From: an uncultured Roseivirga sp. | GTDB taxonomy: Bacteria > Bacteroidota > Bacteroidia > Cytophagales > Cyclobacteriaceae | Assembly (NCBI GenBank): GCA_947493005.1 | Contig: CANLOY010000003.1 | Span: forward strand, 124,001-188,000 | Direction: 5' to 3' | Length of the DNA stretch: 64,000 nt | Shown here: positions 1 through 64,000 of the stretch, piece by piece | Numbering within the stretch: the first letter of the stretch is position 1 | Layout of the letters: each line of letters opens with the position of its first letter | Made by a program: the position numbers and the translations under genes | The notes under the pieces: generated by a model | Database searches by the model: none | What the model saw: the letters and a program-made list of their open reading frames with translations, nothing else | What the model was told of the DNA's origin: nothing

Positions 1-257
1 ACAGTAAGCCAGCCTGGATTCTTTTGGGTGTTACAAACCTGGAGAATGTTACACTTCAAGAGGCATTAAATGAACTAATCAATACATTTGGTATTGAAAT
101 AGAGTCCAATAACGATTTGAATTCAATACCTTATAATGGTACATTTCCAAACAATGATGTTGAAACTGCAATAAAACTTGTTTTAAGACCTAGCAATATT
201 GATTATACATTCGACACAGCAAGCAAGAGATTGGTGCTCAAAGGCATTAAAGATTAA
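1..257 (+). CDS. FecR-family anti-sigma protein, C-terminal fragment
   Basis: The reading frame is open from the left edge (reads SKPAWILLGVTNLENVTL) to the TAA at 255-257, so only the last 84 or so codons are present. The fragment matches the C-terminal domain of Bacteroidota FecR proteins (DUF4974 type), which starts with an 'F.NVTLEEAL..L' strand-helix and ends in 'Y.F....L.L.G'. In this family the domain lies in the periplasm and receives the signal from a TonB receptor carrying an STN domain, releasing an ECF sigma factor. The next gene is exactly such a receptor, which supports the call. The sigma factor gene would be upstream of the window. Confidence 0.8.
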   Translation, partial: SKPAWILLGVTNLENVTLQEALNELINTFGIEIESNNDLNSIPYNGTFPNNDVETAIKLVLRPSNIDYTFDTASKRLVLKGIKD

Positions 258-2898
258 TAGGTTAGTTCCTCTATTCCTCTTTTTCATTCTTTACTTGCCG
301 GTTTTAAGTCAGTCTAAAAGGGCCTATCGAGCAGAAAACAGACCGATCAAACAAGTACTCAATGACCTTGAAAAGCAATATGAGGTCTATTTCTCTTTTA
401 ATCCTGATGAGTTAAGGAACGTTCGGGTCAGTATTACCACTTCTTCCAATGATATTGATGGCCTGTTGGGAACCATGCTTTCCAGAACCGACTTGGTATC
501 TGAGAAAATAAAAGACAAGTTCTATGTCATTAAAAAGCCAGAATCTAAGTTTTTGGATTTGCTGGTAACCGACAATGAGTCTGACTCTCCTCTCTCCTAT
601 GCTACTGTACGCTTAAAAGGGACTCCTTTTGGACAAGTAACAGGCCTTGATGGAAAAATCAGACTTGTAATTCCCAAACCCAAGTCTGCAGTATTAGAGG
701 TCTCATTTTTAGGCTTTCAAACAACGGAAATTAATGTAACCGATATTGAGAGCAAAACACTTTTCAAAGTCGCACTTCGTCCGGAACCAATGGATTTAAA
801 CGATTTTGAAGTAAAGGAATATATCAACGTGGGAATTGGATCTGACCCAAAAGCGAATAGCTTCAGGATTTTACCTCAAAAAATGGAAATCCTTCCAGGT
901 TTGTCTGAGCGGGATGTTCTACTTTCTGCTCAAATCATTTCAGGCTTGGCTTCGAACGATGAGTCTGCCTCCGGAATAAACATCCGTGGAAGTGCTCCAG
1001 ACAACACTTTGCTTTACTGGAACAATATTCCTGTTTATCACACTGCTCATTATTTTGGAAGTATTTCCAGCTTTATCCCTTCATCAGTTGGCTCACTCGA
1101 TATTTATAAAAATTACATCCCAGTCAGGTATGGTGGTGCAACGGCTGGTTTAATATCCATTTTCTCCAGAAACGAAATTGATGCCCAAACCAAGGCTGAA
1201 GCAAGTATCAATATGACACATGCCGATGCCTATTTTAAAGTGCCATTCAAAAAGGATATGGGGTCAGTTATGTTAGCTTTTAGAAGGTCTTACAATGATG
1301 CCATACCTACATGGACATTCAATTCATATGGGACAAAGCTTTTTGGAAATACAATAAGTGATAGCCAGGGTGTTTTTCAGATTACGGAAGATGAAAATGA
1401 TTTTGAAAACGACCTCAGTTTCTCCGATATCAATCTCAAATGGAACTATGAAGCTTCGGGTAGGTCATCCTTTGAATCTAGCTTTGTAAGAAGCTCCAGC
1501 AACTTCAATTATAATGAAAATGATGAAGAGGCAGGCTTAAATATTCAACAAAGACATAATATCAGAAGTTTAGGAGCCAATGTTGGATGGTCGTACCGTG
1601 TTAACGATGACTACTCTTTAAAATCAAGTTTGAGCTATTCTAGCTACGATATGTCTTATGCCTTTAACAACCTACGAAACCTAATAATAAATGATGATGA
1701 TGACCAAACCGAAAGAAGCAATTATCTAAGCAATCTTGAATTAAGAGTTAGCAACAAATGGAGGAAAAATGATAGAAGTGTTCTGGAGTTTGGCTATCAA
1801 TTGAATCACTATATAGTAGAAAACAGAATATCTGAATCTGATTTTTTTGAAGAAGATGAAGTAACAGATATACAATCCAATGGACTAGTTAATGCGGTAT
1901 TTATTGATTACAACTATAGACCCACTGACAGACTTGAAGCTGTCTTAAGTGGTAGGCTGACCCATGTTGGCACACTTAGGGAAACTTTCTTTAGCCCTCA
2001 AATCAAATTGAACTACAATGCTACAAAGGACATTATCCTCAAGTCTACATTCGGTATCTATCATCAATACTTAAGTACGATTAGAGAGTCAGAGTTTACA
2101 CTATCCAATGCAGTAGAACAACATTGGCTTTTAGCAGATTTAAACGATGACGAAGAAGAAATCTCTACTGTACCGATAATATTCAATAGTCAGGTAACAC
2201 TAGGAGCTATATACAATGCAAACTCATGGCTATTTGACCTCGATTTTTACATCAAGAATATCGAAGGAATTTTAGCAATCAATCAGGGCTTTGGCTTTGA
2301 AAATGATCAGGCTTTTGAACCCGGTTTTGAACGCTTAATTGGCATTGATTTGACTATTAGAAAAAGGTGGAAATCTTTTAAGACATGGTTTAGCTACAAC
2401 TTTCAAGACTCTGAAGTCGAACTTGAATCTATTTTCACAGATCCTTTTCCATCTTCATTCAACATTCGTCACCAGTTCAGGCTCTCAAATACCTATAATT
2501 GGAAAAACTGGGAGTTTTCACTTGGTTATATTTTTAAAACTGGATTGCCATTTACTCAAGTCACTAACCTTACTCTATTAAACGATGACGGTGAAGAAGT
2601 AGACCCTGATGATGAGGATGATGATACCTTTTATGACATAGAATACACTTCCCCTAATGGAAGAAGGATATCAAACTATCACCGTGTTGATTTATCAGTA
2701 TGGCACAAACTGGGAGCTAAAAATCAAAGAATAAGAGGAGAAATAGGGCTTAGTTTTATTAACCTGCTGAACAGGAACAATACATTCAATAGAACATATT
2801 CCATTGATTTTGACAGAAACGATGAGATAGCCATTATAGAGCGAAAAAAGTTCTTTCTGAACTTTACTCCCAACCTTAGCCTAAGGTTTTGGTTTTAA
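199..2898 (+). CDS. STN-domain TonB-dependent outer-membrane receptor
   Basis: Signal peptide (LVPLFLFFILYLPVLSQS), then an STN/secretin-like domain (about residues 42-113 counted from the TTG at 199), a carboxypeptidase-regulatory-like beta sandwich (about 118-200, 'SYATVRLKGTPFGQVTGLDG'), a plug (about 225-330, with 'INIRGSAPDNTLLYWNNIPV') and a beta barrel ending in the aromatic tail RFWF. It takes up an unknown ligand with TonB energy and, through STN, probably signals to the FecR-type protein encoded just upstream. The start is uncertain: the TTG at 199 overlaps the fecR-like gene by 59 bp. An ATT at 253, preceded by AAAGG eight bases earlier, would put the signal peptide right at the N-terminus. 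Acidic loops (DDDDQTE, DPDDEDDD) may bind cations. No SusD-like partner follows. Confidence 0.85.
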   Translation: MIIHSTQQARDWCSKALKINRLVPLFLFFILYLPVLSQSKRAYRAENRPIKQVLNDLEKQYEVYFSFNPDELRNVRVSITTSSNDIDGLLGTMLSRTDLVSEKIKDKFYVIKKPESKFLDLLVTDNESDSPLSYATVRLKGTPFGQVTGLDGKIRLVIPKPKSAVLEVSFLGFQTTEINVTDIESKTLFKVALRPEPMDLNDFEVKEYINVGIGSDPKANSFRILPQKMEILPGLSERDVLLSAQIISGLASNDESASGINIRGSAPDNTLLYWNNIPVYHTAHYFGSISSFIPSSVGSLDIYKNYIPVRYGGATAGLISIFSRNEIDAQTKAEASINMTHADAYFKVPFKKDMGSVMLAFRRSYNDAIPTWTFNSYGTKLFGNTISDSQGVFQITEDENDFENDLSFSDINLKWNYEASGRSSFESSFVRSSSNFNYNENDEEAGLNIQQRHNIRSLGANVGWSYRVNDDYSLKSSLSYSSYDMSYAFNNLRNLIINDDDDQTERSNYLSNLELRVSNKWRKNDRSVLEFGYQLNHYIVENRISESDFFEEDEVTDIQSNGLVNAVFIDYNYRPTDRLEAVLSGRLTHVGTLRETFFSPQIKLNYNATKDIILKSTFGIYHQYLSTIRESEFTLSNAVEQHWLLADLNDDEEEISTVPIIFNSQVTLGAIYNANSWLFDLDFYIKNIEGILAINQGFGFENDQAFEPGFERLIGIDLTIRKRWKSFKTWFSYNFQDSEVELESIFTDPFPSSFNIRHQFRLSNTYNWKNWEFSLGYIFKTGLPFTQVTNLTLLNDDGEEVDPDDEDDDTFYDIEYTSPNGRRISNYHRVDLSVWHKLGAKNQRIRGEIGLSFINLLNRNNTFNRTYSIDFDRNDEIAIIERKKFFLNFTPNLSLRFWF

Positions 2899-2919
2899 AT
2901 TGGTTTGACAAAGGACATA

Positions 2920-2950
2920 AAAAAAAGGCCGCTTTTGACGACCTTTTTTT
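2920..2950. terminator. bidirectional terminator hairpin
   Basis: Seven As plus GG (2920-2928) pair with CC plus seven Ts (2942-2950) around a short loop that can add two C-G pairs. The structure lies between two convergent genes and gives a U-tract on either strand, so it should end transcription from both the TonB receptor and the PepSY-like lipoprotein gene. Confidence 0.75.
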
Positions 2951-2969
2951 ATGATTCAATTCTTAAGAA

Positions 2970-3998
2970 TTAATCACCATCGCCATCTTCCTCATCATCA
3001 TCTTCTGTGTACTCTTCCTTGAAATTGCCATCAGTATCAAATATCAAGACGATTTCATTAGCAAGCTCTATGTAGTACTCTCCTTCTTCACTATCCAACC
3101 AAGCTTCTACAATCTGTTGTCCGGCATAATTGGCAGCGACATAATCTTTAATCGCTTGGGGTAAATCAGCCACAGCTACTTCTTCACAATGATCCTCGTA
3201 ATCATCTTCATTAAAAGACTCGATGAAATTGCCATCCTTATCGAATATCAAAACTAGTCCAGTACTTAAAACAACTCCATATTCCTCGGAGAAGCTATCG
3301 TAACCAGCCTCTTCAATTGTAGCATCCGCATGATTACTCGCAATGTAATCTTTGATTGGCTGTGGTAAACTTGCTGGATCGATTTCTTCAAAGTCATCTT
3401 CATCATCATAATCTTCCTCAGTAAACTGCTCCACAAAGTTTCCATCCCTGTCAAAAACCAATACAATTCCAGATTCCAGTACAACTATGTATTCATTATC
3501 ACCAGCATTCAGACCAGCTACTTCAACTGGCTCACCAGCATGGTTGGTAGATAAATAATCTAGAATGGGTTGTGGTAATGATGCCGAATCTATTTCCTCG
3601 AAATCGTCATCAAAGCTATCAACGTAACCTTCCAGATTGAATGCAATAACGAATTGCTCTGAAGCATTAAAAACCAGTACCCGATCATTGTTCAGTAATA
3701 CAATATACTCTCCAGTATTTGTCAACCATACCTCTTCAATTGACGCAGATGAGTAGTTTTCGGTAACGTAGGTTTGAATGGCGTCAGGTGTTGTAGTAAC
3801 CTGTTGCCAGTCTCCCATACTGGAAGTATCATAATTTCTGGAGCTTACGAAGCGTAGTCTCGATGTCCGAGCCGCATCATTTGTCTGATCCTGAGGTGCA
3901 GTGTCGGTGTTCTGATTATCACACGACATAAAACCAGTAGCAATTATTATCATTGCAAGTATTAGGTGTTTCTTAAATTCTTTAATTCTCTTTTTCAT
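2970..3998 (-). CDS. lipoprotein with four PepSY-like repeats and acidic linkers
   Basis: A 342-residue lipoprotein precursor (lipobox GFMSC, Cys26). After a short linker it has four copies of a PepSY-like unit (DUF2874 type) at about residues 70-120, 140-192, 210-262 and 278-330. Each has a 'LPQ.I.DY...N' helix, an 'EY.V.L..G.VLVF' hairpin, and in copies 2-4 a 'DRDGNF', 'DKDGNF' or 'DTDGNF' turn. The units are joined by very acidic stretches and the protein ends in an acidic tail. PepSY-like modules in Bacteroidota are exported and of unclear role. The DxDGN turns and acidic linkers suggest calcium or metal binding (inference). It lies downstream of the ApbE/Rieske cluster but behind a hairpin at 4091-4111, so it may be transcribed separately. 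Confidence 0.75.
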   Translation of the reverse strand: MKKRIKEFKKHLILAMIIIATGFMSCDNQNTDTAPQDQTNDAARTSRLRFVSSRNYDTSSMGDWQQVTTTPDAIQTYVTENYSSASIEEVWLTNTGEYIVLLNNDRVLVFNASEQFVIAFNLEGYVDSFDDDFEEIDSASLPQPILDYLSTNHAGEPVEVAGLNAGDNEYIVVLESGIVLVFDRDGNFVEQFTEEDYDDEDDFEEIDPASLPQPIKDYIASNHADATIEEAGYDSFSEEYGVVLSTGLVLIFDKDGNFIESFNEDDYEDHCEEVAVADLPQAIKDYVAANYAGQQIVEAWLDSEEGEYYIELANEIVLIFDTDGNFKEEYTEDDDEEDGDGD

Positions 3999-4090
3999 AA
4001 ATAGATTTGAGTTTCTTTTATTAGTTAAATCTCTTGCTGCTATAAATCAGTGGTAAATACAGTTAAGGTGTAATTACCCTACGCCAATTA

Positions 4091-4111
4091 TTAGACTTGT
4101 AAGAAGTCTAA
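4091..4111 (-). terminator. hairpin overlapping the stop codon of the 52-aa lipoprotein gene
   Basis: A perfect 8-bp stem TTAGACTT / AAGTCTAA with a 5-nt loop. The arm first transcribed from the minus strand contains the TAG stop (4108-4110) of the small lipoprotein gene. There is no long U-tract after it, so it could be a weak terminator or a 3'-end stabiliser separating the redox cluster from the PepSY-like gene. Confidence 0.5.
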
Positions 4112-4266
4112 TCATTATTGTTGTCTTCATTCTCTTCCATCATTGGGTTTCCTTCGGCCACTTGCACACCTGAACCAGTTGTTGAATTAGCCATTGGATT
4201 GACCTGTTCACATGAGAAAAATGTACATATGGCAATCAGGAAAAAACATATCAATATCTTCTTCAT
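4108..4266 (-). CDS. small lipoprotein, 52 aa
   Basis: The frame reads MKKILICFFLIAICTFFSCE then a polar tail 'QVNPMANS...NPMMEENEDNNND'. It has a clear lipoprotein signal peptide with the lipobox FFSC (Cys19), leaving a mature peptide of 34 residues that is polar, Met-containing and acidic at its end. The start lies 10 bp after the stop of the Rieske gene on the same strand, so it is very likely the last gene of that operon. I do not recognise the mature part. Its position suggests a small periplasmic partner or membrane anchor for the redox proteins upstream. It is short enough to be missed by standard gene callers. Confidence 0.65.
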   Translation of the reverse strand: MKKILICFFLIAICTFFSCEQVNPMANSTTGSGVQVAEGNPMMEENEDNNND

Positions 4267-4276
4267 AGCATTTCCA

Positions 4277-4702
4277 TTAGGCATATACTCTTAGCATGCT
4301 ACCGGTTAACTGTGTTTTATAGATCGTTAGACCATTACGCCCATTGCTGTTTAATCCGGTTCCGTCTATTCTGAAGCGGGCTCCATGAGCTGTACAATAC
4401 CATTCCCCATTTCTTAGGATTACTTCCTTTCGGGGTTCATGAGAACAAGTTCTTGTAGCGGCCACATATTCACCCGTTGTTGTTTTAGCCACTACCACCT
4501 GATTGTTAACAATCACATATCCACCATTATTCGCCAAGCCAGCGTTTTTTGAATCATTAAGATCCAATGTGAAATCTATTTGAGCATTGTTATTGGGTTG
4601 GTCTGGAGAGATATTCTCTGTTGCACACCCTCCCAGGCATGCGGCTGTAAGAGCGAACGCTGCTCCGCCTCCTAGTTTTTTTAAAAATTCATTTCTTTTC
4701 AT
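4277..4702 (-). CDS. Rieske (2Fe-2S) lipoprotein
   Basis: A 141-residue protein with a Rieske cluster-binding pattern: Cys86-Ser-His88 and Cys103-Thr-Ala-His106 ('TCSHEP' and 'WYCTAHGARF'). The N-terminus (MKRNEFLKKLGGGAAFALTA) resembles a Tat-type signal with a Lys-Arg pair and F-L-K, and is followed by a lipobox (LGGC, Cys26). It should therefore be folded with its cluster, exported, and lipid-anchored as a periplasmic electron carrier. There is no dioxygenase or cytochrome partner beside it. Its neighbours are the DUF3570 barrel, the DUF4266 lipoprotein, ApbE and a thioredoxin-like protein, all on the same strand, which points to an envelope electron-transfer module. Confidence 0.88.
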   Translation of the reverse strand: MKRNEFLKKLGGGAAFALTAACLGGCATENISPDQPNNNAQIDFTLDLNDSKNAGLANNGGYVIVNNQVVVAKTTTGEYVAATRTCSHEPRKEVILRNGEWYCTAHGARFRIDGTGLNSNGRNGLTIYKTQLTGSMLRVYA

Positions 4703-4758
4703 ATTTTCATATTAACATTTTAACATATAAATCATTATCAATATTAAAGTTTGAGTAA

Positions 4759-5970
4759 TTAAAAACTGAAATTCAGTCCAAAGCTTATAATGTTAGCCGA
4801 TAAACTGGGTGTGCGTGTGTAGTGTCCATATTTAAGATTAACCTCCTTAAACGTTAATACTCGTCCTTGTTTTCCCGGAAGCTTAAACCCTCCGATTCCG
4901 CTGGCCGGGGAAAACCTTAACCCAACACCATAATTATGGCTATTCAGGGCACTTAAGTCATAATCTGAAGTATAGTATTTAAATTGTGTTGTATGCTCTT
5001 TATATGGCTTAAAGTAGTTTGCTGCACTCTGAGTATGAAACCTATAATAAGGAAACACTGAGAAAAATCTGTTCACCTTAATGGGTATTTCCAGTGAGAT
5101 TGTATGGCCTGTAACACCCCAGTCATCCCAGTAAAACCTATAATATGACCTTATCAACACATGGTCACTCATATAGTAGTTCAGTCTCACCCCTACTGGC
5201 ACCTTTAGTCTTGTAAAAGGAAGACTCTCTACCCGTGCGGCTTCCTGATCTGCGAAATACACCCTGTGAAATGGAGTTCCTAACAATCCGGATTGGGTTA
5301 CTACATCAGTAGAGATACTGGCCTGCATTCGTTGGTTAATCACTGTTGAAAAACTGGCAGAGATACTATATGATCTCCTTTGATCTGTTGTTACCCAATG
5401 CTGATTTCTAAGTTCGGATGGGTATATTATGCTCCATCTATCTATAAAAGCCTGTGTAGAAAGTCCAAACGTTCTGTTCCCGTCCTTAGAAGTTTTTGAA
5501 ACATATGCAGAAAACTGCAACGATGTATAGTCATACTCTCCTGATCCACCGAACTTTGCTCCCCAGGTAACATTATTCTTCGCCTTACGACTATAGCCTA
5601 CATTTCCATGTACTCTTAAATCTTTACTAGAAGCCGAAGAAACAAAGTTGTCAATGTTATCTGTAGAAGCAGATGTGTAATAATCAAAACCTCCATCGAG
5701 AGAAATGGTGTTTTTCTCATCAATGGCAAGGTTCACAATCACCTTGGATGTGTAATCTGTGAGTTTCTCTGTCCCAATCCCTCCTGTTACAGGAGAGTTA
5801 TTACCATCTTGTCCATAATAACTGAATAGGATACTAATATCAGATTCAGCTAGCTTTTTGATCTTGAAAGCGCTGGAATCTGTTTCGCTTTTCTTTTCCT
5901 GACCATGCAAGACATTGAAGCTCAACACCAGAAAACTCAAAAAAACTATTACTCTTAATTGCAACCGCAT
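4759..5970 (-). CDS. DUF3570 outer-membrane beta-barrel protein
   Basis: A 403-residue protein with a signal peptide (VFLSFLVLSFNVLHGQ) and many alternating aromatic/polar strands ending in 'SANIISFGLNFSF', typical of an outer-membrane barrel. Length, motifs and neighbours (ApbE, DUF4266, thioredoxin-like) fit DUF3570. Near the start of the barrel, residues 96-102 read DYYTSAS, and a second SSASS follows at 111-115. The first resembles the ApbE flavin-attachment consensus D-x-x-(S/T)-(S/G)-A-(S/T), so this protein is a candidate substrate of the adjacent flavin transferase (inference). It overlaps the upstream DUF4266 gene by 16 bp, which suggests translational coupling. Confidence 0.8.
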   Translation of the reverse strand: MRLQLRVIVFLSFLVLSFNVLHGQEKKSETDSSAFKIKKLAESDISILFSYYGQDGNNSPVTGGIGTEKLTDYTSKVIVNLAIDEKNTISLDGGFDYYTSASTDNIDNFVSSASSKDLRVHGNVGYSRKAKNNVTWGAKFGGSGEYDYTSLQFSAYVSKTSKDGNRTFGLSTQAFIDRWSIIYPSELRNQHWVTTDQRRSYSISASFSTVINQRMQASISTDVVTQSGLLGTPFHRVYFADQEAARVESLPFTRLKVPVGVRLNYYMSDHVLIRSYYRFYWDDWGVTGHTISLEIPIKVNRFFSVFPYYRFHTQSAANYFKPYKEHTTQFKYYTSDYDLSALNSHNYGVGLRFSPASGIGGFKLPGKQGRVLTFKEVNLKYGHYTRTPSLSANIISFGLNFSF

Positions 5971-6179
5971 CCTCCACCAACTTTACCACCATTTGCACCA
6001 GAGGCACCTTCACGGTATGACTGATAATTAATGCAGAAGTACTCTATTGCCCTGGCATTAAGCTCCATTTCCTTGTCGTTCAGGTACATCTTTTGATACC
6101 CCTTCACACTGGTACAAGATTGAAATACAATCAGCACGGCAAATGCTGCAATGCCTTTATAAATTTTCCCTTTTCTCAT
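5955..6179 (-). CDS. DUF4266 lipoprotein with GGGCGCN tail
   Basis: A 74-residue lipoprotein (lipobox FQSC, Cys22) with the block 'GYQKMYLNDKEME' and the C-terminal sequence GGKVGGGCGCN, which are hallmarks of DUF4266. Its start overlaps the stop of ApbE and its end overlaps the DUF3570 gene, giving a tight apbE-DUF4266-DUF3570 unit that is common in Bacteroidota and some Proteobacteria. Function is unknown. The Cys-Gly-Cys near the C-terminus could bind a metal, be oxidised by the thioredoxin-like protein, or cap the barrel (inference). Cys49 is a further free thiol candidate. Confidence 0.8.
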   Translation of the reverse strand: MRKGKIYKGIAAFAVLIVFQSCTSVKGYQKMYLNDKEMELNARAIEYFCINYQSYREGASGANGGKVGGGCGCN

Positions 6180-7168
6180 GATTTGTTATTGAGTTCTAAT
6201 CGGTTTGATCCAATCAATTCGTTTTCATCTGTCACAATCAAGCATTCAACTCCATCAAGCTGGTTTATCAGATATAAGCCCTGCTTAACACCTAGCACAA
6301 ATACACTTGTAGACAATGCGTCAGCCAGCTCTGGGTTTGAGCAGATAATGGAGACGCTTTTAATTCCTGTTGTCGGATATCCTGTTCTTGGGTCGATAAT
6401 GTGTGCGTAGCGAACTCCATTGAACATTACAAAGCGTTCATAGTCGCCAGAAGTCACTACGGCACCATTATCTACTGTTAACCAAGAAAGAATTCTATCC
6501 TTATGCTCTGGGTCGGCAATACCTACTTTAATTTTCTTATTATCAATATCTCTTCCCCAGGCAATCAAATCACCAGCAGCGTTTACTACTCCATTTTTAA
6601 TACCCAGGGCTATCATTTTTTCCTTAGCTTTCTGTGCCGCATATCCTTTACCAATAGCACCAAAGCCTATCTTCATTCCCTTTTCCTTCAAGAACACTTC
6701 CCTTCTTCCTGGATCTAATTGAATTTTCCGGTAATCTGTTCTGGAGGATGCCTGTCTAACCGTATTGCTGTCTGGCATTGATATCATTGAGCCATCAAAC
6801 TTCCAGACCTTATCCATTGAAGCATATGTTATGTCAAAGGCTCCGTCTGTAATTTTTGAAATCTGAACGGCTCTTTGAATCAACTCAAATAGTTCTTGAT
6901 CAACACTGACGGGCATTATTCCAGCTTTTCTATTAATCTCGCTGGTTTGTGATTCAGGATTCCATGATGAAATCAAGTTTTCAATTCGGATTATTTCTGC
7001 AATCGCTGCGTTTATACCATCCCAGGCAATTTTAGGGTCAGGGTCAATTGCACTGACTTCAAATCTGGACCCCATGAGTTTGAGCACTTTATGGTGCTTT
7101 TGAGCCTGCTGTGCCCGTATGGCACAGCAGAAGGTCAAAAAACTCAACAAAATCAAAATGTATCTCAT
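6176..7168 (-). CDS. apbE: FAD:protein FMN transferase, ApbE family
   Basis: A 330-residue exported protein (signal peptide ending around CAIRAQ). Family motifs are all present: GAIGKGYA (170-177), NAAGD (196-200), SGDYER (240-245), HIIDPRTGYP (256-265), and the metal-binding segment DALSTSVF (283-290). ApbE hydrolyses FAD and attaches FMN by a phosphoester bond to Ser/Thr of periplasmic or membrane flavoproteins. No Nqr/Rnf subunit is in the window, so its substrate is probably encoded in this cluster; the DUF3570 protein has a matching motif. It overlaps the genes on both sides by 4 bp. Confidence 0.93.
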   Translation of the reverse strand: MRYILILLSFLTFCCAIRAQQAQKHHKVLKLMGSRFEVSAIDPDPKIAWDGINAAIAEIIRIENLISSWNPESQTSEINRKAGIMPVSVDQELFELIQRAVQISKITDGAFDITYASMDKVWKFDGSMISMPDSNTVRQASSRTDYRKIQLDPGRREVFLKEKGMKIGFGAIGKGYAAQKAKEKMIALGIKNGVVNAAGDLIAWGRDIDNKKIKVGIADPEHKDRILSWLTVDNGAVVTSGDYERFVMFNGVRYAHIIDPRTGYPTTGIKSVSIICSNPELADALSTSVFVLGVKQGLYLINQLDGVECLIVTDENELIGSNRLELNNKS

Positions 7169-7602
7169 TCCAATAACTGATTAAAAAGGTCGATGTAACC
7201 CTCAGGACTCTTTGTTTTATCAAAGCTGAAACTGCCTTTAACCTTTCCTGATATATCTGTAAAGACTGCCAGGGGAAATTCACCCTCAGGATTGTAAAGG
7301 CTTGCTAGCCTTTCGTTATGGTCGGTTTGTGCTTTGGAAAGCTTGTTTTTCTTTCTGTAAGGAAAATCGGCCTTCACGAGAATCAAGTTGTCTTTTGCAT
7401 ATTGAGCAAAAGCTTGACTATCGAACAATTCCTTGTGCAACTGAATACAAGGCTTGCACCAGTCAGACCCTGAAAAAACAATTAAGACAGTTTTATCGCT
7501 CTCAGCTGCAATAGATTTGGCCGATTCAAAGTCGTACTTCCAATCCAGCTCTTTTTCAGCTGACGTTAAGAATAGTGTAAGAATGAATAGTAAGTTCTTC
7601 AT
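7165..7602 (-). CDS. periplasmic thioredoxin-fold protein
   Basis: A 145-residue protein with a short N-terminal signal sequence and the active site W48-Cys-Lys-Pro-Cys52, preceded by 'VLIVFSGSDWC', and a cis-Pro loop 'EFPLAVF'. It resembles thioredoxin_7/DsbD-gamma-like reductases that work outside the cytoplasm. It is the first gene of the minus-strand redox cluster and its stop overlaps the apbE start (ATGA). A likely job is to keep cysteines of the DUF4266 or Rieske precursors reduced (inference). Confidence 0.88.
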   Translation of the reverse strand: MKNLLFILTLFLTSAEKELDWKYDFESAKSIAAESDKTVLIVFSGSDWCKPCIQLHKELFDSQAFAQYAKDNLILVKADFPYRKKNKLSKAQTDHNERLASLYNPEGEFPLAVFTDISGKVKGSFSFDKTKSPEGYIDLFNQLLE

Positions 7603-7932
7603 AAGTTTTACTGTGTAATCAGTGTTGAATACTGTTCACATGAACTTACCCCACCCCTCGCCATATAAATCTTTTATAGAACCCGCACTTTACAATATGT
7701 CACTCCTTGAAATCGACTGAGAATTAGTCCTGATAAGCCTCAGGTTGCGTTTACCGGTGAGTCTAAACCAAAAAAGAGTCTCGCTAATTGCGCAAAAGCT
7801 AGAGCATGACTTTTAACTTGTCACCATATTCATCAGGTAGTAAAAAGGAACACTAGTGAAGAAATGAGTATGGAGGCTTGACGGTTTTTGGCCCTACAAA
7901 AACTCCAGCCACAACCAGGAAATATCAGTTGT

Positions 7933-8059
7933 CTTTATTTTAGATTTTGAACTGAACTGACCTATCAAACAACTCATCGAAGGATCACAGCCTTTTATCT
8001 AAACACTTCCTTATTCCATTTCATCCACCATAGATTTGAATAAGAAATCTAAAATAAAG
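7933..8059. promoter_or_regulatory. 15-bp perfect inverted repeat ending at the receiver gene start
   Basis: CTTTATTTTAGATTT at 7933-7947 is the exact reverse complement of AAATCTAAAATAAAG at 8045-8059; one U-G wobble pair could be added at each end of the stem. The right arm contains the presumed ribosome-binding purines and ends 4 bp before the ATG at 8064. If both arms are transcribed they can form a stem that hides the start site. If transcription begins after the -7-like TAGATTTG at 8031-8038, only one arm is in the RNA and the repeat would act as DNA. Confidence 0.55.
7972..7979 (+). promoter_or_regulatory. ACTCATCG box upstream of the receiver gene
   Basis: Exact copy of an octamer also found at 16399-16406 and 21933-21940 in leaders of the polysaccharide cluster. 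It lies 92 bp before the start codon at 8064. Function is inferred only from recurrence. Confidence 0.4.
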
Positions 8060-8063
8060 GGCT

Positions 8064-8462
8064 ATGAAAAAGATATTAATAATTGAGAATAACTATATGA
8101 TGAGAATGTTTTTAATAAACTATCTCGGCAAATCATACGATGTAACAGCAGTTGAGACTCCTTCTGAATCAATTGCTTTAATGGTCAACGGAGCCAGGTT
8201 CGATTTGGTAGTATGTGATTACTATTCAGAAAATGATGCTCAATATACAGACCTACAAGCTTTACACTTACACCTGAACTGGGAAAGTGGATCATTATTC
8301 ATTTTAACTGATAAAGATAAAAGTGAACAAAGAATTAACGCACTTCAAAATGGTGCAAAGGATACTCTAAGCAAACCCTTTAATCCAAAAGAATTGACCG
8401 TGAGAATTTCAACATTATTGAATAAGTCTGCTCAATTCTCTGGGTTAAGAACAGTGGCTTAA
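8064..8462 (+). CDS. stand-alone response-regulator receiver protein
   Basis: A 132-residue single receiver domain with no output domain. The phosphoacceptor Asp52 ('LVVCDYY'), the switch Thr82 ('FILTDKD') and Lys104 ('LSKPFNP') are kept. The usual acidic pair after the first strand is altered to Glu8-Asn9 ('IIENNY'), which may weaken Mg2+ binding and phosphorylation. It sits just before the exopolysaccharide cluster and shares the ACTCATCG leader motif with it, so a role in switching polysaccharide production is plausible but inferred. A 297-bp gap with a strong terminator separates it from the sugar transferase gene. Confidence 0.85.
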   Translation: MKKILIIENNYMMRMFLINYLGKSYDVTAVETPSESIALMVNGARFDLVVCDYYSENDAQYTDLQALHLHLNWESGSLFILTDKDKSEQRINALQNGAKDTLSKPFNPKELTVRISTLLNKSAQFSGLRTVA

Positions 8463-8596
8463 TTAACTGGTTGACTGAAGTAGCCTTAAAGCATAGTTCA
8501 GCTCTTTAAAGGTCAGTTTTATTAAAGCTGCATCAAACAATTTCTCAAACGAAGAGCGGCAAGGTTTTCTATAAGTGACAGTGTTTTGGTTAGGTT

Positions 8597-8629
8597 AAAA
8601 AGGTGGTTCCACACGGGAATCACCTTTTT
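8597..8629 (+). terminator. intrinsic terminator after the receiver gene
   Basis: A 14-bp stem with one G-U pair: AAAAAGGTGGTTCC at 8597-8610 pairs with GGAATCACCTTTTT at 8616-8629 around the 5-nt loop ACACG. It ends in a run of five Ts. It isolates the receiver gene from the polysaccharide cluster; the A-rich 5' side would also allow function on the other strand. The rest of the 297-bp gap (8463-8759) holds only leader signals for the next gene. Confidence 0.8.
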
Positions 8630-8700
8630 ACATTTATAACTATTTAGAGAGTAGATCTACATACCATGCATTCTTTTTCAGTCAACGTACATTCTTGTTC

Positions 8701-8708
8701 ATTCATCT
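8701..8708 (+). promoter_or_regulatory. variant ATTCATCT box before the sugar transferase gene
   Basis: Two mismatches to the ACTCATCG octamer. It is preceded by CTTGTTC, as the copy at 21933 is preceded by CTTGTC, and followed 22 bp later by AGCATG. It lies 59 bp before the start at 8760. Weak on its own. Confidence 0.3.
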
Positions 8709-8759
8709 AATCCCTTCACAAAAGCATGTGCTAAAAGCTAGCTTTAACAAACTAAAGTT

Positions 8760-9527
8760 ATGCATATGACACGTTCAACTAAAACACTCACTAGCAAAAG
8801 GTTATTCGATATTCTTGTATCAGGAATACTCATTATTCTTCTAAGTCCATTGCTGATCATAGTAGCTATAGCTATCAGGTTAGAATCAAAAGGACCTGTT
8901 TTTTACTATTCCTATAGAGTTGGTCAAAACTACCACACATTCAAGTTTTACAAGTTTCGATCTATGAGGACTGGAGCAGACCAAATGATTGATAAGATGA
9001 AACACTTGAATCAGTATAGTAAAGACGAACAGTCAGCGCTTCAGAATTTTAAGTTGAACAGAGACATTATTGCCAGCATAGAGCATCAAAACATCGTTGT
9101 TGGAGATGACTCCTATAGCAAACTGGAAGAGTTTGAACTTTTCAAATCAAGGGATGATAAGAACACATTCGTAAAATTTAAAAACGACCCCAGAATAACT
9201 AAGGTTGGTAAGTTTATTCGCAACACCAGCATGGATGAACTTCCACAGCTCTTCAATATTCTTATTGGAGACATGTCACTTGTTGGCAACAGACCTCTCC
9301 CACTTTACGAAGCTGAAAAACTGATAAAGGACAAAAGTGTAGGTAGGTTTCTGGCACCAGCTGGCTTAACAGGCTTATGGCAGGTAACTGAAAGAGGTAA
9401 AGACAATGCTGATCCAGAGAGAAGAATTCAGTTAGACATAGAATATGCACAACGTCATAACTTCTGGTTAGACCTTAAAATTCTTATTCAGACCCCTCTT
9501 GCCGCTCTTCAACACGAAAACGTTTAG
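8760..9527 (+). CDS. polyprenyl-phosphate sugar-1-phosphate transferase (exopolysaccharide initiating enzyme)
   Basis: A 255-residue bacterial sugar transferase (PF02397 type). It has one N-terminal membrane segment (about 17-40), the conserved FKFYKFRSM (61-69), and the catalytic block around Asp159-Glu160 ('SMDELPQLFNIL.GDMSLVGNRP'), then 'PAGLTGLWQV'. Such enzymes move a sugar-1-phosphate from a UDP-sugar to undecaprenyl phosphate and start repeat-unit assembly on the inner membrane. Between FRSM and 'NDPRITKVG' there is a charged insertion (about 71-140) longer than in the compact family members. The start could be ATG 8760 or the ATG two codons later (8766), which has better spacing from the purine run. 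First gene of the polysaccharide cluster. Confidence 0.92.
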   Translation: MHMTRSTKTLTSKRLFDILVSGILIILLSPLLIIVAIAIRLESKGPVFYYSYRVGQNYHTFKFYKFRSMRTGADQMIDKMKHLNQYSKDEQSALQNFKLNRDIIASIEHQNIVVGDDSYSKLEEFELFKSRDDKNTFVKFKNDPRITKVGKFIRNTSMDELPQLFNILIGDMSLVGNRPLPLYEAEKLIKDKSVGRFLAPAGLTGLWQVTERGKDNADPERRIQLDIEYAQRHNFWLDLKILIQTPLAALQHENV

Positions 9528-9530
9528 GTC

Positions 9531-10715
9531 ATGAATAGTTTTAAAAACTTCTTCCATTCACTAAGAAGAAACACCTCTGGAAAAAGGTATCTTCCATTTG
9601 TTGATGGCATCAGGTTCATAGCCATCATGCCGGTAATTATACTTCATGCAAGTGAAAGGCTACAAAGGTATTCGAGCGAAATGCAGGCACTTTCTGCTTG
9701 GGAATCGGAGCTATCCTATGTAGTAAGTCGTGGAGCTATTGGCGTATTAATATTCTTTACACTCAGCGGTTTTATACTCAGTCTTCCTTTTGCCAAACAA
9801 CAAAACTCATTTAGTTATAAAACCTATTTGGTGAAAAGACTCACCAGGTTAGAACCGCCATATATTTTCTGGATGACTGTATTTGCCATAGTACTTCTAT
9901 TCAAAGAGCAGCTTCTTCTGACTGATATTCTGGGTAATTATGTGGCAAGTATATTCTACGTTCATAACATTACATTCAATGAGTTCTCTATAATCAATCC
10001 AGTAGCCTGGTCTTTAGAGGTAGAAATTCAGTATTACCTAATGGCGCCATTCCTGGCTATGGTGTACTTCAGACAAACTAATGTAAGGTTAAGAAGGATA
10101 CTAATCATTCTGATTACCCTGCTCTTTATTATCAACCAACATACACTAGGCTGGCAATATCTACCTTACAAAGCATCGATACTTGGCCAATTTCAGCATT
10201 TTCTTGTTGGTTTACTTATGGCAGACATATATGTCAATGCTCCAAAATGGTACAGCAAGAAAAGCCTGCTATGGGACTTAATAGGATTATTATCAATCGT
10301 TACCCTAATGTTTACCTGGACAGAAGAACTTGGTAAATCAATAGTTTTCATGGCAGCCATGATCGGGTTGTTTTCCGGAGCATTAAAAGGCAAAATTTTC
10401 TGTAGGGTTTTAACTCTTTCCTGGGTAAGTATTATAGGTGGCATGTGTTACACAATATATCTCACACACTTAGCGCTCTTAGAATTGTTTTATTCATTTA
10501 TCGGTAAAATTGGTTACTCATCTCCTTATTTGCTCCAGCTATCGATAAGTCTGTTAATCGCCATTCCCATGGTATTACTTAGCAGCATGATCTTTTATAA
10601 ATACTTAGAACAACCATTTATGCTTAAGGGAGCGTTTGAAACAATCTCGGGTAAGCTAACGGCAGGTTTTTCTAGAATAAAAGGTCGATTGTTCACAAAA
10701 ACAAGCCAGCTATGA
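9531..10715 (+). CDS. acyltransferase 3 family membrane protein
   Basis: A 394-residue protein with about ten hydrophobic segments. Family motifs: 'FVDGIRFIAIMPVIILHAS' with the catalytic His at the end of the first helix, 'FFTLSGFILSLPFA', an R-R/L-E pair in 'KRLTRLEPPYIFW', and 'NPVAWSLEVEIQYYLMAPF'. Members such as OafA O-acetylate surface polysaccharides from the inner membrane. Placed 3 bp after the sugar transferase gene and overlapping the next gene, it most likely acetylates the exopolysaccharide or its lipid-linked unit. Confidence 0.9.
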   Translation: MNSFKNFFHSLRRNTSGKRYLPFVDGIRFIAIMPVIILHASERLQRYSSEMQALSAWESELSYVVSRGAIGVLIFFTLSGFILSLPFAKQQNSFSYKTYLVKRLTRLEPPYIFWMTVFAIVLLFKEQLLLTDILGNYVASIFYVHNITFNEFSIINPVAWSLEVEIQYYLMAPFLAMVYFRQTNVRLRRILIILITLLFIINQHTLGWQYLPYKASILGQFQHFLVGLLMADIYVNAPKWYSKKSLLWDLIGLLSIVTLMFTWTEELGKSIVFMAAMIGLFSGALKGKIFCRVLTLSWVSIIGGMCYTIYLTHLALLELFYSFIGKIGYSSPYLLQLSISLLIAIPMVLLSSMIFYKYLEQPFMLKGAFETISGKLTAGFSRIKGRLFTKTSQL

Positions 10716-11545
10716 AAACACTTAGCAATTACTCAAGAAGCAATTACTACCAGCATGAAGAACAGCAGAAGTCGTCATTCGATTTTCAGAACAGCTTTTA
10801 CTTATTTCCTGACAACTGGTTTAACAAGTTCATTATAATCGTCTCTGTGACAACCTTGTTGTTTCTATCACAAATCGCCAAATCGCAGGATGCTCCGGTA
10901 ATAGGCTTAGCTATGGATAAGATTAAGCCATTGAATGAGCTCTTAACTCTAGCTCAGGGTAATATGGCAGCAATTGACAGATTATCCAGTAGTCAGGAGA
11001 AGGTGCTTGAGGAAATGAAAGTCACTAAAAAGAAATGGCTAAGACATTTGGCCCTAACTGCTGGGGTAAACTATGGTAATGGGATAGTTTCTGATCAATT
11101 GACAGATGGAGGATCTGATAATAGGTTTACTTATCTCACCAGGCAAAATGTCACATACAATTTAGGTTTGAATCTCAGACTACCATTTTCTGAGGTATCA
11201 TCCAGGAAACATGAAATCAAGATTAAAAAACTGGAAATAAAGAGGTTAGAAGGCCTTAAACAAGAGCAAAAGGATTTCATTAGGCAGGAAGTCATCCGTT
11301 TCTATAAAGAACTCAAGTCATGTTTGAAAGCCATGGAACTCCAGACAGAGGTAGTTGAAGCTAATGAAGTAGCCTTGAAAATAACAGAGAATTATTTCAA
11401 GGCAGGCAAAACTCCTATGGAGCAATATAGAATGGCTGTTGACGCAAGCTATACAGCCAAACTTGAATATGAAAAGTCTAAAAACAATGCTTGGTATTGC
11501 ATGAGGACTTTGAAAGAGTTAGTAGGTCAATCAATAGTTAAGTAA
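10712..11545 (+). CDS. TolC-like outer-membrane protein, about half length
   Basis: A 277-residue protein. It has an unusual polar N-terminal extension of about 38 residues before a signal-like hydrophobic segment (39-55, cleavage near KSQ). The mature part has long amphipathic helices and a short strand pair ('YLTRQNVTYNLGLNLRLPF'), and ends with 'ENYFKAGKTPMEQYRMAVDASYTAKLEYEKS', typical of outer-membrane efflux protein (OEP) repeats. TolC family members normally have two such repeats in 400-500 residues; this has one. No Wza-type SLBB export protein is found in the cluster, so this may supply the outer-membrane exit (inference). The start overlaps the acyltransferase stop (ATGA). Confidence 0.7.
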   Translation: MKTLSNYSRSNYYQHEEQQKSSFDFQNSFYLFPDNWFNKFIIIVSVTTLLFLSQIAKSQDAPVIGLAMDKIKPLNELLTLAQGNMAAIDRLSSSQEKVLEEMKVTKKKWLRHLALTAGVNYGNGIVSDQLTDGGSDNRFTYLTRQNVTYNLGLNLRLPFSEVSSRKHEIKIKKLEIKRLEGLKQEQKDFIRQEVIRFYKELKSCLKAMELQTEVVEANEVALKITENYFKAGKTPMEQYRMAVDASYTAKLEYEKSKNNAWYCMRTLKELVGQSIVK

Positions 11546-11549
11546 AGCT

Positions 11550-13622
11550 ATGTCGTTATTAGAAATTATAAGACTCCTTTCTCGCTATTTCTGGTACATA
11601 ACCGGAACGGCCATAGTTTTAACATCATTGGTTTTCTTTGGAACTAAAAATGATAAGGAAAAATATGCCACACACACTCTACTTAACACTGGACTCATAT
11701 CAGGATACAGTATTGAAAGTAGCAGCATTGGGCGTATCGACTATGCAAAAACGAATAATGAGCTAGAAAACCTCATTAACCTAGCCACTTCATATGAAAC
11801 AAACAAGGAGCTTTCGGCCAGATTAATGGCACGTTTAATCTCTCAAGATCTCAAAAGTGAATTAAACCTTAAGTCAAGCAATTATCAAGATTTCTCAAAA
11901 GCTGTTAAAGAGTTACCACTGGAGTTAAGAGTAACTGATAGTGAAGAGGCCATTCTATTCAAAATAATACAGTTAAGAGATACCAATAAGGAAAATGCTA
12001 TTTACAAATTGGTTAACTCTAAAGATCCATTTTTTGGAGTAGAGCAATTAGAAACTATAACTGTAGCACGCGAGGGTAAAAGTGATATGATCAGAATAGA
12101 ATATTCTTCTATCGACCCACTATTAAGCACACTCACTTTGGAGTTGTTAACGGAAATATTTATTTCTAAGCAAAAGTCCATTAAAGAAGGACAAACCGAT
12201 TCTGTTATCACGTTCTTTAAAGAGGCTGTAGAAAAATCAGACGGTAAGCTAAAGAATGCAGAAGACAAACTCTTGAACTTTCGGGTTAACAATCAGATTA
12301 TCAATTACTACGAACAGACCAGGTTCATATCAGGTAACAAACAAGAGTTAGATAAACAATATCATGAAGAACTAAAAGTACTAGCAGCATCTACTTCTGC
12401 TCTTGAGAAATTAGAGGCTGAGATATCTGATAAGTCTATTATTCCTTCACTGCACAGCAAAATTGCTCAGAACAGATCAGAAATATCCAGACAAACTGCA
12501 TTATTGACACAGTTAGAACTTGTTTCTGATACAATAGAAGATCCTTCCAGAGTAATCAAAAAAACAAACCTAAACTGGAACATTGACTCTCTAAAACAAG
12601 AAATGACCAATATTGCCGCCCAATTGATTCAGGTCAATCAAACACCAGATGGAATAGAGACTAAAGACATACTATTCAATTGGTTGAATCAGGTAATCAC
12701 AAAAGAAGAGTCTTCTGCTAAAATTGGCGTAATGAAAACCCGTCAGCAGGAATACGACAGCATCTACAACCGATTCTCACCATTGGGTTCTACGTTAAAG
12801 CGCCTTGAGCGTGAAATAGATGTTGCTGAAAAAGCCTATTTAGAAAATCTTCACAGTTACAATCAAGCGAGATTACATAAGTATAGTAGCCAGATGTCAA
12901 GTAATCTTAAAGTAATTGACGCACCATATTTCCCGAACACCCCACTTAAGTCTAAAAGGATGTTAATGGTCATACTTGCATTTGTTCTTGGTATAGTATT
13001 ACCTACATCACTAATCGTTGCACTTGAATTGACTGATAGCAGCTTAAAGAAACCAGAAAATGCTCAAGTACAAACTAAAATGAAAGTGGCAGGTGTATTT
13101 GCTAAACAACCAAGAAAATCAAAAGAAAAAGGAATTGATTACCAACAGCTTAACAATCAATCTCTCAATTTATTAGTACAAGCATTGAGAGCGAAGGCAC
13201 GCTCTTCTTCTACGCCCCAAAAAATAGTTGTACTTAGTACTCAACATGGAGAAGGAAAAACAACAATGCTTAATTACTTAAATAACTATTTAAGCACCTT
13301 CCTTCTTAATAACAGTCAAAACGCTGAGTTCGAGTTCGAGGAGATAGGCGCCATTCTTCATGAACCTTATCATGAACAAGATGTCAAAGATGCAGACATA
13401 CATCTTTTAGTGGCAAGAGCTAATAGAAAGTGGACTGCCGCAGATAAGCATGCTGTCAAAGTATATAGCAAATTGGTAGGTAAAAAACCACTTCTGTGCT
13501 TGAATGCTGTTTCAGACAGTATTATGGAAGACATTATTGGAGAAGTGCCGAAGTACCGAAGTTGGTTGCGCAGAACAATTAGACATTTTTTAATCCAGGG
13601 ATTTAAACCTTCCACCATATGA
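11550..13622 (+). CDS. polysaccharide co-polymerase (Wzc/GumC-like) with degenerate kinase domain
   Basis: A 690-residue inner-membrane protein. TM1 is at about 13-31, a periplasmic coiled-coil domain spans 32-470 with the proline-rich 'PYFPNTPLKSKR' before TM2 (471-492), and a cytoplasmic domain follows. The latter has a P-loop-like STQHGEGKTT (563-572) as in BY-kinases. However, the segment after it is short, no clear Walker A' or B aspartates are visible, and there is no C-terminal tyrosine cluster (end: HFLIQGFKPSTI). It should control chain length and export rather than act as a full tyrosine kinase. It lies 4 bp after the TolC-like gene and overlaps the next glycosyltransferase (ATGA). 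Confidence 0.85.
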   Translation: MSLLEIIRLLSRYFWYITGTAIVLTSLVFFGTKNDKEKYATHTLLNTGLISGYSIESSSIGRIDYAKTNNELENLINLATSYETNKELSARLMARLISQDLKSELNLKSSNYQDFSKAVKELPLELRVTDSEEAILFKIIQLRDTNKENAIYKLVNSKDPFFGVEQLETITVAREGKSDMIRIEYSSIDPLLSTLTLELLTEIFISKQKSIKEGQTDSVITFFKEAVEKSDGKLKNAEDKLLNFRVNNQIINYYEQTRFISGNKQELDKQYHEELKVLAASTSALEKLEAEISDKSIIPSLHSKIAQNRSEISRQTALLTQLELVSDTIEDPSRVIKKTNLNWNIDSLKQEMTNIAAQLIQVNQTPDGIETKDILFNWLNQVITKEESSAKIGVMKTRQQEYDSIYNRFSPLGSTLKRLEREIDVAEKAYLENLHSYNQARLHKYSSQMSSNLKVIDAPYFPNTPLKSKRMLMVILAFVLGIVLPTSLIVALELTDSSLKKPENAQVQTKMKVAGVFAKQPRKSKEKGIDYQQLNNQSLNLLVQALRAKARSSSTPQKIVVLSTQHGEGKTTMLNYLNNYLSTFLLNNSQNAEFEFEEIGAILHEPYHEQDVKDADIHLLVARANRKWTAADKHAVKVYSKLVGKKPLLCLNAVSDSIMEDIIGEVPKYRSWLRRTIRHFLIQGFKPSTI

Positions 13623-14767
13623 ACAACACAGAAAACAAGAATACAGTTATATGCCACTCTTTTCCCGCCTGGGATACACCTTATATCAAGTCAACTTTGG
13701 AGCTTATGAAGCGTCTTGCGAGCTTCAACCGTGTAATACTTATTGATTATCACTATACATGGAAAGATGTGTTTACTAACAAACATGCTCCAAAAAAAAG
13801 AATTCTTGGAGTCAAGAACAGATGGAGAAAAATCCAAACTGATTTTGGAACACTTGAGATATATAACTCCCCTCCTGTATTACCAACAAACTGGATAAAC
13901 AGTAATGGACTTCTAAAACTGGCAAATGCGTTAAACGGATTTATCTTACGTATAGGAATCCGGAAAATATTAAGACAAACTGGTAAGCAGAATACGATTT
14001 TAATTAATGCTTTGAACCCAGTATTTGGGCTAATAACATCAAAAGCATGGAAAGTAAAAAAGAGTTTTTACTACTGCTATGACGAAATATCAGGAACAGA
14101 TTGGGCGAGTAAACATGGACCAAGTCACGAAGCTAAGTTTGCTCAGAAAGTTGATGGCATTATATGTACAAGTGAACACCTTCAATCTGAAAAATCTAAA
14201 CTAAACTCTAATTGCCATCTGGTCCCCAATGGTGTTAATTTAGATATTTTTCAGCCAGTAGATATTGAGAAAAATAAGAGCAAAAGTATTGGGTACGTAG
14301 GTGCGATTGATAAAAGGATAGATTTTAAACTACTTATTAAACTAGCAGAGGAACTTCCCAATTATCACATCGATCTATATGGACCGATTAAAACGGAACT
14401 AACTCCTCTCCCTTTAAACATTCGTTTTCAGGACAATCTATCACAAGAAGAGTTGCCTGAAAAAATCAGTGAGATGAGTGTTTGCCTTATTCCTTTTATA
14501 AAAAGCGAACTGACCAAATCTATCTACCCTTTAAAGGCTAATGAGTATCTCGCCATGGGGAAGCCTGTTGTCAGTACGGACTTCGCCAACTTATCCGAGC
14601 TTACTCAATTTGTAAGCGTAAGCGAAAATAACAATGATTTTGTTGAGCTTGTGAAAAAGGCAATCAAGTATGACAGCAGACTTAAAGCTCAAAAACGCAT
14701 CGACTTTGCTAAGAAAAACTCATGGAAAGAAAGATCTCTCCAGTTAGAAGAAATCATTAAGTCCTGA
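13619..14767 (+). CDS. glycosyltransferase, GT-B fold (GT4-like)
   Basis: A 382-residue protein with two Rossmann-like halves. The N-terminal half begins 'TVICHSFPAWDTPYIKSTLELMKRLA'. The C-terminal half has 'SIGYVGAIDKRIDFKLLIKLA' and the nucleotide-sugar region 'IPFIKSELTKSIYPLKANEYLAMGKPVVSTDF', in which the Glu-x7-Glu pattern of GT4 is only partly kept. It probably adds one sugar to the lipid-linked unit at the cytoplasmic face. The start overlaps the co-polymerase stop by 4 bp. Confidence 0.85.
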   Translation: MNNTENKNTVICHSFPAWDTPYIKSTLELMKRLASFNRVILIDYHYTWKDVFTNKHAPKKRILGVKNRWRKIQTDFGTLEIYNSPPVLPTNWINSNGLLKLANALNGFILRIGIRKILRQTGKQNTILINALNPVFGLITSKAWKVKKSFYYCYDEISGTDWASKHGPSHEAKFAQKVDGIICTSEHLQSEKSKLNSNCHLVPNGVNLDIFQPVDIEKNKSKSIGYVGAIDKRIDFKLLIKLAEELPNYHIDLYGPIKTELTPLPLNIRFQDNLSQEELPEKISEMSVCLIPFIKSELTKSIYPLKANEYLAMGKPVVSTDFANLSELTQFVSVSENNNDFVELVKKAIKYDSRLKAQKRIDFAKKNSWKERSLQLEEIIKS

Positions 14768-14829
14768 CAGAGTAGTACCCAACAAAAAACCAATAGTCTT
14801 TAAAATTCTACTATACAACCACACTTAGT

Positions 14830-14838
14830 ATTCACTCG
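14830..14838 (+). promoter_or_regulatory. weak ATTCACTCG element before the polymerase gene
   Basis: Related to the ACTCATCG boxes by position (54 bp before the start at 14884) and by the preceding ACTTAGT, but the match is poor. It is listed because all larger gaps in the cluster carry such a sequence. Confidence 0.2.
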
Positions 14839-14883
14839 CCTTATATGCTAAGCTAGGGATTAGTTTAGCACTAATTTCAAAAT

Positions 14884-16341
14884 GTGAAAAACTACAGTAA
14901 CATTCTACCTCCTACTCCAAAAGGATCCGAACGAATAGAAACGGGTATGGGGATTTTGGCTATTCTCTTAATTATCGGCATTTCATATGCCTTGATTAAG
15001 TTATTGGGATTACCTGGAGGTTTGTTACTACTTGCCATTCCTATAGGTTTTCTTTTTCTATCCCTGCTCTGGAGAAAACCTAAGTTAGGGGTTTGGGCTG
15101 CTTTGATTATGGCATTTCTTTCTTCAGGACTCACGCGCTATGTTGCTGGTCCCTGGGGTTTATCAATAGACATCTTACTGGTTTTATGTTGGCTATTTGT
15201 TCTTTTAAATAATCAGATCAAAGTAAAATGGAAACATCTAAAGCAAGATGTAATATTACTTACGTTGCTCTGGATGCTCTATTTAGTTTTCCAAATAGTT
15301 AACCCGTCAGGCAATGGTATTGTAGCATGGTTTTACGCTATGAGAGGTATTGGTTTCTATCAATTTCTGACTATCCCACTTGTTTTTTTACTGTTTAGAA
15401 AAACTAAAGATATAAAGCAGTTTTTGTCATTAATCTTAATACTATCTGCTCTGGGAACAATTTGGGGCTTCAAACAACAAGTTCTTGGTATTGATGCAGC
15501 AGAGTATCATTGGCTATATGCCGAAAATCATCATGAGGAACATATACTCCACGGAGTTCTCAGGGTGTTTTCCTACTACTCAGATGCTGGGGCATTTGGT
15601 GCCTCTCAAGCCATGATGGCATTAGTTTGTGCTGTTCTTTTCATGGGGCCATTTAAGAAAACAACAAAAATTAAGTACTTGCTGCTGGGACTGTTTTTCT
15701 TCTTGGGTTTTGCTATTTCTGGGACCAGAGGTGCTTTGATGGTGCCATTGGCCGGAGGCATTGCCTATCTCATATTAATTAAGAATTTTAAAATTTTAGC
15801 AGGTGGTTTTGGGGCTATAATTATTGTTTTCTGTATTCTCAAATACACGTTCTTATTTCAAGGAGTTGAACAGGTCAGAAGAATGCGCTCTGCACTGGAT
15901 CCCAACAACAAATCATTGAGTGTTCGACTAGATAACCAAAAGATCTTCGGGAGATATCTTGCAAACAAACCAGTTGGCGGAGGTGTTGGAACAGCTGGTT
16001 TTTGGGGAGCTCGATTTAATCCTGACTCCTTAATGGCTAATACAGCCACCGATAGCTGGTATGTTAAAATATGGGCTGAGACAGGTATTGTTGGCCTAAC
16101 TCTTCACTTAATCATTCTGGCTTACATTCTTGGCAAAGCCGGACACCGCATTACGGTAATGGATAACAATAAGAAAAAGTCCTATGCAATGGCTTTTTAT
16201 GCAGCCATAGTCGGAATTATTTTTGCCAGCTATGGCAATCAAGTCTTAGGGCAAATGCCCACTGGCCCCATTGTTAACATGATGATTCCTTTCGTATTTC
16301 TATTGACCCGCTCTACTATTACTACTACAGATAAAGGCTAA
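14884..16341 (+). CDS. O-antigen ligase/polymerase-like membrane protein (Wzy role)
   Basis: A 485-residue protein with about twelve hydrophobic segments and the Wzy_C/O-antigen ligase signature: 'FAISGTRGALMVPLAGG', then a large periplasmic loop with 'SVRLDNQKIFGRYLANKPVGGGVGTAGF' motifs (only the first and last parts matter) and 'DSWYVKIWAETGIVGLTLHL'. It should polymerise repeat units in the periplasm. The start codon is GTG; an internal ATG at 14947 is an alternative but would cut into the cytoplasmic N-terminus. A small hairpin overlaps its stop codon. Confidence 0.87.
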   Translation: MKNYSNILPPTPKGSERIETGMGILAILLIIGISYALIKLLGLPGGLLLLAIPIGFLFLSLLWRKPKLGVWAALIMAFLSSGLTRYVAGPWGLSIDILLVLCWLFVLLNNQIKVKWKHLKQDVILLTLLWMLYLVFQIVNPSGNGIVAWFYAMRGIGFYQFLTIPLVFLLFRKTKDIKQFLSLILILSALGTIWGFKQQVLGIDAAEYHWLYAENHHEEHILHGVLRVFSYYSDAGAFGASQAMMALVCAVLFMGPFKKTTKIKYLLLGLFFFLGFAISGTRGALMVPLAGGIAYLILIKNFKILAGGFGAIIIVFCILKYTFLFQGVEQVRRMRSALDPNNKSLSVRLDNQKIFGRYLANKPVGGGVGTAGFWGARFNPDSLMANTATDSWYVKIWAETGIVGLTLHLIILAYILGKAGHRITVMDNNKKKSYAMAFYAAIVGIIFASYGNQVLGQMPTGPIVNMMIPFVFLLTRSTITTTDKG

Positions 16342-16351
16342 ATCCGCCTTT
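16333..16351 (+). terminator. short hairpin over the polymerase stop codon
   Basis: AAAGGC (16333-16338) pairs with GCCTTT (16346-16351) around TAAATCC. The stop codon is in the loop. The stem is only 6 bp and the T-run short, so it may attenuate rather than stop transcription. Confidence 0.35.
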
Positions 16352-16398
16352 TAGACCTATATCTGAAAAAAAGCACCAATCACCTTAAAAACTTTGCA

Positions 16399-16406
16399 AC
16401 TCATCG
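16399..16406 (+). promoter_or_regulatory. ACTCATCG box before the GT2 gene
   Basis: Exact octamer, preceded by CTTTGCA and followed 34 bp later by AGCATAG. It lies 67 bp before the start at 16466. The last 35 bp of this leader also resemble the leader of the sugar transferase gene (AAAGCAT..., then TAAAGTTATG). Confidence 0.4.
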
Positions 16407-16465
16407 GTTCATAGGTTTTCAGAGCTTTCCAAAGCATAGCTTTAGCTTATCAAAACATTAAAGTT

Positions 16466-17644
16466 ATGGCAACAGTAACCCTAATTATCACATTCGCTTT
16501 TACGCTTTACCTAACGCTTAGCGGACTATATCAGTTAATGCTGGCACTAGCCTCCAAAAGTGGCACTCCTCAAATTTGTGAATTTGATAGTGTCAAAAGG
16601 AAAATTCTCGTCTTGGTTCCTGCCTATAAAGAAGACAATGTAATTATCAAGAGTACATCTAAGAACTTGGGGCTAAAGTACAGCTACCCAAAGTCAATGT
16701 TCGATTATGTGGTGATAAGCGATGGACTCAAACCGGAAACCAATAAGAAATTAAAAGCTTTAGGCGCTCATGTACTCAAAGTTTCTTTCAATAAAAGCAC
16801 TAAGGTAAAATCATTGCAAGCTGCGATGAGCGAGTTTCAGGATAACTATGATGGAGTTGTAATCCTGGATGCGGATAATGTGGTTAAGATGAACTTCCTA
16901 TATAAAGCCAACCACTATTTAAGTTGTGGCTATAAGGCAATTCAAGGTATAAGAATGGCAGCTAATGCTCAAACCGATATTGCTTTAATGGATGGTTTAT
17001 CTGAAACTGCTAACACAGCCATGCTTTGTAAGGGAGCTAATCGTTTGGGCTTCTCTTCCAAGCTTTCTGGCTCAGCAATGGTATTTGATTACAACTTGTT
17101 CAAGTCATTGGTCTTTGATCTAAAAGCTATAGGAGGCTTTGACAAAGAGCTTGAATTGGCAATTACTAAAGGCAAAGAATTCATAAAGTATGCAGAAGAT
17201 ATAATAGTCAGTGATGAAAAGGTATCCAACTCGCAAGCATTTGCCAAACAACGTGGCCGTTGGTTACAAGCTCAATATTCATATTTCGGTAAATCAATAT
17301 TTCCTGCCAGTAAAGCACTTGCTCAAGGCAATCTGGATCATTTTCATAAAGTGATGCAACTGGCCCTTCCTCCGCGTGTGTTAGGACCTTTTGCCTTGAG
17401 CATCATGATTCTACTTTCAGCATTTACAGGCAATTTCTCAATAGGTATTGTTGCTCTGGTTGGATTCATAAGTACAGGTGCTTCTTACTTGCTGATACTT
17501 CCTGTTAAATCTATATCCGATAATCTCTATTCAATGATCGGTTCGTTGCCCAAGCTTCTGTTTGGCACATTTAAAGCGCTGACATTGATGAAGAAATCAA
17601 AAAGTACATTTCTACATACTGAACATCTACTTGTAAACTCATGA
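16466..17644 (+). CDS. processive-type family 2 glycosyltransferase
   Basis: A 392-residue membrane protein: an N-terminal TM segment, then a GT2 domain with 'ILVLVPAYKED', the nucleotide-binding 'VVISDG', the metal-binding DADN ('GVVILDADNVV'), an 'EDI' acid, and QRGRW (a Q-x-x-R-W type motif of processive enzymes). Two to three C-terminal TM segments follow. It resembles cellulose/hyaluronan synthase-like enzymes and may build or extend the chain at the inner membrane. It ends in an ATGA overlap with a 44-codon gene. Confidence 0.88.
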   Translation: MATVTLIITFAFTLYLTLSGLYQLMLALASKSGTPQICEFDSVKRKILVLVPAYKEDNVIIKSTSKNLGLKYSYPKSMFDYVVISDGLKPETNKKLKALGAHVLKVSFNKSTKVKSLQAAMSEFQDNYDGVVILDADNVVKMNFLYKANHYLSCGYKAIQGIRMAANAQTDIALMDGLSETANTAMLCKGANRLGFSSKLSGSAMVFDYNLFKSLVFDLKAIGGFDKELELAITKGKEFIKYAEDIIVSDEKVSNSQAFAKQRGRWLQAQYSYFGKSIFPASKALAQGNLDHFHKVMQLALPPRVLGPFALSIMILLSAFTGNFSIGIVALVGFISTGASYLLILPVKSISDNLYSMIGSLPKLLFGTFKALTLMKKSKSTFLHTEHLLVNS

Positions 17645-17775
17645 TCACAGAAGGAATGCCCTGGCCAATTGTACTTCCAATAACCGTGATGGCACTTGTT
17701 TATGGAGTTATGGCCTCAAAAAAGGAAATAAAGGCAGCTAGAAAAGCATCCACAATAAAAACAAAGAAGTCATGA
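17641..17775 (+). CDS. small single-pass membrane protein, 44 aa
   Basis: An open frame starting MITEGMPWPIVLPITVMALV and ending in the lysine-rich tail 'SKKEIKAARKASTIKTKKS'. It has one hydrophobic helix (about 9-25) and a cytoplasmic basic tail by the positive-inside rule. Its ATG overlaps the stop of the GT2 gene and its TGA overlaps the ATG of the next glycosyltransferase, both as ATGA, so it is translationally coupled on both sides. That makes chance an unlikely explanation. It could be an accessory subunit of the GT2 synthase (inference). I know no named family for it. Confidence 0.7.
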   Translation: MITEGMPWPIVLPITVMALVYGVMASKKEIKAARKASTIKTKKS

Positions 17776-18926
17776 AACAGAGAACATTAAACATACTTCT
17801 GATCTGCAAGACTTTGCCATGGCAATTCAAGGGAGGTATACAAACCCATACCTGGAATTTAGCAAAAGCATTACAGAAAAAAGGGCATAATGTTTCCATT
17901 CTTAGCGGTGGTCCTTTTAGAAGCTTTGAAAGTACATTTAATAAGGCTGGAGTAACTATAGTTAATATCCCTTACTTTCCCGGAAGATATATAAAGCCAA
18001 TTAGTTTTCTTGCAGAGGAGCTTTCCTTCAATTTGGCTGTAAAAAAGTGGGTAACACAGCACCATACCCAATACAACATTGTCCATGCCCAAGGGAGAAG
18101 CGGGTACTTACTTTTCTTAATCAAAGGAATCGGCCATAAACTAGTAAGCACAGTTCATGGCTTAATAGACCTGGAAAACAAGCATAAACACTGGTCAAAT
18201 ATGAATGGAACTCTTCATACATTCTTCACAAAAATGTTTGAAAAACGCCTGCTAACATCTTCCAGACTAAACATATCAGTAAGTAAATCATTACAAAAGC
18301 AAGTGAATGAACTTCGAGTTAATGGAGAATTTAAGGTAATCTCAAACGGTGTGAGCTTGCATAAAAAACTGAATGATTTCAACTATTCAAAATCCAAGAG
18401 ATTTCTGTTTGTGGGCCGTCTTCATCCAGTAAAAGGTATTAGTTCTATTGTCGAACAAATTGCACATAATTCTACAAGGGTCTATTTAGATATTGTTGGT
18501 ACTGGTCCTATGTACAACGAGATTCAGCAGTCAATCAACCAATATGATCTGCATCAATGTGTTAGGCTACTGGGAGCTTATTCTAATGCCCAGGTTCATG
18601 AGATACTTCCTAATTACCAGGCGCTCATTTTGCCTAGTCAGTATGAAACTCAGGGGATTGTGCTTTTAGAAGCCAACTCTCATTCTATACCTGTAATTGC
18701 CTCAGACATACCTGCGATCAGAGAAACAGTGGAACACAAACATAATGGCATTCTATGTAACCCAAATCAGTCTCAGGAATTTATTGACGCGATGAAATAT
18801 GTACTCGAGAACCCCTGGGAGGCTGTTCAGATGGGTAAGAATGGCAGGCTAAAGGTAAAAAATCAATTCACCTGGGATCAAATAGCAACTGAAACAATTC
18901 AGGCTTACTATAAAATCGCACAATAA
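17772..18926 (+). CDS. glycosyltransferase family 4
   Basis: A 384-residue GT-B enzyme. N-terminal 'LLICKTLPWQFKGGIQTHTWNLAKAL' with the glycine-rich acceptor loop; C-terminal 'KRFLFVGRLHPVKGI', 'GTGPMYNEIQ' and the donor-binding 'LPSQYETQGIVLLEANSHSIPVIASD' region with the Glu-x7-Glu pattern. Retaining sugar transfer to the lipid-linked unit. It begins inside the stop of the 44-aa gene and its TAA shares a base with the flippase ATG. Confidence 0.9.
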   Translation: MKQRTLNILLICKTLPWQFKGGIQTHTWNLAKALQKKGHNVSILSGGPFRSFESTFNKAGVTIVNIPYFPGRYIKPISFLAEELSFNLAVKKWVTQHHTQYNIVHAQGRSGYLLFLIKGIGHKLVSTVHGLIDLENKHKHWSNMNGTLHTFFTKMFEKRLLTSSRLNISVSKSLQKQVNELRVNGEFKVISNGVSLHKKLNDFNYSKSKRFLFVGRLHPVKGISSIVEQIAHNSTRVYLDIVGTGPMYNEIQQSINQYDLHQCVRLLGAYSNAQVHEILPNYQALILPSQYETQGIVLLEANSHSIPVIASDIPAIRETVEHKHNGILCNPNQSQEFIDAMKYVLENPWEAVQMGKNGRLKVKNQFTWDQIATETIQAYYKIAQ

Positions 18927-20227
18927 TGCTTACGAAACTTAAGAATAGCGAATATGTTAAACACTCTATATGGGCGTTTGGCGGGCAATTAGGCTTTCTT
19001 TTAGCTAATTTCTTGCTGTTTCTGATATTGGTTAACAAAATACCTCAAGACTCCTTTGGTGTATGGGCACTCTATATTACAGTTGTTTCAATAGGTGATT
19101 CTTTAAGGCAAGGAATAGTTCAAAACGGACTTACAAGACTAATTATCAATAACCCTGAAGACACTTCAATTGTTTCATCAGGCATTTTATTAAATTTTGG
19201 GTTTACATTTCTCTTGGGATCGATGGCTATGGTCTACACCTGGTTGTATTCTCCCGAGCTTTTATCAGGTTTACTTCCCCATGCCTGGAAATCACTCATA
19301 GTATTAGCTGTTATTCAGTTTATAAGCACCTTATGTCAGGCTACATATCGCTTTAAAACTTACTGTATAACTAACCTGTTGTATTTAATAAGCTTCATTT
19401 CCTTGCTGCTATACGCCACTCTGAATGCTACATCTCTTTCTCTTATTCAGGTTATCAACCTTCAATTATTGGCATTGGTGCTTCCTTTAGCATACTTTCT
19501 AACGAAAGTGAAGATACCCCTTGTTCTGCCCAAAAGAAGGCACTTCAAGTCTCTAATCAGTTTTGGAAAGTACTCTGCTGGTACCAATTTACTTTCCATT
19601 CTATTTCACAAAGCAGACATTTTGATGATTGCCTTGTTGTTGGATCCTGTATCTGTAGCATTATTTCATTTTGCTACAAAAATTATAAACTATGCAGAAC
19701 TCCCGTTGCACGCACTTTCTCAAGTAATTTATCCCAGATTATCGGCCAGTAGTCTATCTGGAAAGTCCAATGAACTAAATAAAGAATATGCGCTCTCAAT
19801 TTTGAGGTTATTAGTCATGGTAATACCAATTGCAGTAGTTGTAATCATGTTTAATAATCAAATCATAAATATCTTATCATCAGGAGAGTACACTGAATCA
19901 TCTCAACTGATCATCATACTGGGCATTGGAATTATATTCAAACCCTGGGGGCGTGTTTTTGGTTTAACGCTTGATGCCATAGGCAAGCCCGAGGTCAACC
20001 TAAAGATGTTATTGATCAGCTTGATCATCAACATCTCGATGAATATTCTGTTCATTCCAGAATTAGGCGTTCTAGGAGCGGCTTTGGCTACCACTTCAAG
20101 CATTATCATTACCATACTTATTGGCCAATACAAAATGTATAGTTATACATCGATCAGGCCATTGCACGAAGTTTCGAATTCTTTAAAGAATCAATTCTCC
20201 AACTTAAAACTACAATTATGGAATTAA
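18926..20227 (+). CDS. polysaccharide flippase (Wzx-like)
   Basis: A 433-residue protein with about twelve TM helices and the MATE/MOP-type pattern of Wzx/RfbX proteins: 'FGGQLGFLLANFLLFLILVN' at the first helix, 'FGKYSAGTNLLSILFHKADILMIALLL' in the middle, and a C-terminal bundle with 'ILGIGIIFKPWG'. It moves undecaprenyl-linked repeat units across the inner membrane, feeding the polymerase encoded upstream. Confidence 0.88.
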   Translation: MLTKLKNSEYVKHSIWAFGGQLGFLLANFLLFLILVNKIPQDSFGVWALYITVVSIGDSLRQGIVQNGLTRLIINNPEDTSIVSSGILLNFGFTFLLGSMAMVYTWLYSPELLSGLLPHAWKSLIVLAVIQFISTLCQATYRFKTYCITNLLYLISFISLLLYATLNATSLSLIQVINLQLLALVLPLAYFLTKVKIPLVLPKRRHFKSLISFGKYSAGTNLLSILFHKADILMIALLLDPVSVALFHFATKIINYAELPLHALSQVIYPRLSASSLSGKSNELNKEYALSILRLLVMVIPIAVVVIMFNNQIINILSSGEYTESSQLIIILGIGIIFKPWGRVFGLTLDAIGKPEVNLKMLLISLIINISMNILFIPELGVLGAALATTSSIIITILIGQYKMYSYTSIRPLHEVSNSLKNQFSNLKLQLWN

Positions 20228-21024
20228 CTTTTGGTACATCACAAGTTTACACTAGTGAAAGGATGCAAAGAAGTCCAATGCTGGCTAAGGCTTTCAATAA
20301 GATATTTGGCTATACTAATGTTGGAAATTATGCAAGATTCACGATTTTCAAAAAGCTGATACATTACGTAAAGCTCCCTAAAGATGCTAAAATACTGGAT
20401 CTGGGGACAGGTTACGGAGAGTATTCTATCAGCCTATCCAAAGCCCTTCCCTATTCAAACCTACACGCGTTGGATATTGATCAGGAAAGAATCAATACTC
20501 TAAATAAAGCAATTGGCGCCTCTGAAATAGATAATGTCATTACTCATTGCAAAAATATAAACGATCTTAATGAAGAAAGCTTTGACTTTATATTCACAGT
20601 AGATGTATTTGAACATATAGCTCCTTCTAAGATGCCTTTTGATTCTTGCTTTGAAAGGTTGAAACCTGGAGGAAAACTACTTGTAAAAATCCCTAATGTA
20701 AATCAGCGAACCATTTTTCCTGAGCGTTACTTCGAAGAACATCATGAATGGCTTGAAGAAGAACACATTGGACAAGTATATGATTTAAAAGGGTTAAAGG
20801 GCCGATTCGAAGAGGAAGGGTTTAATATAGTGCATGCCTCATACTCTGATGGATGGTGTTCAAGGTTTGCCTGGGAACTGGCCTATTTAGGTAAAAAGCT
20901 TGGAGTTATCACTCAGCTAATCACCTTACCTATAGCTAAAATGTTCATTCATCTGGACCGTATTTTTCATAGAGGAAAATGGGGTAATGCGATTCAAGTA
21001 ATAGGAGAAAAACCAACAAAGTAA
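20218..21024 (+). CDS. class I SAM-dependent methyltransferase
   Basis: A 268-residue protein with SAM motif I 'ILDLGTGYGEYS', the acidic ribose-binding end of strand 2 ('LHALDID'), and 'DFIFTVDVFEHI' followed by 'LKPGGKLLVKIPN', as in the UbiE/Methyltransf_11 class. Being within the cluster (10-bp overlap with the flippase gene, 1-bp overlap with the next), it probably methylates a sugar of the repeat unit. Confidence 0.87.
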   Translation: MELTFGTSQVYTSERMQRSPMLAKAFNKIFGYTNVGNYARFTIFKKLIHYVKLPKDAKILDLGTGYGEYSISLSKALPYSNLHALDIDQERINTLNKAIGASEIDNVITHCKNINDLNEESFDFIFTVDVFEHIAPSKMPFDSCFERLKPGGKLLVKIPNVNQRTIFPERYFEEHHEWLEEEHIGQVYDLKGLKGRFEEEGFNIVHASYSDGWCSRFAWELAYLGKKLGVITQLITLPIAKMFIHLDRIFHRGKWGNAIQVIGEKPTK

Positions 21025-21899
21025 TGTACCCTAAAGTAAGCATCATAACGGTAAACTATAAACAGCCTGCAGTTACATGTGAGCTTTTGGATTCAATTGC
21101 TGGTTTATCGTACCCAAACCTGGAAACAATTGTCGTTGACAACTGCCAGGCCTATGATGATAGTTGCTTATATAAATGTCATTTACCTACTGTAAAAGTG
21201 ATTAATGTCAAGGAGAATTCAGGTTTCGCTGGAGGTAACAATATTGGGATTAGAGCTTCCAGTGGCGAGTATGTTTTGCTACTAAATAACGACACGGAAA
21301 TTGAGAACGGTGTTATAGAGTCATTGATTGCTGTCCTAAAAGACGATCAAATAGGTGCTGTTAGTCCTGTTTTAAAGTATCATTCCAATAAGGAAGTTCA
21401 GTTCGCTGGGTTTACAGAGGTTAATAGCCTTACAGGTCGCAACAAATTGATTAAGAAAAGTGAAAGCTTTGAATTGAAAGTGACACCATATTTTCATGGT
21501 GCGGCAGTTATGATTCCCAAAAGAGTCGTAGATCATTGTGGGTATATGCCCGAAGAGTACTTCTTATATTATGAAGAGCTCGACTGGTCTAGAATAATTA
21601 AGTCCTGTGGGTATGAACTTAAAGTACTTACTTCTGTTTCTGTGCTCCATAAGGAGTCCGTTAGCACCGGTAAAAACAGTCCATTAAAAGTATACTATCA
21701 AAATCGAAACCGCATTCACTTTATGCGCAAAGCAAAGAAGTCCACCTGGTTAGTTTTTCTACTGTTTTTTGTATTCATAAGCACTCCCAAGAATGTAATC
21801 TTACACCTGATCAAGAGAGAAACCAAACACTTGAAAGCCTTTACAAAAGCTTTCTATCATGGATTAATATCACGCAAAACACACTTACAGCTCATCTGA
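21024..21899 (+). CDS. rhamnosyltransferase-like family 2 glycosyltransferase
   Basis: A 291-residue GT-A enzyme with 'SIITVNYKQPAVTCELLDSI', 'ENSGFAGGNNIGI' and the metal-binding 'LLLNNDTEI', which are the marks of the WcaE/RfbF rhamnosyltransferase-like group. 'YEELDWSRI' supplies the catalytic acid region. A hydrophobic stretch (about 243-258) suggests membrane attachment. It starts at the stop of the methyltransferase gene. Confidence 0.9.
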   Translation: MYPKVSIITVNYKQPAVTCELLDSIAGLSYPNLETIVVDNCQAYDDSCLYKCHLPTVKVINVKENSGFAGGNNIGIRASSGEYVLLLNNDTEIENGVIESLIAVLKDDQIGAVSPVLKYHSNKEVQFAGFTEVNSLTGRNKLIKKSESFELKVTPYFHGAAVMIPKRVVDHCGYMPEEYFLYYEELDWSRIIKSCGYELKVLTSVSVLHKESVSTGKNSPLKVYYQNRNRIHFMRKAKKSTWLVFLLFFVFISTPKNVILHLIKRETKHLKAFTKAFYHGLISRKTHLQLI

Positions 21900-21932
21900 G
21901 TAACTTCTACCCTTTATCTGCCAATACTTGTC

Positions 21933-21940
21933 ACTCATCG
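21933..21940 (+). promoter_or_regulatory. ACTCATCG box before the last GT2 gene
   Basis: Exact octamer within CTTGTCACTCATCGATT, followed 25 bp later by AGCATGCG. It lies 76 bp before the start at 22009. The best of the copies because the flanking CTTG is also kept. Confidence 0.4.
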
Positions 21941-22008
21941 ATTAAAACCTATAGTAGAGCATGCGTGAACTAACTTAGTTTTATTCATAAACTAAACAAT
22001 GTCAAGCT

Positions 22009-23181
22009 ATGAAACTACTTTTCTGGATATCCACAACAATCATCATCTACCATTATCTCGGCTATGGAATATTAATTACTTTTCTATCCAAACTGAAAGA
22101 AAAAAAGGCACAGCTACCTAGGCTTAAGGATGAAGACTTACCAGCAGTAACATTGGTAATTGCAGCTTACAATGAGGAAGAAATCATAAAAGAAAAAATC
22201 AAGAACTCAGTTTCATTAGACTACCCAGAAAATAAATTGAATATTCTTTTCGTCACCGATGGTTCAACTGACCAAACAAACGAATTAATTGAAAATCACC
22301 CACAGGTTAACCTTTCTTACAAATCACAGAGAGCAGGTAAGATTGGAGCTATTAATCGCATAATGCCTAAAATTGAATCACCAATTACAATTTTCTCAGA
22401 TGCCAATGTAATGATCAATGAAGATGGATTAAAAAAACTGGTAGCCCATTTTCAAAACAATATGGTTGGTGGGGTTTCAGGAGAGAAAACCATATTGCAG
22501 TCTGGTCTGGAAAATGCAAGCAGCTCAGGCGAAGGCTTATACTGGAAGTACGAATCATTCTTAAAGCAAAAAGATGCTGAATGGAATACCCTGGTAGGTT
22601 CGGCCGGTGAGCTAATTGCTATTAGAACTCACCTCTATAGATCAATAGCTCCTGACACCATAATCGAGGATTTTGTAATGTCAATGGAGTTGGCTTCGAA
22701 AGGATATAAAGTAGCCTATGAACCAAGAGCTCTTGCACAGGAAACTGCCTCTGAAAGTGTTTTTGAAGAGAAGAAACGAAAAGTACGTATCAGTGCAGGA
22801 GGAATTCAGGCCGTGATTAAGTTACTTCCATTGTTAAATTTTTTAAGGCATGGAAAGTTGACTTTTCAATATGTTTCACACCGAGCTTTAAGGTGGACCC
22901 TTGTGCCATTGGCTCTAATAGCGGTCCTTCTTACTGCACCGCTTTTAGCCCCAATGGGTTGGTTTTATGATTTGGCTTTGAGAACTCAACTCATATTCTA
23001 TTTACTGGCTTTTGTCGGTTATTCCATAAGAGAAATGAAAACCAAAAACAAGTATTTGCACGTTCCTTACTACTTCACATTTATGAATATCTGTGTGATA
23101 CTAGGTTGGTTTCAGTATTTCTCTGGCAAACAAACAGTTATCTGGAAAAAAGCAAAACGTGCTGAATTAATACAGCCTTAG
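22009..23181 (+). CDS. membrane-bound family 2 glycosyltransferase
   Basis: A 390-residue protein with an N-terminal TM helix, a GT2 domain ('VTLVIAAYNEEEII', 'FVTDGSTDQT', metal-binding 'FSDANVM', catalytic 'IIEDFVMSMELASKGYKV') and three C-terminal TM helices. Instead of QxxRW it has 'KRKVRISAGG', as in non-processive or chain-modifying relatives of the IcaA/BcsA class. Last gene of the polysaccharide cluster, set apart by a 109-bp leader that carries the shared octamer. Confidence 0.88.
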   Translation: MKLLFWISTTIIIYHYLGYGILITFLSKLKEKKAQLPRLKDEDLPAVTLVIAAYNEEEIIKEKIKNSVSLDYPENKLNILFVTDGSTDQTNELIENHPQVNLSYKSQRAGKIGAINRIMPKIESPITIFSDANVMINEDGLKKLVAHFQNNMVGGVSGEKTILQSGLENASSSGEGLYWKYESFLKQKDAEWNTLVGSAGELIAIRTHLYRSIAPDTIIEDFVMSMELASKGYKVAYEPRALAQETASESVFEEKKRKVRISAGGIQAVIKLLPLLNFLRHGKLTFQYVSHRALRWTLVPLALIAVLLTAPLLAPMGWFYDLALRTQLIFYLLAFVGYSIREMKTKNKYLHVPYYFTFMNICVILGWFQYFSGKQTVIWKKAKRAELIQP

Positions 23182-23215
23182 TTGATAAGGTCAATTAGAG
23201 TATTGTTTGACGAAC

Positions 23216-24247
23216 CTAAACCATATTGCAGCCCGGATTACCTAAATTTTGTAAGGTTTTAGTATGCTGAGTAAGAGCATTTAAAAATGTATTGTGAGAG
23301 TAGTAAGGAACATTAAATTCTCTAGCTGTTTCTTTAACTATTTTAGATAAACTCTTATAGTGTATATGACAAATATTAGGAAATAAATGGTGTTCTACTT
23401 GATAATTGAGCCCTCCAATCAACCAAGAAAACACTTTGCTTTGAGGCGCATAATTGGCTGTAGTTTCTAACTGATGTATTGCCCAATCTTTCTCAATCTT
23501 TCCCTCATCATCCATTTGTGGAAACTCCATATCAGGCATAATATGTGCGGTTTGAAATACGGCACTAATGCAGATGCCCGTAACCATATGCATACTTAGG
23601 AAAGCCAGGATTACTGACCAAACACCAAAGGGGAGTAAAATTATTGGCAAAATTAATGCATAAGTATAGTAAAGCGCTTTCCACACTGCAACCTGCAATA
23701 ACTGAAGTCTATAAGTATTCTTACACCCTACCAACCCCATTTTCCAATATCTGTGTACTCTTATAAAGTCCTTAGATGTGATCCATGAAATCGTTGAAAG
23801 TGAGTAAAAGAACCAAATATAAATGTACTGATATCGATGTGCCCTCATCCACTTTCTATTAGGAGAGAACCTTAGAAATGGAGGTGTATTGATGTCGTCA
23901 TCTGCTTCATCAATATTTGTATAAGTATGGTGGAGTATATTGTGCTGAATCCTCCAGACTCCGGCATTAGCTCCTATTAGATTCATAGAGTAACCTAAAA
24001 ACTTGTTGACTGATCTGTTTTTTGAGTACGAACCATGAATAGCATCATGCATAACTCCCATGCCAATGCCTGCCATACCAAAGCCACTAGCCATGTAGAG
24101 TAAAAAAAGTAAGCCGATATGTTGAATAACCCCTATGTTAATAATCACAAGAGGAATGATGAACAAGGAAAGCATTAATATGGTTTTTAAAACCATACTG
24201 AAATTGGCCTTTTTACTGATTTGCTTATCAGTAAAATATTCGTTCAC
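23216..24247 (-). CDS. membrane fatty-acid desaturase
   Basis: A 343-residue integral membrane protein with the three histidine boxes of front-end/acyl-lipid desaturases: HDAIH, HNILHH and QVEHHLFP. Four to five TM helices surround them. The Q-V-E-H-H form is typical of linoleoyl-CoA/delta-6-like desaturases. Di-iron enzyme that inserts a double bond into acyl chains of membrane lipids using O2. It is convergent with the polysaccharide cluster and appears to be a single-gene unit. Confidence 0.92.
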   Translation of the reverse strand: MNEYFTDKQISKKANFSMVLKTILMLSLFIIPLVIINIGVIQHIGLLFLLYMASGFGMAGIGMGVMHDAIHGSYSKNRSVNKFLGYSMNLIGANAGVWRIQHNILHHTYTNIDEADDDINTPPFLRFSPNRKWMRAHRYQYIYIWFFYSLSTISWITSKDFIRVHRYWKMGLVGCKNTYRLQLLQVAVWKALYYTYALILPIILLPFGVWSVILAFLSMHMVTGICISAVFQTAHIMPDMEFPQMDDEGKIEKDWAIHQLETTANYAPQSKVFSWLIGGLNYQVEHHLFPNICHIHYKSLSKIVKETAREFNVPYYSHNTFLNALTQHTKTLQNLGNPGCNMV

Positions 24248-24409
24248 ACGTTTTTTGACTGTACACGAAAAATCAGACCCTTGGGCCTTCTTAAATTTAG
24301 GATGTTTGATAGCAAGTTATGGTTAAGAGGCTACCAATCCCTGATATTAATAACACTGCAAATAAAATGTTAGTAATAAAGAGTCTAATAGCTAGTTGGT
24401 TTTCTCATT

Positions 24410-26143
24410 TCATCGCCTCCTACCCCTATTTCTACGGGTAGCAGGATTCGCAGAATGGTTTGACCTACTTCCCCCACGACTTCTTGTATTGCCTTTATAA
24501 TGAGCCTTTCTTTTTGATGGTCTGCCTTCTTCATCTCTATTTACACGAATTGGACGGCCTTCGACCTCAATATACTCAAAGTGTTTGCTCAAGTCGTCAT
24601 CATGTTTGGATTCAATGTTAAAAAAGCTGCAATTTTTTTGAATGGAGAGATCAGAGAAATGTTTACGACCAATACCAGTAACATCTGAAAGGAAATGTTT
24701 TAAATCAGCATCTGTTACACCATCCATCAACCCAACATTAATGAAATACCTGTTGTTGCCATCTTTGGTTCTTGAAGAACTCGAAGACTCTCTTTTATCT
24801 TTCCTTCCTCTTCCATCGCCTTCGTTCAAATCTATTTCTTCATCCTCCTGAATCATTAAATGATCAAGTTGCGTAGTGATTAGACGCTTCAAAAGATCTT
24901 CTTTGGTTAAATCAGCAAACTGTCCATGAAGACTATTCAGGATAGATTCCGATTGCTCATCAACCTTTGTATTCAGTATTAAGCTTGCCCAGTTATTAAT
25001 TCTGCTCACCTTCAGTTCTTCAACCGATGGTACAGTTATCTTTTCGAACTTAACATTCACACGCCTTTCTATTTCCTTTATCCTCCTATCTTCTCTTGGA
25101 TTGATAAAAGCCATAGAAATTCCTTTGTTACCAGCCCTACCAGTTCTTCCACTTCTGTGGGTATAACTCTCTAGCTGATCGGGAAGTTTATGATGAAAAA
25201 CATGACTAAGGTCATTTACGTCAATACCTCTTGCAGCAACGTCCGTGGCAATCAGTAATTGCATTGACCTACTTTTAAACCTCTTCATTACAGTATCCCG
25301 CTGTCTTTGAGATAAATCTCCATGCAAAGCTTCTACAGCATAACCAAGCTTAGAAAGTTCATCAGCAATCTCCTGGGTATCCATCTTTGTTCGACAAAAC
25401 ATGATCCCCTTCATATCCGGTTGTATATCCAAAAACCTTTTTATTGCCAAAAGCTTGTGTGTCGTTTTGGTAACAACATACTGATGAGAAATATCTTTAT
25501 TGCTTTTCTGTTCAGTATTCACAGAAACTTCCAAAGGAGCTTTCATGTAGGTATCAACCAATCTTCTGATCTCTTTTGGCATTGTAGCTGAGAACAACCA
25601 CGTCACTCTATCTTCAAGAGTATGTGAGAGGATTTCATCGATATCATCCTTGAACCCCATATTAAGCATCTCATCGGCTTCATCTAGTACCACATACCTA
25701 ACATTCTTAAGGCTCACCGCTTTTCTTTTTATCAAGTCAAGGAGTCTGCCTGGTGTAGCAACTACAATTTGAGTAGGACGCTTCAATGCCTTTATTTGCC
25801 TGGATATATCTGCTCCGCCATAAACTACCTCTACATTCAAGCCTTTTCTACTTTTAGAGAAATTGACCAATTGTTGGGCTGTTTGTTGACTCAACTCACG
25901 TGTAGGCGCCATAACTAAGGCTTGGGTAACAGGGTTTTTCTCATCGATAGTATCGACAAGTGGCAAGCCAAATGCCGCTGTTTTACCTGTTCCGGTTTGC
26001 GCCAAACCTATAAAGTCAGTTGGATTATTCTCCAATAGCATAGGAATTGCTTTTTGCTGAATGGGTGTTGGCTGCTCAAAACCGAGCTCTTCGAGGACTG
26101 CACAGGTGGACTGTGAAAGTCCTAATTGACTAAAATGACTCAA
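24410..26143 (-). CDS. DEAD-box ATP-dependent RNA helicase with DbpA-type RNA-binding domain
   Basis: A 577-residue protein with Q motif (Phe4...Gln29), motif I AQTGTGKT (48-55), PTRELSQQ, VATPGRLLDL, DEAD, SAT, 'ATDVAARGID' and HRSGRTGRAG. The C-terminal part has a DbpA-like RRM ('NRYFINVGLMDGVTDADLKH') and an Arg/Gly/Ser-rich tail for RNA contact. It unwinds RNA duplexes and is similar to DeaD/CsdA enzymes used in ribosome assembly or cold growth. Confidence 0.94.
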   Translation of the reverse strand: MSHFSQLGLSQSTCAVLEELGFEQPTPIQQKAIPMLLENNPTDFIGLAQTGTGKTAAFGLPLVDTIDEKNPVTQALVMAPTRELSQQTAQQLVNFSKSRKGLNVEVVYGGADISRQIKALKRPTQIVVATPGRLLDLIKRKAVSLKNVRYVVLDEADEMLNMGFKDDIDEILSHTLEDRVTWLFSATMPKEIRRLVDTYMKAPLEVSVNTEQKSNKDISHQYVVTKTTHKLLAIKRFLDIQPDMKGIMFCRTKMDTQEIADELSKLGYAVEALHGDLSQRQRDTVMKRFKSRSMQLLIATDVAARGIDVNDLSHVFHHKLPDQLESYTHRSGRTGRAGNKGISMAFINPREDRRIKEIERRVNVKFEKITVPSVEELKVSRINNWASLILNTKVDEQSESILNSLHGQFADLTKEDLLKRLITTQLDHLMIQEDEEIDLNEGDGRGRKDKRESSSSSRTKDGNNRYFINVGLMDGVTDADLKHFLSDVTGIGRKHFSDLSIQKNCSFFNIESKHDDDLSKHFEYIEVEGRPIRVNRDEEGRPSKRKAHYKGNTRSRGGSRSNHSANPATRRNRGRRR

Positions 26144-26235
26144 GGGGATTTTTTACGTGAGCCACAAAGGTAGTCAGATGAATTGGGATTGTTCTGTTAA
26201 TCTCCAATTTTATCCAAACAAACAGAATAAAGTAC

Positions 26236-26964
26236 TTATAAAAGGTTCAAGCGCTTTATTAATGCATCTTTATTTGCTCTTGAAATTGGAATTATCTTAT
26301 TATCGATTAGCAAATTGGACTCCTCTATATCTATGATCTTTGAAAGATTAACCACATAAGACCTATGAACCTTGGCAAAATTGTACTCATTCAGTCTTTC
26401 CTGAACACGTTTCATGGTTGAATGAACTATATAGCCTTTTTCTTTAGTCTTGAACAAAGCGTAATCTCCTTTGGCTTCTATATAGAGCAAATCATCAATT
26501 TTAATTTTAATTAGCTTGGAGTCCACTTTAAGGAAAAGACTATTATCAACAACCTTGGATATACCTTGTTTTTCCTGAGCGGATTTTAGTCTGCCAAATG
26601 CAGACATGGCTACCTCTATGGCAGCATTAATATCTTTTACTCCATAAGGTTTTACCAAATAGCCAAAAGGTCCTCTTTCTTTTGCTCTGGAAACCGTAGC
26701 ATTATCTGCGAAGGCAGTTGTAAATATGAATGGGATGTCGAACTGATCGTTGATCAATTCGGCCAAGTCTACTCCATCAATATCTCCGCCAATTTGAATA
26801 TCCAGAAGAGCTATTTCCGGAGCATGTTCATTACAAAGATTTATTGCACTTTCGGCATCTTCGGCCACTCCCACTACTTTATGGTTAAGAAGCCCAAGTA
26901 TATCCTTCACACTGTCTGCTATCATTGGGTCGTCTTCAACAACCAACACCTTTAATTGACTCAT
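26236..26964 (-). CDS. LytTR-family response regulator
   Basis: A 242-residue regulator. The receiver domain (1-120) has the acidic pair in 'VVEDDPM', Asp56 ('IALLDIQIGG') and Lys in 'YLVKPYG'. The LytTR DNA-binding domain (about 140-240) has 'DDLLYIEAKGDYALFKT' and 'FAKVHRSYVVNLSKI'. It lies 56 bp after the PAS kinase gene on the same strand and is its probable partner. LytTR proteins bind direct repeats about two helical turns apart; such repeats occur upstream of the kinase gene (29783-29853). Confidence 0.92.
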   Translation of the reverse strand: MSQLKVLVVEDDPMIADSVKDILGLLNHKVVGVAEDAESAINLCNEHAPEIALLDIQIGGDIDGVDLAELINDQFDIPFIFTTAFADNATVSRAKERGPFGYLVKPYGVKDINAAIEVAMSAFGRLKSAQEKQGISKVVDNSLFLKVDSKLIKIKIDDLLYIEAKGDYALFKTKEKGYIVHSTMKRVQERLNEYNFAKVHRSYVVNLSKIIDIEESNLLIDNKIIPISRANKDALIKRLNLL

Positions 26965-27020
26965 AAAATCCTATTTTAGGTTAATATAAGGATAAGCAAT
27001 AAAATATGGGAGAGGTTACA

Positions 27021-29726
27021 CTATTTATAAGGAACTTCAACTATGAACTCTGTTCCATTTTCGGTATCGCTTTCTACTGAAACCTTGCCTCCATGCATCT
27101 CCGTAAACTCTTTGACAATGGAAAGGCCTAATCCTGTACCTTGGATATTCTTAACATTCGTTGCTCTGTAAAATGATTGAAAAAGTCCTTTCTGATCCTT
27201 TTTTGGAATCCCGATACCATAATCTTTTACATGAAGTTTGACCCTTTCTAATTCATTAAAAGCTAATGTAACTTCTGGCTCTTTTTTTCCATGAGAGTAC
27301 TTCAGGGCATTTGACAGTAGGTTAGAAACCACATGCTCAAAAAGCTGTTGATCAAATGAAACGGGCTGAGGCACACCTGATAGTTTAAAGGATATACTCC
27401 GAGAATCTAAATTATTGCTATGCTTTTCGACTATTCGTTCACAGAATTCAGCAAAATCACCTTTCTTTTTCTTAACCTCAATCTTACCAGATTCTATTCT
27501 TCCCAGCATTAGAATATCATTCATTAAGCTAGTTACTCTTCCTAATTCAGATTCTATTCGTTGAAAATAAGTGGCAAAGGATGAAAATTCTTCAGAAGCA
27601 ATTGTTTCCAGCTTATAACTTATTAAGTCAGTATTCTGTTTGATTGTTGTTAATGGCGTTCTGAACTCGTGAGAAGTCATGGCCACAAATCTTGATTTGA
27701 GCTCATTCAATTCCCTTTCTTTATTTAGTGCCTTCTCCATTTCCGACTGCACTTTCTTTTGAACAGTTATATCACTGACGAATGCTGTAAAAGTCTGAAC
27801 TCCTTTAGTTTTTACAGGAATAATTGCTAATTCTATCGGGAACTCAGTTCCATCTCTTCGCAATGCAGAAATTTCAATTTTCTGATTCAAAACAGGCCCT
27901 TCTCCTGTTTTCAAATAATGCTTCATACCTCTATCATGAGCTGCTCTGAAGTTCTCAGGAATAATTGTTTCAGTGAGCGCTAGTCCAACCACCTCTTCAG
28001 CCATGAATCCAAAAATCACTTCTGCTTGTTTATTCCATTCGGTGATAAAACCTTCGGCATTAATGGAAATCACTCCATCAATTGAAGATTCAATAATCTT
28101 CCTTAATTTTTCTTCACTATCCCTTAATTCACTCTCTGCCTCACGTTGTTTTTGCAAAGAAATGGCATTTTTCAGGCGATTGGCGGCCAGGTTGGCGATT
28201 GTGATGAGTGTATCTAGATGAGCCCTGGTGAAATAATTCTTCTCACTATGTTCAGAATCGATTACACCAATCACTTTTCCGTCTGCAATTATAGGAACAG
28301 CAATTTCAGAGTACCTTATTATATCATCAACTATGTAACGACTGTCTTTAGAAGTATCACTTATTATTTCTGCAACTCCCGTTTGAGCCACCGTCCCTAC
28401 TATCCCTTCTCCTATTTCTATTTCAAGTACATTTGCTATTTCTCTACCCTTTGATAGTTTTGCACCATAGGCAGCTAGTTGTTCTAGCTTTTCGGTACTT
28501 TCGTTTAGTACGTAAATTACGCAATCCTCAAAGCCAAACTCGTCAATTACATTCTCAGCAATCTCCCATGAGATTTCATCCAAAGTCTCATCATCTAAAA
28601 GTTTAGTAACAAACCCATTTATAGCGCCAAGATATTTCTGATTATTTGTAAGTTCCTCGTTTTGTGCTGCCAACAGGTTTCTTGCTTCTCTAAGTGCGTC
28701 CTCGTCTTTTTGCTTTTCAGTGATGTCCATATGAATACCAATAGACCCAACTCTATTACCATCGATATCGTACATTGGTGCCCCAGAAATGAGAGCCCAT
28801 ATTGGAGAACCATTTTTATGTCTTAATTTAATCTGGTAAACAGATGCAATACCGCCATCTCTCTTATTATGCTCCTTTTCAAGGACTTCCTTGGTTTCCT
28901 GATCTCCAAGGATTTCAGAAGCTACCTCACCGACAAGCTCTTCTTGTGTATATCCAGTCATAATGCACAATGCTTCATTAGCATATAATACCCGTTCATC
29001 AAGATCCACTTCCATAAGTCCATACTGAAGATTCTGAATAATCCCCCTGTATTTCTCTTCAGATTGCTCAAGTGCTCTTTGGGTGATATGCTTTTGGGTG
29101 ATGTCACGTGCAATAGCCATTACTCCAGTAACACCGACTTCATCTTCTAACAATTGAGCATTCTGACCAATCCAAACTTCCTTTCCTTCCTTTGTAATTA
29201 TTGGAAACTCCAGATAAGTGGACTTAATAGATCTATTGATTTGATTTAAATAGAAGTCGACTAGTCTTGGCCTCCAGTCTTCTCTAACCAGCTCCAGATA
29301 AAACATCCCCAGACACTCTTCCAATGAGTAGCCAGAAACTTCAGATGCTCTGGGATTTGCATAGGTGAAACGCCCTTGAAGATCAATCTCATAGATCACA
29401 TCATTGGCCGCTTCCACAAGAAGCTTATACTTATCTGTAGTATACTTCTTCTTCAATATGTTGTTATTGATTGTTGAGAAAGTAATATGGTATAAATCAG
29501 TCGAAGGTTCAACTTTTATCGATAGTATCACATTATCCAGATATTTGAATCCAGAAGATAAATAACCTTCTGTTTTCTCGAATTCTTTAATGCAACGTGC
29601 TAGGTTTTGGTCCTTTAGCGTTTCTCCAACCATCAAAGCAGAAGAGTTGGCTAGGTAATTTGATACACGATACTTCTCGTGAAGAACTCCTCTAGTGTCA
29701 ATTTTTATGTATGGTTTTGTCTGCAA
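27021..29726 (-). CDS. multi-PAS/GAF sensor histidine kinase
   Basis: A 901-residue soluble kinase with no TM segment. Order: N-terminal PAS-like region (1-100), PAS (about 103-220, 'ANDVIYEIDLQGRFTYANPR'), PAS (about 223-345), GAF (about 365-515), PAS (about 540-660, 'DGVISINAEGFITEWNKQAE'), HisKA with the phosphorylation site 'MTSHEFRTPL', and HATPase_c with N box 'NLLSNALKY', G1 'DYGIGI' and G2 'GTGLGLSIV'. It senses a cytoplasmic signal that I cannot identify from sequence. The LytTR regulator downstream is the likely phosphate acceptor. A 20-bp-period repeat lies between its start and the mtfA-like gene. Confidence 0.93.
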   Translation of the reverse strand: MQTKPYIKIDTRGVLHEKYRVSNYLANSSALMVGETLKDQNLARCIKEFEKTEGYLSSGFKYLDNVILSIKVEPSTDLYHITFSTINNNILKKKYTTDKYKLLVEAANDVIYEIDLQGRFTYANPRASEVSGYSLEECLGMFYLELVREDWRPRLVDFYLNQINRSIKSTYLEFPIITKEGKEVWIGQNAQLLEDEVGVTGVMAIARDITQKHITQRALEQSEEKYRGIIQNLQYGLMEVDLDERVLYANEALCIMTGYTQEELVGEVASEILGDQETKEVLEKEHNKRDGGIASVYQIKLRHKNGSPIWALISGAPMYDIDGNRVGSIGIHMDITEKQKDEDALREARNLLAAQNEELTNNQKYLGAINGFVTKLLDDETLDEISWEIAENVIDEFGFEDCVIYVLNESTEKLEQLAAYGAKLSKGREIANVLEIEIGEGIVGTVAQTGVAEIISDTSKDSRYIVDDIIRYSEIAVPIIADGKVIGVIDSEHSEKNYFTRAHLDTLITIANLAANRLKNAISLQKQREAESELRDSEEKLRKIIESSIDGVISINAEGFITEWNKQAEVIFGFMAEEVVGLALTETIIPENFRAAHDRGMKHYLKTGEGPVLNQKIEISALRRDGTEFPIELAIIPVKTKGVQTFTAFVSDITVQKKVQSEMEKALNKERELNELKSRFVAMTSHEFRTPLTTIKQNTDLISYKLETIASEEFSSFATYFQRIESELGRVTSLMNDILMLGRIESGKIEVKKKKGDFAEFCERIVEKHSNNLDSRSISFKLSGVPQPVSFDQQLFEHVVSNLLSNALKYSHGKKEPEVTLAFNELERVKLHVKDYGIGIPKKDQKGLFQSFYRATNVKNIQGTGLGLSIVKEFTEMHGGKVSVESDTENGTEFIVEVPYK

Positions 29727-29782
29727 TTCTCAGATTAAGAATTACAAAAGAATTAAATCAAACTTCGTGTGAGAGATAGTTT

Positions 29783-29853
29783 CGATTAATGGTCAGATTT
29801 CAACGATAACTGACAAAACTTTTCGATAACTGACAAAATACTTCGATAAATGG
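29783..29853 (-). promoter_or_regulatory. four-unit direct repeat with 20-21 bp period upstream of the PAS kinase
   Basis: On the plus strand units begin at 29783 (CGATTAATGGTCAG), 29804 and 29824 (both CGATAACTGACAAAA) and 29844 (CGATAAATGG). Read on the minus strand these are (T/A)C(C/A)(A/G)TTATCG-like boxes spaced 20-21 bp, placed 57-127 bp upstream of the kinase start. Period and box shape fit a LytTR-type operator, so autoregulation by the downstream LytTR protein is a sound guess. Confidence 0.55.
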
Positions 29854-29859
29854 TTTTAG

Positions 29860-30726
29860 TTACAGACAGCACTTCTTATACTTCAATCCGCTTCCGCATG
29901 GGCACGGACTATTTCTACCTAGTGGCCTTGGCTTTTGTTCATTGATTTCAAGGTGAGCAACCATGTCCTGATTAAACACCTCAGAAAGCATCTGGTAGAG
30001 CTTTGGATGGTTTTTATTTAACAGATGAGGCCTTTCAAAGAAGTATTCACTAGCCACAGTGAAGAATTCTTTTGTATTAAGCCCTCCATAATCTCTTATT
30101 TCAGATTTATCAGCATGGATCTCATCCATTTTCTTTCTAACAAGGTCAATCCATGGTTCAAGAGACCTATTGTCCATAAAAGCCAATGGTAAACCATCAA
30201 TGGCTCCATCTTCTTTATCATATAAGTGAATGAATTCATGAATTCCCACATTTTGCTTGTCGCTGGTATTATCATATCCATGATGCAATGAAGGTTTTGA
30301 CAGAATCATTTTGCCCTCCATTGGTCCTGATCCCACCATACCAATAATCAGTTCCTGAGGGTCATGAAAGTTAAAATTCCTGTCGAATGCCGATGGGTAT
30401 AAAATAACTTCATTAAGATAGGTATACTCCCATCCATCAAACCCGAATAGAGGAATAACAGCGCTGGAAGCCACCAACAACCTATCCTCTATAGTAACTT
30501 CAACAGCAACTCCAGTGATTGTAACGGTATCAAGAAATCGAGCCACCTGATCCAAAAATTTTGCCTGACCAGCAGCTGCTAACTCACGATAAAACCTCAC
30601 TTTGGTATTCAGGATCACGTGCCAACCTGGTGGTATTTCAATCGGTCTGTTTCTTTTACGTTGCTTTATAATGGTTAGCAACATCAATACCCCTCCTATG
30701 GCAAGACCTCCATATAACACACTCAA
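29860..30726 (-). CDS. MtfA-like zinc peptidase (M90) with SEC-C tail
   Basis: A 288-residue protein: one N-terminal TM helix (about 3-20), the M90/MtfA domain with zinc-binding HEFIH ('NVGIHEFIHLYDKEDG') and a downstream glutamate region ('EFFTVASEYFFERP'), then a C-terminal SEC-C zinc motif 'NSPCPCGSGLKYKKCC'. MtfA of E. coli is a cytoplasmic zinc peptidase that binds the Mlc repressor. The membrane helix and SEC-C tail differ from that form. The start overlaps the SemiSWEET stop by 4 bp, so the two are an operon. Confidence 0.88.
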   Translation of the reverse strand: MSVLYGGLAIGGVLMLLTIIKQRKRNRPIEIPPGWHVILNTKVRFYRELAAAGQAKFLDQVARFLDTVTITGVAVEVTIEDRLLVASSAVIPLFGFDGWEYTYLNEVILYPSAFDRNFNFHDPQELIIGMVGSGPMEGKMILSKPSLHHGYDNTSDKQNVGIHEFIHLYDKEDGAIDGLPLAFMDNRSLEPWIDLVRKKMDEIHADKSEIRDYGGLNTKEFFTVASEYFFERPHLLNKNHPKLYQMLSEVFNQDMVAHLEINEQKPRPLGRNSPCPCGSGLKYKKCCL

Positions 30727-30989
30727 GGTTTAGGTTCTTTAAATGTTAGTTTGAAATAAATTAAGAGCGCACTTAAGATAAATATGATCGAGTTGGCAAT
30801 GATCACAGGTAACAAGTTAAGGTGAAATGCATAAGCAAGCCACACTACTGTGCTACTGATAACAATTAATAACATTGACATACTAAGATCACCAACACTT
30901 TTACTTTTCCAGGCTTTTGCTACTTGGGGCATAAAAGTGATACTGCTTAAAGCAGCTCCCAGGTGACCCATTATTTCAGACCAGTGCAT
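30723..30989 (-). CDS. SemiSWEET sugar transporter
   Basis: An 88-residue protein with three TM helices and the PQ-loop motif 'ITFMPQVAKAWKSKSVGDLS' in the first helix-loop. This is the one-bundle form that dimerises to make a bidirectional sugar channel. It is translationally coupled to the MtfA-like peptidase gene. Because MtfA in E. coli regulates glucose uptake through Mlc, a joint role in sugar handling is possible but not shown by the sequence. Confidence 0.88.
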   Translation of the reverse strand: MHWSEIMGHLGAALSSITFMPQVAKAWKSKSVGDLSMSMLLIVISSTVVWLAYAFHLNLLPVIIANSIIFILSALLIYFKLTFKEPKP

Positions 30990-31098
30990 ATTTTTTTATC
31001 TTTTTGTCTCCTTTTTAAACTCACATTCGTAATTGAAGTGAAACTTAATAAAATTAACATTAATCAAAACCGATTTTTCAACTCATAAACTTTAAACC

Positions 31099-31713
31099 AT
31101 GAAAAGATTATCAATTACACTGATGTCCCTAATGCTGTTATTCAGTATTTCGGCACAGGCGCAAAACAACCTTTCTAAAGAAGAAAGGAAGTTTGCTACT
31201 AAATATCTAAATGAAACGAAGAATGAAATGCTCAAAACCCTGAAAGGGCTATCTGAAGAGCAATTAAACTTCAAACCAAGTGCAGAAAGTTGGTCTGTCG
31301 CTGAATGCCTACGACACATCACCATTTCAGAAAAAACACTTTGGGAGAATTTTGTTGATGGTGCTTTAAAAACTGCTGCTGATCCATCAAAAAGATCTGA
31401 AGTTAAAATGACTGATGAGCAATTGATGGGAATCATAGAAAGTAGAGAACAAAAAGTAAAAACCTTTGCTCCATTTGAGCCTCAAAACAAGCAAGGTTCT
31501 GTGAAAGAGGTAATTAAAGAGTTTAAATCACTGAGGGATGCACACGTTAAGTTTGCTAAGTCTACTGGAGAAGACCTTAGAAATCATTATGGGCAGCTTC
31601 CTTTTGGAACTATTGACTCATATCAGGCAATTCTCTTTATGGCAGGTCATACTAAAAGGCATACCGATCAGATGAAGGAAATCATGGCTGACGCCTCTTT
31701 TCCAAAGAAGTAA
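31099..31713 (+). CDS. exported DinB-family protein
   Basis: A 204-residue protein with a signal peptide ending SISAQAQ, then a DinB/YfiT four-helix bundle. The metal-binding histidines are kept: 'AECLRHITISE' and 'GHTKRHTDQM', with a further His in the middle. Cytoplasmic relatives are thiol-S-transferases or damage-inducible proteins; the exported Bacteroidota versions are uncharacterised. A palindromic repeat follows directly. Two more exported DinB proteins occur at 60.7 and 61.4 kb. Confidence 0.87.
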   Translation: MKRLSITLMSLMLLFSISAQAQNNLSKEERKFATKYLNETKNEMLKTLKGLSEEQLNFKPSAESWSVAECLRHITISEKTLWENFVDGALKTAADPSKRSEVKMTDEQLMGIIESREQKVKTFAPFEPQNKQGSVKEVIKEFKSLRDAHVKFAKSTGEDLRNHYGQLPFGTIDSYQAILFMAGHTKRHTDQMKEIMADASFPKK

Positions 31714-31723
31714 ATACATATTG

Positions 31724-31856
31724 AAAAGGCTGTACCAAAAGGTTGTTTTGTCATTCCCGCAAGGGCGGGAATCTCTCTAATCAAGTACACAACCTATATT
31801 GAGATTCTCTATTTCTCGGGAATGACCATATTTTTTGACTTTTGGTACAGCCTCTT
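31724..31856. repeat. 133-bp palindromic element (MITE/REP-like)
   Basis: Outer arms GGCTGTACCAAAAG (31728-31741) and CTTTTGGTACAGCC (31839-31852) are perfect inverted repeats. Inside them GTCATTCCCG (31750-31759) pairs with CGGGAATGAC (31817-31826). The left inner arm also makes its own hairpin, ATTCCCGC / GCGGGAAT. The 3' side runs into Ts, so it can serve as terminator for the DinB gene. It shares the GTCATTC core with the other dispersed repeats but has its own longer ends. Confidence 0.8.
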
Positions 31857-31929
31857 TTTCTTCTCTCATTTCTTTTATTGACTTCTTGATTGTGAGTTCA
31901 TTATATTCGCAGCTTAATCTTTTTAAAGC

Positions 31930-32718
31930 ATGCGACTTGGACAACTGTCAAGACAACTCGAAGTCTCTTCCGAACAAATAGTAATCCTTCTGAAAGAGCA
32001 TTTCAGAGAAGTTAATAATCATCCAAACATTAAGTTAACGGAGGAAGAACTACATTTTATTGAAGATTATTTTAGTCCAAAGGAAGAAGCCGCAGAAAAA
32101 ACTCCAATAGTTGAGGAACCCGATACCACACAAGAAGAACCATCCAAAGAAAATAAAGAATCAAAAGACAATAAGAAAGTACCTGAATTTGTGGAATCGT
32201 TAAGACCACAGGTAATTACTTTAGAGGATGAGTTTCAGGCTCAAACCGAAGATCTCGAAACATTCAAAGTTGAAAAACCTCAATTAGAAGGTTTGAAGGT
32301 AGTTGGTAAAATAGACCTTCCTGAGCCTGTTATTAAGGAAAAGGAAACAACGCCAGAAAGAGAGGAAAAAAGGCCTCGAGACAGAAAGCAAAACCGAAAA
32401 AGGGACGACCGCAAGCCTAATCGAAATAGAGGCAATTCTGCTATTGCAGAGCGTCAAAAAGCTGAAAGATTAGCCAAGAAAAAGAGAATCGAAGAAGAGC
32501 AACGATTAAAAGAACTGAAAAAGAAACACTACGAAGAAAACGTAAAAGCCAAGTTCACTCCTGTTACTCCAAAAAAGAAAAAGAAGAAAGCCGAGGTAGC
32601 TGACACAGCAAAAGTCAATGTTAGCTTACAAGGCAATGTTGTTCAAAGCCAGAAACCAACTGCTAAGAATCCTCTCAAGCGTTTTTGGTTATGGTTGAAT
32701 GGTGCTTATGATAAATAG
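31930..32718 (+). CDS. orphan protein resembling the N-terminal region of IF-2
   Basis: A 262-residue, highly charged protein. Residues 1-30 ('MRLGQLSRQLEVSSEQIVIL') resemble the small IF2_N helical domain found at the start of Bacteroidota translation initiation factor IF-2. The middle segment 'LEGLKVVGKIDLPEPV' resembles the linker of the same proteins. Then come Lys/Arg/Glu-rich helices and a short tail 'PLKRFWLWLNGAYDK'. No G domain follows, so it cannot be IF-2 itself. It may bind ribosome or rRNA through its basic part (inference). It stands between a palindromic element and an M23 gene and seems to be monocistronic. Confidence 0.65.
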   Translation: MRLGQLSRQLEVSSEQIVILLKEHFREVNNHPNIKLTEEELHFIEDYFSPKEEAAEKTPIVEEPDTTQEEPSKENKESKDNKKVPEFVESLRPQVITLEDEFQAQTEDLETFKVEKPQLEGLKVVGKIDLPEPVIKEKETTPEREEKRPRDRKQNRKRDDRKPNRNRGNSAIAERQKAERLAKKKRIEEEQRLKELKKKHYEENVKAKFTPVTPKKKKKKAEVADTAKVNVSLQGNVVQSQKPTAKNPLKRFWLWLNGAYDK

Positions 32719-32788
32719 GTAAAGACATTCTTTAGTCAAATTGGAATAACTTCCTGTAATACTTCGTTGATACTCAATAAAATGAAAC

Positions 32789-32811
32789 CTGACTCATTGT
32801 TTCTGAGTTAG
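32789..32811. other. small hairpin in the gap after the IF-2-like gene
   Basis: CTGACTCA (32789-32796) pairs with TGAGTTAG (32804-32811), with one G-U, around TTGTTTC. There is no U-tract. It could be a weak terminator of the IF-2-like gene or lie in the leader of the M23 gene at 32844. Confidence 0.3.
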
Positions 32812-32843
32812 TTATCAGAAGGTCTGAATATCAACACTACAAA

Positions 32844-34196
32844 ATGTCGCGCTTACACATTACCACTTTCTTAGTAGTTATCACAATATTGTTTACCAGC
32901 TGCCAGGAAGAAAAAGTACCCTCGGCTTTTAAGCCACGAAATGATCATGAAGCATATCAACATTCTCTCAAACAAGCCGATTTACTTAACACAGCACTCG
33001 GTATAGATTGGGTTGAGAAGGCTCAAAAGTCACTGGAGTCACCAATAAATATCTCTCCCTCTTATGAAGAAGTGGTTTATGCAGACGAAAAAGAGGCAAC
33101 AGCTATTGGATACAGATTCCAGGCAAAGAGAGGACAAAAAGTACAAGTTACGGTTGCTAAACTTAGTGTTGAATCGCTCAAAACGTTTGTTGACCTTTTC
33201 AGAATTGACAGTCCCGGTAAGTTCAGGCATGTAGCCTCGGCCAATATTAAAGAGCTGCTCTTAGGTTTTGAGCCAAGAAGAGATGCTGATTATGTCCTAA
33301 GGTTTCAACCAGAATTACTTAGAGGAGGGCAATTTAAAATCACTATAGAAAATGTACCTACACTTACATTTCCAGTTGCAGGTAAAACCGCCAGTGCCAT
33401 AGGTAGTTTCTGGGGTGCCGACCGTGATGGTGGTAAAAGAAAGCATGAAGGTGTAGATATTTTTGCTAAAAGAGGTACGCCAATTATTGCTCCTGTAACA
33501 GGGTATATCCGTTTTGCGGGAGAGCGTGGAATTGGTGGCAAAGTAGTTTGGCTCAGGGACTCAAAACGGTCACAAAGCTTATACTTTGCCCATATGAACG
33601 AAATAATGGTAGAAAAGGGAGAAAGAGTCAATATTGGAGATACACTAGGTACAGTTGGCAATACAGGGAATGCCCGAACAACTCCCCCACATCTACACTT
33701 TGGCATCTATCAAAATGGAGCTACCAATCCAATCACGCACCTTAAGGCACAGGGTTCAAAGTTAAAAATCGTTAGCGATGATTTAGAGTATCTGGGAGAG
33801 CTAGTAAGAGTTAATCGTGCATCGCGAATGAGTATTAACTCAAATGGAAAGCAGTCCATTAGGCTTAATAAAAATCAGATTGCAAAAATAATAGGTATTA
33901 ACCATAATCAGTACAAGGTTGAGCTACCTGATGGTAACATTGGCTATGTAAACAGAAATATTATTACATCGCTTTATCTACCTATTGAAATCTTATATGC
34001 AGAGCAAGATGGCCATTTGTTGAAAAAGCCTGACATGCATTCAACTTATGCCTTTGTAGATACTGATGAGAGACTTAGTATCTTAGGAAGAGATAAGGAT
34101 TTCTGGTTAATTCAAAACACTGAAGGTAAGCTCGGGTGGATTACTGACGACTTCAAAAATGCACGTCAAAATTTCACTTCAGATACTCCGAAGTAG
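32844..34196 (+). CDS. M23-family peptidase lipoprotein with SH3-like domains
   Basis: A 450-residue lipoprotein precursor (lipobox LFTSC, near residue 20). After a beta domain (about 70-170) comes an M23/LytM domain with 'KHEGVDIFAKRGTPIIAPV' (zinc-binding His and Asp) and 'PPHLHFGIY' (H-x-H). Two SH3-like stretches follow ('IIGINHNQYKVELPDGNIGYV', described in parts, and the end 'FWLIQNTEGKLGWI'). With these residues kept it may be an active peptidoglycan endopeptidase in the periplasm. It is convergent with the XdhC gene, overlapping it by 23 bp at the 3' ends. Confidence 0.87.
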   Translation: MSRLHITTFLVVITILFTSCQEEKVPSAFKPRNDHEAYQHSLKQADLLNTALGIDWVEKAQKSLESPINISPSYEEVVYADEKEATAIGYRFQAKRGQKVQVTVAKLSVESLKTFVDLFRIDSPGKFRHVASANIKELLLGFEPRRDADYVLRFQPELLRGGQFKITIENVPTLTFPVAGKTASAIGSFWGADRDGGKRKHEGVDIFAKRGTPIIAPVTGYIRFAGERGIGGKVVWLRDSKRSQSLYFAHMNEIMVEKGERVNIGDTLGTVGNTGNARTTPPHLHFGIYQNGATNPITHLKAQGSKLKIVSDDLEYLGELVRVNRASRMSINSNGKQSIRLNKNQIAKIIGINHNQYKVELPDGNIGYVNRNIITSLYLPIEILYAEQDGHLLKKPDMHSTYAFVDTDERLSILGRDKDFWLIQNTEGKLGWITDDFKNARQNFTSDTPK

Positions 34197-35196
34197 TATT
34201 CTTTGCTTTTATCACTTCAGCCATAATACTCAGAGCGATTTCATTGGCAGACATAGCCCCAATGTCCAACCCAATGGGGCCATTAACTCTAGAGATAATT
34301 TCATCGTCAAAGCCAAGGCCCTTTAATCTATCTATCCTTTTTGCATGTGTTTTTCTGCTACCCAAAGCGCCAATGTACCTTACATTAGAAGGCAAAAGAA
34401 TCTTCAATGCCTCATCATCTATTTTCGGATCATGAGACAGAATAACAGCATATGTATCCTGATCCAATTTGTATTTATTTAAAACTTCCTGAGGCCAATT
34501 GACATGAATGACATCAGGTGTGGATATATAGTCTGTTTTATGAGCAAATGTGTCACGTGGATCGATGACTATTGTTTCAAAATCATACAACTTGGCTAGA
34601 CTGGTCAACTCAACCGTTATGTGGGCAGAACCTATCAAGAGCATTTTTTTTCTGGGAGGAAAGTTTTGAATGAAGTAATCCTCGCCATCATCATTGAACA
34701 GAGTATTCGTTCTTATTGAATAAGTTCTTGAAACTTCTTTGAGCAATGAGCCAGTCAATCTAGCTCCGGTAATAACACCTCCATTAGAATCAACTAGCGT
34801 ATGGCTGAAATTTGACAGATTAGTCAAAACAGATACACCTTTGTCAGTAAGCAGTTTCTCATTAAGAGTATTCCAGATATCGGTACTAAAAAAAGGAGAA
34901 ATGTTAACCCAAATTTCTCCCCCACAACTTAAACCTACCTCCCATGCATCTTCATTAGCAACCCCAAACTTTGCCAGTTCATATGCACCATTCTTCAACG
35001 CCTTCTGAGCTTTCGCTACCACAGCATTTTCAACACAGCCCCCACTTACCGAACCTACCATAGTACCATCGGCTGTTACAATTAAACAAGCTCCTGGTTG
35101 TCTGGGAGAGCTCCTCCAGGTTTTTATTACCGTTGCTATCGCTAATTCTTTGTTTTCAGCTACTAACTGTCTTATTCTTGGAAGAATGTCTAACAT
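34174..35196 (-). CDS. xdhC: XdhC/CoxI-family molybdoenzyme maturation factor
   Basis: With the start at ATG 35196 the protein is 340 residues and begins MLDILPRIRQLVAENKELAI, as usual for the family. An ATG at 35241 gives 15 extra residues but would leave only 5 bp to the divergent moaA. The N-terminal XdhC domain has 'RSSPRQPGACLIVTADGTMVGSVSGGCVE'-type motifs (parts: SSPRQPGA and GSVSGGCVE), and the C-terminal Rossmann domain has 'LLIGSAHITVEL' and 'YIGALGSRKTH'. XdhC inserts sulfurated cofactor into xanthine dehydrogenase-family enzymes. None of those enzymes is encoded in this window. Confidence 0.9.
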   Translation of the reverse strand: MLDILPRIRQLVAENKELAIATVIKTWRSSPRQPGACLIVTADGTMVGSVSGGCVENAVVAKAQKALKNGAYELAKFGVANEDAWEVGLSCGGEIWVNISPFFSTDIWNTLNEKLLTDKGVSVLTNLSNFSHTLVDSNGGVITGARLTGSLLKEVSRTYSIRTNTLFNDDGEDYFIQNFPPRKKMLLIGSAHITVELTSLAKLYDFETIVIDPRDTFAHKTDYISTPDVIHVNWPQEVLNKYKLDQDTYAVILSHDPKIDDEALKILLPSNVRYIGALGSRKTHAKRIDRLKGLGFDDEIISRVNGPIGLDIGAMSANEIALSIMAEVIKAKNTTSEYLK

Positions 35197-35213
35197 TATG
35201 TCTGCTTTGCCAG

Positions 35214-35221
35214 TATATTTG
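35214..35221 (+). promoter_or_regulatory. possible -7 element TATATTTG before moaA
   Basis: It matches the Bacteroidota TAnnTTTG -7 consensus and lies 26 bp before the moaA start. I see no clear -33 TTG at the expected distance. If real, the moaA leader is very short. Confidence 0.3.
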
Positions 35222-35246
35222 AATTGATAACGAATATACATTCAAT

Positions 35247-36236
35247 TTGCTTTTCGATAACCACGGTAGACAACTGAATTATTTGAGATTGGCGGTAACT
35301 GACCGTTGCAACCTTAGGTGCTTCTATTGTATGCCTGAAGAAGGACTGAACTTTAGTAAGAAATCTCAGATTCTCAGTTATGAAGAAATGGAGAGGCTGA
35401 TTTCAATTCTGGCCAACTTGGGTGTTTCAAAAGTCCGAATCACTGGAGGAGAGCCTTTTGTAAGAAAAGACCTTGTTCCTTTTATGAGGGCAGTAACTGA
35501 AATTGATGGAATTAACAAGCTGAGCATCACTACCAATGGCACAGGTCCTTTAAGTCAGATCAACGAACTCAAACACATGGGCATTCATGCTGTAAACCTG
35601 AGTTTAGATTGCCTTGATAAGGATCGGTTTAAAGCAATTACTCGAAGAGATGAGTTTGATCAGGTTATGCGCTACTATCACGCACTTCTTGAAGCAGGAA
35701 TTAAAACCAAAATCAATGCAGTTGTAATGCAAGAGCACAATTTGGAAGATATCCTGCCAATGTCTGAGCTTACTTTGAAAGACAATGTAAGTGTACGTTT
35801 TATTGAAGAGATGCCCTTCAACGGAGGTAGTAAAGGATATACACCCATTGAATGGAATTATAAGAAGATTCTCAACCACATTCAATCAGCACACCCCAAC
35901 CTTATCAAATTAACTGATGAGCAAAGTTCAACTTCTTACAATTACCAGATATCAGGTGCAAAAGGAAGCATAGGCATTATTCCAGCATACACCAGAACTA
36001 TTTGTGGTAGTTGCGACAGAATACGACTGACTCCAAAAGGGGAATTGAAAACATGCTTGTATCAGAATGGCGGGTTTAGTTTCAGAGATTTTATGAGAAG
36101 CGGTGCCAGCGATCGGGATATTGAAAACAAGTTTAAGGAGTTGTTTAACCAAAGAGCCAAAGACGGTTTTGAAGCCGAAAAGCAAAAATCTTCTACCTCT
36201 GATTCTTTTGAATCAATGGCTACGATTGGAGGATGA
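35247..36236 (+). CDS. moaA: GTP 3',8-cyclase MoaA
   Basis: A 329-residue radical SAM enzyme. The first cluster site is 'TDRCNLRCFYCMPEEG' (C-x3-C-x2-C), the second is 'CGSCDRIRLTPKGELKTC' near the C-terminus, and the protein ends in the conserved Gly-Gly (TIGG). It converts GTP to cyclic 3',8-dihydro-GTP, the first step of molybdenum cofactor synthesis. The start is TTG, chosen because the N-terminus then reads MLFDNHGRQLNYLRLAVTDR as in the family. It heads a plus-strand run moaA-moeA-unknown-moaC. Confidence 0.95.
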   Translation: MLFDNHGRQLNYLRLAVTDRCNLRCFYCMPEEGLNFSKKSQILSYEEMERLISILANLGVSKVRITGGEPFVRKDLVPFMRAVTEIDGINKLSITTNGTGPLSQINELKHMGIHAVNLSLDCLDKDRFKAITRRDEFDQVMRYYHALLEAGIKTKINAVVMQEHNLEDILPMSELTLKDNVSVRFIEEMPFNGGSKGYTPIEWNYKKILNHIQSAHPNLIKLTDEQSSTSYNYQISGAKGSIGIIPAYTRTICGSCDRIRLTPKGELKTCLYQNGGFSFRDFMRSGASDRDIENKFKELFNQRAKDGFEAEKQKSSTSDSFESMATIGG

Positions 36237-36368
36237 AAATGTTGAATTAGCAATTTTTAATGTTCAATGATCATCAAGAAGTAAGGACAATCGAAATGAA
36301 GGAAATAAGAATGTTGATATATTTTAAATTGATCATTTCTAATTCTTCATTTAAAATTCAACATTAAA

Positions 36369-37571
36369 ATGATTAGCTACGAAGAAGCATTAGATATAAT
36401 TTCCGAACATAAGCTCAATCCAAAAACCGGAAACCTCCCTCTTGCGGATATAAACGGGCATATTCTTAACGAGAATATTACTGCAGATCGTGACTTCCCT
36501 CCCTTCGATCGGGTTAGCATGGATGGTATTGCTATTAACTATCAAGCCTATGCCGAAGGACAAAGAGTCTTTGAAATTGAAAAAACAATCGGTGCTGGCA
36601 CCCCACAATCAACACTTCAAGATGATAAGCAGTGTGTTCAGATTATGACAGGTGCTATGCTTCCTATTGGTGCAGATACGGTAATACGCTATGAAGACCT
36701 CACCATTGATGACAATACAGCAACAATTAATGTTGAAATCATCAGACACCAACAGAACGTTCACTTCAAAGGTCTTGACAAATCAAAAGGAGATATAGTT
36801 CTAAGCAAGGGCACTGTTCTGGGATCTCCAGAAATGATTGTAGCAGCCGCTGTAGGTAAAGCAGAACTGGAAGTTTTATTACCTCCAAAAGCAGCAATCG
36901 TTACAACCGGAGATGAATTGGTTGATATTAGCGAAACACCTGCCGATCATCAGATAAGACGTTCTAGCAACTACGGTGTTCAAGACTTGCTCAAACAATG
37001 GAATATATCATCAGATCAGCTTCATTTAAATGATGATAAAAAGCTAATAATCAATAAGTTAAAGTCAATAATAGAAACAAATAATTTATTAGTACTCACT
37101 GGTGGGGTTTCAAGAGGAAAATTTGATTATTTGCCCGAAGTTCTCGAAGAACTCGGTGTTGTAAAACACTTCCACAAAGTGAAACAAAGACCAGGTAAAC
37201 CTTTCTGGTTTGGTACCACACCAAATGGCACAACTGTTTTTGCTTTACCGGGCAATCCTGTATCAACCTTTGCATGTGCAAATATTTACATCAGGTATTG
37301 GTTAGAAAAGTCATACAACATCACTCCGCATCAGGTATTTGTCAAACTAGCAGAAGATGTAGGTTTTCAACCACCACTCACCTATTTCCTTGAATGCAAT
37401 ACTCAATCTAATAAGTTTGGTGAGCTAGAAGCAAGGCCTTCCAGAGGGCATGGTTCCGGTGATTTTGCCAATATGACCCAAGCCAATGGTTTTGTTATAT
37501 TACCGGCTGATAAAACGGAGTTTAAGAAGGGAGAAGTTTATCCTTATGTCTTCTATAGAAAAACCTTATAA
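36369..37571 (+). CDS. moeA: molybdopterin molybdotransferase MoeA
   Basis: A 400-residue protein with family motifs 'FDRVSMDGIAI', 'IMTGAMLPIGADTVIRYED', 'VTTGDELV', 'LTGGVSRGKFDYLPEVL', 'GKPFWFG' and 'ALPGNPVSTF'. It inserts molybdate into adenylated molybdopterin. The 132-bp gap after moaA is AT-rich and has imperfect repeats of AATTTTTAATG-like sequence but no clear terminator. The last 26 bp overlap the next gene. Confidence 0.95.
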   Translation: MISYEEALDIISEHKLNPKTGNLPLADINGHILNENITADRDFPPFDRVSMDGIAINYQAYAEGQRVFEIEKTIGAGTPQSTLQDDKQCVQIMTGAMLPIGADTVIRYEDLTIDDNTATINVEIIRHQQNVHFKGLDKSKGDIVLSKGTVLGSPEMIVAAAVGKAELEVLLPPKAAIVTTGDELVDISETPADHQIRRSSNYGVQDLLKQWNISSDQLHLNDDKKLIINKLKSIIETNNLLVLTGGVSRGKFDYLPEVLEELGVVKHFHKVKQRPGKPFWFGTTPNGTTVFALPGNPVSTFACANIYIRYWLEKSYNITPHQVFVKLAEDVGFQPPLTYFLECNTQSNKFGELEARPSRGHGSGDFANMTQANGFVILPADKTEFKKGEVYPYVFYRKTL

Positions 37572-38229
37572 GAGCTTTATGCGCAATTTAAGCGCTGCTG
37601 AGTTCGAATATGTAGTTTGGGGAGCCAGAAGTTTGAGGACGGTAACAAGAACTATTGAGGAGTTGTTGGTTTCCAAACATCTTAAAATAATTTTCCATGA
37701 ACCTTCAAAAAAGCACCTTATCAGACCAGGAGAAAAATTCGATGGAACCATTATTCACAAATCACAACAATTAGTTATAGACATAATCAAATCACACAAA
37801 GAAGAAAACGAAAATCCTGAAACAATACTCCTCCCCAGAGTGACTCCTTTACACTTGTTGGACTCGATCAACAAAATGTGCTCAGGTAAATTCTATAACT
37901 TTAAATCTGAGTACATCATTGATACATTAAAGGAAAAAAAGTATATCAAATCCAGGTTTGGACATTTTGCATTTCGAACAAAAGCTGCAAAAATAGAGGC
38001 TAAAAAGGTGAGAAAGCAGTTAAAAGAATTAGACTCTACAGAACTTAATTACTACAGCTCAGTAAAAAGACTACTATCAGGTCATACTTTCCTGCATTCT
38101 TCATTTGAATCTGAAGAAGGCAAAGAATTGAGAAGGATAATCAAAAAAACTAACGTAAATAGTATTTGGAATACACTTTTCAATGAGAAGGATATGGCTT
38201 ATGGCCATGGTCACGGAATTGGAGAATAA
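37546..38229 (+). CDS. protein of unknown function in the moeA-moaC run
   Basis: A 227-residue soluble protein starting MSSIEKPYKSFMRNLSAAEF (ATG 37546, purine-rich GGGAGAAG upstream; a longer frame from 37486 runs inside moeA and is unlikely). It is mostly helical and basic, with 'EFEYVVWGARSLRTVTRTIEELLVSK' at the start (first part shown), a long charged helix near 165-185, and a His/Gly-rich end AYGHGHGIGE. I do not recognise the family. The position between moeA and moaC, with 26-bp and 5-bp junctions, says it is co-expressed with cofactor synthesis; the terminal His-Gly motif could bind metal (inference). Confidence 0.75.
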   Translation: MSSIEKPYKSFMRNLSAAEFEYVVWGARSLRTVTRTIEELLVSKHLKIIFHEPSKKHLIRPGEKFDGTIIHKSQQLVIDIIKSHKEENENPETILLPRVTPLHLLDSINKMCSGKFYNFKSEYIIDTLKEKKYIKSRFGHFAFRTKAAKIEAKKVRKQLKELDSTELNYYSSVKRLLSGHTFLHSSFESEEGKELRRIIKKTNVNSIWNTLFNEKDMAYGHGHGIGE

Positions 38230-38234
38230 AACTT

Positions 38235-38708
38235 ATGACAAAAAAATTTACACATATCGATAAGAATTCACCTCATATGGTGGATGTTGGGCAAAAAGAA
38301 GTCACTCAACGAACGGCTATTGCACAAACCACTGTGCAACTTCCAGAAGACATGAAGGCTCATATTGCAGATGGAGAAATCAAGACTTTAAAAGGCCCTG
38401 TGTTTCAAACAGCCATTATTGCGGGTATCCAAGGTGCTAAAAGAACTTCAGAGCTTATCCCACTTTGTCATCAGTTGAATCTTAATAAGGTAGACATTCA
38501 GATTTCAGTAAACGAAGAGCTTGAGGTTGTCATAACCAGTGAAGCCAAGTGCTCTGGAAAAACAGGTGTTGAAATGGAAGCCTTAACAGGCGCTTCAGTA
38601 GCCGCTTTAACTGTCTATGATATGTGTAAGGCCTTTTCTCATAACATTGTTATAAAGGAAACTAAGCTGGTAAAAAAGACTGGAGGAAAGTCTGATTATA
38701 TAGTGTAA
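38235..38708 (+). CDS. moaC: cyclic pyranopterin monophosphate synthase MoaC
   Basis: A 157-residue protein, normal length for the family, with 'PHMVDVGQKEVTQRTAIA', 'TAIIAGIQGAKRTSELIPLCHQL', 'SGKTGVEMEALTGASVAALTVYDMCKA' (conserved parts) and the C-terminal 'LVKKTGGKSDY' lysines. It turns the MoaA product into cyclic pyranopterin monophosphate. Last gene of the plus-strand Moco run, followed at once by a palindromic repeat that may stop transcription. Confidence 0.95.
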   Translation: MTKKFTHIDKNSPHMVDVGQKEVTQRTAIAQTTVQLPEDMKAHIADGEIKTLKGPVFQTAIIAGIQGAKRTSELIPLCHQLNLNKVDIQISVNEELEVVITSEAKCSGKTGVEMEALTGASVAALTVYDMCKAFSHNIVIKETKLVKKTGGKSDYIV

Positions 38709-38717
38709 GCCCAAGGT

Positions 38718-38792
38718 CGTCATTCCTGCGAAGGCAGGAATCTCTAAGCCTATCAGGAGATTGCTTCGATCGTTGCACTCCTCGCAATGACG
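38718..38792. repeat. GTCATTC-family palindromic repeat, 75 bp
   Basis: Ends CGTCATT and AATGACG are inverted repeats. The left part folds as ATTCCTGC / GCAGGAAT with a GAAG loop; compared with ATTCCCGC / GCGGGAAT at 31752-31771 the stem shows a compensatory C-G to T-A change, so the fold and not just the sequence is kept. The right end touches the next gene (start 38794). Confidence 0.75.
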
Positions 38793-38793
38793 A

Positions 38794-39861
38794 ATGAAAA
38801 AAAGTATGAAACTAATAGCAGGAACCGATAAAGGATTAATCATTTACGAAAAAGTAAATGGCTCGTGGAAGCTCTCAGACATCCATTTCATCGGCATGCC
38901 TGTAGGTGCTTTTCATCAGGACGATTCCGGTTATTGGTGGGTGGCAATCAACCACAAGCATTGGGGGCCAAAGCTCTATTTATCAAAGAATCAGGGAGAA
39001 ACGTTTACTGAAATAAATGCACCTCGTTTCCAAACAGGAAGCCCCTACTCGCTGAAATCAATTTGGAGAATTGAGAGTCAACATATTGGGCCAATCAAAC
39101 GCATTTTTATTGGAGTGGAGCCAGCTGCTCTTTTCCTTTCGGAAGATGAAGGCCAAACATTTAAAGAACTCACTGGTCTGTCTCACCACCCTACCAGAGC
39201 TACCTGGCAAGGAGGTGGCAAAGGTAGTAACAGTCCTTTTCTACACACATTGGTTACCAACCAAAATGACGGTAATGACTTAATGGTCGGTATCAGTTGT
39301 GCTGGTGTGTTTAAATCAACTAATTTGGGCAATGACTGGTTTCCAGCCAATAAGGGCCTAAAGTCATTCTTTTTGCCCAATTCGGAAATTGAAGTTGGTC
39401 ATGATCCACATATCATTTTGAGACACTCTAAGAATGCTGATGTGCTATGGCAACAGAATCATTGTGGTATTTACCGTTCTCAAGACGGTGGTGAATCATG
39501 GCAAGATATCTCTGATACTAATGCAAAAGCTGTTTACGGTTTTGCGATGGTTACCGATGAAGAGGATGTTAATACCGCCTGGGTAATTCCTGCTCAATCC
39601 GATGACCTTAGGTACCCGGTTCAAAACAAATTAGCTGTTTATAAAACAACAGATGCAGGACAAAGCTGGAAACCTCTTACAAAAGGACTACCACAAGAAG
39701 CTGCCTTTGACCTTGTGCTTAGAGCCAGTTTTGCCAAACAAGGGCAAACAATGACCTTTGGTACTAATAACGGAAACCTCTACTTATCTGAAGATAACGG
39801 AGAGAACTGGCAGGTGTTAAGTCAAAGCTTAAGTGCGGTGAGGACAGTTAGTTTTACGTGA
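38794..39861 (+). CDS. VPS10/sialidase-like beta-propeller protein, cytoplasmic
   Basis: A 355-residue protein without signal peptide, starting MKKSMKLIAGTDKGLIIYEK; an ATG at 38806 is an alternative start. It has repeated Asp-box/BNR-like turns: 'LSKNQGETF', 'LSEDEGQTFKEL', 'STNLGNDWFP', 'RSQDGGESWQDI', 'KTTDAGQSWKPL' and 'LSEDNGENWQVL', giving a propeller of about six to seven blades. Relatives are annotated as glycosyl hydrolase or sortilin-like, but no catalytic set is evident and its cytoplasmic location argues against a secreted sialidase. Its start abuts a palindromic repeat, so its leader may come from that repeat. Confidence 0.8.
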   Translation: MKKSMKLIAGTDKGLIIYEKVNGSWKLSDIHFIGMPVGAFHQDDSGYWWVAINHKHWGPKLYLSKNQGETFTEINAPRFQTGSPYSLKSIWRIESQHIGPIKRIFIGVEPAALFLSEDEGQTFKELTGLSHHPTRATWQGGGKGSNSPFLHTLVTNQNDGNDLMVGISCAGVFKSTNLGNDWFPANKGLKSFFLPNSEIEVGHDPHIILRHSKNADVLWQQNHCGIYRSQDGGESWQDISDTNAKAVYGFAMVTDEEDVNTAWVIPAQSDDLRYPVQNKLAVYKTTDAGQSWKPLTKGLPQEAAFDLVLRASFAKQGQTMTFGTNNGNLYLSEDNGENWQVLSQSLSAVRTVSFT

Positions 39862-39864
39862 TAA

Positions 39865-39956
39865 CGTCATTCTAAGGGAGGAACGACCGAGAGAATCTCT
39901 CAATATATTAGACAGACTCTTTCGGTTTCTCATGCTTCGAAACACTCAGAGTGACG
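39865..39956. repeat. GTCATTC...GAGTGAC palindromic repeat, 92 bp
   Basis: Ends CGTCATTCTAAG and CTCAGAGTGACG are inverted with two mismatches. The inner stretch GGAACGACCGAGAGAATCT and the following TCAATATATTAGACAGACT are nearly identical to the copy at 40941-41045, showing recent common origin. Confidence 0.75.
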
Positions 39957-39963
39957 GTAACAT

Positions 39964-39991
39964 GTCATTCTAAGCAAGGCGAAAGAATCTG
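39964..39991. repeat. solo left arm of the GTCATTC repeat
   Basis: GTCATTCTAAGCAAGGCGAA then AGAATCTG: one arm without the matching right end, 62 bp before the first GIY-YIG gene. Confidence 0.6.
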
Positions 39992-40052
39992 CTAGTAGAT
40001 ATTACTATATCTTCAAAAACCTGCTATAATTGATTGTACAATACACAAAACT

Positions 40053-40352
40053 ATGGAACGTGGAGGCTCAGTCTACATTTTAACCAATAAGAATAAAACC
40101 ACTCTATACGTAGGTGTTACTTCTGACTTATCCTCCAGAATTAGACAGCACTTAAACAAAGAATTCCCGCATAGCTTCTCCGCTCGATATAACTTGACTC
40201 ATTTAATCTATATGGAACACTTTTCAAGCATTGAAGAAGCCATCGAAAGAGAGAAGAAGATTAAGAGCAAAACAAGAGTTAACAAGGAAAAACTTATAAC
40301 CAAACATAACCCTAATTGGAATGACTTAGCAAATGACGTTTTGAACTGGTAA
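40053..40352 (+). CDS. small GIY-YIG nuclease
   Basis: A 99-residue single-domain GIY-YIG protein of the YhbQ/UPF0213 type: 'GSVYILTNKNKTTLYVGVTS' (VYI and YVG for GIY and YIG), the catalytic Arg in 'DLSSRIRQH', the metal-binding Glu in 'EEAIEREKKIK', and the Asn in 'HNPNWNDL'. It nicks or cuts DNA in principle; the cellular role of these small proteins is unknown. It is flanked within 65 bp on the left and 25 bp on the right by GTCATTC-family palindromes, the same setting as the second copy at 50154. Confidence 0.9.
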   Translation: MERGGSVYILTNKNKTTLYVGVTSDLSSRIRQHLNKEFPHSFSARYNLTHLIYMEHFSSIEEAIEREKKIKSKTRVNKEKLITKHNPNWNDLANDVLNW

Positions 40353-40374
40353 ACATAGCCAACCCTAACTAAAA

Positions 40375-40483
40375 CGTCATTCTGAAACTTGAGGTACGAA
40401 AGTGAAAGAATCCTTTGCTAATACATTCAGACTCTCCCAAAGCATCGAGACCGTTTCCTATGCTTCGAAACACTCAGAGTGAC
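40375..40483. repeat. GTCATTC...GAGTGAC palindromic repeat, 109 bp
   Basis: Begins CGTCATTCTGAAACTTGAGG and ends CTTCGAAACACTCAGAGTGAC, the same right end as the copy at 39865. It starts 23 bp after the GIY-YIG stop codon. Confidence 0.75.
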
Positions 40484-40561
40484 AATTAAGCAAATAGAAT
40501 TTAAATACATTGAAGAAGTCGAAGTTTTTAGTAAACTTCAATCAAACATAAACCAGCACCC

Positions 40562-40933
40562 ATGAAACTAGGCGCATTTTCAATCAGCTTAACAGTTAAA
40601 GACATTCATGTATCCAAAGCCTTTTATGAGCAATTAGGTTTTAGTGTATTTGCAGGAGATATTGAGAGGAACTATCTCATTATGAAAAATGAAGATAAGA
40701 TCATTGGCCTTTTTCAAGGTATGTTCGAGAAGAATATTCTCACTTTTAACCCAGGTTGGGACCAGGATGCCAATACACTGGAATCTTATGATGATGTAAG
40801 AAAGATTCAGTCTGAGCTCAAAACCAATGGGATCAAACTGGATAGAGAAGCAGATGAGACAACTACAGGTCCAGCCAGTATAGTTCTAACCGACCCTGAT
40901 GGTAATCATATTCTGATAGATCAGCACATCTAG
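40562..40933 (+). CDS. VOC-superfamily (glyoxalase-like) protein
   Basis: A 123-residue protein with two beta-alpha-beta-beta-beta modules: '[25 protein letters not shown]' at the start (beginning shown) and '[22 protein letters not shown]' at the end. The glyoxalase/bleomycin-resistance fold is clear, but the metal-ligand pattern is not complete enough to name a substrate. The gene lies alone between two GTCATTC repeats (7 bp from the right one), so it may have been carried or insulated by them. Confidence 0.87.
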
Positions 40934-40940
40934 GATTAAT

Positions 40941-41045
40941 CGTCATTCTGAGGAAGGAACGACCGAAAGAATCTTTCAATATATTAGACAGACTCTCCCG
41001 AAGCATCGGGACGGTTTCTGATTCTTCGAAACTCTCAGAGTGACG
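40941..41045. repeat. GTCATTC...GAGTGAC palindromic repeat, 105 bp
   Basis: Ends CGTCATTCTGAG and CTCAGAGTGACG are inverted repeats with one mismatch in twelve. It contains an extra internal hairpin CCCGAAGCATCGGG. It shares a long inner block with the copy at 39865-39956. Confidence 0.78.
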
Positions 41046-41189
41046 TCATGCCACCACCTTTTTTTAACCTCAACTAAAGAATCGCTTAGGTTGTTTTCTC
41101 TTTGGGTATCCATGGACTTCAATAGGCTGAATAAGTTCTCACTGAAATCGAAATATGCATGTAGTACTTAATTACTAAATTTAAGTGCA

Positions 41190-42038
41190 ATGCCTGAAAA
41201 CGCTCATAGCTTTGATCCAGACCATTCTAAACTAGAGATAAGAGTCAGAAAAGTATCTCATAAGAATTCTTATGACTATACTTCAATTCACAGACATGAG
41301 TACTTCGAGTTCATTCTCTTTGAGTCGGGCAATAGTGGAGAGCAAATCATTGATTTCAAAGAATATACCATTCAGAAAAACTCGCTTTTTATCGTATGCC
41401 CTAATCAAGTTCATTTAATGAACCGTGTACCATCTGAGAATGGAGTTTTGGTTCAGTTCACAAGAGATTTCCTTACGCTTTGCATCGCTCCTGTTAAGAT
41501 TGAATACTTGATTTCATTAAGGTCTTCGTCCAAAACTGTATTGACTAATGAACAATTTCAGAAGGTCAAGCTATCGATTGAGCAAATCAAAAATGAGTTA
41601 AACCTTGATTCAGAATACAAATATGAAAGAGTTAAACATTTGTTTGGTTTTTTCTTTTTCGAGATTCTTGACCTCCTCTCCTCACCAAGCCAATTAGCAA
41701 ACAACAATAGCTCAGCATTAGATTTCTTAATTGCTGTGGAAAGTAATTTACGAGAAACACGAAATGTAAAAGATCTTGCCGATAAGATTGGTGTGCCTGT
41801 CAATAAGCTAACTCAGGAAGTGAAGGTTCAATTCAATAAAACTCCCTTACAACTGATACACGATGCTACATTAGTAGAAATTAAAAGGCTTTTGGTAGTT
41901 GAGAAGCTGTCTCATAAAGAAATAGCATTCAAACTTAACTTTGATAGTCAAAGCTCATATTCAAGGTTCATCAAGCAAAAGACTTCTTTAACCCCTGGTG
42001 AACTCAAAGACAGCGTGATGAAAATTGCACAGCAATAA
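41190..42038 (+). CDS. AraC-family transcriptional regulator
   Basis: A 282-residue protein with an N-terminal cupin-like sensor ('IHRHEYFEFILFESG', 'SLFIVCPNQVHLM') and a C-terminal double helix-turn-helix ('NVKDLADKIGVPVNKLTQEV' and 'SHKEIAFKLNFDSQSSYSRF'), followed by the usual 'TPGELK' end. It lies 70 bp before the exported dioxygenase-like gene on the same strand and may control it or the LysE gene. Confidence 0.9.
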   Translation: MPENAHSFDPDHSKLEIRVRKVSHKNSYDYTSIHRHEYFEFILFESGNSGEQIIDFKEYTIQKNSLFIVCPNQVHLMNRVPSENGVLVQFTRDFLTLCIAPVKIEYLISLRSSSKTVLTNEQFQKVKLSIEQIKNELNLDSEYKYERVKHLFGFFFFEILDLLSSPSQLANNNSSALDFLIAVESNLRETRNVKDLADKIGVPVNKLTQEVKVQFNKTPLQLIHDATLVEIKRLLVVEKLSHKEIAFKLNFDSQSSYSRFIKQKTSLTPGELKDSVMKIAQQ

Positions 42039-42107
42039 GTGCAAAATGCTAAATACATATCGCATTAACTGCCATAGTTTTGATCCTGAAAACTTAAAAT
42101 AAACGTT

Positions 42108-42773
42108 ATGGATCGAAAAAAATTCATCAAAAGAAGTGCCCTGGGTCTAGGTGTACTTCCACTAGCATCTTTGAATGGAATTTTCAATGATGAGCAAACA
42201 ACATGTAAAACCACTCCTGAAGAAATAGCAGGACCTTTCCCTAATAAAAGGCCCAAAGACTACATTACTGAAAATATCGTAGGAGATCGTGAGGGAATTC
42301 CTCTGGTAATCAACCTTACGGTGCAAAACGTAAAGAATGATTGCAAGGCATTGGAAGGAGTCTTTGTCGATATCTGGCAGTGTGATTCAAAAGGAAACTA
42401 TTCTGAATACAGACATCAATTAGATGGGAACTTCACGGGAGCAAACTTCCTTCGAGGCAGACAAACCACCGACCAACAAGGGAATGTCTCTTTTGTAAGC
42501 ATCTATCCAGGTTGGTATCCGGGCCGCTCTCCTCACCTACACATTGAAGTCCTGAGTAAAAAAGGGAAGTCAATTCTGGTTACACAGGTCGCCTTTCCTG
42601 ACAATGTATCTAAAAAAGTTTACCAGACATCGCATTACAAAGGAGTACATGACACCTCCAATCGCTCCGATTATGAATTCAGGGACAGCCTTAAGGATAA
42701 TTTACCTGATACTGTAGATGGAAATATTCAAGATGGGTATGTATTGAACAAAATCATCAAAGTAAAACCATAG
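42108..42773 (+). CDS. exported intradiol ring-cleavage dioxygenase-like protein
   Basis: A 221-residue protein with a Tat-like N-terminus (MDRKKFIKRSALGLGVLPLA). The dioxygenase fold is shown by 'EEIAGPFPNKRP', 'GVFVDIWQCDSKGNYSEY' and 'SIYPGWYPGRSPHLHIEV', which keep the Tyr, Tyr, His, His iron ligands of protocatechuate 3,4-dioxygenase relatives. Secreted members of this group are found in many bacteria without a catechol pathway, and none is present here, so the substrate is unknown. A product of redox protein export is likely given the twin-basic signal. Confidence 0.85.
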   Translation: MDRKKFIKRSALGLGVLPLASLNGIFNDEQTTCKTTPEEIAGPFPNKRPKDYITENIVGDREGIPLVINLTVQNVKNDCKALEGVFVDIWQCDSKGNYSEYRHQLDGNFTGANFLRGRQTTDQQGNVSFVSIYPGWYPGRSPHLHIEVLSKKGKSILVTQVAFPDNVSKKVYQTSHYKGVHDTSNRSDYEFRDSLKDNLPDTVDGNIQDGYVLNKIIKVKP

Positions 42774-42792
42774 TTCATTACAGCACATAAAT

Positions 42793-43422
42793 ATGGAAAC
42801 AGGCTTATTACTATCATTTTTAGGAGCATCTGTTATCCTGTCAATAATGCCAGGGCCGGACAATATTTTTGTTCTTACAGAAAGTCTTACCAAAGGCCAA
42901 AGAAATGGAATTGCCATTTCTATTGGACTCGGCTCTGGTGTTCTTGTTCATACAATAGCTGCTGCGACAGGACTTTCTTTAATTGTTCAAAGTTCAGCAT
43001 TGGCGTTTTCAATTATAAAGTATCTGGGTGCAGCCTACTTGTTTTACCTTGCTTATCAGGCACTAAAGGATAAAGAGCAGAACATAAATTTCAAAGTAGC
43101 GCAGCAACCAAAGCATCAGGGAACTTTCTTTCTGATTAGAAAAGGCTTTCTTATGAATGTCCTGAATCCTAAGGTTTCATTGTTCTTCATTGCATTCCTT
43201 CCCCAGTTTGTAAGCCCCAATGGACTAAGCATCAAGCTTCAAATGATTATACTGGGAGTTTTATTCATGATTCAGGCTATCATGATTTTCAGCTTAATAT
43301 CAGTCTTATCTGGCAAGCTATCTAAGTATATCAATAACAAGCGTTTCTGGAAAACCGCCAAATGGAGCAAAGTTGGGGTATTATCTATCTTAGGTATTAC
43401 ATTGGCCTTGTCTGAAAAATAA
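42793..43422 (+). CDS. LysE-family amino-acid/metabolite exporter
   Basis: A 209-residue protein with six hydrophobic segments and the family N-terminus 'SVILSIMPGPDNIFVLTESL' plus 'GFLMNVLNPKVSLFFIAFLPQF'. RhtB/LysE exporters move amino acids or related small molecules out of the cell. It is 19 bp after the dioxygenase-like gene and probably co-transcribed with it, and is convergent with sufU. Confidence 0.92.
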   Translation: METGLLLSFLGASVILSIMPGPDNIFVLTESLTKGQRNGIAISIGLGSGVLVHTIAAATGLSLIVQSSALAFSIIKYLGAAYLFYLAYQALKDKEQNINFKVAQQPKHQGTFFLIRKGFLMNVLNPKVSLFFIAFLPQFVSPNGLSIKLQMIILGVLFMIQAIMIFSLISVLSGKLSKYINNKRFWKTAKWSKVGVLSILGITLALSEK

Positions 43423-43443
43423 GAACCCAGAGACGTAACTTTA

Positions 43444-43872
43444 TCAAATTATAGTCTTCAACTCCCCCCAACTCAAGGTAGCACAGGTTTTTCTTTCCGG
43501 AAATTCACGAGCAGCAGCGAAGGCAAGTAAATCCTCATTTTCAGTTAGAGATTCAGGGGATTTGGTAGAAGCTTCGTTAACCAGCTCAAAGAACATTTCA
43601 ACCAGAGGCTTGATCTCTTCCAGTGATTTCCCCTGTATACTTTTAGACAAAACAACGGTTGAAGCCTTTGAAATAGCACAGCCCATACCTTCAAAAGAAG
43701 CTTTCTCTACCCTCTCCTCCACTATCTTCAGATATAATGTGTACTTATCACCGCACATGGGATTATAAGCTTCCAATATATGTGTAGCATCAGTCAACTT
43801 ACCTAGATGAGTTTCATCTCTGGCACTGGCAAGAATATGAGACTGGTAAAGAGCCTTTATTCGATCGTTCAT
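43444..43872 (-). CDS. sufU: SufU-type Fe-S assembly / sulfur-transfer protein
   Basis: A 142-residue protein with the three conserved cysteines of SufU/IscU ('NPMCGDKYTLY', 'GMGCAISKAS', 'KTCATLSW') and the Asp after the first. In Gram-positive bacteria SufU is a zinc protein that accepts sulfur from SufS. Its start overlaps the sufS stop (ATGA). Being last in a run of Moco genes it may serve both Fe-S and cofactor sulfur supply. Confidence 0.92.
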   Translation of the reverse strand: MNDRIKALYQSHILASARDETHLGKLTDATHILEAYNPMCGDKYTLYLKIVEERVEKASFEGMGCAISKASTVVLSKSIQGKSLEEIKPLVEMFFELVNEASTKSPESLTENEDLLAFAAAREFPERKTCATLSWGELKTII

Positions 43873-45089
43873 AAAAAGAACTCGTTTGCTTCATCTAATG
43901 CATCTATTAAAGCATCTATATCCGATTTGGTATTGTAAATGGCAAAAGATGCTCTGGCCGTTGCAGTCAATTTTAGCCTATCCATTAGAGGTTGTGCACA
44001 ATGATGTCCAGCACGAATGCATATTCCTTTCTCATTCAAAAAAGTACCTAAATCATGCGGATGAATGCCATCCATGACAAAAGATACTACTGGCGCTCTA
44101 TTTTCAGTTGGCCCTATAATTCGAAGCCCTTTAATAGGACTTAACCCTTCAATTGCATAAACAGTAAGCTCATGGGCATAGGCTTCGATTTGATCATACC
44201 CGACACTATTGACAAAGTCAATTGCAGCTCCTAAACCAAAAACTCCTGCAATATTTGGAGTACCAGCCTCATGTTTACTCGGAGAATCCTGAAAAGTGGA
44301 ATGATCAACAGTTACTCTTTTAACAATTCCACCTCCCAAACTCAATGGCTGCATACTTTCTAATAAATGTCTTTTACCATAAAGCACTCCAATACCGGTA
44401 GGCCCGTAAAGTTTATGTCCTGAAAAAACAAGGAAGTCACATTCTAACTCACTTACATTAACAGCGTCATGAGCAAGACTCTGAGCTGCATCTATAAATA
44501 CCGGGATATTATAAGCTTTAGCCTTAGAAACAACTTGTTTTAGGTCGTTCTTAATCCCAAGGGCATTGGAAATACCTGTAATAGCCACCAGTTTCACATT
44601 TTCATTCAGCATGCTATCATAAGCCTCATAATCCAGCTCACCAGAATCAAGCATTGGGATTACTTTAAGTTCAGCTTCCTTCTCTTCACATATCTGCTGC
44701 CATGGCAATAAGTTAGCATGATGCTCCATTTCAGAGATTATCACTTCATCTCCTTTGTTGAGCTGAGGCCTAAGAAAAGAATTAGCTACTTTGTTGATAC
44801 CATCAGTTGTCCCAAAAGTAAACACTACCTCTTCCTGATGTTTAGCTCCAATCAAGTGCTGAACCTTTAATCTAATCTTATTAAAAGCTCGTGTTGTTTC
44901 AGAAGCAGGCCAATAAGAAGCTCTCCCTACAGTACTGTAACCTTTCGTGTAGAAATCGGCTATCGCGTCTACTACCGACTGTGGTTTATGACAGGTAGCT
45001 GCGTTATCCAAATAAACCAGTCTTTGCCCTTGCGGAGTTCTCTGCTTAAGAATTGGAAATTGTTGCTTTATGGCTTCTTGATCAAACAT
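43869..45089 (-). CDS. sufS: cysteine desulfurase SufS
   Basis: A 406-residue class V PLP enzyme with the PLP lysine in 'FLVFSGHKLYGPTGIGVLYG' (start of the motif given) and the persulfide cysteine in 'CIRAGHHCAQPLM', the SufS/CsdA arrangement. It takes sulfur from cysteine. It is followed by sufU with a 4-bp overlap and preceded by moaE (75-bp gap), so it is positioned to feed sulfur to the rhodanese domain of the MoeB-like protein and on to MoaD. Confidence 0.94.
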   Translation of the reverse strand: MFDQEAIKQQFPILKQRTPQGQRLVYLDNAATCHKPQSVVDAIADFYTKGYSTVGRASYWPASETTRAFNKIRLKVQHLIGAKHQEEVVFTFGTTDGINKVANSFLRPQLNKGDEVIISEMEHHANLLPWQQICEEKEAELKVIPMLDSGELDYEAYDSMLNENVKLVAITGISNALGIKNDLKQVVSKAKAYNIPVFIDAAQSLAHDAVNVSELECDFLVFSGHKLYGPTGIGVLYGKRHLLESMQPLSLGGGIVKRVTVDHSTFQDSPSKHEAGTPNIAGVFGLGAAIDFVNSVGYDQIEAYAHELTVYAIEGLSPIKGLRIIGPTENRAPVVSFVMDGIHPHDLGTFLNEKGICIRAGHHCAQPLMDRLKLTATARASFAIYNTKSDIDALIDALDEANEFFL

Positions 45090-45164
45090 AATCCCCCTCA
45101 GTCCTTTGGAAAGCTCCCCTAAGGGAGCAAATTGTTAATTTAAAATTCGTCATTTATAATTCCA

Positions 45165-45581
45165 TTAAGGATGAGCTGACACCCAAACCTCGCCATCTTC
45201 GAACACTTCTTTTTTCCAGATCGGCACCGTTTCCTTGAGCGTATCAATCGCATATTGGCATGCCTCAAAGGCTTCTTTTCTATGTGCAGATGAACATGCA
45301 ATTACCACAGCTTCTTCTTCGATGGGCACCAAACCCAAGCGGTGATGAATTACCATTTTATAAAGACTCCAGCGTTCAGTTGCCTCATCAGCAATCTTTT
45401 GCATTTCCTTCAATGCCATCTTTTCATAAGACTCAAACTCAAGATGCTTTACCGTTTTACCTTTCGTCTGATTCCGAACTGTACCAACAAATACTACAAT
45501 TCCTCCTGCACCCGGGTAAGTAACAGTCTCTGTACAGGCTTTTGAGTCTAAACGATCATTTGTAATGAATATATCTTCCAT
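45165..45581 (-). CDS. moaE: molybdopterin synthase catalytic subunit MoaE
   Basis: With the ATG at 45581 the protein has 138 residues (MEDIFITNDRLDSKAC...). A GTG four codons earlier is possible but overlaps moaD more. Family motifs: 'GAGGIVVFVGTVRNQTKGKTV', 'LEFESYEKMA', 'HRLGLVPIEEEAVVIACSSAHR' (conserved parts) and the catalytic lysines in 'PIWKKEVFEDGEVWV'. With MoaD it adds two sulfurs to the precursor to form molybdopterin. Its start is within 2 bp of the moaD stop. Confidence 0.95.
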   Translation of the reverse strand: MEDIFITNDRLDSKACTETVTYPGAGGIVVFVGTVRNQTKGKTVKHLEFESYEKMALKEMQKIADEATERWSLYKMVIHHRLGLVPIEEEAVVIACSSAHRKEAFEACQYAIDTLKETVPIWKKEVFEDGEVWVSAHP

Positions 45582-45582
45582 A

Positions 45583-45825
45583 TCAGCCACCACTCACCGG
45601 TGGTATCAAAACCACCTCATCTTTTGGATTCAAAACGTAATCATCCTGCACATAGTCGGCATTTACCGCAAACCTGAGCGAAGTAAGTTTAGAAAAGTCT
45701 GGATACTGCTCAGAGAGCTTCTTTCTGGCTTCTCCTACTGTGAAATTATCCGACAAGGAAATACTCACTTGCTTGCCCTTTATGATGTCCTTGGCTATAC
45801 CAAATGCAACAACTTCTATTTCCAT
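45583..45825 (-). CDS. moaD: molybdopterin synthase sulfur carrier MoaD
   Basis: An 80-residue ubiquitin-fold protein ending in the required Gly-Gly ('LIPPVSGG'), with 'VEVVAFGIAKDIIKG' and 'RFAVNADYVQDDYVLNPKDEV' (latter abbreviated) as in the family. Its C-terminal glycine is adenylated by the MoeB-like protein encoded 3 bp upstream and converted to a thiocarboxylate. Confidence 0.94.
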   Translation of the reverse strand: MEIEVVAFGIAKDIIKGKQVSISLSDNFTVGEARKKLSEQYPDFSKLTSLRFAVNADYVQDDYVLNPKDEVVLIPPVSGG

Positions 45826-45828
45826 ACG

Positions 45829-46953
45829 CTAATAAACTTCCAATGTTGAATCAATTTCCTTCTGCCAGGCCAAAATACCTCCTTTGAGATTAATTAAGTT
45901 ATCAAAGCCTTCATTTTCTAAGATATCAATAGCACTCTGACTCCTGCCACCTGCCTTGCACATTACCACAACTTCCCTATCTCTTGGTATTTCGGATTGT
46001 CTTTCCACGACCTGATTCAGTGGGATCAATTGTCCACCAATATTTGCAATATCATACTCATAATCTTCTCTTACATCAAGGATATGAATTGTTTTTTTAG
46101 ACATCAGTTCCTTTAAATCCACTACACTGATTTCCTTAGTTGCTAAATCAGGTTTATCAACTCCAGCACAAAAGGTCTCGTAATCGATAAGTTCTTTAAC
46201 TGTAGGATTGGAGCCAGATAACGGATTGTCTTCACTGGACTTAATATTCAGCGTTCGTGTTGACATATCCAAAGCATCAAAGAGCAATAACTTACCTGAA
46301 AGTGGAGTTCCAATTCCAGTTATCACTTTTATCGCTTCATTGCACTGCATTGAACCTATAATTCCAGGAAGTACCCCCAGCACTCCTCCCTCACTGCAAC
46401 TAGGTACCATATCAGGCGGTGGTGGTGTTGGAAAAACATCTCTATAGTTGGGGCCACCTCGATAGTTGAAAACCGAAACCTGACCTTCAAAGCGAAAGAT
46501 CGCACCGTAGATTAAAGTTTTTTTCAAAAAATAACAGGCATCATTTACCAGATATCTTGTTGGTAAGTTGTCCGAACCATCTACCACCAGATCAAATTTC
46601 CCTATGGTTTCCAATGCATTAGCAGAAGTAATGGGTTCGTTAAACACTTCTATGTCAACCTCAGTGTTTAATTGCGTCAATCTTCGGCTTGCTGCATTTG
46701 CTTTTTGTTCTCCTATCTCATTACTATCAAACAACACTTGCCGATGTAAATTGGACAAATTGACCTCATCGAAATCAATAATGCCGATTCTTCCAACTCC
46801 CGCTGCTGTCAGGTATAACAAATTCGGTGCTCCTAATCCACCAGCACCAATAACAAGAACAGAAGAGTTCTTTAGCTTCTCCTGACCTTCAATGCCAAAA
46901 TCCGGCAAAATAATCTGCCTGTTATACCTGATAAGTTCTTCTTTACTCAGCAT
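45829..46953 (-). CDS. moeB: MoeB-like adenylyltransferase fused to rhodanese
   Basis: A 374-residue E1-like enzyme: 'RYNRQIILPDFGIEGQEKL', ATP-binding 'VIGAGGLGAPNLLYL', 'DFDEVNLSNLHRQ' and 'VPSCSEGGVLGVLPGI', then a rhodanese domain (about 275-374) with the persulfide cysteine in 'VVMCKAGGRS'. The zinc-binding C-x2-C pairs seen in E. coli MoeB are not visible. It adenylates MoaD, and the rhodanese part can hand over sulfur, as in MOCS3/MoeZ proteins. The sufS gene in the same operon is a natural sulfur donor. Confidence 0.92.
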   Translation of the reverse strand: MLSKEELIRYNRQIILPDFGIEGQEKLKNSSVLVIGAGGLGAPNLLYLTAAGVGRIGIIDFDEVNLSNLHRQVLFDSNEIGEQKANAASRRLTQLNTEVDIEVFNEPITSANALETIGKFDLVVDGSDNLPTRYLVNDACYFLKKTLIYGAIFRFEGQVSVFNYRGGPNYRDVFPTPPPPDMVPSCSEGGVLGVLPGIIGSMQCNEAIKVITGIGTPLSGKLLLFDALDMSTRTLNIKSSEDNPLSGSNPTVKELIDYETFCAGVDKPDLATKEISVVDLKELMSKKTIHILDVREDYEYDIANIGGQLIPLNQVVERQSEIPRDREVVVMCKAGGRSQSAIDILENEGFDNLINLKGGILAWQKEIDSTLEVY

Positions 46954-46967
46954 ATGTGATCGACCTA

Positions 46968-47576
46968 TTAATCCGTTCTATGGTGTTTTAACTTAAATTT
47001 AAGCACATCTTCACGAGTATCAATATCCTTGATGAAACGTTCATTGTCCACATTTAGGTTCAACAATTTGTCATTGTATTTTTTGACTACACCTGAACAA
47101 CCATTTGGTTTGTTATGGTTAAGGATGTCATCATAATATGCTGCTCCGAATATCACTGGATTAGCTCTTTTTCCTTTATAAAAAGGAACCAGAATAGAGT
47201 CATTTTTTCCTCTTTTTTTAAACTCCTGAATCATCATATTGTAATCCTGAGTCTTTAACCATGGCATATCTCCAAGACAAATCATAATGGCATCATATTT
47301 TAAAAGCGATGCAACGCCCACCTGAATTGACGAGGTCATTCCTTGCTTGAAATTCTGATTATGTTCAACTCGGTCTTCAGCGTTGAGTTTTATGGTTCTT
47401 TCAACCCCCTCTTTGTCTCTTCCTGTAACTATAACAACTTCATTTATAGAACTTTCAGACAACTCATAATAAGTTTTACTTATAACAGAATGACTATCTA
47501 TGTTAAATAGTAGCTTATTCGGACCTCCCATTCTTTCCGATAGGCCCGCTGCCAAAAGTACTGCTCCTATTGTCAT
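46968..47576 (-). CDS. mocA: MocA-like molybdenum cofactor nucleotidyltransferase
   Basis: With ATG 47576 (AAGGA upstream) the protein is 202 residues and begins MTIGAVLLAAGLSERMGGPN, the canonical nucleotidyltransferase start; a TTG at 47594 would add six residues. 'IMICLGDMPWL' holds the metal-binding Asp and 'KRANPVIFGAAYY' is typical of MocA/MobA-like proteins. MocA makes the cytosine dinucleotide form of the cofactor used by xanthine dehydrogenase-family enzymes, which agrees with XdhC in the same locus. First gene of the minus-strand Moco operon. Confidence 0.88.
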   Translation of the reverse strand: MTIGAVLLAAGLSERMGGPNKLLFNIDSHSVISKTYYELSESSINEVVIVTGRDKEGVERTIKLNAEDRVEHNQNFKQGMTSSIQVGVASLLKYDAIMICLGDMPWLKTQDYNMMIQEFKKRGKNDSILVPFYKGKRANPVIFGAAYYDDILNHNKPNGCSGVVKKYNDKLLNLNVDNERFIKDIDTREDVLKFKLKHHRTD

Positions 47577-47662
47577 ATCGTTAAATTCCTTCAAGGGTGC
47601 CTTTATCTATTTCGAATTGACTAATTTATGAGAAAATAAACAGCATTAAACACCACAAACAA

Positions 47663-49930
47663 ATGGATTTATCAAACATATTCAATGCAGACAATGTAGA
47701 TGAATTGAAGTCTGGGAAAGCACTCAATGACCCTACACTTCTTAATTCTCCTGTTAAGCTATCTGCTTCTGCAGATTTTGACTTTACTACTGGTGGGTTC
47801 ACCTTCAATATAGTGCCCGAAACAAGTCTGACAATCTCTCTTTTCAATAACTCAAACGAGACAGACCCTGATGGACTTATAAATGCCAGTGATCCCATAA
47901 TTGACCTTGCTCCTTCTACTGAGGCTTATTTGAAATACGCCCTCAATGTTGGAGCAACAGGTACAGGAAGTGGAGCGAGCGGTGCGCTTTCATTAGATTT
48001 AGGCGTTTCAAAAATTTTCAGTACAGGGCTATACAAAAAACATACCCCGACCGACAAAGTTCCGCTGACAATAGTTGGGGACATATCAAGTTTCCTTTCA
48101 ATTTTTGACTGGGCCAACGTTCAGTCTCTTAACCCAGGTGATGCACTTTTTACCAGTGCAAAAGGTAAGCTGCAAGGTAAACTCAGTTTTTCATGGTCTG
48201 ATATATTCTCTCAAAGTATGTCTGCACTTACTTCGCTCTTACCAGTTGATCTAACACTGGACTTGAAGTTGAGTCCTTCTTTATCTGTCGGTTTCAGTGC
48301 CTCACTAGAAGACAATTATCTATGTGCCATGAAACGAGTGAATGATAATTCCTTCCTTGTGACTATCAGTAAGGCAAAAAGCTCAACGGTAAGCGGACAA
48401 ATTGGTGCCAGTGTAGGTATTGAATTTGCAGACCCTACTGAGCTGGAAAGTCAGCTCAATGGCATTGTAAATCAGATTATCTCTTCGGTAACTAACTATG
48501 CTGGTAATGTGGCGGATCTGATTCAAAAGTTTCAGGATAATAACCTATCGGATGCTGAAAAGAAGGTATTGAACGGCATTTTAAAGAGACTTAAGTTAGA
48601 TGCTCTTGCCAGCCCGGTAACTTCATTGGATAACCTGATTACTAAAATCACTGAAAAAGCAAAAACGGTTACCCAAACCATTGCTAAAGCAAGTGCTTCC
48701 GTTTCTTTTGAATATGAGTATTCCAGAATAAGTGAAAACAGTGAATTACTATCTGTACAGATAGATCAGACAATTCTTGAAAGTCTGCACCCAAAACTTG
48801 TTGGCTTTAAAACCACAGATTTGCTTCAAGAGGTTAAAGCTAAAACACCCGGAATTACACTAAACAATTACCTGAATCAAAAGTCTCTGACTGTGAATAA
48901 GACCTGGGGCTTTGGACTATCCCTACTTGGTAAACCTGTATTCTCTGGTAAGGAAATAAGAAAAACTGTATCAGCAACTCAGACCAATATTGATGGACAA
49001 CAACAAAGTTCGTTGGATCAGATTATTGGTTATCAACGTGAGTGGATGGGAGAATCTACAGACTGGGTAACCAACTTCAATGCAAAAATGCCCGGATTTT
49101 CGGTGACACAGACACCAACTCTAAATGAGTTTGATTTTAGCTTCTATGTACAGATGACTTCTGGCATGAAAGTGAGAAAAGAAAAGCACTTAATGCAATT
49201 ACTGGACTTGGGAGTAATGTGGGGTGCAATTAACGAAAGTGAAGAGCCTCGACTAACAGATAAGTATCTACCAGAATTCAAAGGAGAAGTAGTAACGGCA
49301 GAGGCAAAATTAACTTTTAAGCCTACAGCTATGTTGGCCCTTATTCAACAGTTAGGCCAGTTGGGGTGGAACAACGCCACCATTGGGCTTCTTTCCAAGG
49401 CTATGGCATCTTCGATGAGTTACTGGAATAACTTTCCGCTAAGACAGTCAGTACTAAAAAGAACCGCTGCTTATACTCCAGTTTGGCAAAACTATCTTGC
49501 TAACCCCAATCAACCATTGTCCAATTTTGCTGCTATTGCTAAACAGTCTCTGAGCAATTATGGAGGCGTATCTCCAATGCTAATAGACAAAGAAGGGTCG
49601 GCAGGAAATTCACCAGCTGATGATTATGCTGCCAATGTAATGTACCAAAACCCTAACATGGCCAGTGATGCCCAAGCATTTATCAATGGATTAACCCAGC
49701 TTAAAGATGGTATTGCGAGCAGCGAGGCGTTTGATCAGAATTTCAGTTCTGCTTATTCTAATATGAAGCAGTTCTTCAATCAGTCTATGTACGTAAGAAC
49801 TCTGGGGTGCCTGTTAAATGAATTCTCTATGGTAAACACAGGAATAGATGGTGAAGTGGAAAGGGTCTTCACTTTAAGCTGGGGTGAAGGTACAAATGCA
49901 GAAACAGTAAGTCTGGCTTCTAAGAACTAG
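47663..49930 (+). CDS. large protein of unknown function, 755 aa
   Basis: A 755-residue protein without signal peptide or TM segment. The first 230 residues are Ser/Thr/Gly-rich beta strands ('VKLSASADFDFTTGGFTFNI', 'GATGTGSGASGALSLDLGVS', 'KLQGKLSFSWSDIF', 'LKLSPSLSVGFSASL'). A helical middle follows (about 260-350), then more beta ('ASASVSFEYEYSRI'), and a helical C-terminal third rich in Asn/Gln/Met. I recognise no family. It is transcribed away from the mocA operon and alone, with a palindromic repeat 12 bp after its stop codon. The beta-rich part could be a self-assembling or binding module (inference). Confidence 0.75.
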   Translation: MDLSNIFNADNVDELKSGKALNDPTLLNSPVKLSASADFDFTTGGFTFNIVPETSLTISLFNNSNETDPDGLINASDPIIDLAPSTEAYLKYALNVGATGTGSGASGALSLDLGVSKIFSTGLYKKHTPTDKVPLTIVGDISSFLSIFDWANVQSLNPGDALFTSAKGKLQGKLSFSWSDIFSQSMSALTSLLPVDLTLDLKLSPSLSVGFSASLEDNYLCAMKRVNDNSFLVTISKAKSSTVSGQIGASVGIEFADPTELESQLNGIVNQIISSVTNYAGNVADLIQKFQDNNLSDAEKKVLNGILKRLKLDALASPVTSLDNLITKITEKAKTVTQTIAKASASVSFEYEYSRISENSELLSVQIDQTILESLHPKLVGFKTTDLLQEVKAKTPGITLNNYLNQKSLTVNKTWGFGLSLLGKPVFSGKEIRKTVSATQTNIDGQQQSSLDQIIGYQREWMGESTDWVTNFNAKMPGFSVTQTPTLNEFDFSFYVQMTSGMKVRKEKHLMQLLDLGVMWGAINESEEPRLTDKYLPEFKGEVVTAEAKLTFKPTAMLALIQQLGQLGWNNATIGLLSKAMASSMSYWNNFPLRQSVLKRTAAYTPVWQNYLANPNQPLSNFAAIAKQSLSNYGGVSPMLIDKEGSAGNSPADDYAANVMYQNPNMASDAQAFINGLTQLKDGIASSEAFDQNFSSAYSNMKQFFNQSMYVRTLGCLLNEFSMVNTGIDGEVERVFTLSWGEGTNAETVSLASKN

Positions 49931-49942
49931 ACATGGTAATAC

Positions 49943-50031
49943 CGTCACTCCAAGGTGAGCTTGCTTGTTGGCAAATTGAAAGAATATGTAATTATAACAG
50001 ACTCTTTCGGTCGTTCCTCTCTCAGAGTGAC
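49943..50031. repeat. GTCATTC-family palindromic repeat, 89 bp
   Basis: Begins CGTCACTCCAAGG and ends TCTCTCAGAGTGAC; the ends are inverted repeats and the right half (ACAGACTCTTTCGG) matches the copies near 40 kb. It follows the 755-aa gene and precedes the second GIY-YIG gene. Confidence 0.7.
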
Positions 50032-50085
50032 TGTATATTTTTGGTATGACATTCTAACAAAGGTTAGTAAAAACTCCATCGTTTA

Positions 50086-50115
50086 GTCATTCCGACCAAA
50101 GGAGGAATCCTCACC
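50086..50115. repeat. solo GTCATTC arm before the second GIY-YIG gene
   Basis: GTCATTCCGACC, then AGGAGGAATCCTCACC: ATTCC and GGAAT form a small hairpin. Located 38 bp before the GIY-YIG start, as the solo arm at 39964 is before the first one. Confidence 0.6.
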
Positions 50116-50153
50116 ATTATCAAGTGGGTTTGTTGATTCACAATTAATAGAAT

Positions 50154-50483
50154 ATGTCTGGATATCACGTATATATTTTAACCAATACAACCAAAAGGGT
50201 ACTCTATACTGGCGTAACAAATGACTTGAGTACAAGGGTTATAGAACATTATCTTGAAAGGGGAAAGAGTAGAACTTTTACAGGTAGATACTATTGTTAT
50301 TATCTATTGCACTATGAATTTCATCATACACCCTCAGGAGCTATTGAAAGAGAAAAAGAAATCAAAGGTTGGAGACGTGAGAAAAAAGAAGCTTTGATTA
50401 ATAGTAAAAACCCCAATTGGGATTTCCTTAATTCCGAGGTTACAACTTGGCCTCCCGAATGTGGGATTGGTAAGAGATTTTAG
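50154..50483 (+). CDS. small GIY-YIG nuclease, second copy
   Basis: A 109-residue GIY-YIG protein with 'YHVYILTNTTKRVLYTGVTN' (VYI and YTG), the catalytic Arg region 'DLSTRVIEH', Glu in 'GAIEREKEIKGW' and 'KNPNWDFL'. It aligns along its whole length with the protein at 40053 but many positions differ, so they are old paralogs and not a recent duplication. It too is bracketed by GTCATTC-type repeats (solo arm 38 bp before, inverted pair starting 2 bp after the stop). Confidence 0.9.
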   Translation: MSGYHVYILTNTTKRVLYTGVTNDLSTRVIEHYLERGKSRTFTGRYYCYYLLHYEFHHTPSGAIEREKEIKGWRREKKEALINSKNPNWDFLNSEVTTWPPECGIGKRF

Positions 50484-50485
50484 AA

Positions 50486-50568
50486 ATGGTTAAGATCCCT
50501 CATTCTTCGGGATGACTTACTAATAAGGTTAATCAAGTCATTCCGACCTTAGAAGGAATCTTAACCAT
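50486..50568. repeat. 83-bp inverted repeat after the second GIY-YIG gene
   Basis: Left arm begins ATGGTTAAGATCCCT and ends GGGATGACTT; right arm begins AAGTCATTCC and ends AATCTTAACCAT. The arms are about 33 bp each and complementary with a few mismatches, giving a long hairpin with small internal hairpins in each arm. It starts 2 bp beyond the stop codon. Confidence 0.75.
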
Positions 50569-50593
50569 AATACAATTCAGAAACTAAAATCGA

Positions 50594-50947
50594 CTAAGCG
50601 TTGTAGTAGAATCTTTCGTGAACGATTTGGCCATTCTCCCACTTCTGAACGCCAGTTTGTTCCATTTGTACTCTATTCCCATCCTGGAAAGTAATGTCCA
50701 TGGCAGTTTCATGCATAACAATACCGTTAGCCTCATCGGAAGCAATCCCTTTTACTTCGAGATTATGGAATTCTTTCACAGAGTTCAAAAACTCCACTTC
50801 ATGTGCTCTGGCCGCTTCTTTACCTTCCCAGGTACCCATTGGCTCGGTCATTACTACATTGTCAGCGTAGTATTTATCAAAGGCTTCAAGTATTTGGCCT
50901 TGCCCTACCATTCTGTAAATGTCTTCTGTTCTTTCTTTATAAGTCAT
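50594..50947 (-). CDS. NTF2/SnoaL-like protein
   Basis: A 117-residue cone-fold protein ('YRMVGQGQILEAFDKYYADN', 'MTEPMGTWEGKEA', 'VQKWENGQIVHERFYY'). The family includes polyketide cyclases and many small hydrolases and isomerases; the catalytic residues do not allow a substrate call. Single gene, with its 3' end facing the GIY-YIG/repeat locus. Confidence 0.85.
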   Translation of the reverse strand: MTYKERTEDIYRMVGQGQILEAFDKYYADNVVMTEPMGTWEGKEAARAHEVEFLNSVKEFHNLEVKGIASDEANGIVMHETAMDITFQDGNRVQMEQTGVQKWENGQIVHERFYYNA

Positions 50948-51009
50948 AATTGATTTAATTTATATGTACATACATACAAATTACTCCAGCAAAGAGTTCC
51001 ATAGAAAAA

Positions 51010-51666
51010 CTAAAAAACGAAAATTGATGGGTCTGGGCAGTTTGATAAGTAAAATTCCTTCTCTGACACCTTGCACACACCAGGGTAATCTCCCCTACAA
51101 TCTTGTAAATCAATTATGACCTGAAAGTGCAGATGGGGCGGCCAATGAAAATTCTCTTCGTATTTACCCATTCTTGCCAAAACGGTCCCTGACTCAAACC
51201 GTTTACCCTCATACAAACCTTCTAATGAATCTGTACTCAAATGACCATAGAGGGTATGAAATATCACATTATCAACCTTATGCCTTAGTATAATCACAGG
51301 CCCATAATCACCATGAACATTTCTATTTGCAAAAGAATGGACTTGGCCATCAATTGGAACAAAAACCTCTGTTCCGGCCAAAGACCATACATCGATTCCC
51401 AAATGAACACTTCTTGGTTCTTCTCCCTCAAACAAGTCACTACGTGAATAGAGAGAACGGTTTTCACCATAACCTCCTACTCCAACTAGGCTACCACCGG
51501 ACTTAAGTTCATTGAAAACAAAATCAGTAAAGGCCTGTTCGTCATTCAGATCTACCAAGCTTAAAGCTTCGTTGTCTTTGCTTAAATCGAGATTGACATG
51601 GTCATCAAATTTGACCACTTTATGTGGTTCAATACCTGAAGATTTTATAAGCTCGGTTAAGTTCAT
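51010..51666 (-). CDS. cytoplasmic M23-like peptidase
   Basis: A 218-residue protein beginning MNLTELIKSSGIEPHKVVKF (ATG 51666; a TTG at 51681 gives five more residues). The LytM/M23 domain has 'SVHLGIDVWSLAGTEVFVPI' with the zinc His and Asp, and 'HWPPHLHFQVI' with H-x-H. Unlike typical M23 enzymes it has no signal peptide or lipobox, so either export is unconventional or the substrate is not periplasmic peptidoglycan. It is followed on the same strand, after 62 bp, by the NTF2-like gene. Confidence 0.83.
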   Translation of the reverse strand: MNLTELIKSSGIEPHKVVKFDDHVNLDLSKDNEALSLVDLNDEQAFTDFVFNELKSGGSLVGVGGYGENRSLYSRSDLFEGEEPRSVHLGIDVWSLAGTEVFVPIDGQVHSFANRNVHGDYGPVIILRHKVDNVIFHTLYGHLSTDSLEGLYEGKRFESGTVLARMGKYEENFHWPPHLHFQVIIDLQDCRGDYPGVCKVSEKEFYLSNCPDPSIFVF

Positions 51667-51722
51667 TGAGTTATTTAACAAGATGTTTATGCTGTTAAAA
51701 AAGTAAGTTTCAATTGCTCACA

Positions 51723-52880
51723 CTAAGATTCCGAAAAATGAGCCACCAGATTATTCATAAACCTGACACCCCAGGCCAACTGTTCTTTATCAATGAATTC
51801 ATCTGCTCTATGTGCCTGTGCAATATCTCCGGGTCCACAAATAATGGATTCAAAACCACCTTCAGCGAACTGACCTGCCTCTGCAGCATATGATACAGCA
51901 TCAAGTTCATTGTTATTGGCAAACTGCTTAGTAAGTGCCACTATTTCCTGATCGGCATGAGTATCTAAGCCAGGAACTGCCGGATGAATATTGGTAGTTT
52001 CTACTTTGAAACCTGGAAATACTTTTCTCAGCTCATCTTCACGTGAAGCACAATATGCATTGAACTCTTCCAGAATCTGTTGTGGAGTTTCAGACGGAAT
52101 AGTTCTTACATCCCAGTTAAATTTACACTCCTGAGCAATTACATTTGGTGCTATTCCTCCCGATACTTTACCGATATGAATTGAAGTATGATTTGGAGTA
52201 AACCTGCTATCAGTTTGCCCAGCTACAATCAAGCTATTCATTTTGCTTTCTAGCCAAAGGATCAAACGCATGGCCTCGTGGATGGCGCTTACCTCTTGCT
52301 TGATTCTACTACTATGACCTTGAGAACCACTCACCACTGTTTCAAAAATGCATATACCTTTTTGACCTACCGTAGGTTTCATCATGGTAGGCTCTCCGAT
52401 TATTGCAAACCTTGGTTGCTCTGAATAATAGTTATTGATTGCTTCTACCAATTCCGGTGCAGCAAGGCAGCCAATTTCTTCATCGTATGAAAAGGCAAAA
52501 TAGATTGGTTTATTTAACGGTGCTTTAACCATCTCTGGCAAAGCTGCTAAACAACATGCCACAAAGCCCTTCATATCACAGGAACCCCGTGCGTATAACC
52601 TGCCATCTTGCTTGTCTGTCAATTCAAAAGGGTCACTAGTCCAGTCTTGTCCTTTCACTGGTACTACATCGGTGTGCCCAGATAGAATGACTCCTCCATC
52701 TACTGCCGGGCCAATTCTGCAATGCAACGAAGCCTTTGTGTTCTCTTCATTCGGTACCAAGACAGATGCCACACCATGGTCGGCAATGTAGTCTTTTATC
52801 CAATGGATTATGGAAAGATTACTTTCTCCACCCAAGACTGGGAATGAAACTAATTTTGATAATATTTCTTCAACATTCAT
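51723..52880 (-). CDS. argE: acetylornithine deacetylase-like M20 peptidase
   Basis: A 385-residue M20 enzyme with 'GGVILSGHTDVVPVKGQDW' (metal His-x-Asp), 'GSCDMKGFVACCLAAL' (bridging Asp), 'FSYDEEIGCLAAP' (catalytic Glu pair) and a C-terminal His in 'IAQAHRADEF'. Length and motifs fit ArgE, which removes acetyl from N-acetylornithine, but other amino-acid deacylases look alike and no other arg genes are near. It follows a YfcC-type transporter on the same strand, so uptake and cleavage of an acylated amino acid or dipeptide is an alternative. Confidence 0.82.
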   Translation of the reverse strand: MNVEEILSKLVSFPVLGGESNLSIIHWIKDYIADHGVASVLVPNEENTKASLHCRIGPAVDGGVILSGHTDVVPVKGQDWTSDPFELTDKQDGRLYARGSCDMKGFVACCLAALPEMVKAPLNKPIYFAFSYDEEIGCLAAPELVEAINNYYSEQPRFAIIGEPTMMKPTVGQKGICIFETVVSGSQGHSSRIKQEVSAIHEAMRLILWLESKMNSLIVAGQTDSRFTPNHTSIHIGKVSGGIAPNVIAQECKFNWDVRTIPSETPQQILEEFNAYCASREDELRKVFPGFKVETTNIHPAVPGLDTHADQEIVALTKQFANNNELDAVSYAAEAGQFAEGGFESIICGPGDIAQAHRADEFIDKEQLAWGVRFMNNLVAHFSES

Positions 52881-52950
52881 GATTTGCTAGGTTGAATTTT
52901 GAAAGTCAAATGCTCAATTGAAAATTCATCATTTAACATTTATAATTTCT

Positions 52951-54354
52951 TTAGGCTGGTCCCCATCCAATGGATACTGTAATTAACAGCACTATCCAAG
53001 ACAGCAATAATATAAAGCCGGTTATTGGAAGAATAAACCTCAACCATTTATCAAAAGGAATTCTGCACATGGCTAACATTGCAATAAGCCCACCTAATGT
53101 CGGGTTAAACAAGTTAGTTACACCATCTCCAATCTGGTAAGCCAGTATAGTGGTTTGTTTGGTTAAACCAATTACATCTCCTACCGGAATCATAATAGGC
53201 AAAGTGGCAAGCGCCTGACCGCTCCCTGAAGGAATAAAGAAATTGATTACAGATTGTGCGCCAGACATGGCCACAGCTGAAACATATAATGGCAAGTCTG
53301 AGAGTCCACCGGCAAGGTAATAAGCTATGGTATCAGAGATATTTCCCATTTCCATAGCCACTTTAATAGATGTTGCAAAACCTACCATAAAAGCTCCAGG
53401 AGCCACTACTGACACCGCCTTTAAAGCAGTTTCACTAATCGTTCTTCCGCTCATCTTCGAAGCCAAGCCTGCAGCTATGGAAATCATTAGAAATATGGCT
53501 GAAATCTCGTTGATATACCATTTCAGTTCGAAAACACCATATAGCATAGTCATCATTCCCGTCACAAAAATGAGCAAGACCAACCAGTTGTTACCAGACA
53601 ATCTATATTCGTTCAAAGGTCTTGACAGCTCAAAACCTTTTGTATCAATTCCCAATGATAAGCTGCTTTTAGGTGACTTAATTATGCGCTTGAAGTAACG
53701 CACATTGAAATATGCCAGAACTGAAAGTGCAGAAACGCAGAGTAGAGACCTGATTAACCAACCAGAAAACATAGGCATTTGTGCAATGGTATGTCCGGTA
53801 CCTACTGTATAGGGATTGACCGGAGATAATCCAAAACCTACAGTAACCCCTCCTACGGCTATTCCAGCAGCTAACATTAAGTCTCCTCCTAATGCCAAAC
53901 TTGTTATTGCTGCAATTGGTATAAGCGCAATGTTATTCTCATAGCCCACGAAAATTCCCAAACAACCAAAAAGGTAGGTCATGAGCACTACTACAAGATA
54001 GCGTCTTTCCAAACCAAGCTTTTTCATAAAAGTACCTACAGCATTCTCGATCATCCCTGATTTCTCAAGAACACCGAACATAATACCACTGGACAGCACC
54101 ACAAAAATGATCGAAATAGCTGAGGAAAAGCCTCCTGGTATGGCTAGAAACGTATCTAAAAAGGAAAGCGGTGTCTGTTCGATGGTTTTATATGAACCAG
54201 GGATTACCCGAGGCCTTCCATCAATCATTTCTCTCTCAAAGGCTCCCGCAGGAATTATATGACTGAGCAAAGCAGTCAGTACAATAATGGCGAATAGCAT
54301 CACTATTGGATGCGGAATTCGCTCATACCACCTTTTAGGAAATGATTGTGACAC
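52951..54354 (-). CDS. YfcC-family (DcuC-type) membrane transporter
   Basis: A 467-residue protein with about twelve hydrophobic helices. 'RIPHPIVMLFAIIVLTALLS', 'IIPAGAFERE', 'CLGIFVGYENNIALIPI' and 'FFIPSGSGQALATLPIMIPV' match the YfcC/DcuC ion-transporter family, thought to move carboxylates or basic amino acids. It starts 5 bp after the stop of the VPS10 gene and is followed by the ArgE-like gene, suggesting a small catabolic operon for amino acids or peptides. Confidence 0.87.
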   Translation of the reverse strand: MSQSFPKRWYERIPHPIVMLFAIIVLTALLSHIIPAGAFEREMIDGRPRVIPGSYKTIEQTPLSFLDTFLAIPGGFSSAISIIFVVLSSGIMFGVLEKSGMIENAVGTFMKKLGLERRYLVVVLMTYLFGCLGIFVGYENNIALIPIAAITSLALGGDLMLAAGIAVGGVTVGFGLSPVNPYTVGTGHTIAQMPMFSGWLIRSLLCVSALSVLAYFNVRYFKRIIKSPKSSLSLGIDTKGFELSRPLNEYRLSGNNWLVLLIFVTGMMTMLYGVFELKWYINEISAIFLMISIAAGLASKMSGRTISETALKAVSVVAPGAFMVGFATSIKVAMEMGNISDTIAYYLAGGLSDLPLYVSAVAMSGAQSVINFFIPSGSGQALATLPIMIPVGDVIGLTKQTTILAYQIGDGVTNLFNPTLGGLIAMLAMCRIPFDKWLRFILPITGFILLLSWIVLLITVSIGWGPA

Positions 54355-54359
54355 TAAAC

Positions 54360-57300
54360 TTATTTAAGGGCTTCGAATTCTTTCTTAATCTTAGCGAATT
54401 CTGCCTTTAATTCCTCAAATCTGTCATAAGCATCTTTACCAGGTTGTTGATCAGCCCTTGATATCATACCGTTCAGATAACCAGCCTGAGAACTTAACAT
54501 TGGTTTCATGTAAGTGCCCGGAGGAGTGACCAGCTTATAATAAACAGCATCCAATGCTTCTTTTCTACGCTGTGCTTTCTTACTCACCTTCTCTTGGTTC
54601 AAAGAGTTATTAAGTGCTTTTCTTTCATCACTTACAGCCTTAATCAGCTGCGCTATTTCGCCTTGAAAGTCCCTCAAAGCCAAAGCAAGTGATTCCTGCA
54701 TTTTTACATCCGCATCTGAAACCAAAGTAGTTCTTGGGTCTAACTGAACATTAAAGTCCTCTTCCAACACTTCGCTTCCTACAGTCAGGCGTGCTTTGAA
54801 AGTACCCGTTGAAACCATTGGTCCATTGCCTCTAAACGAGCGATTTGGGTTTGCACTCCAGCCTCCATGATGTCTCATATTCCAGTTAAATCGATTTACC
54901 CCCATTTTGTTAGGCAGCCCACCAGAAGCCGGAGGATTACTAAATTCTGTGGACATATCGCGTTCCGTATTGACAACGGGCTCAGCTTTTCCGCTTACGA
55001 AGGATCTAACCACTTTACCAGCGCTATTCATAATTTCAAGCTTCACCTTTTCTTCTTTATTAGCTATAAAGTACTCCATTACCACTCCTGCCGAAGGATA
55101 GTCAAGACCAGCGGCACCTCTGGTTCTGTAGCGTATTCCATCTTTCGGTTTAAACAAATGAGCTGATTTCTGAGAAACTTCCGTAAGATCTCCAATACTG
55201 GATATATCATCTAAAATCCAAAAACCCCTTCCCATTGTAGACATGACCAAATCTCCTTGATGGATTTTCATATCGGTAATTGGTGTAACCGGCAGGTTGT
55301 TCATAAACTCAGTCCAGGTTTTTCCATCGTTAAGCGAAACAAAAAGACCAAATTCGGTACCAGCATAAAGCACACCTTCCTTCTCAGGATCTTCTCTGAT
55401 TACTCTGGTTGGATAGTCTGAAGGTAAGCCATTATCTCCTGTTGTAATCAGCTCCCATGTTTCTCCATAATCAACTGTTTTATAGATATATGGAGTATAA
55501 TCATTCAACTGATATCTTAACACAGCTACATAAGCCTTTGCTGGATTATGAACTGATGGTTCTACCGCATCAACACGGCCGCCCACGGGCATGTCAGGTG
55601 TCACGTTTTCCCAGTTAACTCCACCATCTTTTGTTACGTGAACAGGTCCATCATTGGCTCCTACCCAAATTACGCCCTGCTTAACTTTTGATTCCTGAAT
55701 GGCATAAATTGTACTGTAATACTCTTCACCAGTTACATCTCTGGTTATTGGAGATCCTGGCACTACTTGTTTGTCATCTTCAAAGGCTGTTAAATCAGGA
55801 GATATGATTTGCCAGTTTTTTCCATCGTCCATTGTTTTATGCACGTACTGAGATGTATGATACACCACATTAGGGTTGTGTGGAGAAACATGAATCGGAG
55901 CCACTCTCTGAAATCTGAACTTTAGGTTCTTCGGGTTATGACCGTAAATGTTTGTTGCTCCTACATAGTATTGTAATTCCTGCCCCGTTCGTTTGTCATA
56001 GGTTCCAAAACGTCCTTTACAATTGGAGTATACTACATCAGGATTTCCAGGCTTAGGCACTGCAGGCCCTGTTTCACAGCCACCTACTCCAAATATTGGC
56101 CCTGACGCACTACCAGTTAGTATACTTGGAATAGCCAAAGTGGAATTATCTTGCTGTCCCGCATATAACCAATAAGGTTGCTGGTCGTCAACATCTACCT
56201 GATACAATTCTGCAGTAGGCTGGTTTGATTGTGTCGACCATGATCTACCATTATTCAAAGTGACATTTGCTCCTCCATCGTTTGCCTGAATCCAGATAGA
56301 GGTATCATTAGGGTTGATCCAGATATCATGATTGTCACCATGTGGTGTTCTCATGCCTTTCCAACTCTTACCCCCATTTTCTGACTTCAGAAAGCGTAAT
56401 GCGCTATTGAAAACAACATTTTCATTCTTGGGGTTAGCATAAATATTTGTGTAATAAAAAGGTCTGTTTGTCAGGTTAGGGTTATCTGAAACAAATTTCC
56501 AGCTTGCCCCCCTATCATCAGATCTGTAAAGACCTCCTTGTTTGTCCGAAGCTTCAATATTGGCATATATTACATCAGGGTTAGCTGCTGAAACTGCAAA
56601 ATCAATTTTCCCAATAAAATTGGTTGGTAAGCCATTGGTTAGTTTGGTCCAGTTTGCACCACCATCAGTAGATTTATACACTCCGCCTTCAGTTGAACCA
56701 CTAATTATTGTCCAGGGCTTTCTCTCTCCCCTCCATGCACCGGCATAAATTGTATTCGGATCGTCAGGAGCAAACTCAAGGTCTGAAAATCCAATGCTAT
56801 CAGAATGGTATAGAACCCTATCCCAGGATTTACCACCATCTATTGTTTTGTAAATACCTCTTTCCTCATTTTTGCCAAAAGCCTGACCAATAGCGGCTAC
56901 ATATACTATGTCGGGATTATCCGGATGTATTTCAACAGCACCAATTTGCCCTGTATGCTTAAGTCCTATAAACTCCCACTTCTTACCCGCATTTGTCGAT
57001 TTATAAACTCCTTTACCGGTAATCACATTAGATCTTATACCATCCGAACCTGTACCTACATAAACAACGTCTGGCTGTTTTTGATAGACGGCTATTGCCC
57101 CAATAGATGGTGTCGCAAAATACCCATCAGAAATATTCTTCCAGGACATGCCATAGTCATCCGTTTTCCAGACACCTCCGCCAGTAGCACCCATGTAGAA
57201 CACCGAAGGTTGAGATTCAACCCCCATTACAGCGGTAACTCTACCTCCGCGCATTGGACCAACATTTCTGAATTTATATGATTTTAAAAGCTCACCAATA

Positions 57301-57368
57301 TCCTGTGCCAAAAGAGGGGCACTTATAAACGTGAGTAAAGCGATCTTCAGGAAATTTCTCTTCAACAT
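54360..57368 (-). CDS. secreted VPS10/sortilin-type glycosyl hydrolase-like protein
   Basis: A 1002-residue protein with signal peptide (ending APLLAQD). Two beta-propellers are built from Asp-box repeats such as 'KTDDYGMSWKNI', 'STNAGKKWEF', 'KTIDGGKSWDRV', 'STDGGANWTKL', 'SDDRGASWKFV' and 'TKDGGVNWENV'. A C-terminal part from about 740 has a beta sandwich and a helical end (900-1002). Such proteins are common in Bacteroidota and often called glycosyl hydrolases, without known substrate. It is first of the VPS10-YfcC-ArgE run, so it could bind or process extracellular peptides for that pathway (inference). Confidence 0.88.
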   Translation of the reverse strand: MLKRNFLKIALLTFISAPLLAQDIGELLKSYKFRNVGPMRGGRVTAVMGVESQPSVFYMGATGGGVWKTDDYGMSWKNISDGYFATPSIGAIAVYQKQPDVVYVGTGSDGIRSNVITGKGVYKSTNAGKKWEFIGLKHTGQIGAVEIHPDNPDIVYVAAIGQAFGKNEERGIYKTIDGGKSWDRVLYHSDSIGFSDLEFAPDDPNTIYAGAWRGERKPWTIISGSTEGGVYKSTDGGANWTKLTNGLPTNFIGKIDFAVSAANPDVIYANIEASDKQGGLYRSDDRGASWKFVSDNPNLTNRPFYYTNIYANPKNENVVFNSALRFLKSENGGKSWKGMRTPHGDNHDIWINPNDTSIWIQANDGGANVTLNNGRSWSTQSNQPTAELYQVDVDDQQPYWLYAGQQDNSTLAIPSILTGSASGPIFGVGGCETGPAVPKPGNPDVVYSNCKGRFGTYDKRTGQELQYYVGATNIYGHNPKNLKFRFQRVAPIHVSPHNPNVVYHTSQYVHKTMDDGKNWQIISPDLTAFEDDKQVVPGSPITRDVTGEEYYSTIYAIQESKVKQGVIWVGANDGPVHVTKDGGVNWENVTPDMPVGGRVDAVEPSVHNPAKAYVAVLRYQLNDYTPYIYKTVDYGETWELITTGDNGLPSDYPTRVIREDPEKEGVLYAGTEFGLFVSLNDGKTWTEFMNNLPVTPITDMKIHQGDLVMSTMGRGFWILDDISSIGDLTEVSQKSAHLFKPKDGIRYRTRGAAGLDYPSAGVVMEYFIANKEEKVKLEIMNSAGKVVRSFVSGKAEPVVNTERDMSTEFSNPPASGGLPNKMGVNRFNWNMRHHGGWSANPNRSFRGNGPMVSTGTFKARLTVGSEVLEEDFNVQLDPRTTLVSDADVKMQESLALALRDFQGEIAQLIKAVSDERKALNNSLNQEKVSKKAQRRKEALDAVYYKLVTPPGTYMKPMLSSQAGYLNGMISRADQQPGKDAYDRFEELKAEFAKIKKEFEALK

Positions 57369-57452
57369 TCGTGTTAGTTCTAGGTAAGAATTTGTCAGGA
57401 AGTTAGTACAAAACCTTTAAAAAAGCCTGTATCATTTCTTTGAATGGAAAGA

Positions 57453-58673
57453 CTATTGTGCAGAGTTTTGTCCAGCTATATAACCTGTAGACCAGGCTGC
57501 CTGGAAATTGAACCCACCTGTAACTCCATCTACATCCAATACTTCACCAGCATAAAACAAGCCCGGTACTACCCGACTTTCCATTGTTTTAAAATCAACT
57601 TCGCCTAAACTCACTCCGCCACAAGTGACAAATTCCTCCTTGAAAGTAGTTTTACCTGAAACCTGATACTCATCGTTCAGCAGTAGATTTGCCAATTTAT
57701 TGATACCTTTTTTCCCGATTTCCATCCAGGGTTTTTCAAGGGGTAATTCAATTTTGTTTAACAGAAATTCCCACAACCGTTGTGGTATTGGAAAGGGGTT
57801 GTGATTTCTTAGCATTTTCTTGCCAGATGAGCCTATGTTTGAATCAATAATTGATCTTAATTCAGCTTCTTTCGTTTCTCCCAACCAGTTTACATGAATC
57901 ATAAACTGGTAATTCTTATCACTCAAGACTCTTGCTCCCCAGGCCGAAGTTTTCAAAATAGCCGGACCACTCATTCCCCAGTGGGTGATGAGCAAGGGGC
58001 CAGACTGTGTCAATTTGGCACCCTGTACCCTAACAGTTACATTGGGCACAGAAAGCCCCATAAAGGCTTTTATTGGCTCATTAGGCATATTGAATGTAAA
58101 AAGGGATGGTACTGGCTTCACAATAGTATGGCCTAAGGTTTTAAGCCATTGAAATCCCTCCTCTTTTGGGCTTCCTCCAGTAGCTACAATTACACGATCA
58201 AAGGTTTTATTCCCATTTTTAAAACTCAATTCAAAACTCCCTTCATTTACTGAGATTCCCGCAACCTGGGTATTCAAATTGATTTTAATCTTTAACCGTT
58301 TTACTTCAGCAAATAAGCAATCGATTATACTTTGGGAATTGTCAGTAACCGGAAACATTCTATTGTCTGCTTCAGTTTTCAGTTCAACTCCTCTGGACTC
58401 AAACCAGTCAACGGTATCCTGCGTGCTAAACTGGTCGAATGCTTTTCTCAAGTGTTTGTTTCCCCTGGGATAAAACTTCATAAGTTCTGAAGACTTGAAA
58501 CAGGCATGCGTAACATTACATCGCCCGCCACCAGACACCTTCACCTTGGATAGCAGCTTATTTGATTTTTCGTAAATGGTTACTTCGGCATTTTCATTAT
58601 GATGTTTAGCTGATATGGCAGCAAAAAAACCTGCTGCTCCACCTCCTATTATGGCAATTCGTTTTTCAGGCAC
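57453..58673 (-). CDS. BaiN/HI0933-family FAD-dependent oxidoreductase
   Basis: Starting at GTG 58673 the protein has 406 residues and begins VPEKRIAIIGGGAAGFFAAI, the FAD-binding GxGxxG with almost no N-terminal extension; the longer open frame to 58796 would add 41 residues of unlikely composition. Other motifs: 'VKVSGGGRCNVTHACF', 'VIVATGGSPKEEG', 'FVTCGGVSLGEVDFKTMES' (part) and 'FYAGEVLDVDGVTGGFNFQ'. Members include BaiN and YhiN-like flavoproteins of unclear physiological substrate. Divergent from the LytS-type kinase gene. Confidence 0.88.
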   Translation of the reverse strand: MPEKRIAIIGGGAAGFFAAISAKHHNENAEVTIYEKSNKLLSKVKVSGGGRCNVTHACFKSSELMKFYPRGNKHLRKAFDQFSTQDTVDWFESRGVELKTEADNRMFPVTDNSQSIIDCLFAEVKRLKIKINLNTQVAGISVNEGSFELSFKNGNKTFDRVIVATGGSPKEEGFQWLKTLGHTIVKPVPSLFTFNMPNEPIKAFMGLSVPNVTVRVQGAKLTQSGPLLITHWGMSGPAILKTSAWGARVLSDKNYQFMIHVNWLGETKEAELRSIIDSNIGSSGKKMLRNHNPFPIPQRLWEFLLNKIELPLEKPWMEIGKKGINKLANLLLNDEYQVSGKTTFKEEFVTCGGVSLGEVDFKTMESRVVPGLFYAGEVLDVDGVTGGFNFQAAWSTGYIAGQNSAQ

Positions 58674-58828
58674 GCACAAATATAATTGTCTGATTGACGC
58701 AAGAGACAAAGGTTTGGAAAAACTGCTGTGGTGAATCTGTTGTGAATGGCAAAAATTGTTGCGGCTTACAAGGTGTAAGTACTTGTGGCAGGCCAATTCG
58801 CAACTATCAATTGCTAAATTGCACTAAT

Positions 58829-59887
58829 ATGAAGAAAAGCCCGGTTAGCATTTGGCAAGCACTTATTGGAAGTTTGTTGATTGTCATTCTTCTAATACTA
58901 CAGTCAAGTCGACTAGACAATGGCCAGTTGGTAGTAGAAATGAATAGCATCATTTTCTTGCTCATTAACTACCTCACCTGGGCTTTTATGATTCAGCTTG
59001 TATACTCCTGGCTGCTCTCTATTGATCTAAACATTCATTCAGTCCTTACTAAGTTGGTACCAAGGTTTATAGGCCTTATGATACTTCACCTTATAATCAG
59101 TAACCTGATTTTTGTATTTTTTGAATACATAGCTAGTCAGGCTTCCCCGAAAGAGAGCCTCAATTCTTTGTTAGACATTCTGCCTCGTGCCATTGCCAGT
59201 AGAGGCATTGATTTACTGGTGATATTTGCAATCCTTAAAATCCTCGACTCTCAGAGACACCTGAATGCTCAGCAAATGGAGCTTTCAGAGCTAAAAGGTC
59301 AATTAACCCAAAGCAAGTTAGATGCACTTCATATGCAGCTAAACCCACATTTTCTATTCAATGCATTGCATGCTGTCCATTCTTTGATCGGGCACGACAA
59401 CGAAAAATCAAGAAAAATGCTGATAAATATCAGCGCACTCTTTAGAAAAATGTTGGAGCTGGGCAATCAACAACTAATCCCGGTAGATGAAGAATTGGAG
59501 TTGGTGGAAGCTTTTCTCGCAATTGAGAAGGAAAGGTTTCACGATAGGTTAACCGTAACCTATAATATTAACTCAGAAGCAAAAGACACACTGATACCCA
59601 GCCTTTTACTACAACCCTTACTAGAAAACTCACTAAAGCATGGCATCTCTGTAATTGAAGGAAAAGGAGAAATCAAGCTCGGCATTCAATTACGATCCGA
59701 AACCACTGAAATTACATTGGGCAACAACTACTCTCCTAAAACTTCATCGACAACCTCTACTGGAATAGGGTTACAAAATGTAAGGAGGAGATTGGAAACA
59801 TTGTTTCCAAGTAAGTTCGAAATGAATATAAAGTCTGAATCAAATTGGTTCGCAGTTCACATTATAATACCAAGGCATGATATATAA
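58829..59887 (+). CDS. LytS-type sensor histidine kinase
   Basis: With ATG 58829 the protein has 352 residues (MKKSPVSIWQALIGSLLIVI...). The frame is open further upstream to 58694, but that part is Cys-rich and lies in the divergent promoter gap. Four TM helices, a coiled-coil linker, then the His_kinase domain with 'MQLNPHFLFNALHAVHSLIG' (phosphorylated His) and HATPase 'LLLQPLLENSLKHG' and 'GIGLQNVRRRLE'. It overlaps the LytTR regulator gene by 11 bp. Confidence 0.92.
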   Translation: MKKSPVSIWQALIGSLLIVILLILQSSRLDNGQLVVEMNSIIFLLINYLTWAFMIQLVYSWLLSIDLNIHSVLTKLVPRFIGLMILHLIISNLIFVFFEYIASQASPKESLNSLLDILPRAIASRGIDLLVIFAILKILDSQRHLNAQQMELSELKGQLTQSKLDALHMQLNPHFLFNALHAVHSLIGHDNEKSRKMLINISALFRKMLELGNQQLIPVDEELELVEAFLAIEKERFHDRLTVTYNINSEAKDTLIPSLLLQPLLENSLKHGISVIEGKGEIKLGIQLRSETTEITLGNNYSPKTSSTTSTGIGLQNVRRRLETLFPSKFEMNIKSESNWFAVHIIIPRHDI

Positions 59888-60653
59888 GACTATAATAGTA
59901 GATGACGAACCTCATGCTCGCAGGTACCTGTCTGAGCTATTGAGCAACGATGAAGAGGTAAATGAACTAGCGCAATTTGGTAATGGTAAAGAAGCCTTAA
60001 AATTTCTGAATGAAAACAAGGTAGATATTGTATTTCTGGATATTGAAATGCCCAATATCAATGGTCTGGAGGTAATAAAAAGCCTTCCTTCAGATTGTAA
60101 AGCTGAGATCATTTTTACAACTGCCTATAATCAATATGCCATTACAGCTTTTGAAGCACAGGCACTTGATTACTTATTAAAACCATTTGATGAAACAAGG
60201 TTGATAAAAGCACTTGAGAGAGCGAAAACGCAAATAGACCTTAAGGCTAACCGGGATTTACAGCAGAAAGTATCTATGCTTTATCAAAACTTCAATACGG
60301 CCAAATCTCCCCAGCTTCATGAATTCATTCTGAAGGAAAAGGGGCTCGAATACAAAGTGAAAAGCTCCAAAATTTATGCTATTAGGGCGGAAAGCGTATA
60401 TGTGACTTTGATCACTCAAAATAGCCAACACCTTTACAGAGCCACTATGAATGATTTAGAAACCAGGTTACCCAGTAGTTTCCTAAGAATACATAGATCG
60501 GTAATCATTAATATGGACTTTGTCAAAAGCTGGAAGTATCAGAACGACTCCACCTTTGAGTTTAAAATGAGCAATCAGCTTAGTTTTTCTTCAGCAAGAA
60601 GCTATCAAGATAGGGTGAAAATGGTTTTAAATGGAAAAGAGCCGGGGAGCTAA
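59877..60653 (+). CDS. LytTR-family response regulator
   Basis: A 258-residue regulator: receiver domain with 'IVDDEPHARRYL', Asp in 'VFLDIEMPNINGLEV' and Lys in 'YLLKPFDE', then a LytTR DNA-binding domain ('SKIYAIRAESVYVTLITQ', 'SSFLRIHRSVIINMDFV'). It is the partner of the LytS-type kinase with which it overlaps. Target genes are unknown; the neighbouring exported DinB genes are candidates. Confidence 0.93.
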   Translation: MIYKTIIVDDEPHARRYLSELLSNDEEVNELAQFGNGKEALKFLNENKVDIVFLDIEMPNINGLEVIKSLPSDCKAEIIFTTAYNQYAITAFEAQALDYLLKPFDETRLIKALERAKTQIDLKANRDLQQKVSMLYQNFNTAKSPQLHEFILKEKGLEYKVKSSKIYAIRAESVYVTLITQNSQHLYRATMNDLETRLPSSFLRIHRSVIINMDFVKSWKYQNDSTFEFKMSNQLSFSSARSYQDRVKMVLNGKEPGS

Positions 60654-60689
60654 CCCCCGACCCACAACCATGATTAAGCACTACTATTT

Positions 60690-61220
60690 TTATAAAAACC
60701 AGCTGGTTGATTTAGCTGGAGCTATTCCGTTCATTCTCATCATTACAATAACTTTTCCCTGCTCACGATGCAAATGATGTTCTGACTGCAATAGGAATTC
60801 CAGTTTTGAAACTTTATTTCCAAATGCATCAATAACCTGATCCCAGTTTTCCACTTGTTTTATCGACTCTATAGCGAAATCAAAGGCTTGTTCCAGATCT
60901 TTGATAATTTCTGCCTTGCCCTTGAGTTTAGCAGTTGAAGCATTCAATGACTGAAACTCACTATTTCTACCTGCTAAAGATCCAGTGAAGAATCTGGTTG
61001 AAGTGGTGATGTGCTTGATCATTTCACCGAATGGAAGCACCTTATCATTAATCTGGAAATCCCATTTTTCCTCGGGCAATTCCCTGGCAGTATTCACCAC
61101 CATGTTTTTCATGTTCTTCCAGGCAAAAGTGATACGATCGACTTTAAGGCTTTGTGCCGAAATGAAATTTGTTGCCAAAAGCGTCAAAAGAATGGTTAAA
61201 TAAAGTTTATGTCTTTTCAT
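60690..61220 (-). CDS. exported DinB-family protein
   Basis: A 176-residue protein with signal peptide (ending FISAQS) and a DinB four-helix bundle; metal histidines in 'GEMIKHITTSTRFF' and 'QSEHHLHREQGKVIVMMRMN'. It ends in 'GIAPAKS'. Convergent with the LytTR gene and divergent from a second DinB gene 200 bp away. Confidence 0.85.
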   Translation of the reverse strand: MKRHKLYLTILLTLLATNFISAQSLKVDRITFAWKNMKNMVVNTARELPEEKWDFQINDKVLPFGEMIKHITTSTRFFTGSLAGRNSEFQSLNASTAKLKGKAEIIKDLEQAFDFAIESIKQVENWDQVIDAFGNKVSKLEFLLQSEHHLHREQGKVIVMMRMNGIAPAKSTSWFL

Positions 61221-61422
61221 AACTGATTGATTTTGTTCTTTTGAACGCCTTACCCATTAGCCAGTCTGATCAATTGTTGCGGTATGCATTTCTTGTTGCC
61301 AATGACTTCAACCCTAACACCTTTATAAATTTCATGTACATACTCGTTTCATGTCTTCATTTCAGAACATCTTGTCAAAGAATGTCGTAAACCCTACGAA
61401 ACATTTATAAACCAAGCAAATC

Positions 61423-61983
61423 ATGAAGAACATTACCAAATCACTTCTAGTTTTGGCTGTAGTAGTTTTCACCTCAGCTAATTTAATTGTGACATCTGAT
61501 TCAAAATTTGAGTCTGATGTAAAAGAAAGCCTCATAGCAGACTGGGAACGCGCCAAAGCATTCAGCCTTGAATACATTGATGCTATGCCAGAGGATGGTA
61601 TGGATTACCGCCCTAATGATCAGGTAAGGTCTTTCGAAGAGCAGTTTTTACACATGGCTCAGGGAAACATAGGGTTATTGGCCAATGGAACCGGAGCTGA
61701 CAGAATCCATACCGATGTACCCAACTTTGAAAAAGAAGCCAAGTTCAAAGGTAAAAAAGCACTAAGGGCACTTACTGTCGAAGTATACGACTGGTGTATT
61801 GATGCCATTAAGAATATGGATACCAGTAAACTTGATGAGGTTGTAGGGCCAAACGAAAACTTTAGCCACCCACGTATGGAATGGATAAAGAAAGGTTTTG
61901 AGCACCAGACACATCACAGAGGCCAAACTACCATTTACCTGAGAATGAAGGGAGTGACTCCCCCGGCTGAAAAGCTATTCTAA
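61423..61983 (+). CDS. exported DinB-family protein
   Basis: A 186-residue protein with signal peptide (LVLAVVVFTSANLIVTS) and a DinB bundle; histidines in 'EEQFLHMAQGN' and 'GFEHQTHHRGQTTIYLRMKG', ending in 'VTPPAEKLF'. The C-terminal helix is close to that of the divergent neighbour, so the pair probably arose by duplication. Substrate unknown. Confidence 0.87.
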   Translation: MKNITKSLLVLAVVVFTSANLIVTSDSKFESDVKESLIADWERAKAFSLEYIDAMPEDGMDYRPNDQVRSFEEQFLHMAQGNIGLLANGTGADRIHTDVPNFEKEAKFKGKKALRALTVEVYDWCIDAIKNMDTSKLDEVVGPNENFSHPRMEWIKKGFEHQTHHRGQTTIYLRMKGVTPPAEKLF

Positions 61984-62015
61984 ATTTCTTTGAGGGTTTT
62001 GGGCTTTTAAAGTAG

Positions 62016-62435
62016 CTAAATCGCTAACCAGAAGATGATATCGACTCTGCGATTTTTCCTCCTTCCCTCCCATGTACTGTTATCGTAAATGGGATTAAAA
62101 AGTCCAAAATCCTTAATTTCAATCACTTCTTTTTTGACCTTCTTGTTTAAAAGTAATTCGTCTATAACAGACTCACTTCGCATTTCGCTTAACCATTCAT
62201 TGTATTCTTTGCCTCCAATATTGTCAGTATGGCTATGTACGGTTATTACAAAGTTGTGAATATTGGGAATGGAATCCAGAAAGTGCTGTAATTGCTCTGA
62301 TTGTCTTTTGCTTACATAGAAACTTCCTCCTCCAAAATAGATGCTCTGAACATGAGACGGTTCTCCAAAATCCTGGGTCTTCCCAACCTGAGGGAAAAGA
62401 AGTGTCAGACTAATGAGAAGGACAAATATGCGCAT
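62016..62435 (-). CDS. OmpA-domain periplasmic protein
   Basis: A 139-residue protein: signal peptide (ending VGKTQD) and a single OmpA-like domain with 'SIYFGGGSFYVSKRQSEQLQ', 'VITVHSHTDNIGGKEYNEWL' and 'GRRKNRRVDIIF', including the Asp and Arg that bind diaminopimelate of peptidoglycan. No barrel or lipobox, so it seems to be a free periplasmic peptidoglycan-binding protein. Confidence 0.88.
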   Translation of the reverse strand: MRIFVLLISLTLLFPQVGKTQDFGEPSHVQSIYFGGGSFYVSKRQSEQLQHFLDSIPNIHNFVITVHSHTDNIGGKEYNEWLSEMRSESVIDELLLNKKVKKEVIEIKDFGLFNPIYDNSTWEGRRKNRRVDIIFWLAI

Positions 62436-62601
62436 CAGACTTAATTTACATCATATCAACGAATTAGGTGAACAATCGGTTATGGAAAAGTCTCTGTGCA
62501 TCACGATTTTGTGATAAACGGGCAATTTGGATGACTTCTCATTAATGGATAACCTCAAAAGGAATTACTTCAATTTAAACAGGAGAGATCACTACGAAGG
62601 A

Positions 62602-62663
62602 GTATGACGAAGTAATCCTCTTATTGTGAAAAGTGGAGATTGCTTCACTGCGTTCGCAAAGAC
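62602..62663. repeat. decayed palindromic repeat
   Basis: GTATGACGAAGTAATCCTC on the left and GGAGATTGCTTCACTGCG then TTCGCAAAGACG on the right. The right part is close to GGAGATTGCTTCGATCG in the repeat at 38718-38792, but both ends are mutated. Confidence 0.45.
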
Positions 62664-62724
62664 GTGCTGATTTCCTCTTTCCTCAACTACCTCTCAACTC
62701 GTACTTACAACAAAGAAACCTGAG

Positions 62725-62829
62725 ACGTCTCTGCGAGGAAACATGACGCCCCGAAGTTTCGGGGCAGTCCCCTCCTATCAAAGATTTGTAGCAAAGGCAG
62801 GAGATTGCTTCAAGATGTTTGCAGTGACG
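62725..62829. repeat. GTCATTC-related palindromic repeat with strong inner hairpin
   Basis: Left end ACGTCTCTGCGAGGAAACATGA and right end GTTTGCAGTGACG are inverted with mismatches. Inside, GCCCCGAA (62748-62755) and TTCGGGGC (62758-62765) form a perfect hairpin. GGAGATTGCTTC in the right half is shared with the copy at 38718. Confidence 0.55.
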
Positions 62830-62960
62830 TACTAATATGGTTCATCGTTAACTAACTCAAAATAGTTTGAATGTAGAAACCGCGTGCTACTTCTCTTTAT
62901 TTGTAAAGATGTATCTTTCCAATTACACAGTTTATAAGAGTTTTAAGTCCAAAGAATATT

Positions 62961-63671
62961 ATGGATAAAAGGGTTTTTGATACTCCATCAGATACAGCAA
63001 GAGGCTTTGCCGAGTATTTACTGAAACAACATAAGCAAAAGGAAAAACTGAACATTGCCCTCTCGGGTGGTTCTACCCCGAAACTACTTTTCAACTTGCT
63101 TGCAACGGAATATCAAGACCAATTCGATTGGTCAAAGCTGCATTTTTACTGGGGAGATGAACGCTGTGTTCCTCCTACAAGTACGGAAAGCAATTATAAA
63201 ATGACCAATGACTTACTACTCTCCAAAGTGGAGATACCTGAAAGTAACATACACAGAGTCTTAGGAGAAAACGATCCTGAACAAGAAGCTGATCGCTATG
63301 CGAAAGAAATTGCAGAGCAATTGCCCTCACTGAAGGGAATTCCCCGGTTTGACATTATTATTCTTGGAATGGGTGAAGATGGACATACAGCTTCTATTTT
63401 CCCACACGAAATAGAACTTATAAAGGATAGCAGAGTTTGTGCTGTGGGTACAAACCCTGATTCAGGTCAAAAGCGTGTTACCTTAACCGGTTCTACAATC
63501 AATAATGCCGCCTCCGTTTGCTTTCTGGTAACTGGAAAAGGAAAGGCTGAAAAGGTTGATGAGATATTCAATACAAAAGGATTGTATCTGGATTACCCGG
63601 CAAGCCACATCTCTCCTACTCATGGTGACCTAATTTGGTTTATGGACGTTGATTCATTAACAAATGTTTAA
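62961..63671 (+). CDS. pgl: 6-phosphogluconolactonase
   Basis: A 236-residue DevB/SOL-type protein with 'NIALSGGSTPKLLFNLL', 'HFYWGDERCVPPTSTESNY' and 'FDIIILGMGEDGHTASIFP', the diagnostic motifs of the family. It hydrolyses 6-phosphogluconolactone in the oxidative pentose phosphate pathway. No zwf or gnd gene is in the window; they could lie to the right only beyond the ArsR gene. Confidence 0.94.
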   Translation: MDKRVFDTPSDTARGFAEYLLKQHKQKEKLNIALSGGSTPKLLFNLLATEYQDQFDWSKLHFYWGDERCVPPTSTESNYKMTNDLLLSKVEIPESNIHRVLGENDPEQEADRYAKEIAEQLPSLKGIPRFDIIILGMGEDGHTASIFPHEIELIKDSRVCAVGTNPDSGQKRVTLTGSTINNAASVCFLVTGKGKAEKVDEIFNTKGLYLDYPASHISPTHGDLIWFMDVDSLTNV

Positions 63672-63678
63672 TAATATA

Positions 63679-63708
63679 TTCATATATAAATATGAACATT
63701 AAATGTTA
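63679..63708. other. AT-rich inverted repeats after pgl
   Basis: TTCATAT (63679-63685) and ATATGAA (63690-63696) are inverted around four bases, and AACATTAAATGTT (63696-63708) is a second palindrome. No U-tract follows, so these look more like protein-binding sites than a terminator. Confidence 0.3.
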
Positions 63709-63776
63709 TTAACATATTTAAACATGTTAATTGTTTCATGTTTAAAAATCACACATAAGACTTCATGATGAATATT

Positions 63777-63800
63777 ATTCATCGTAATATTGCGATGAAT
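63777..63800. promoter_or_regulatory. ArsR-type operator, 24-bp near-perfect palindrome
   Basis: ATTCATCGTAAT followed by ATTGCGATGAAT: the two halves are reverse complements except at one position. It ends directly before the ATG at 63801. ArsR-family repressors bind such AT-rich palindromes with CG steps, so this is probably the autoregulatory site. Confidence 0.6.
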
Positions 63801-64000
63801 ATGGGATTGACTAAAACCAACCTCTTCAACACGGAGCAAAATGACCTGGCCATTTTGAGCAAGGCTCTGGCTCATCCTGCTCGAATTGCCATACTTCAGC
63901 ACCTTTCTAAGGCCAATAGTTGTATTAACAGTGATTTAGTACAGGAACTTGGATTGGCACAGGCCACAGTAAGTCAACACTTAAAGGCACTCAAGGATAT
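63801..64000 (+). CDS. ArsR-family transcriptional regulator, N-terminal part
   Basis: The frame starts [20 protein letters not shown] and is open to the window edge (66 codons). '[12 protein letters not shown]' and '[20 protein letters not shown]' are the winged helix-turn-helix of ArsR regulators. In-frame ATGs at 63765, 63768 and 63795 exist, but 63801 is preferred because it lies just after the operator palindrome and gives the usual N-terminus. Effector unknown, since the C-terminal ligand sites are outside the window. Confidence 0.82.

Follow-up and report, generated by a model that had tools for sequence, protein, structure and literature searches.

The window, that is, the whole 64,000-nt stretch of DNA analysed here (G000:C3:124001-188000), belongs to a genome of 4.88 Mb in 24 contigs and carries two small GIY-YIG nuclease genes on its forward strand. 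Both proteins match PF01541 and are diverged paralogs (44% identity). The genes, and the hairpins around each of them, lie where an initial annotation of this DNA had put them. The features discussed below are the following.

31750..31826: gene-less palindrome of the same kind as those flanking the genes; its left arm passes the strict detector.
38719..38791: gene-less dimer with two different stems (ATTCC, ATTGC); strict detector.
39862..40561: interval of 700 bp between the BNR-like gene and the glyoxalase gene, around copy 1.
39865..39955: REP dimer left of copy 1, arms 39866-39897 (+) and 39915-39955 (-); strict detector; fold -27.0 kcal/mol.
39964..39989 (+): outward arm closest to the start of copy 1; strict detector.
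40053..40352 (+): GIY-YIG nuclease gene, copy 1; 99 aa; PF01541 E 2.7e-17; predicted fold with pLDDT 94.2.
40376..40483: REP dimer 23 bp past the stop codon of copy 1; its arms are 40376-40412 (+) and, facing outward, 40430-40483 (-); strict detector.
40942..41044: additional REP dimer, 3′ of the glyoxalase gene; 93% likeness to the initial 56 nt of the 39865 dimer.
49943..50031: palindrome on the left of copy 2, of which one arm only, the right one at 50000-50031 (-), is accepted by the detector.
50086..50109 (+): outward arm on the left side of copy 2; strict detector.
50154..50483 (+): GIY-YIG nuclease gene, copy 2; 109 aa; PF01541 E 8.8e-13.
50494..50516 (-): right outward arm of copy 2; wider detector.
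50537..50560 (+): further arm past copy 2, head inward relative to 50494-50516; strict detector.

The palindromes of 80-110 bp that had been described around the genes are present, but they are made of two arms placed head to head, and the recurring unit is the single arm (GTC, a hairpin and C; 23-54 nt here). The whole palindrome was therefore rejected as the unit, because single arms recur with a fixed tag and stem. Arms in the window have the form GTC-ATTxx...xxAAT-C, with stem letters that vary from arm to arm and complementarity that is kept. At copy 2, the arm on the left that had been called solitary does exist, but together with the arm after the stop codon it forms one outward-facing pair around the gene; the palindrome reported at 50486-50568 does not end in GTCATTC as claimed, and both its heads face inward.

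The strict detector found 13 arms in the window, against a mean of 0.73 and a maximum of 3 in 30 order-2 Markov shuffles, and the wider detector found 17 against 2.8 expected (maximum 8 in 40 shuffles). When the strict detector was slightly widened and applied to the genome of the window, five of its seven small GIY-YIG genes had 17 arms between them at distances of up to 300 bp, compared with 11 arms in 320 kb of DNA lacking such genes (16 of 20 sampled 20-kb stretches). The other two small GIY-YIG genes (L007 and L008) had no arm according to the detector; L007 (G000:C9, ∼19.2-19.7 kb) is of another type and, by reading, lies 3′ of DNA resembling the 3′-end of a tRNA/tmRNA gene. A strict one-stem pattern gave no match in the same genome. 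Eight of 19 CC-type arms, on contigs C1, C3, C5, C6 and C7, share one and the same 24-mer (stem ATTCCCGA, loop GAAA) and form a homogeneous REP family; this stem is absent from the arms of all five GIY-YIG genes that bear arms here.

The pairing of gene and arms was then examined across bacteria using a profile (A1) made from eight arm-bearing proteins, with which 84,980 species were scanned at the protein level only; 571 hits were confirmed, and the 80 best of them were analysed further. Arms were present within 250 bp upstream of 57 of these 80 relatives, downstream of 57 and on both sides of 49, a proportion (49/80) that describes this subfamily, since A1 was built from proteins with arms and only the top-scoring hits were retained. 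Arm density reached 4.02 per kb in the flanks of the best 80 of 571, compared with 0.16 per kb elsewhere in the same loci (98 arms in 622 kb). With the wider detector, 70 of these best 80 of 571 had an arm, 55 had arms on both sides and 49 had them on both sides with the heads outward, whereas the corresponding counts for 353 other ORFs on the same contigs were 55, 7 and 3, the last three all in a single contig (L124). The enrichment of palindromes at such genes that the initial annotation had set as its test is thus borne out. The remaining 10 of the best 80 of 571 had no detected arm, and inspection by eye showed degenerate arms in a few of them and none in the others; among relatives, the gene of Rhizobium tumorigenes has no detected arm and that of Novosphingobium aromaticivorans has a variant arm, with a stem beginning GCCCC, that the detector misses. 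The median length of the 49 outward-armed units is 395 bp; they represent 15 named class- or phylum-level groups, with six of the loci left unassigned, the groups being assigned from record titles (L113 was treated as Alpha in the cross-class comparison below, which its title does not support, and left out of the group count). The same protein subfamily is found in every group with arm pairs.

Within Bacteroidota, leaving out the genome of the window, 28 of 29 subfamily loci had an arm, 25 on both sides and 17 in outward orientation. By contrast, among 27 GIY-YIG loci outside the subfamily (30 minus L040, L053 and L056, which had arms and joined the profile), four had an arm and none had arms on both sides, outward or otherwise. 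GIY-YIG genes in general were consequently rejected as the partner of the arms. Tyrosine transposases (Y1_Tnp) were likewise rejected for the genomes tested: at 26 of 30 loci in genomes chosen for their arms (L341, L342 and L343 were dropped as weak matches and L351 as too close to a contig end), one had an arm and none had an arm pair in any orientation. At the level of whole genomes (198 Bacteroidota), a strong enzyme hit (E 1e-25 or better) was present in 38 of 45 arm-rich Bacteroidota genomes and in 45 of 153 others (Fisher p 5e-11, kinship ignored), where arm-rich means at least three CC-type arms, only this stem type being counted and both cut-offs being our own; seven of the 45 arm-rich genomes had no strong hit. 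Equal abundance of the hairpins in genomes lacking the gene, which would have spoken against the proposed link, was thus not observed. One protein query against phages as possible carriers gave no match at 1e-8.

The hairpins themselves have a published counterpart. In Di Nocera et al. (2013, PMC3733652), CGTC REPs are described as having a CGTC or TGTC tag, a stem of 8-9 bp beginning with AT, a loop of 4-5 nt and a tail that is mostly CCA, and as occurring mostly as dimers; dRS3 of Neisseria and RPE-6 of Rickettsia belong to CGTC-1, and RPE-4 to CGTC-4. We compared these features in a tag-blind manner, taking all perfect hairpins within 150 bp on each side of the GIY-YIG genes (best 80 of 571). 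Of the 132 flank hairpins, 61 carried one of the tags (34 CGTC, 27 TGTC), against 29 of 583 readings on both strands far away (18 CGTC, 11 TGTC), and GTAG was absent from the eight commonest tags in the flanks. The 61 tagged hairpins, from 38 loci, had stems of 8 bp in 51 cases and of 9 bp in four, a stem beginning with AT in 54, a loop of 4-5 nt in 57 and a CCA tail in 33. Judged by sequence, the hairpins flanking the 80 relatives are therefore members of the published CGTC REPs and not a new family, and the longer, bulged hairpins of the window are a variant of them. The same authors conclude that CGTC REPs "apparently lack a dedicated transposase" and also consider their mobilisation by other transposases; here, in contrast, one GIY-YIG subfamily is associated with them. 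The earlier idea of a REP-like family with a different enzyme thus stands as regards the association, but it applies to one GIY-YIG subfamily only, and the family had already been described. A chromosome-sized Neisseria gonorrhoeae record contains a relative 57% identical to the Rhizobium query lying among CGTC-1-like arms. That record (2.17 Mb) and those of Aeromonas caviae (4.9 Mb) and Sinorhizobium meliloti (3.7 Mb) are filed as plasmids despite their chromosomal size.

Arms and enzyme also go together in sequence. In 41 strict outward pairs, left and right stems agreed in 7.29 of 8 letters, against 4.76 when partners were shuffled (maximum 5.51 in 2000), and 25 of the 41 pairs matched perfectly, against 3.65 in shuffles (maximum 11). 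Stem identity tracked protein identity (r 0.51 over 70 loci, 0/5000 permutations), and did so across classes and phyla as well (1737 pairs, r 0.50, permutation maximum 0.22, 0/5000). Stem likeness was barely higher within a class than between classes (0.60 vs 0.55; the same-class set also holds pairs with unassigned loci), and arms more than 1 kb away from a gene resembled the resident arm with a score of 0.745 against 0.527 (29 loci, 72 arms, 0/5000). In these comparisons of sequence, stems follow the enzyme more than the host. Joint travel of gene and arms would be expected to produce such covariation, which taken alone is no proof of recognition.

Near-identical copies of the unit are dispersed within genomes. 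An Erythrobacteraceae genome (G203) contains two copies 45 kb apart that are 95% identical; their likeness ends at GACG on the right side and continues 49 bp beyond the arm on the left. Among the matches listed for this genus, 14 longer than 300 bp cover the element (query 963-1327), of which 12 start within 959-963 and nine end within 1327-1329, so that 12/14 starts and 9/14 ends fall within 4 nt of the tags. Another genome (G345) has seven copies of 371 bp, from CGTC to GACG, at different loci and 94.9-98.1% identical. They have ∼35 nt of right flank in common and a left flank of one of two types; farther out, matches between the flanks are confined to stretches of 33-52 bp. Since likeness passes the left arm by 49 bp in G203 and ∼35 nt of right flank are shared in G345, the boundaries do not always coincide with the tags. 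A frame of at least 87 aa, counted from an internal ATG, was present in only four of the seven G345 copies and was shorter in the others; several of these copies look decayed. The local context of the seven full copies also contains a solo gene-less palindrome running from tag to tag (L300, G345:C23), as expected from a deletion between arms.

Sites that contain the unit in one genome were found empty in relatives. In the orthologous region of a genome of the same genus (G353), the BNR-like and glyoxalase genes that flank copy 1 are 67 bp apart, with neither an arm nor a GIY-YIG gene between them; beyond this empty interval, arms do occur some hundreds of bp past the glyoxalase gene. Also on its downstream side, at least six CTGA-type arms in the same direction form an array (G353:C5, L363 2664-3426), near the position of the window dimer at 40942-41044. 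Five congeners carry relatives of copy 1 (69-79% identity) at a total of eight other positions, and at six of these the arms are of the CTGA or CTAA type, as at copy 1. In Azospirillum lipoferum 4B (L250 2376-2884), a REP dimer, the gene and a second REP dimer lie between sufB and sufC and split the suf operon, and both gene and arms are absent between sufB and sufC in three congener records (95-96% identical over matched DNA; a fourth Azospirillum record, L258, was left out of this comparison). Similarly, three Shinella records without the gene also lack the arms at a site where another record has both. The case for copy 2 is weaker: its right neighbour is present in three genomes of the same genus without GIY-YIG gene or arms in the 3.5-4 kb examined, and its left neighbour is not conserved. 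No target-site duplication was found at the sites compared, where the flanks are too diverged. Taken by the traits of insertion sequences, then, the unit has terminal inverted repeats (the matched arms) and ends that, among the matches listed, fall mostly at the tags, with the exceptions given above, and it varies in presence at orthologous sites in G353, Azospirillum and Shinella.

The copy 1 protein is a bare GIY-YIG domain (99 aa; pLDDT of the model 94.2). The only solved fold matching the model at E 0.001 or better was UPF0213 (1zg2), followed by chains of the branched-DNA nuclease Slx1 (E 0.017). The active-site residues R, H, E and N, which we take to be catalytic, are kept in 79 or 80 of the 80 proteins (best 80 of 571). 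These residues were not part of the search pattern, whereas the Y..G.T..L stretch was and is conserved by construction.

A close parallel is the RAYT (TnpA-REP) system with its GTAG REPs, or REPtrons, which also consists of one small nuclease gene between tagged hairpins, with gene-less copies elsewhere in the genome. However, the RAYT enzyme is a HUH tyrosine transposase (PF01797) and its tag is GTAG, whereas the window genes are PF01541, the tag is CGTC and joining by the host would be needed. The GIY-YIG unit thus works like a RAYT REPtron but is no member of that group, as it differs in both defining features. IS200/IS605 elements share the very small size, hairpin ends and single nuclease gene, but their HUH transposase is missing from the GIY-YIG unit and the Y1_Tnp genes of arm-bearing genomes lack arm pairs (0/26). 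GIY-YIG homing endonucleases such as I-TevI and the Seg proteins share the fold, and selfish spread is plausible for both; the present proteins nonetheless score at most 24 bits against a cut-off of 56 for group I intron endonucleases, and their units have hairpin ends and empty sites free of arms. As for UPF0213 (YhbQ-type) proteins, they provide the closest solved structure, 1zg2, but arm pairs are lacking at all 27 GIY-YIG loci that fall outside the arm-bearing subfamily.

We consider it likely that the GIY-YIG gene and its flanking hairpins form a mobile unit in which the nuclease is the partner enzyme of the REPs. This reading draws on the association of gene and arms, their orientation and matching, the boundaries at tags, the joint absence from orthologous sites, the dispersed near-identical copies and the covariation of hairpin and enzyme, all established at the level of sequence. 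Both window genes, so read, are copies of a putative minimal mobile element in which a GIY-YIG gene of ∼95-110 codons lies between outward-facing GTC-tagged hairpins, and the gene-less hairpin pairs are probably non-autonomous derivatives of it, that is, CGTC REPs. The likeness of distant arms to the resident arm bears on whether the gene-less dimers may be compared with MITEs, which have the ends of an autonomous element but not its gene. A role of the nuclease in recognising, cutting or spreading the hairpins is what we infer. In the mechanism we propose, the nuclease would bind the CGTC foot and the stem as a single-stranded or cruciform hairpin and nick there; the segment would then be copied, moved or joined through host replication and repair, and gene-less REP dimers would move in trans. 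GIY-YIG nucleases hydrolyse DNA without a covalent intermediate, and for this reason the protein, in contrast to a RAYT, should be unable to join strands by itself, and joining by the host would be a necessary step. We give this route of nicking and host repair, taken by itself, an even chance.

The main rival is homing into existing repeats, in which the nuclease would cut palindromes or repeats that were already there and repair from an element-bearing copy would insert the gene between their arms, so that the gene lives on REPs without spreading them. Free-standing GIY-YIG homing enzymes are known, and the seven G345 copies, with their ∼35 nt of common right flank and a short left flank of either of two kinds, could be taken as lying in a dispersed local repeat, in the context of which the gene-less palindrome L300 is also found. 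Yet no arm is left where the gene is missing, either at the site of copy 1 in G353 or in the three Azospirillum and three Shinella records, and these sites therefore retain no REP that could have served as target; we regard homing as improbable. A somewhat smaller probability goes to the gene being a passenger, for example a repair or defence gene carried as cargo while another transposase acts on the arms in trans. In its favour, Di Nocera et al. (PMC3733652) also consider other transposases as mobilisers of CGTC REPs. On the other hand, the GIY-YIG gene is the sole gene between the arms of compact units and belongs to one subfamily in 15 class- or phylum-level groups, tyrosine transposases have no arm pair (0/26), and stem sequence tracks the enzyme across classes.

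Chance proximity, with CGTC REPs or terminators being simply common intergenic hairpins near genes, would fit the 98 arms found in 622 kb outside the flanks. It is very improbable given the 4.02 arms per kb in flanks against 0.16 elsewhere, the outward and pairwise-matched arms both upstream and downstream of the gene, the scarcity of arm pairs at the control ORFs, other GIY-YIG genes and tyrosine transposases, and the joint absence of gene and arms from orthologous sites.

Returning to the mobile unit, CGTC REPs have been described in many bacteria and their defining paper leaves open which enzyme, if any, spreads them. The GIY-YIG nuclease is a strong candidate for the missing enzyme of this known class of hairpin repeats, and one that is concrete and testable. 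A broader proposal, to which we give about equal weight for and against, is that the unit represents a new class of transposable element of ∼370-400 bp, whose sole gene encodes a single-domain GIY-YIG nuclease that would recognise its own CGTC-hairpin ends and drive their spread while the host joins the strands; it would supply the mobiliser that CGTC REPs have lacked in the 15 class- or phylum-level groups, as an independent invention similar to RAYT-REP but of unrelated chemistry. If so, mobile hairpin repeats evolved on two or more occasions, each time with an unrelated nuclease, and many of the genes whose annotation reads only 'GIY-YIG nuclease family protein' or 'excinuclease ABC subunit C' encode enzymes of selfish elements. 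We know of no other transposon-like element in bacteria whose sole enzyme is a hydrolytic GIY-YIG nuclease. In the open literature searched (5.39 million papers, with preprints and most subscription papers outside), none of the matches listed ties GIY-YIG to REPs. In its matching passages, PMC9465073 names GIY-YIG and 'extragenic palindrom' only among Moraxella genes and references; PMC6006769 has CGTC repeats solely in its reference list, and a term search of the RepRanger paper (2025) returned no word beginning 'GIY'.

Several loci encountered in the surveys have features of their own. On plasmid p1 of Planktothrix agardhii (L251), an arm-bearing relative has an MmeI-type gene on one side and drmA, part of a DISARM locus, on the other. 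G132:C1:1733881-1734727 contains a tandem triplication: three GIY-YIG matches from a different subfamily, equal in score, are spaced exactly 317 bp apart. Finally, many of the 80 Rhizobium genomes searched contain, at 86-98% identity, a repeat of ∼104 bp that lies beside the gene in L130 (∼2705-2809) and is reminiscent of the RIME1 element.
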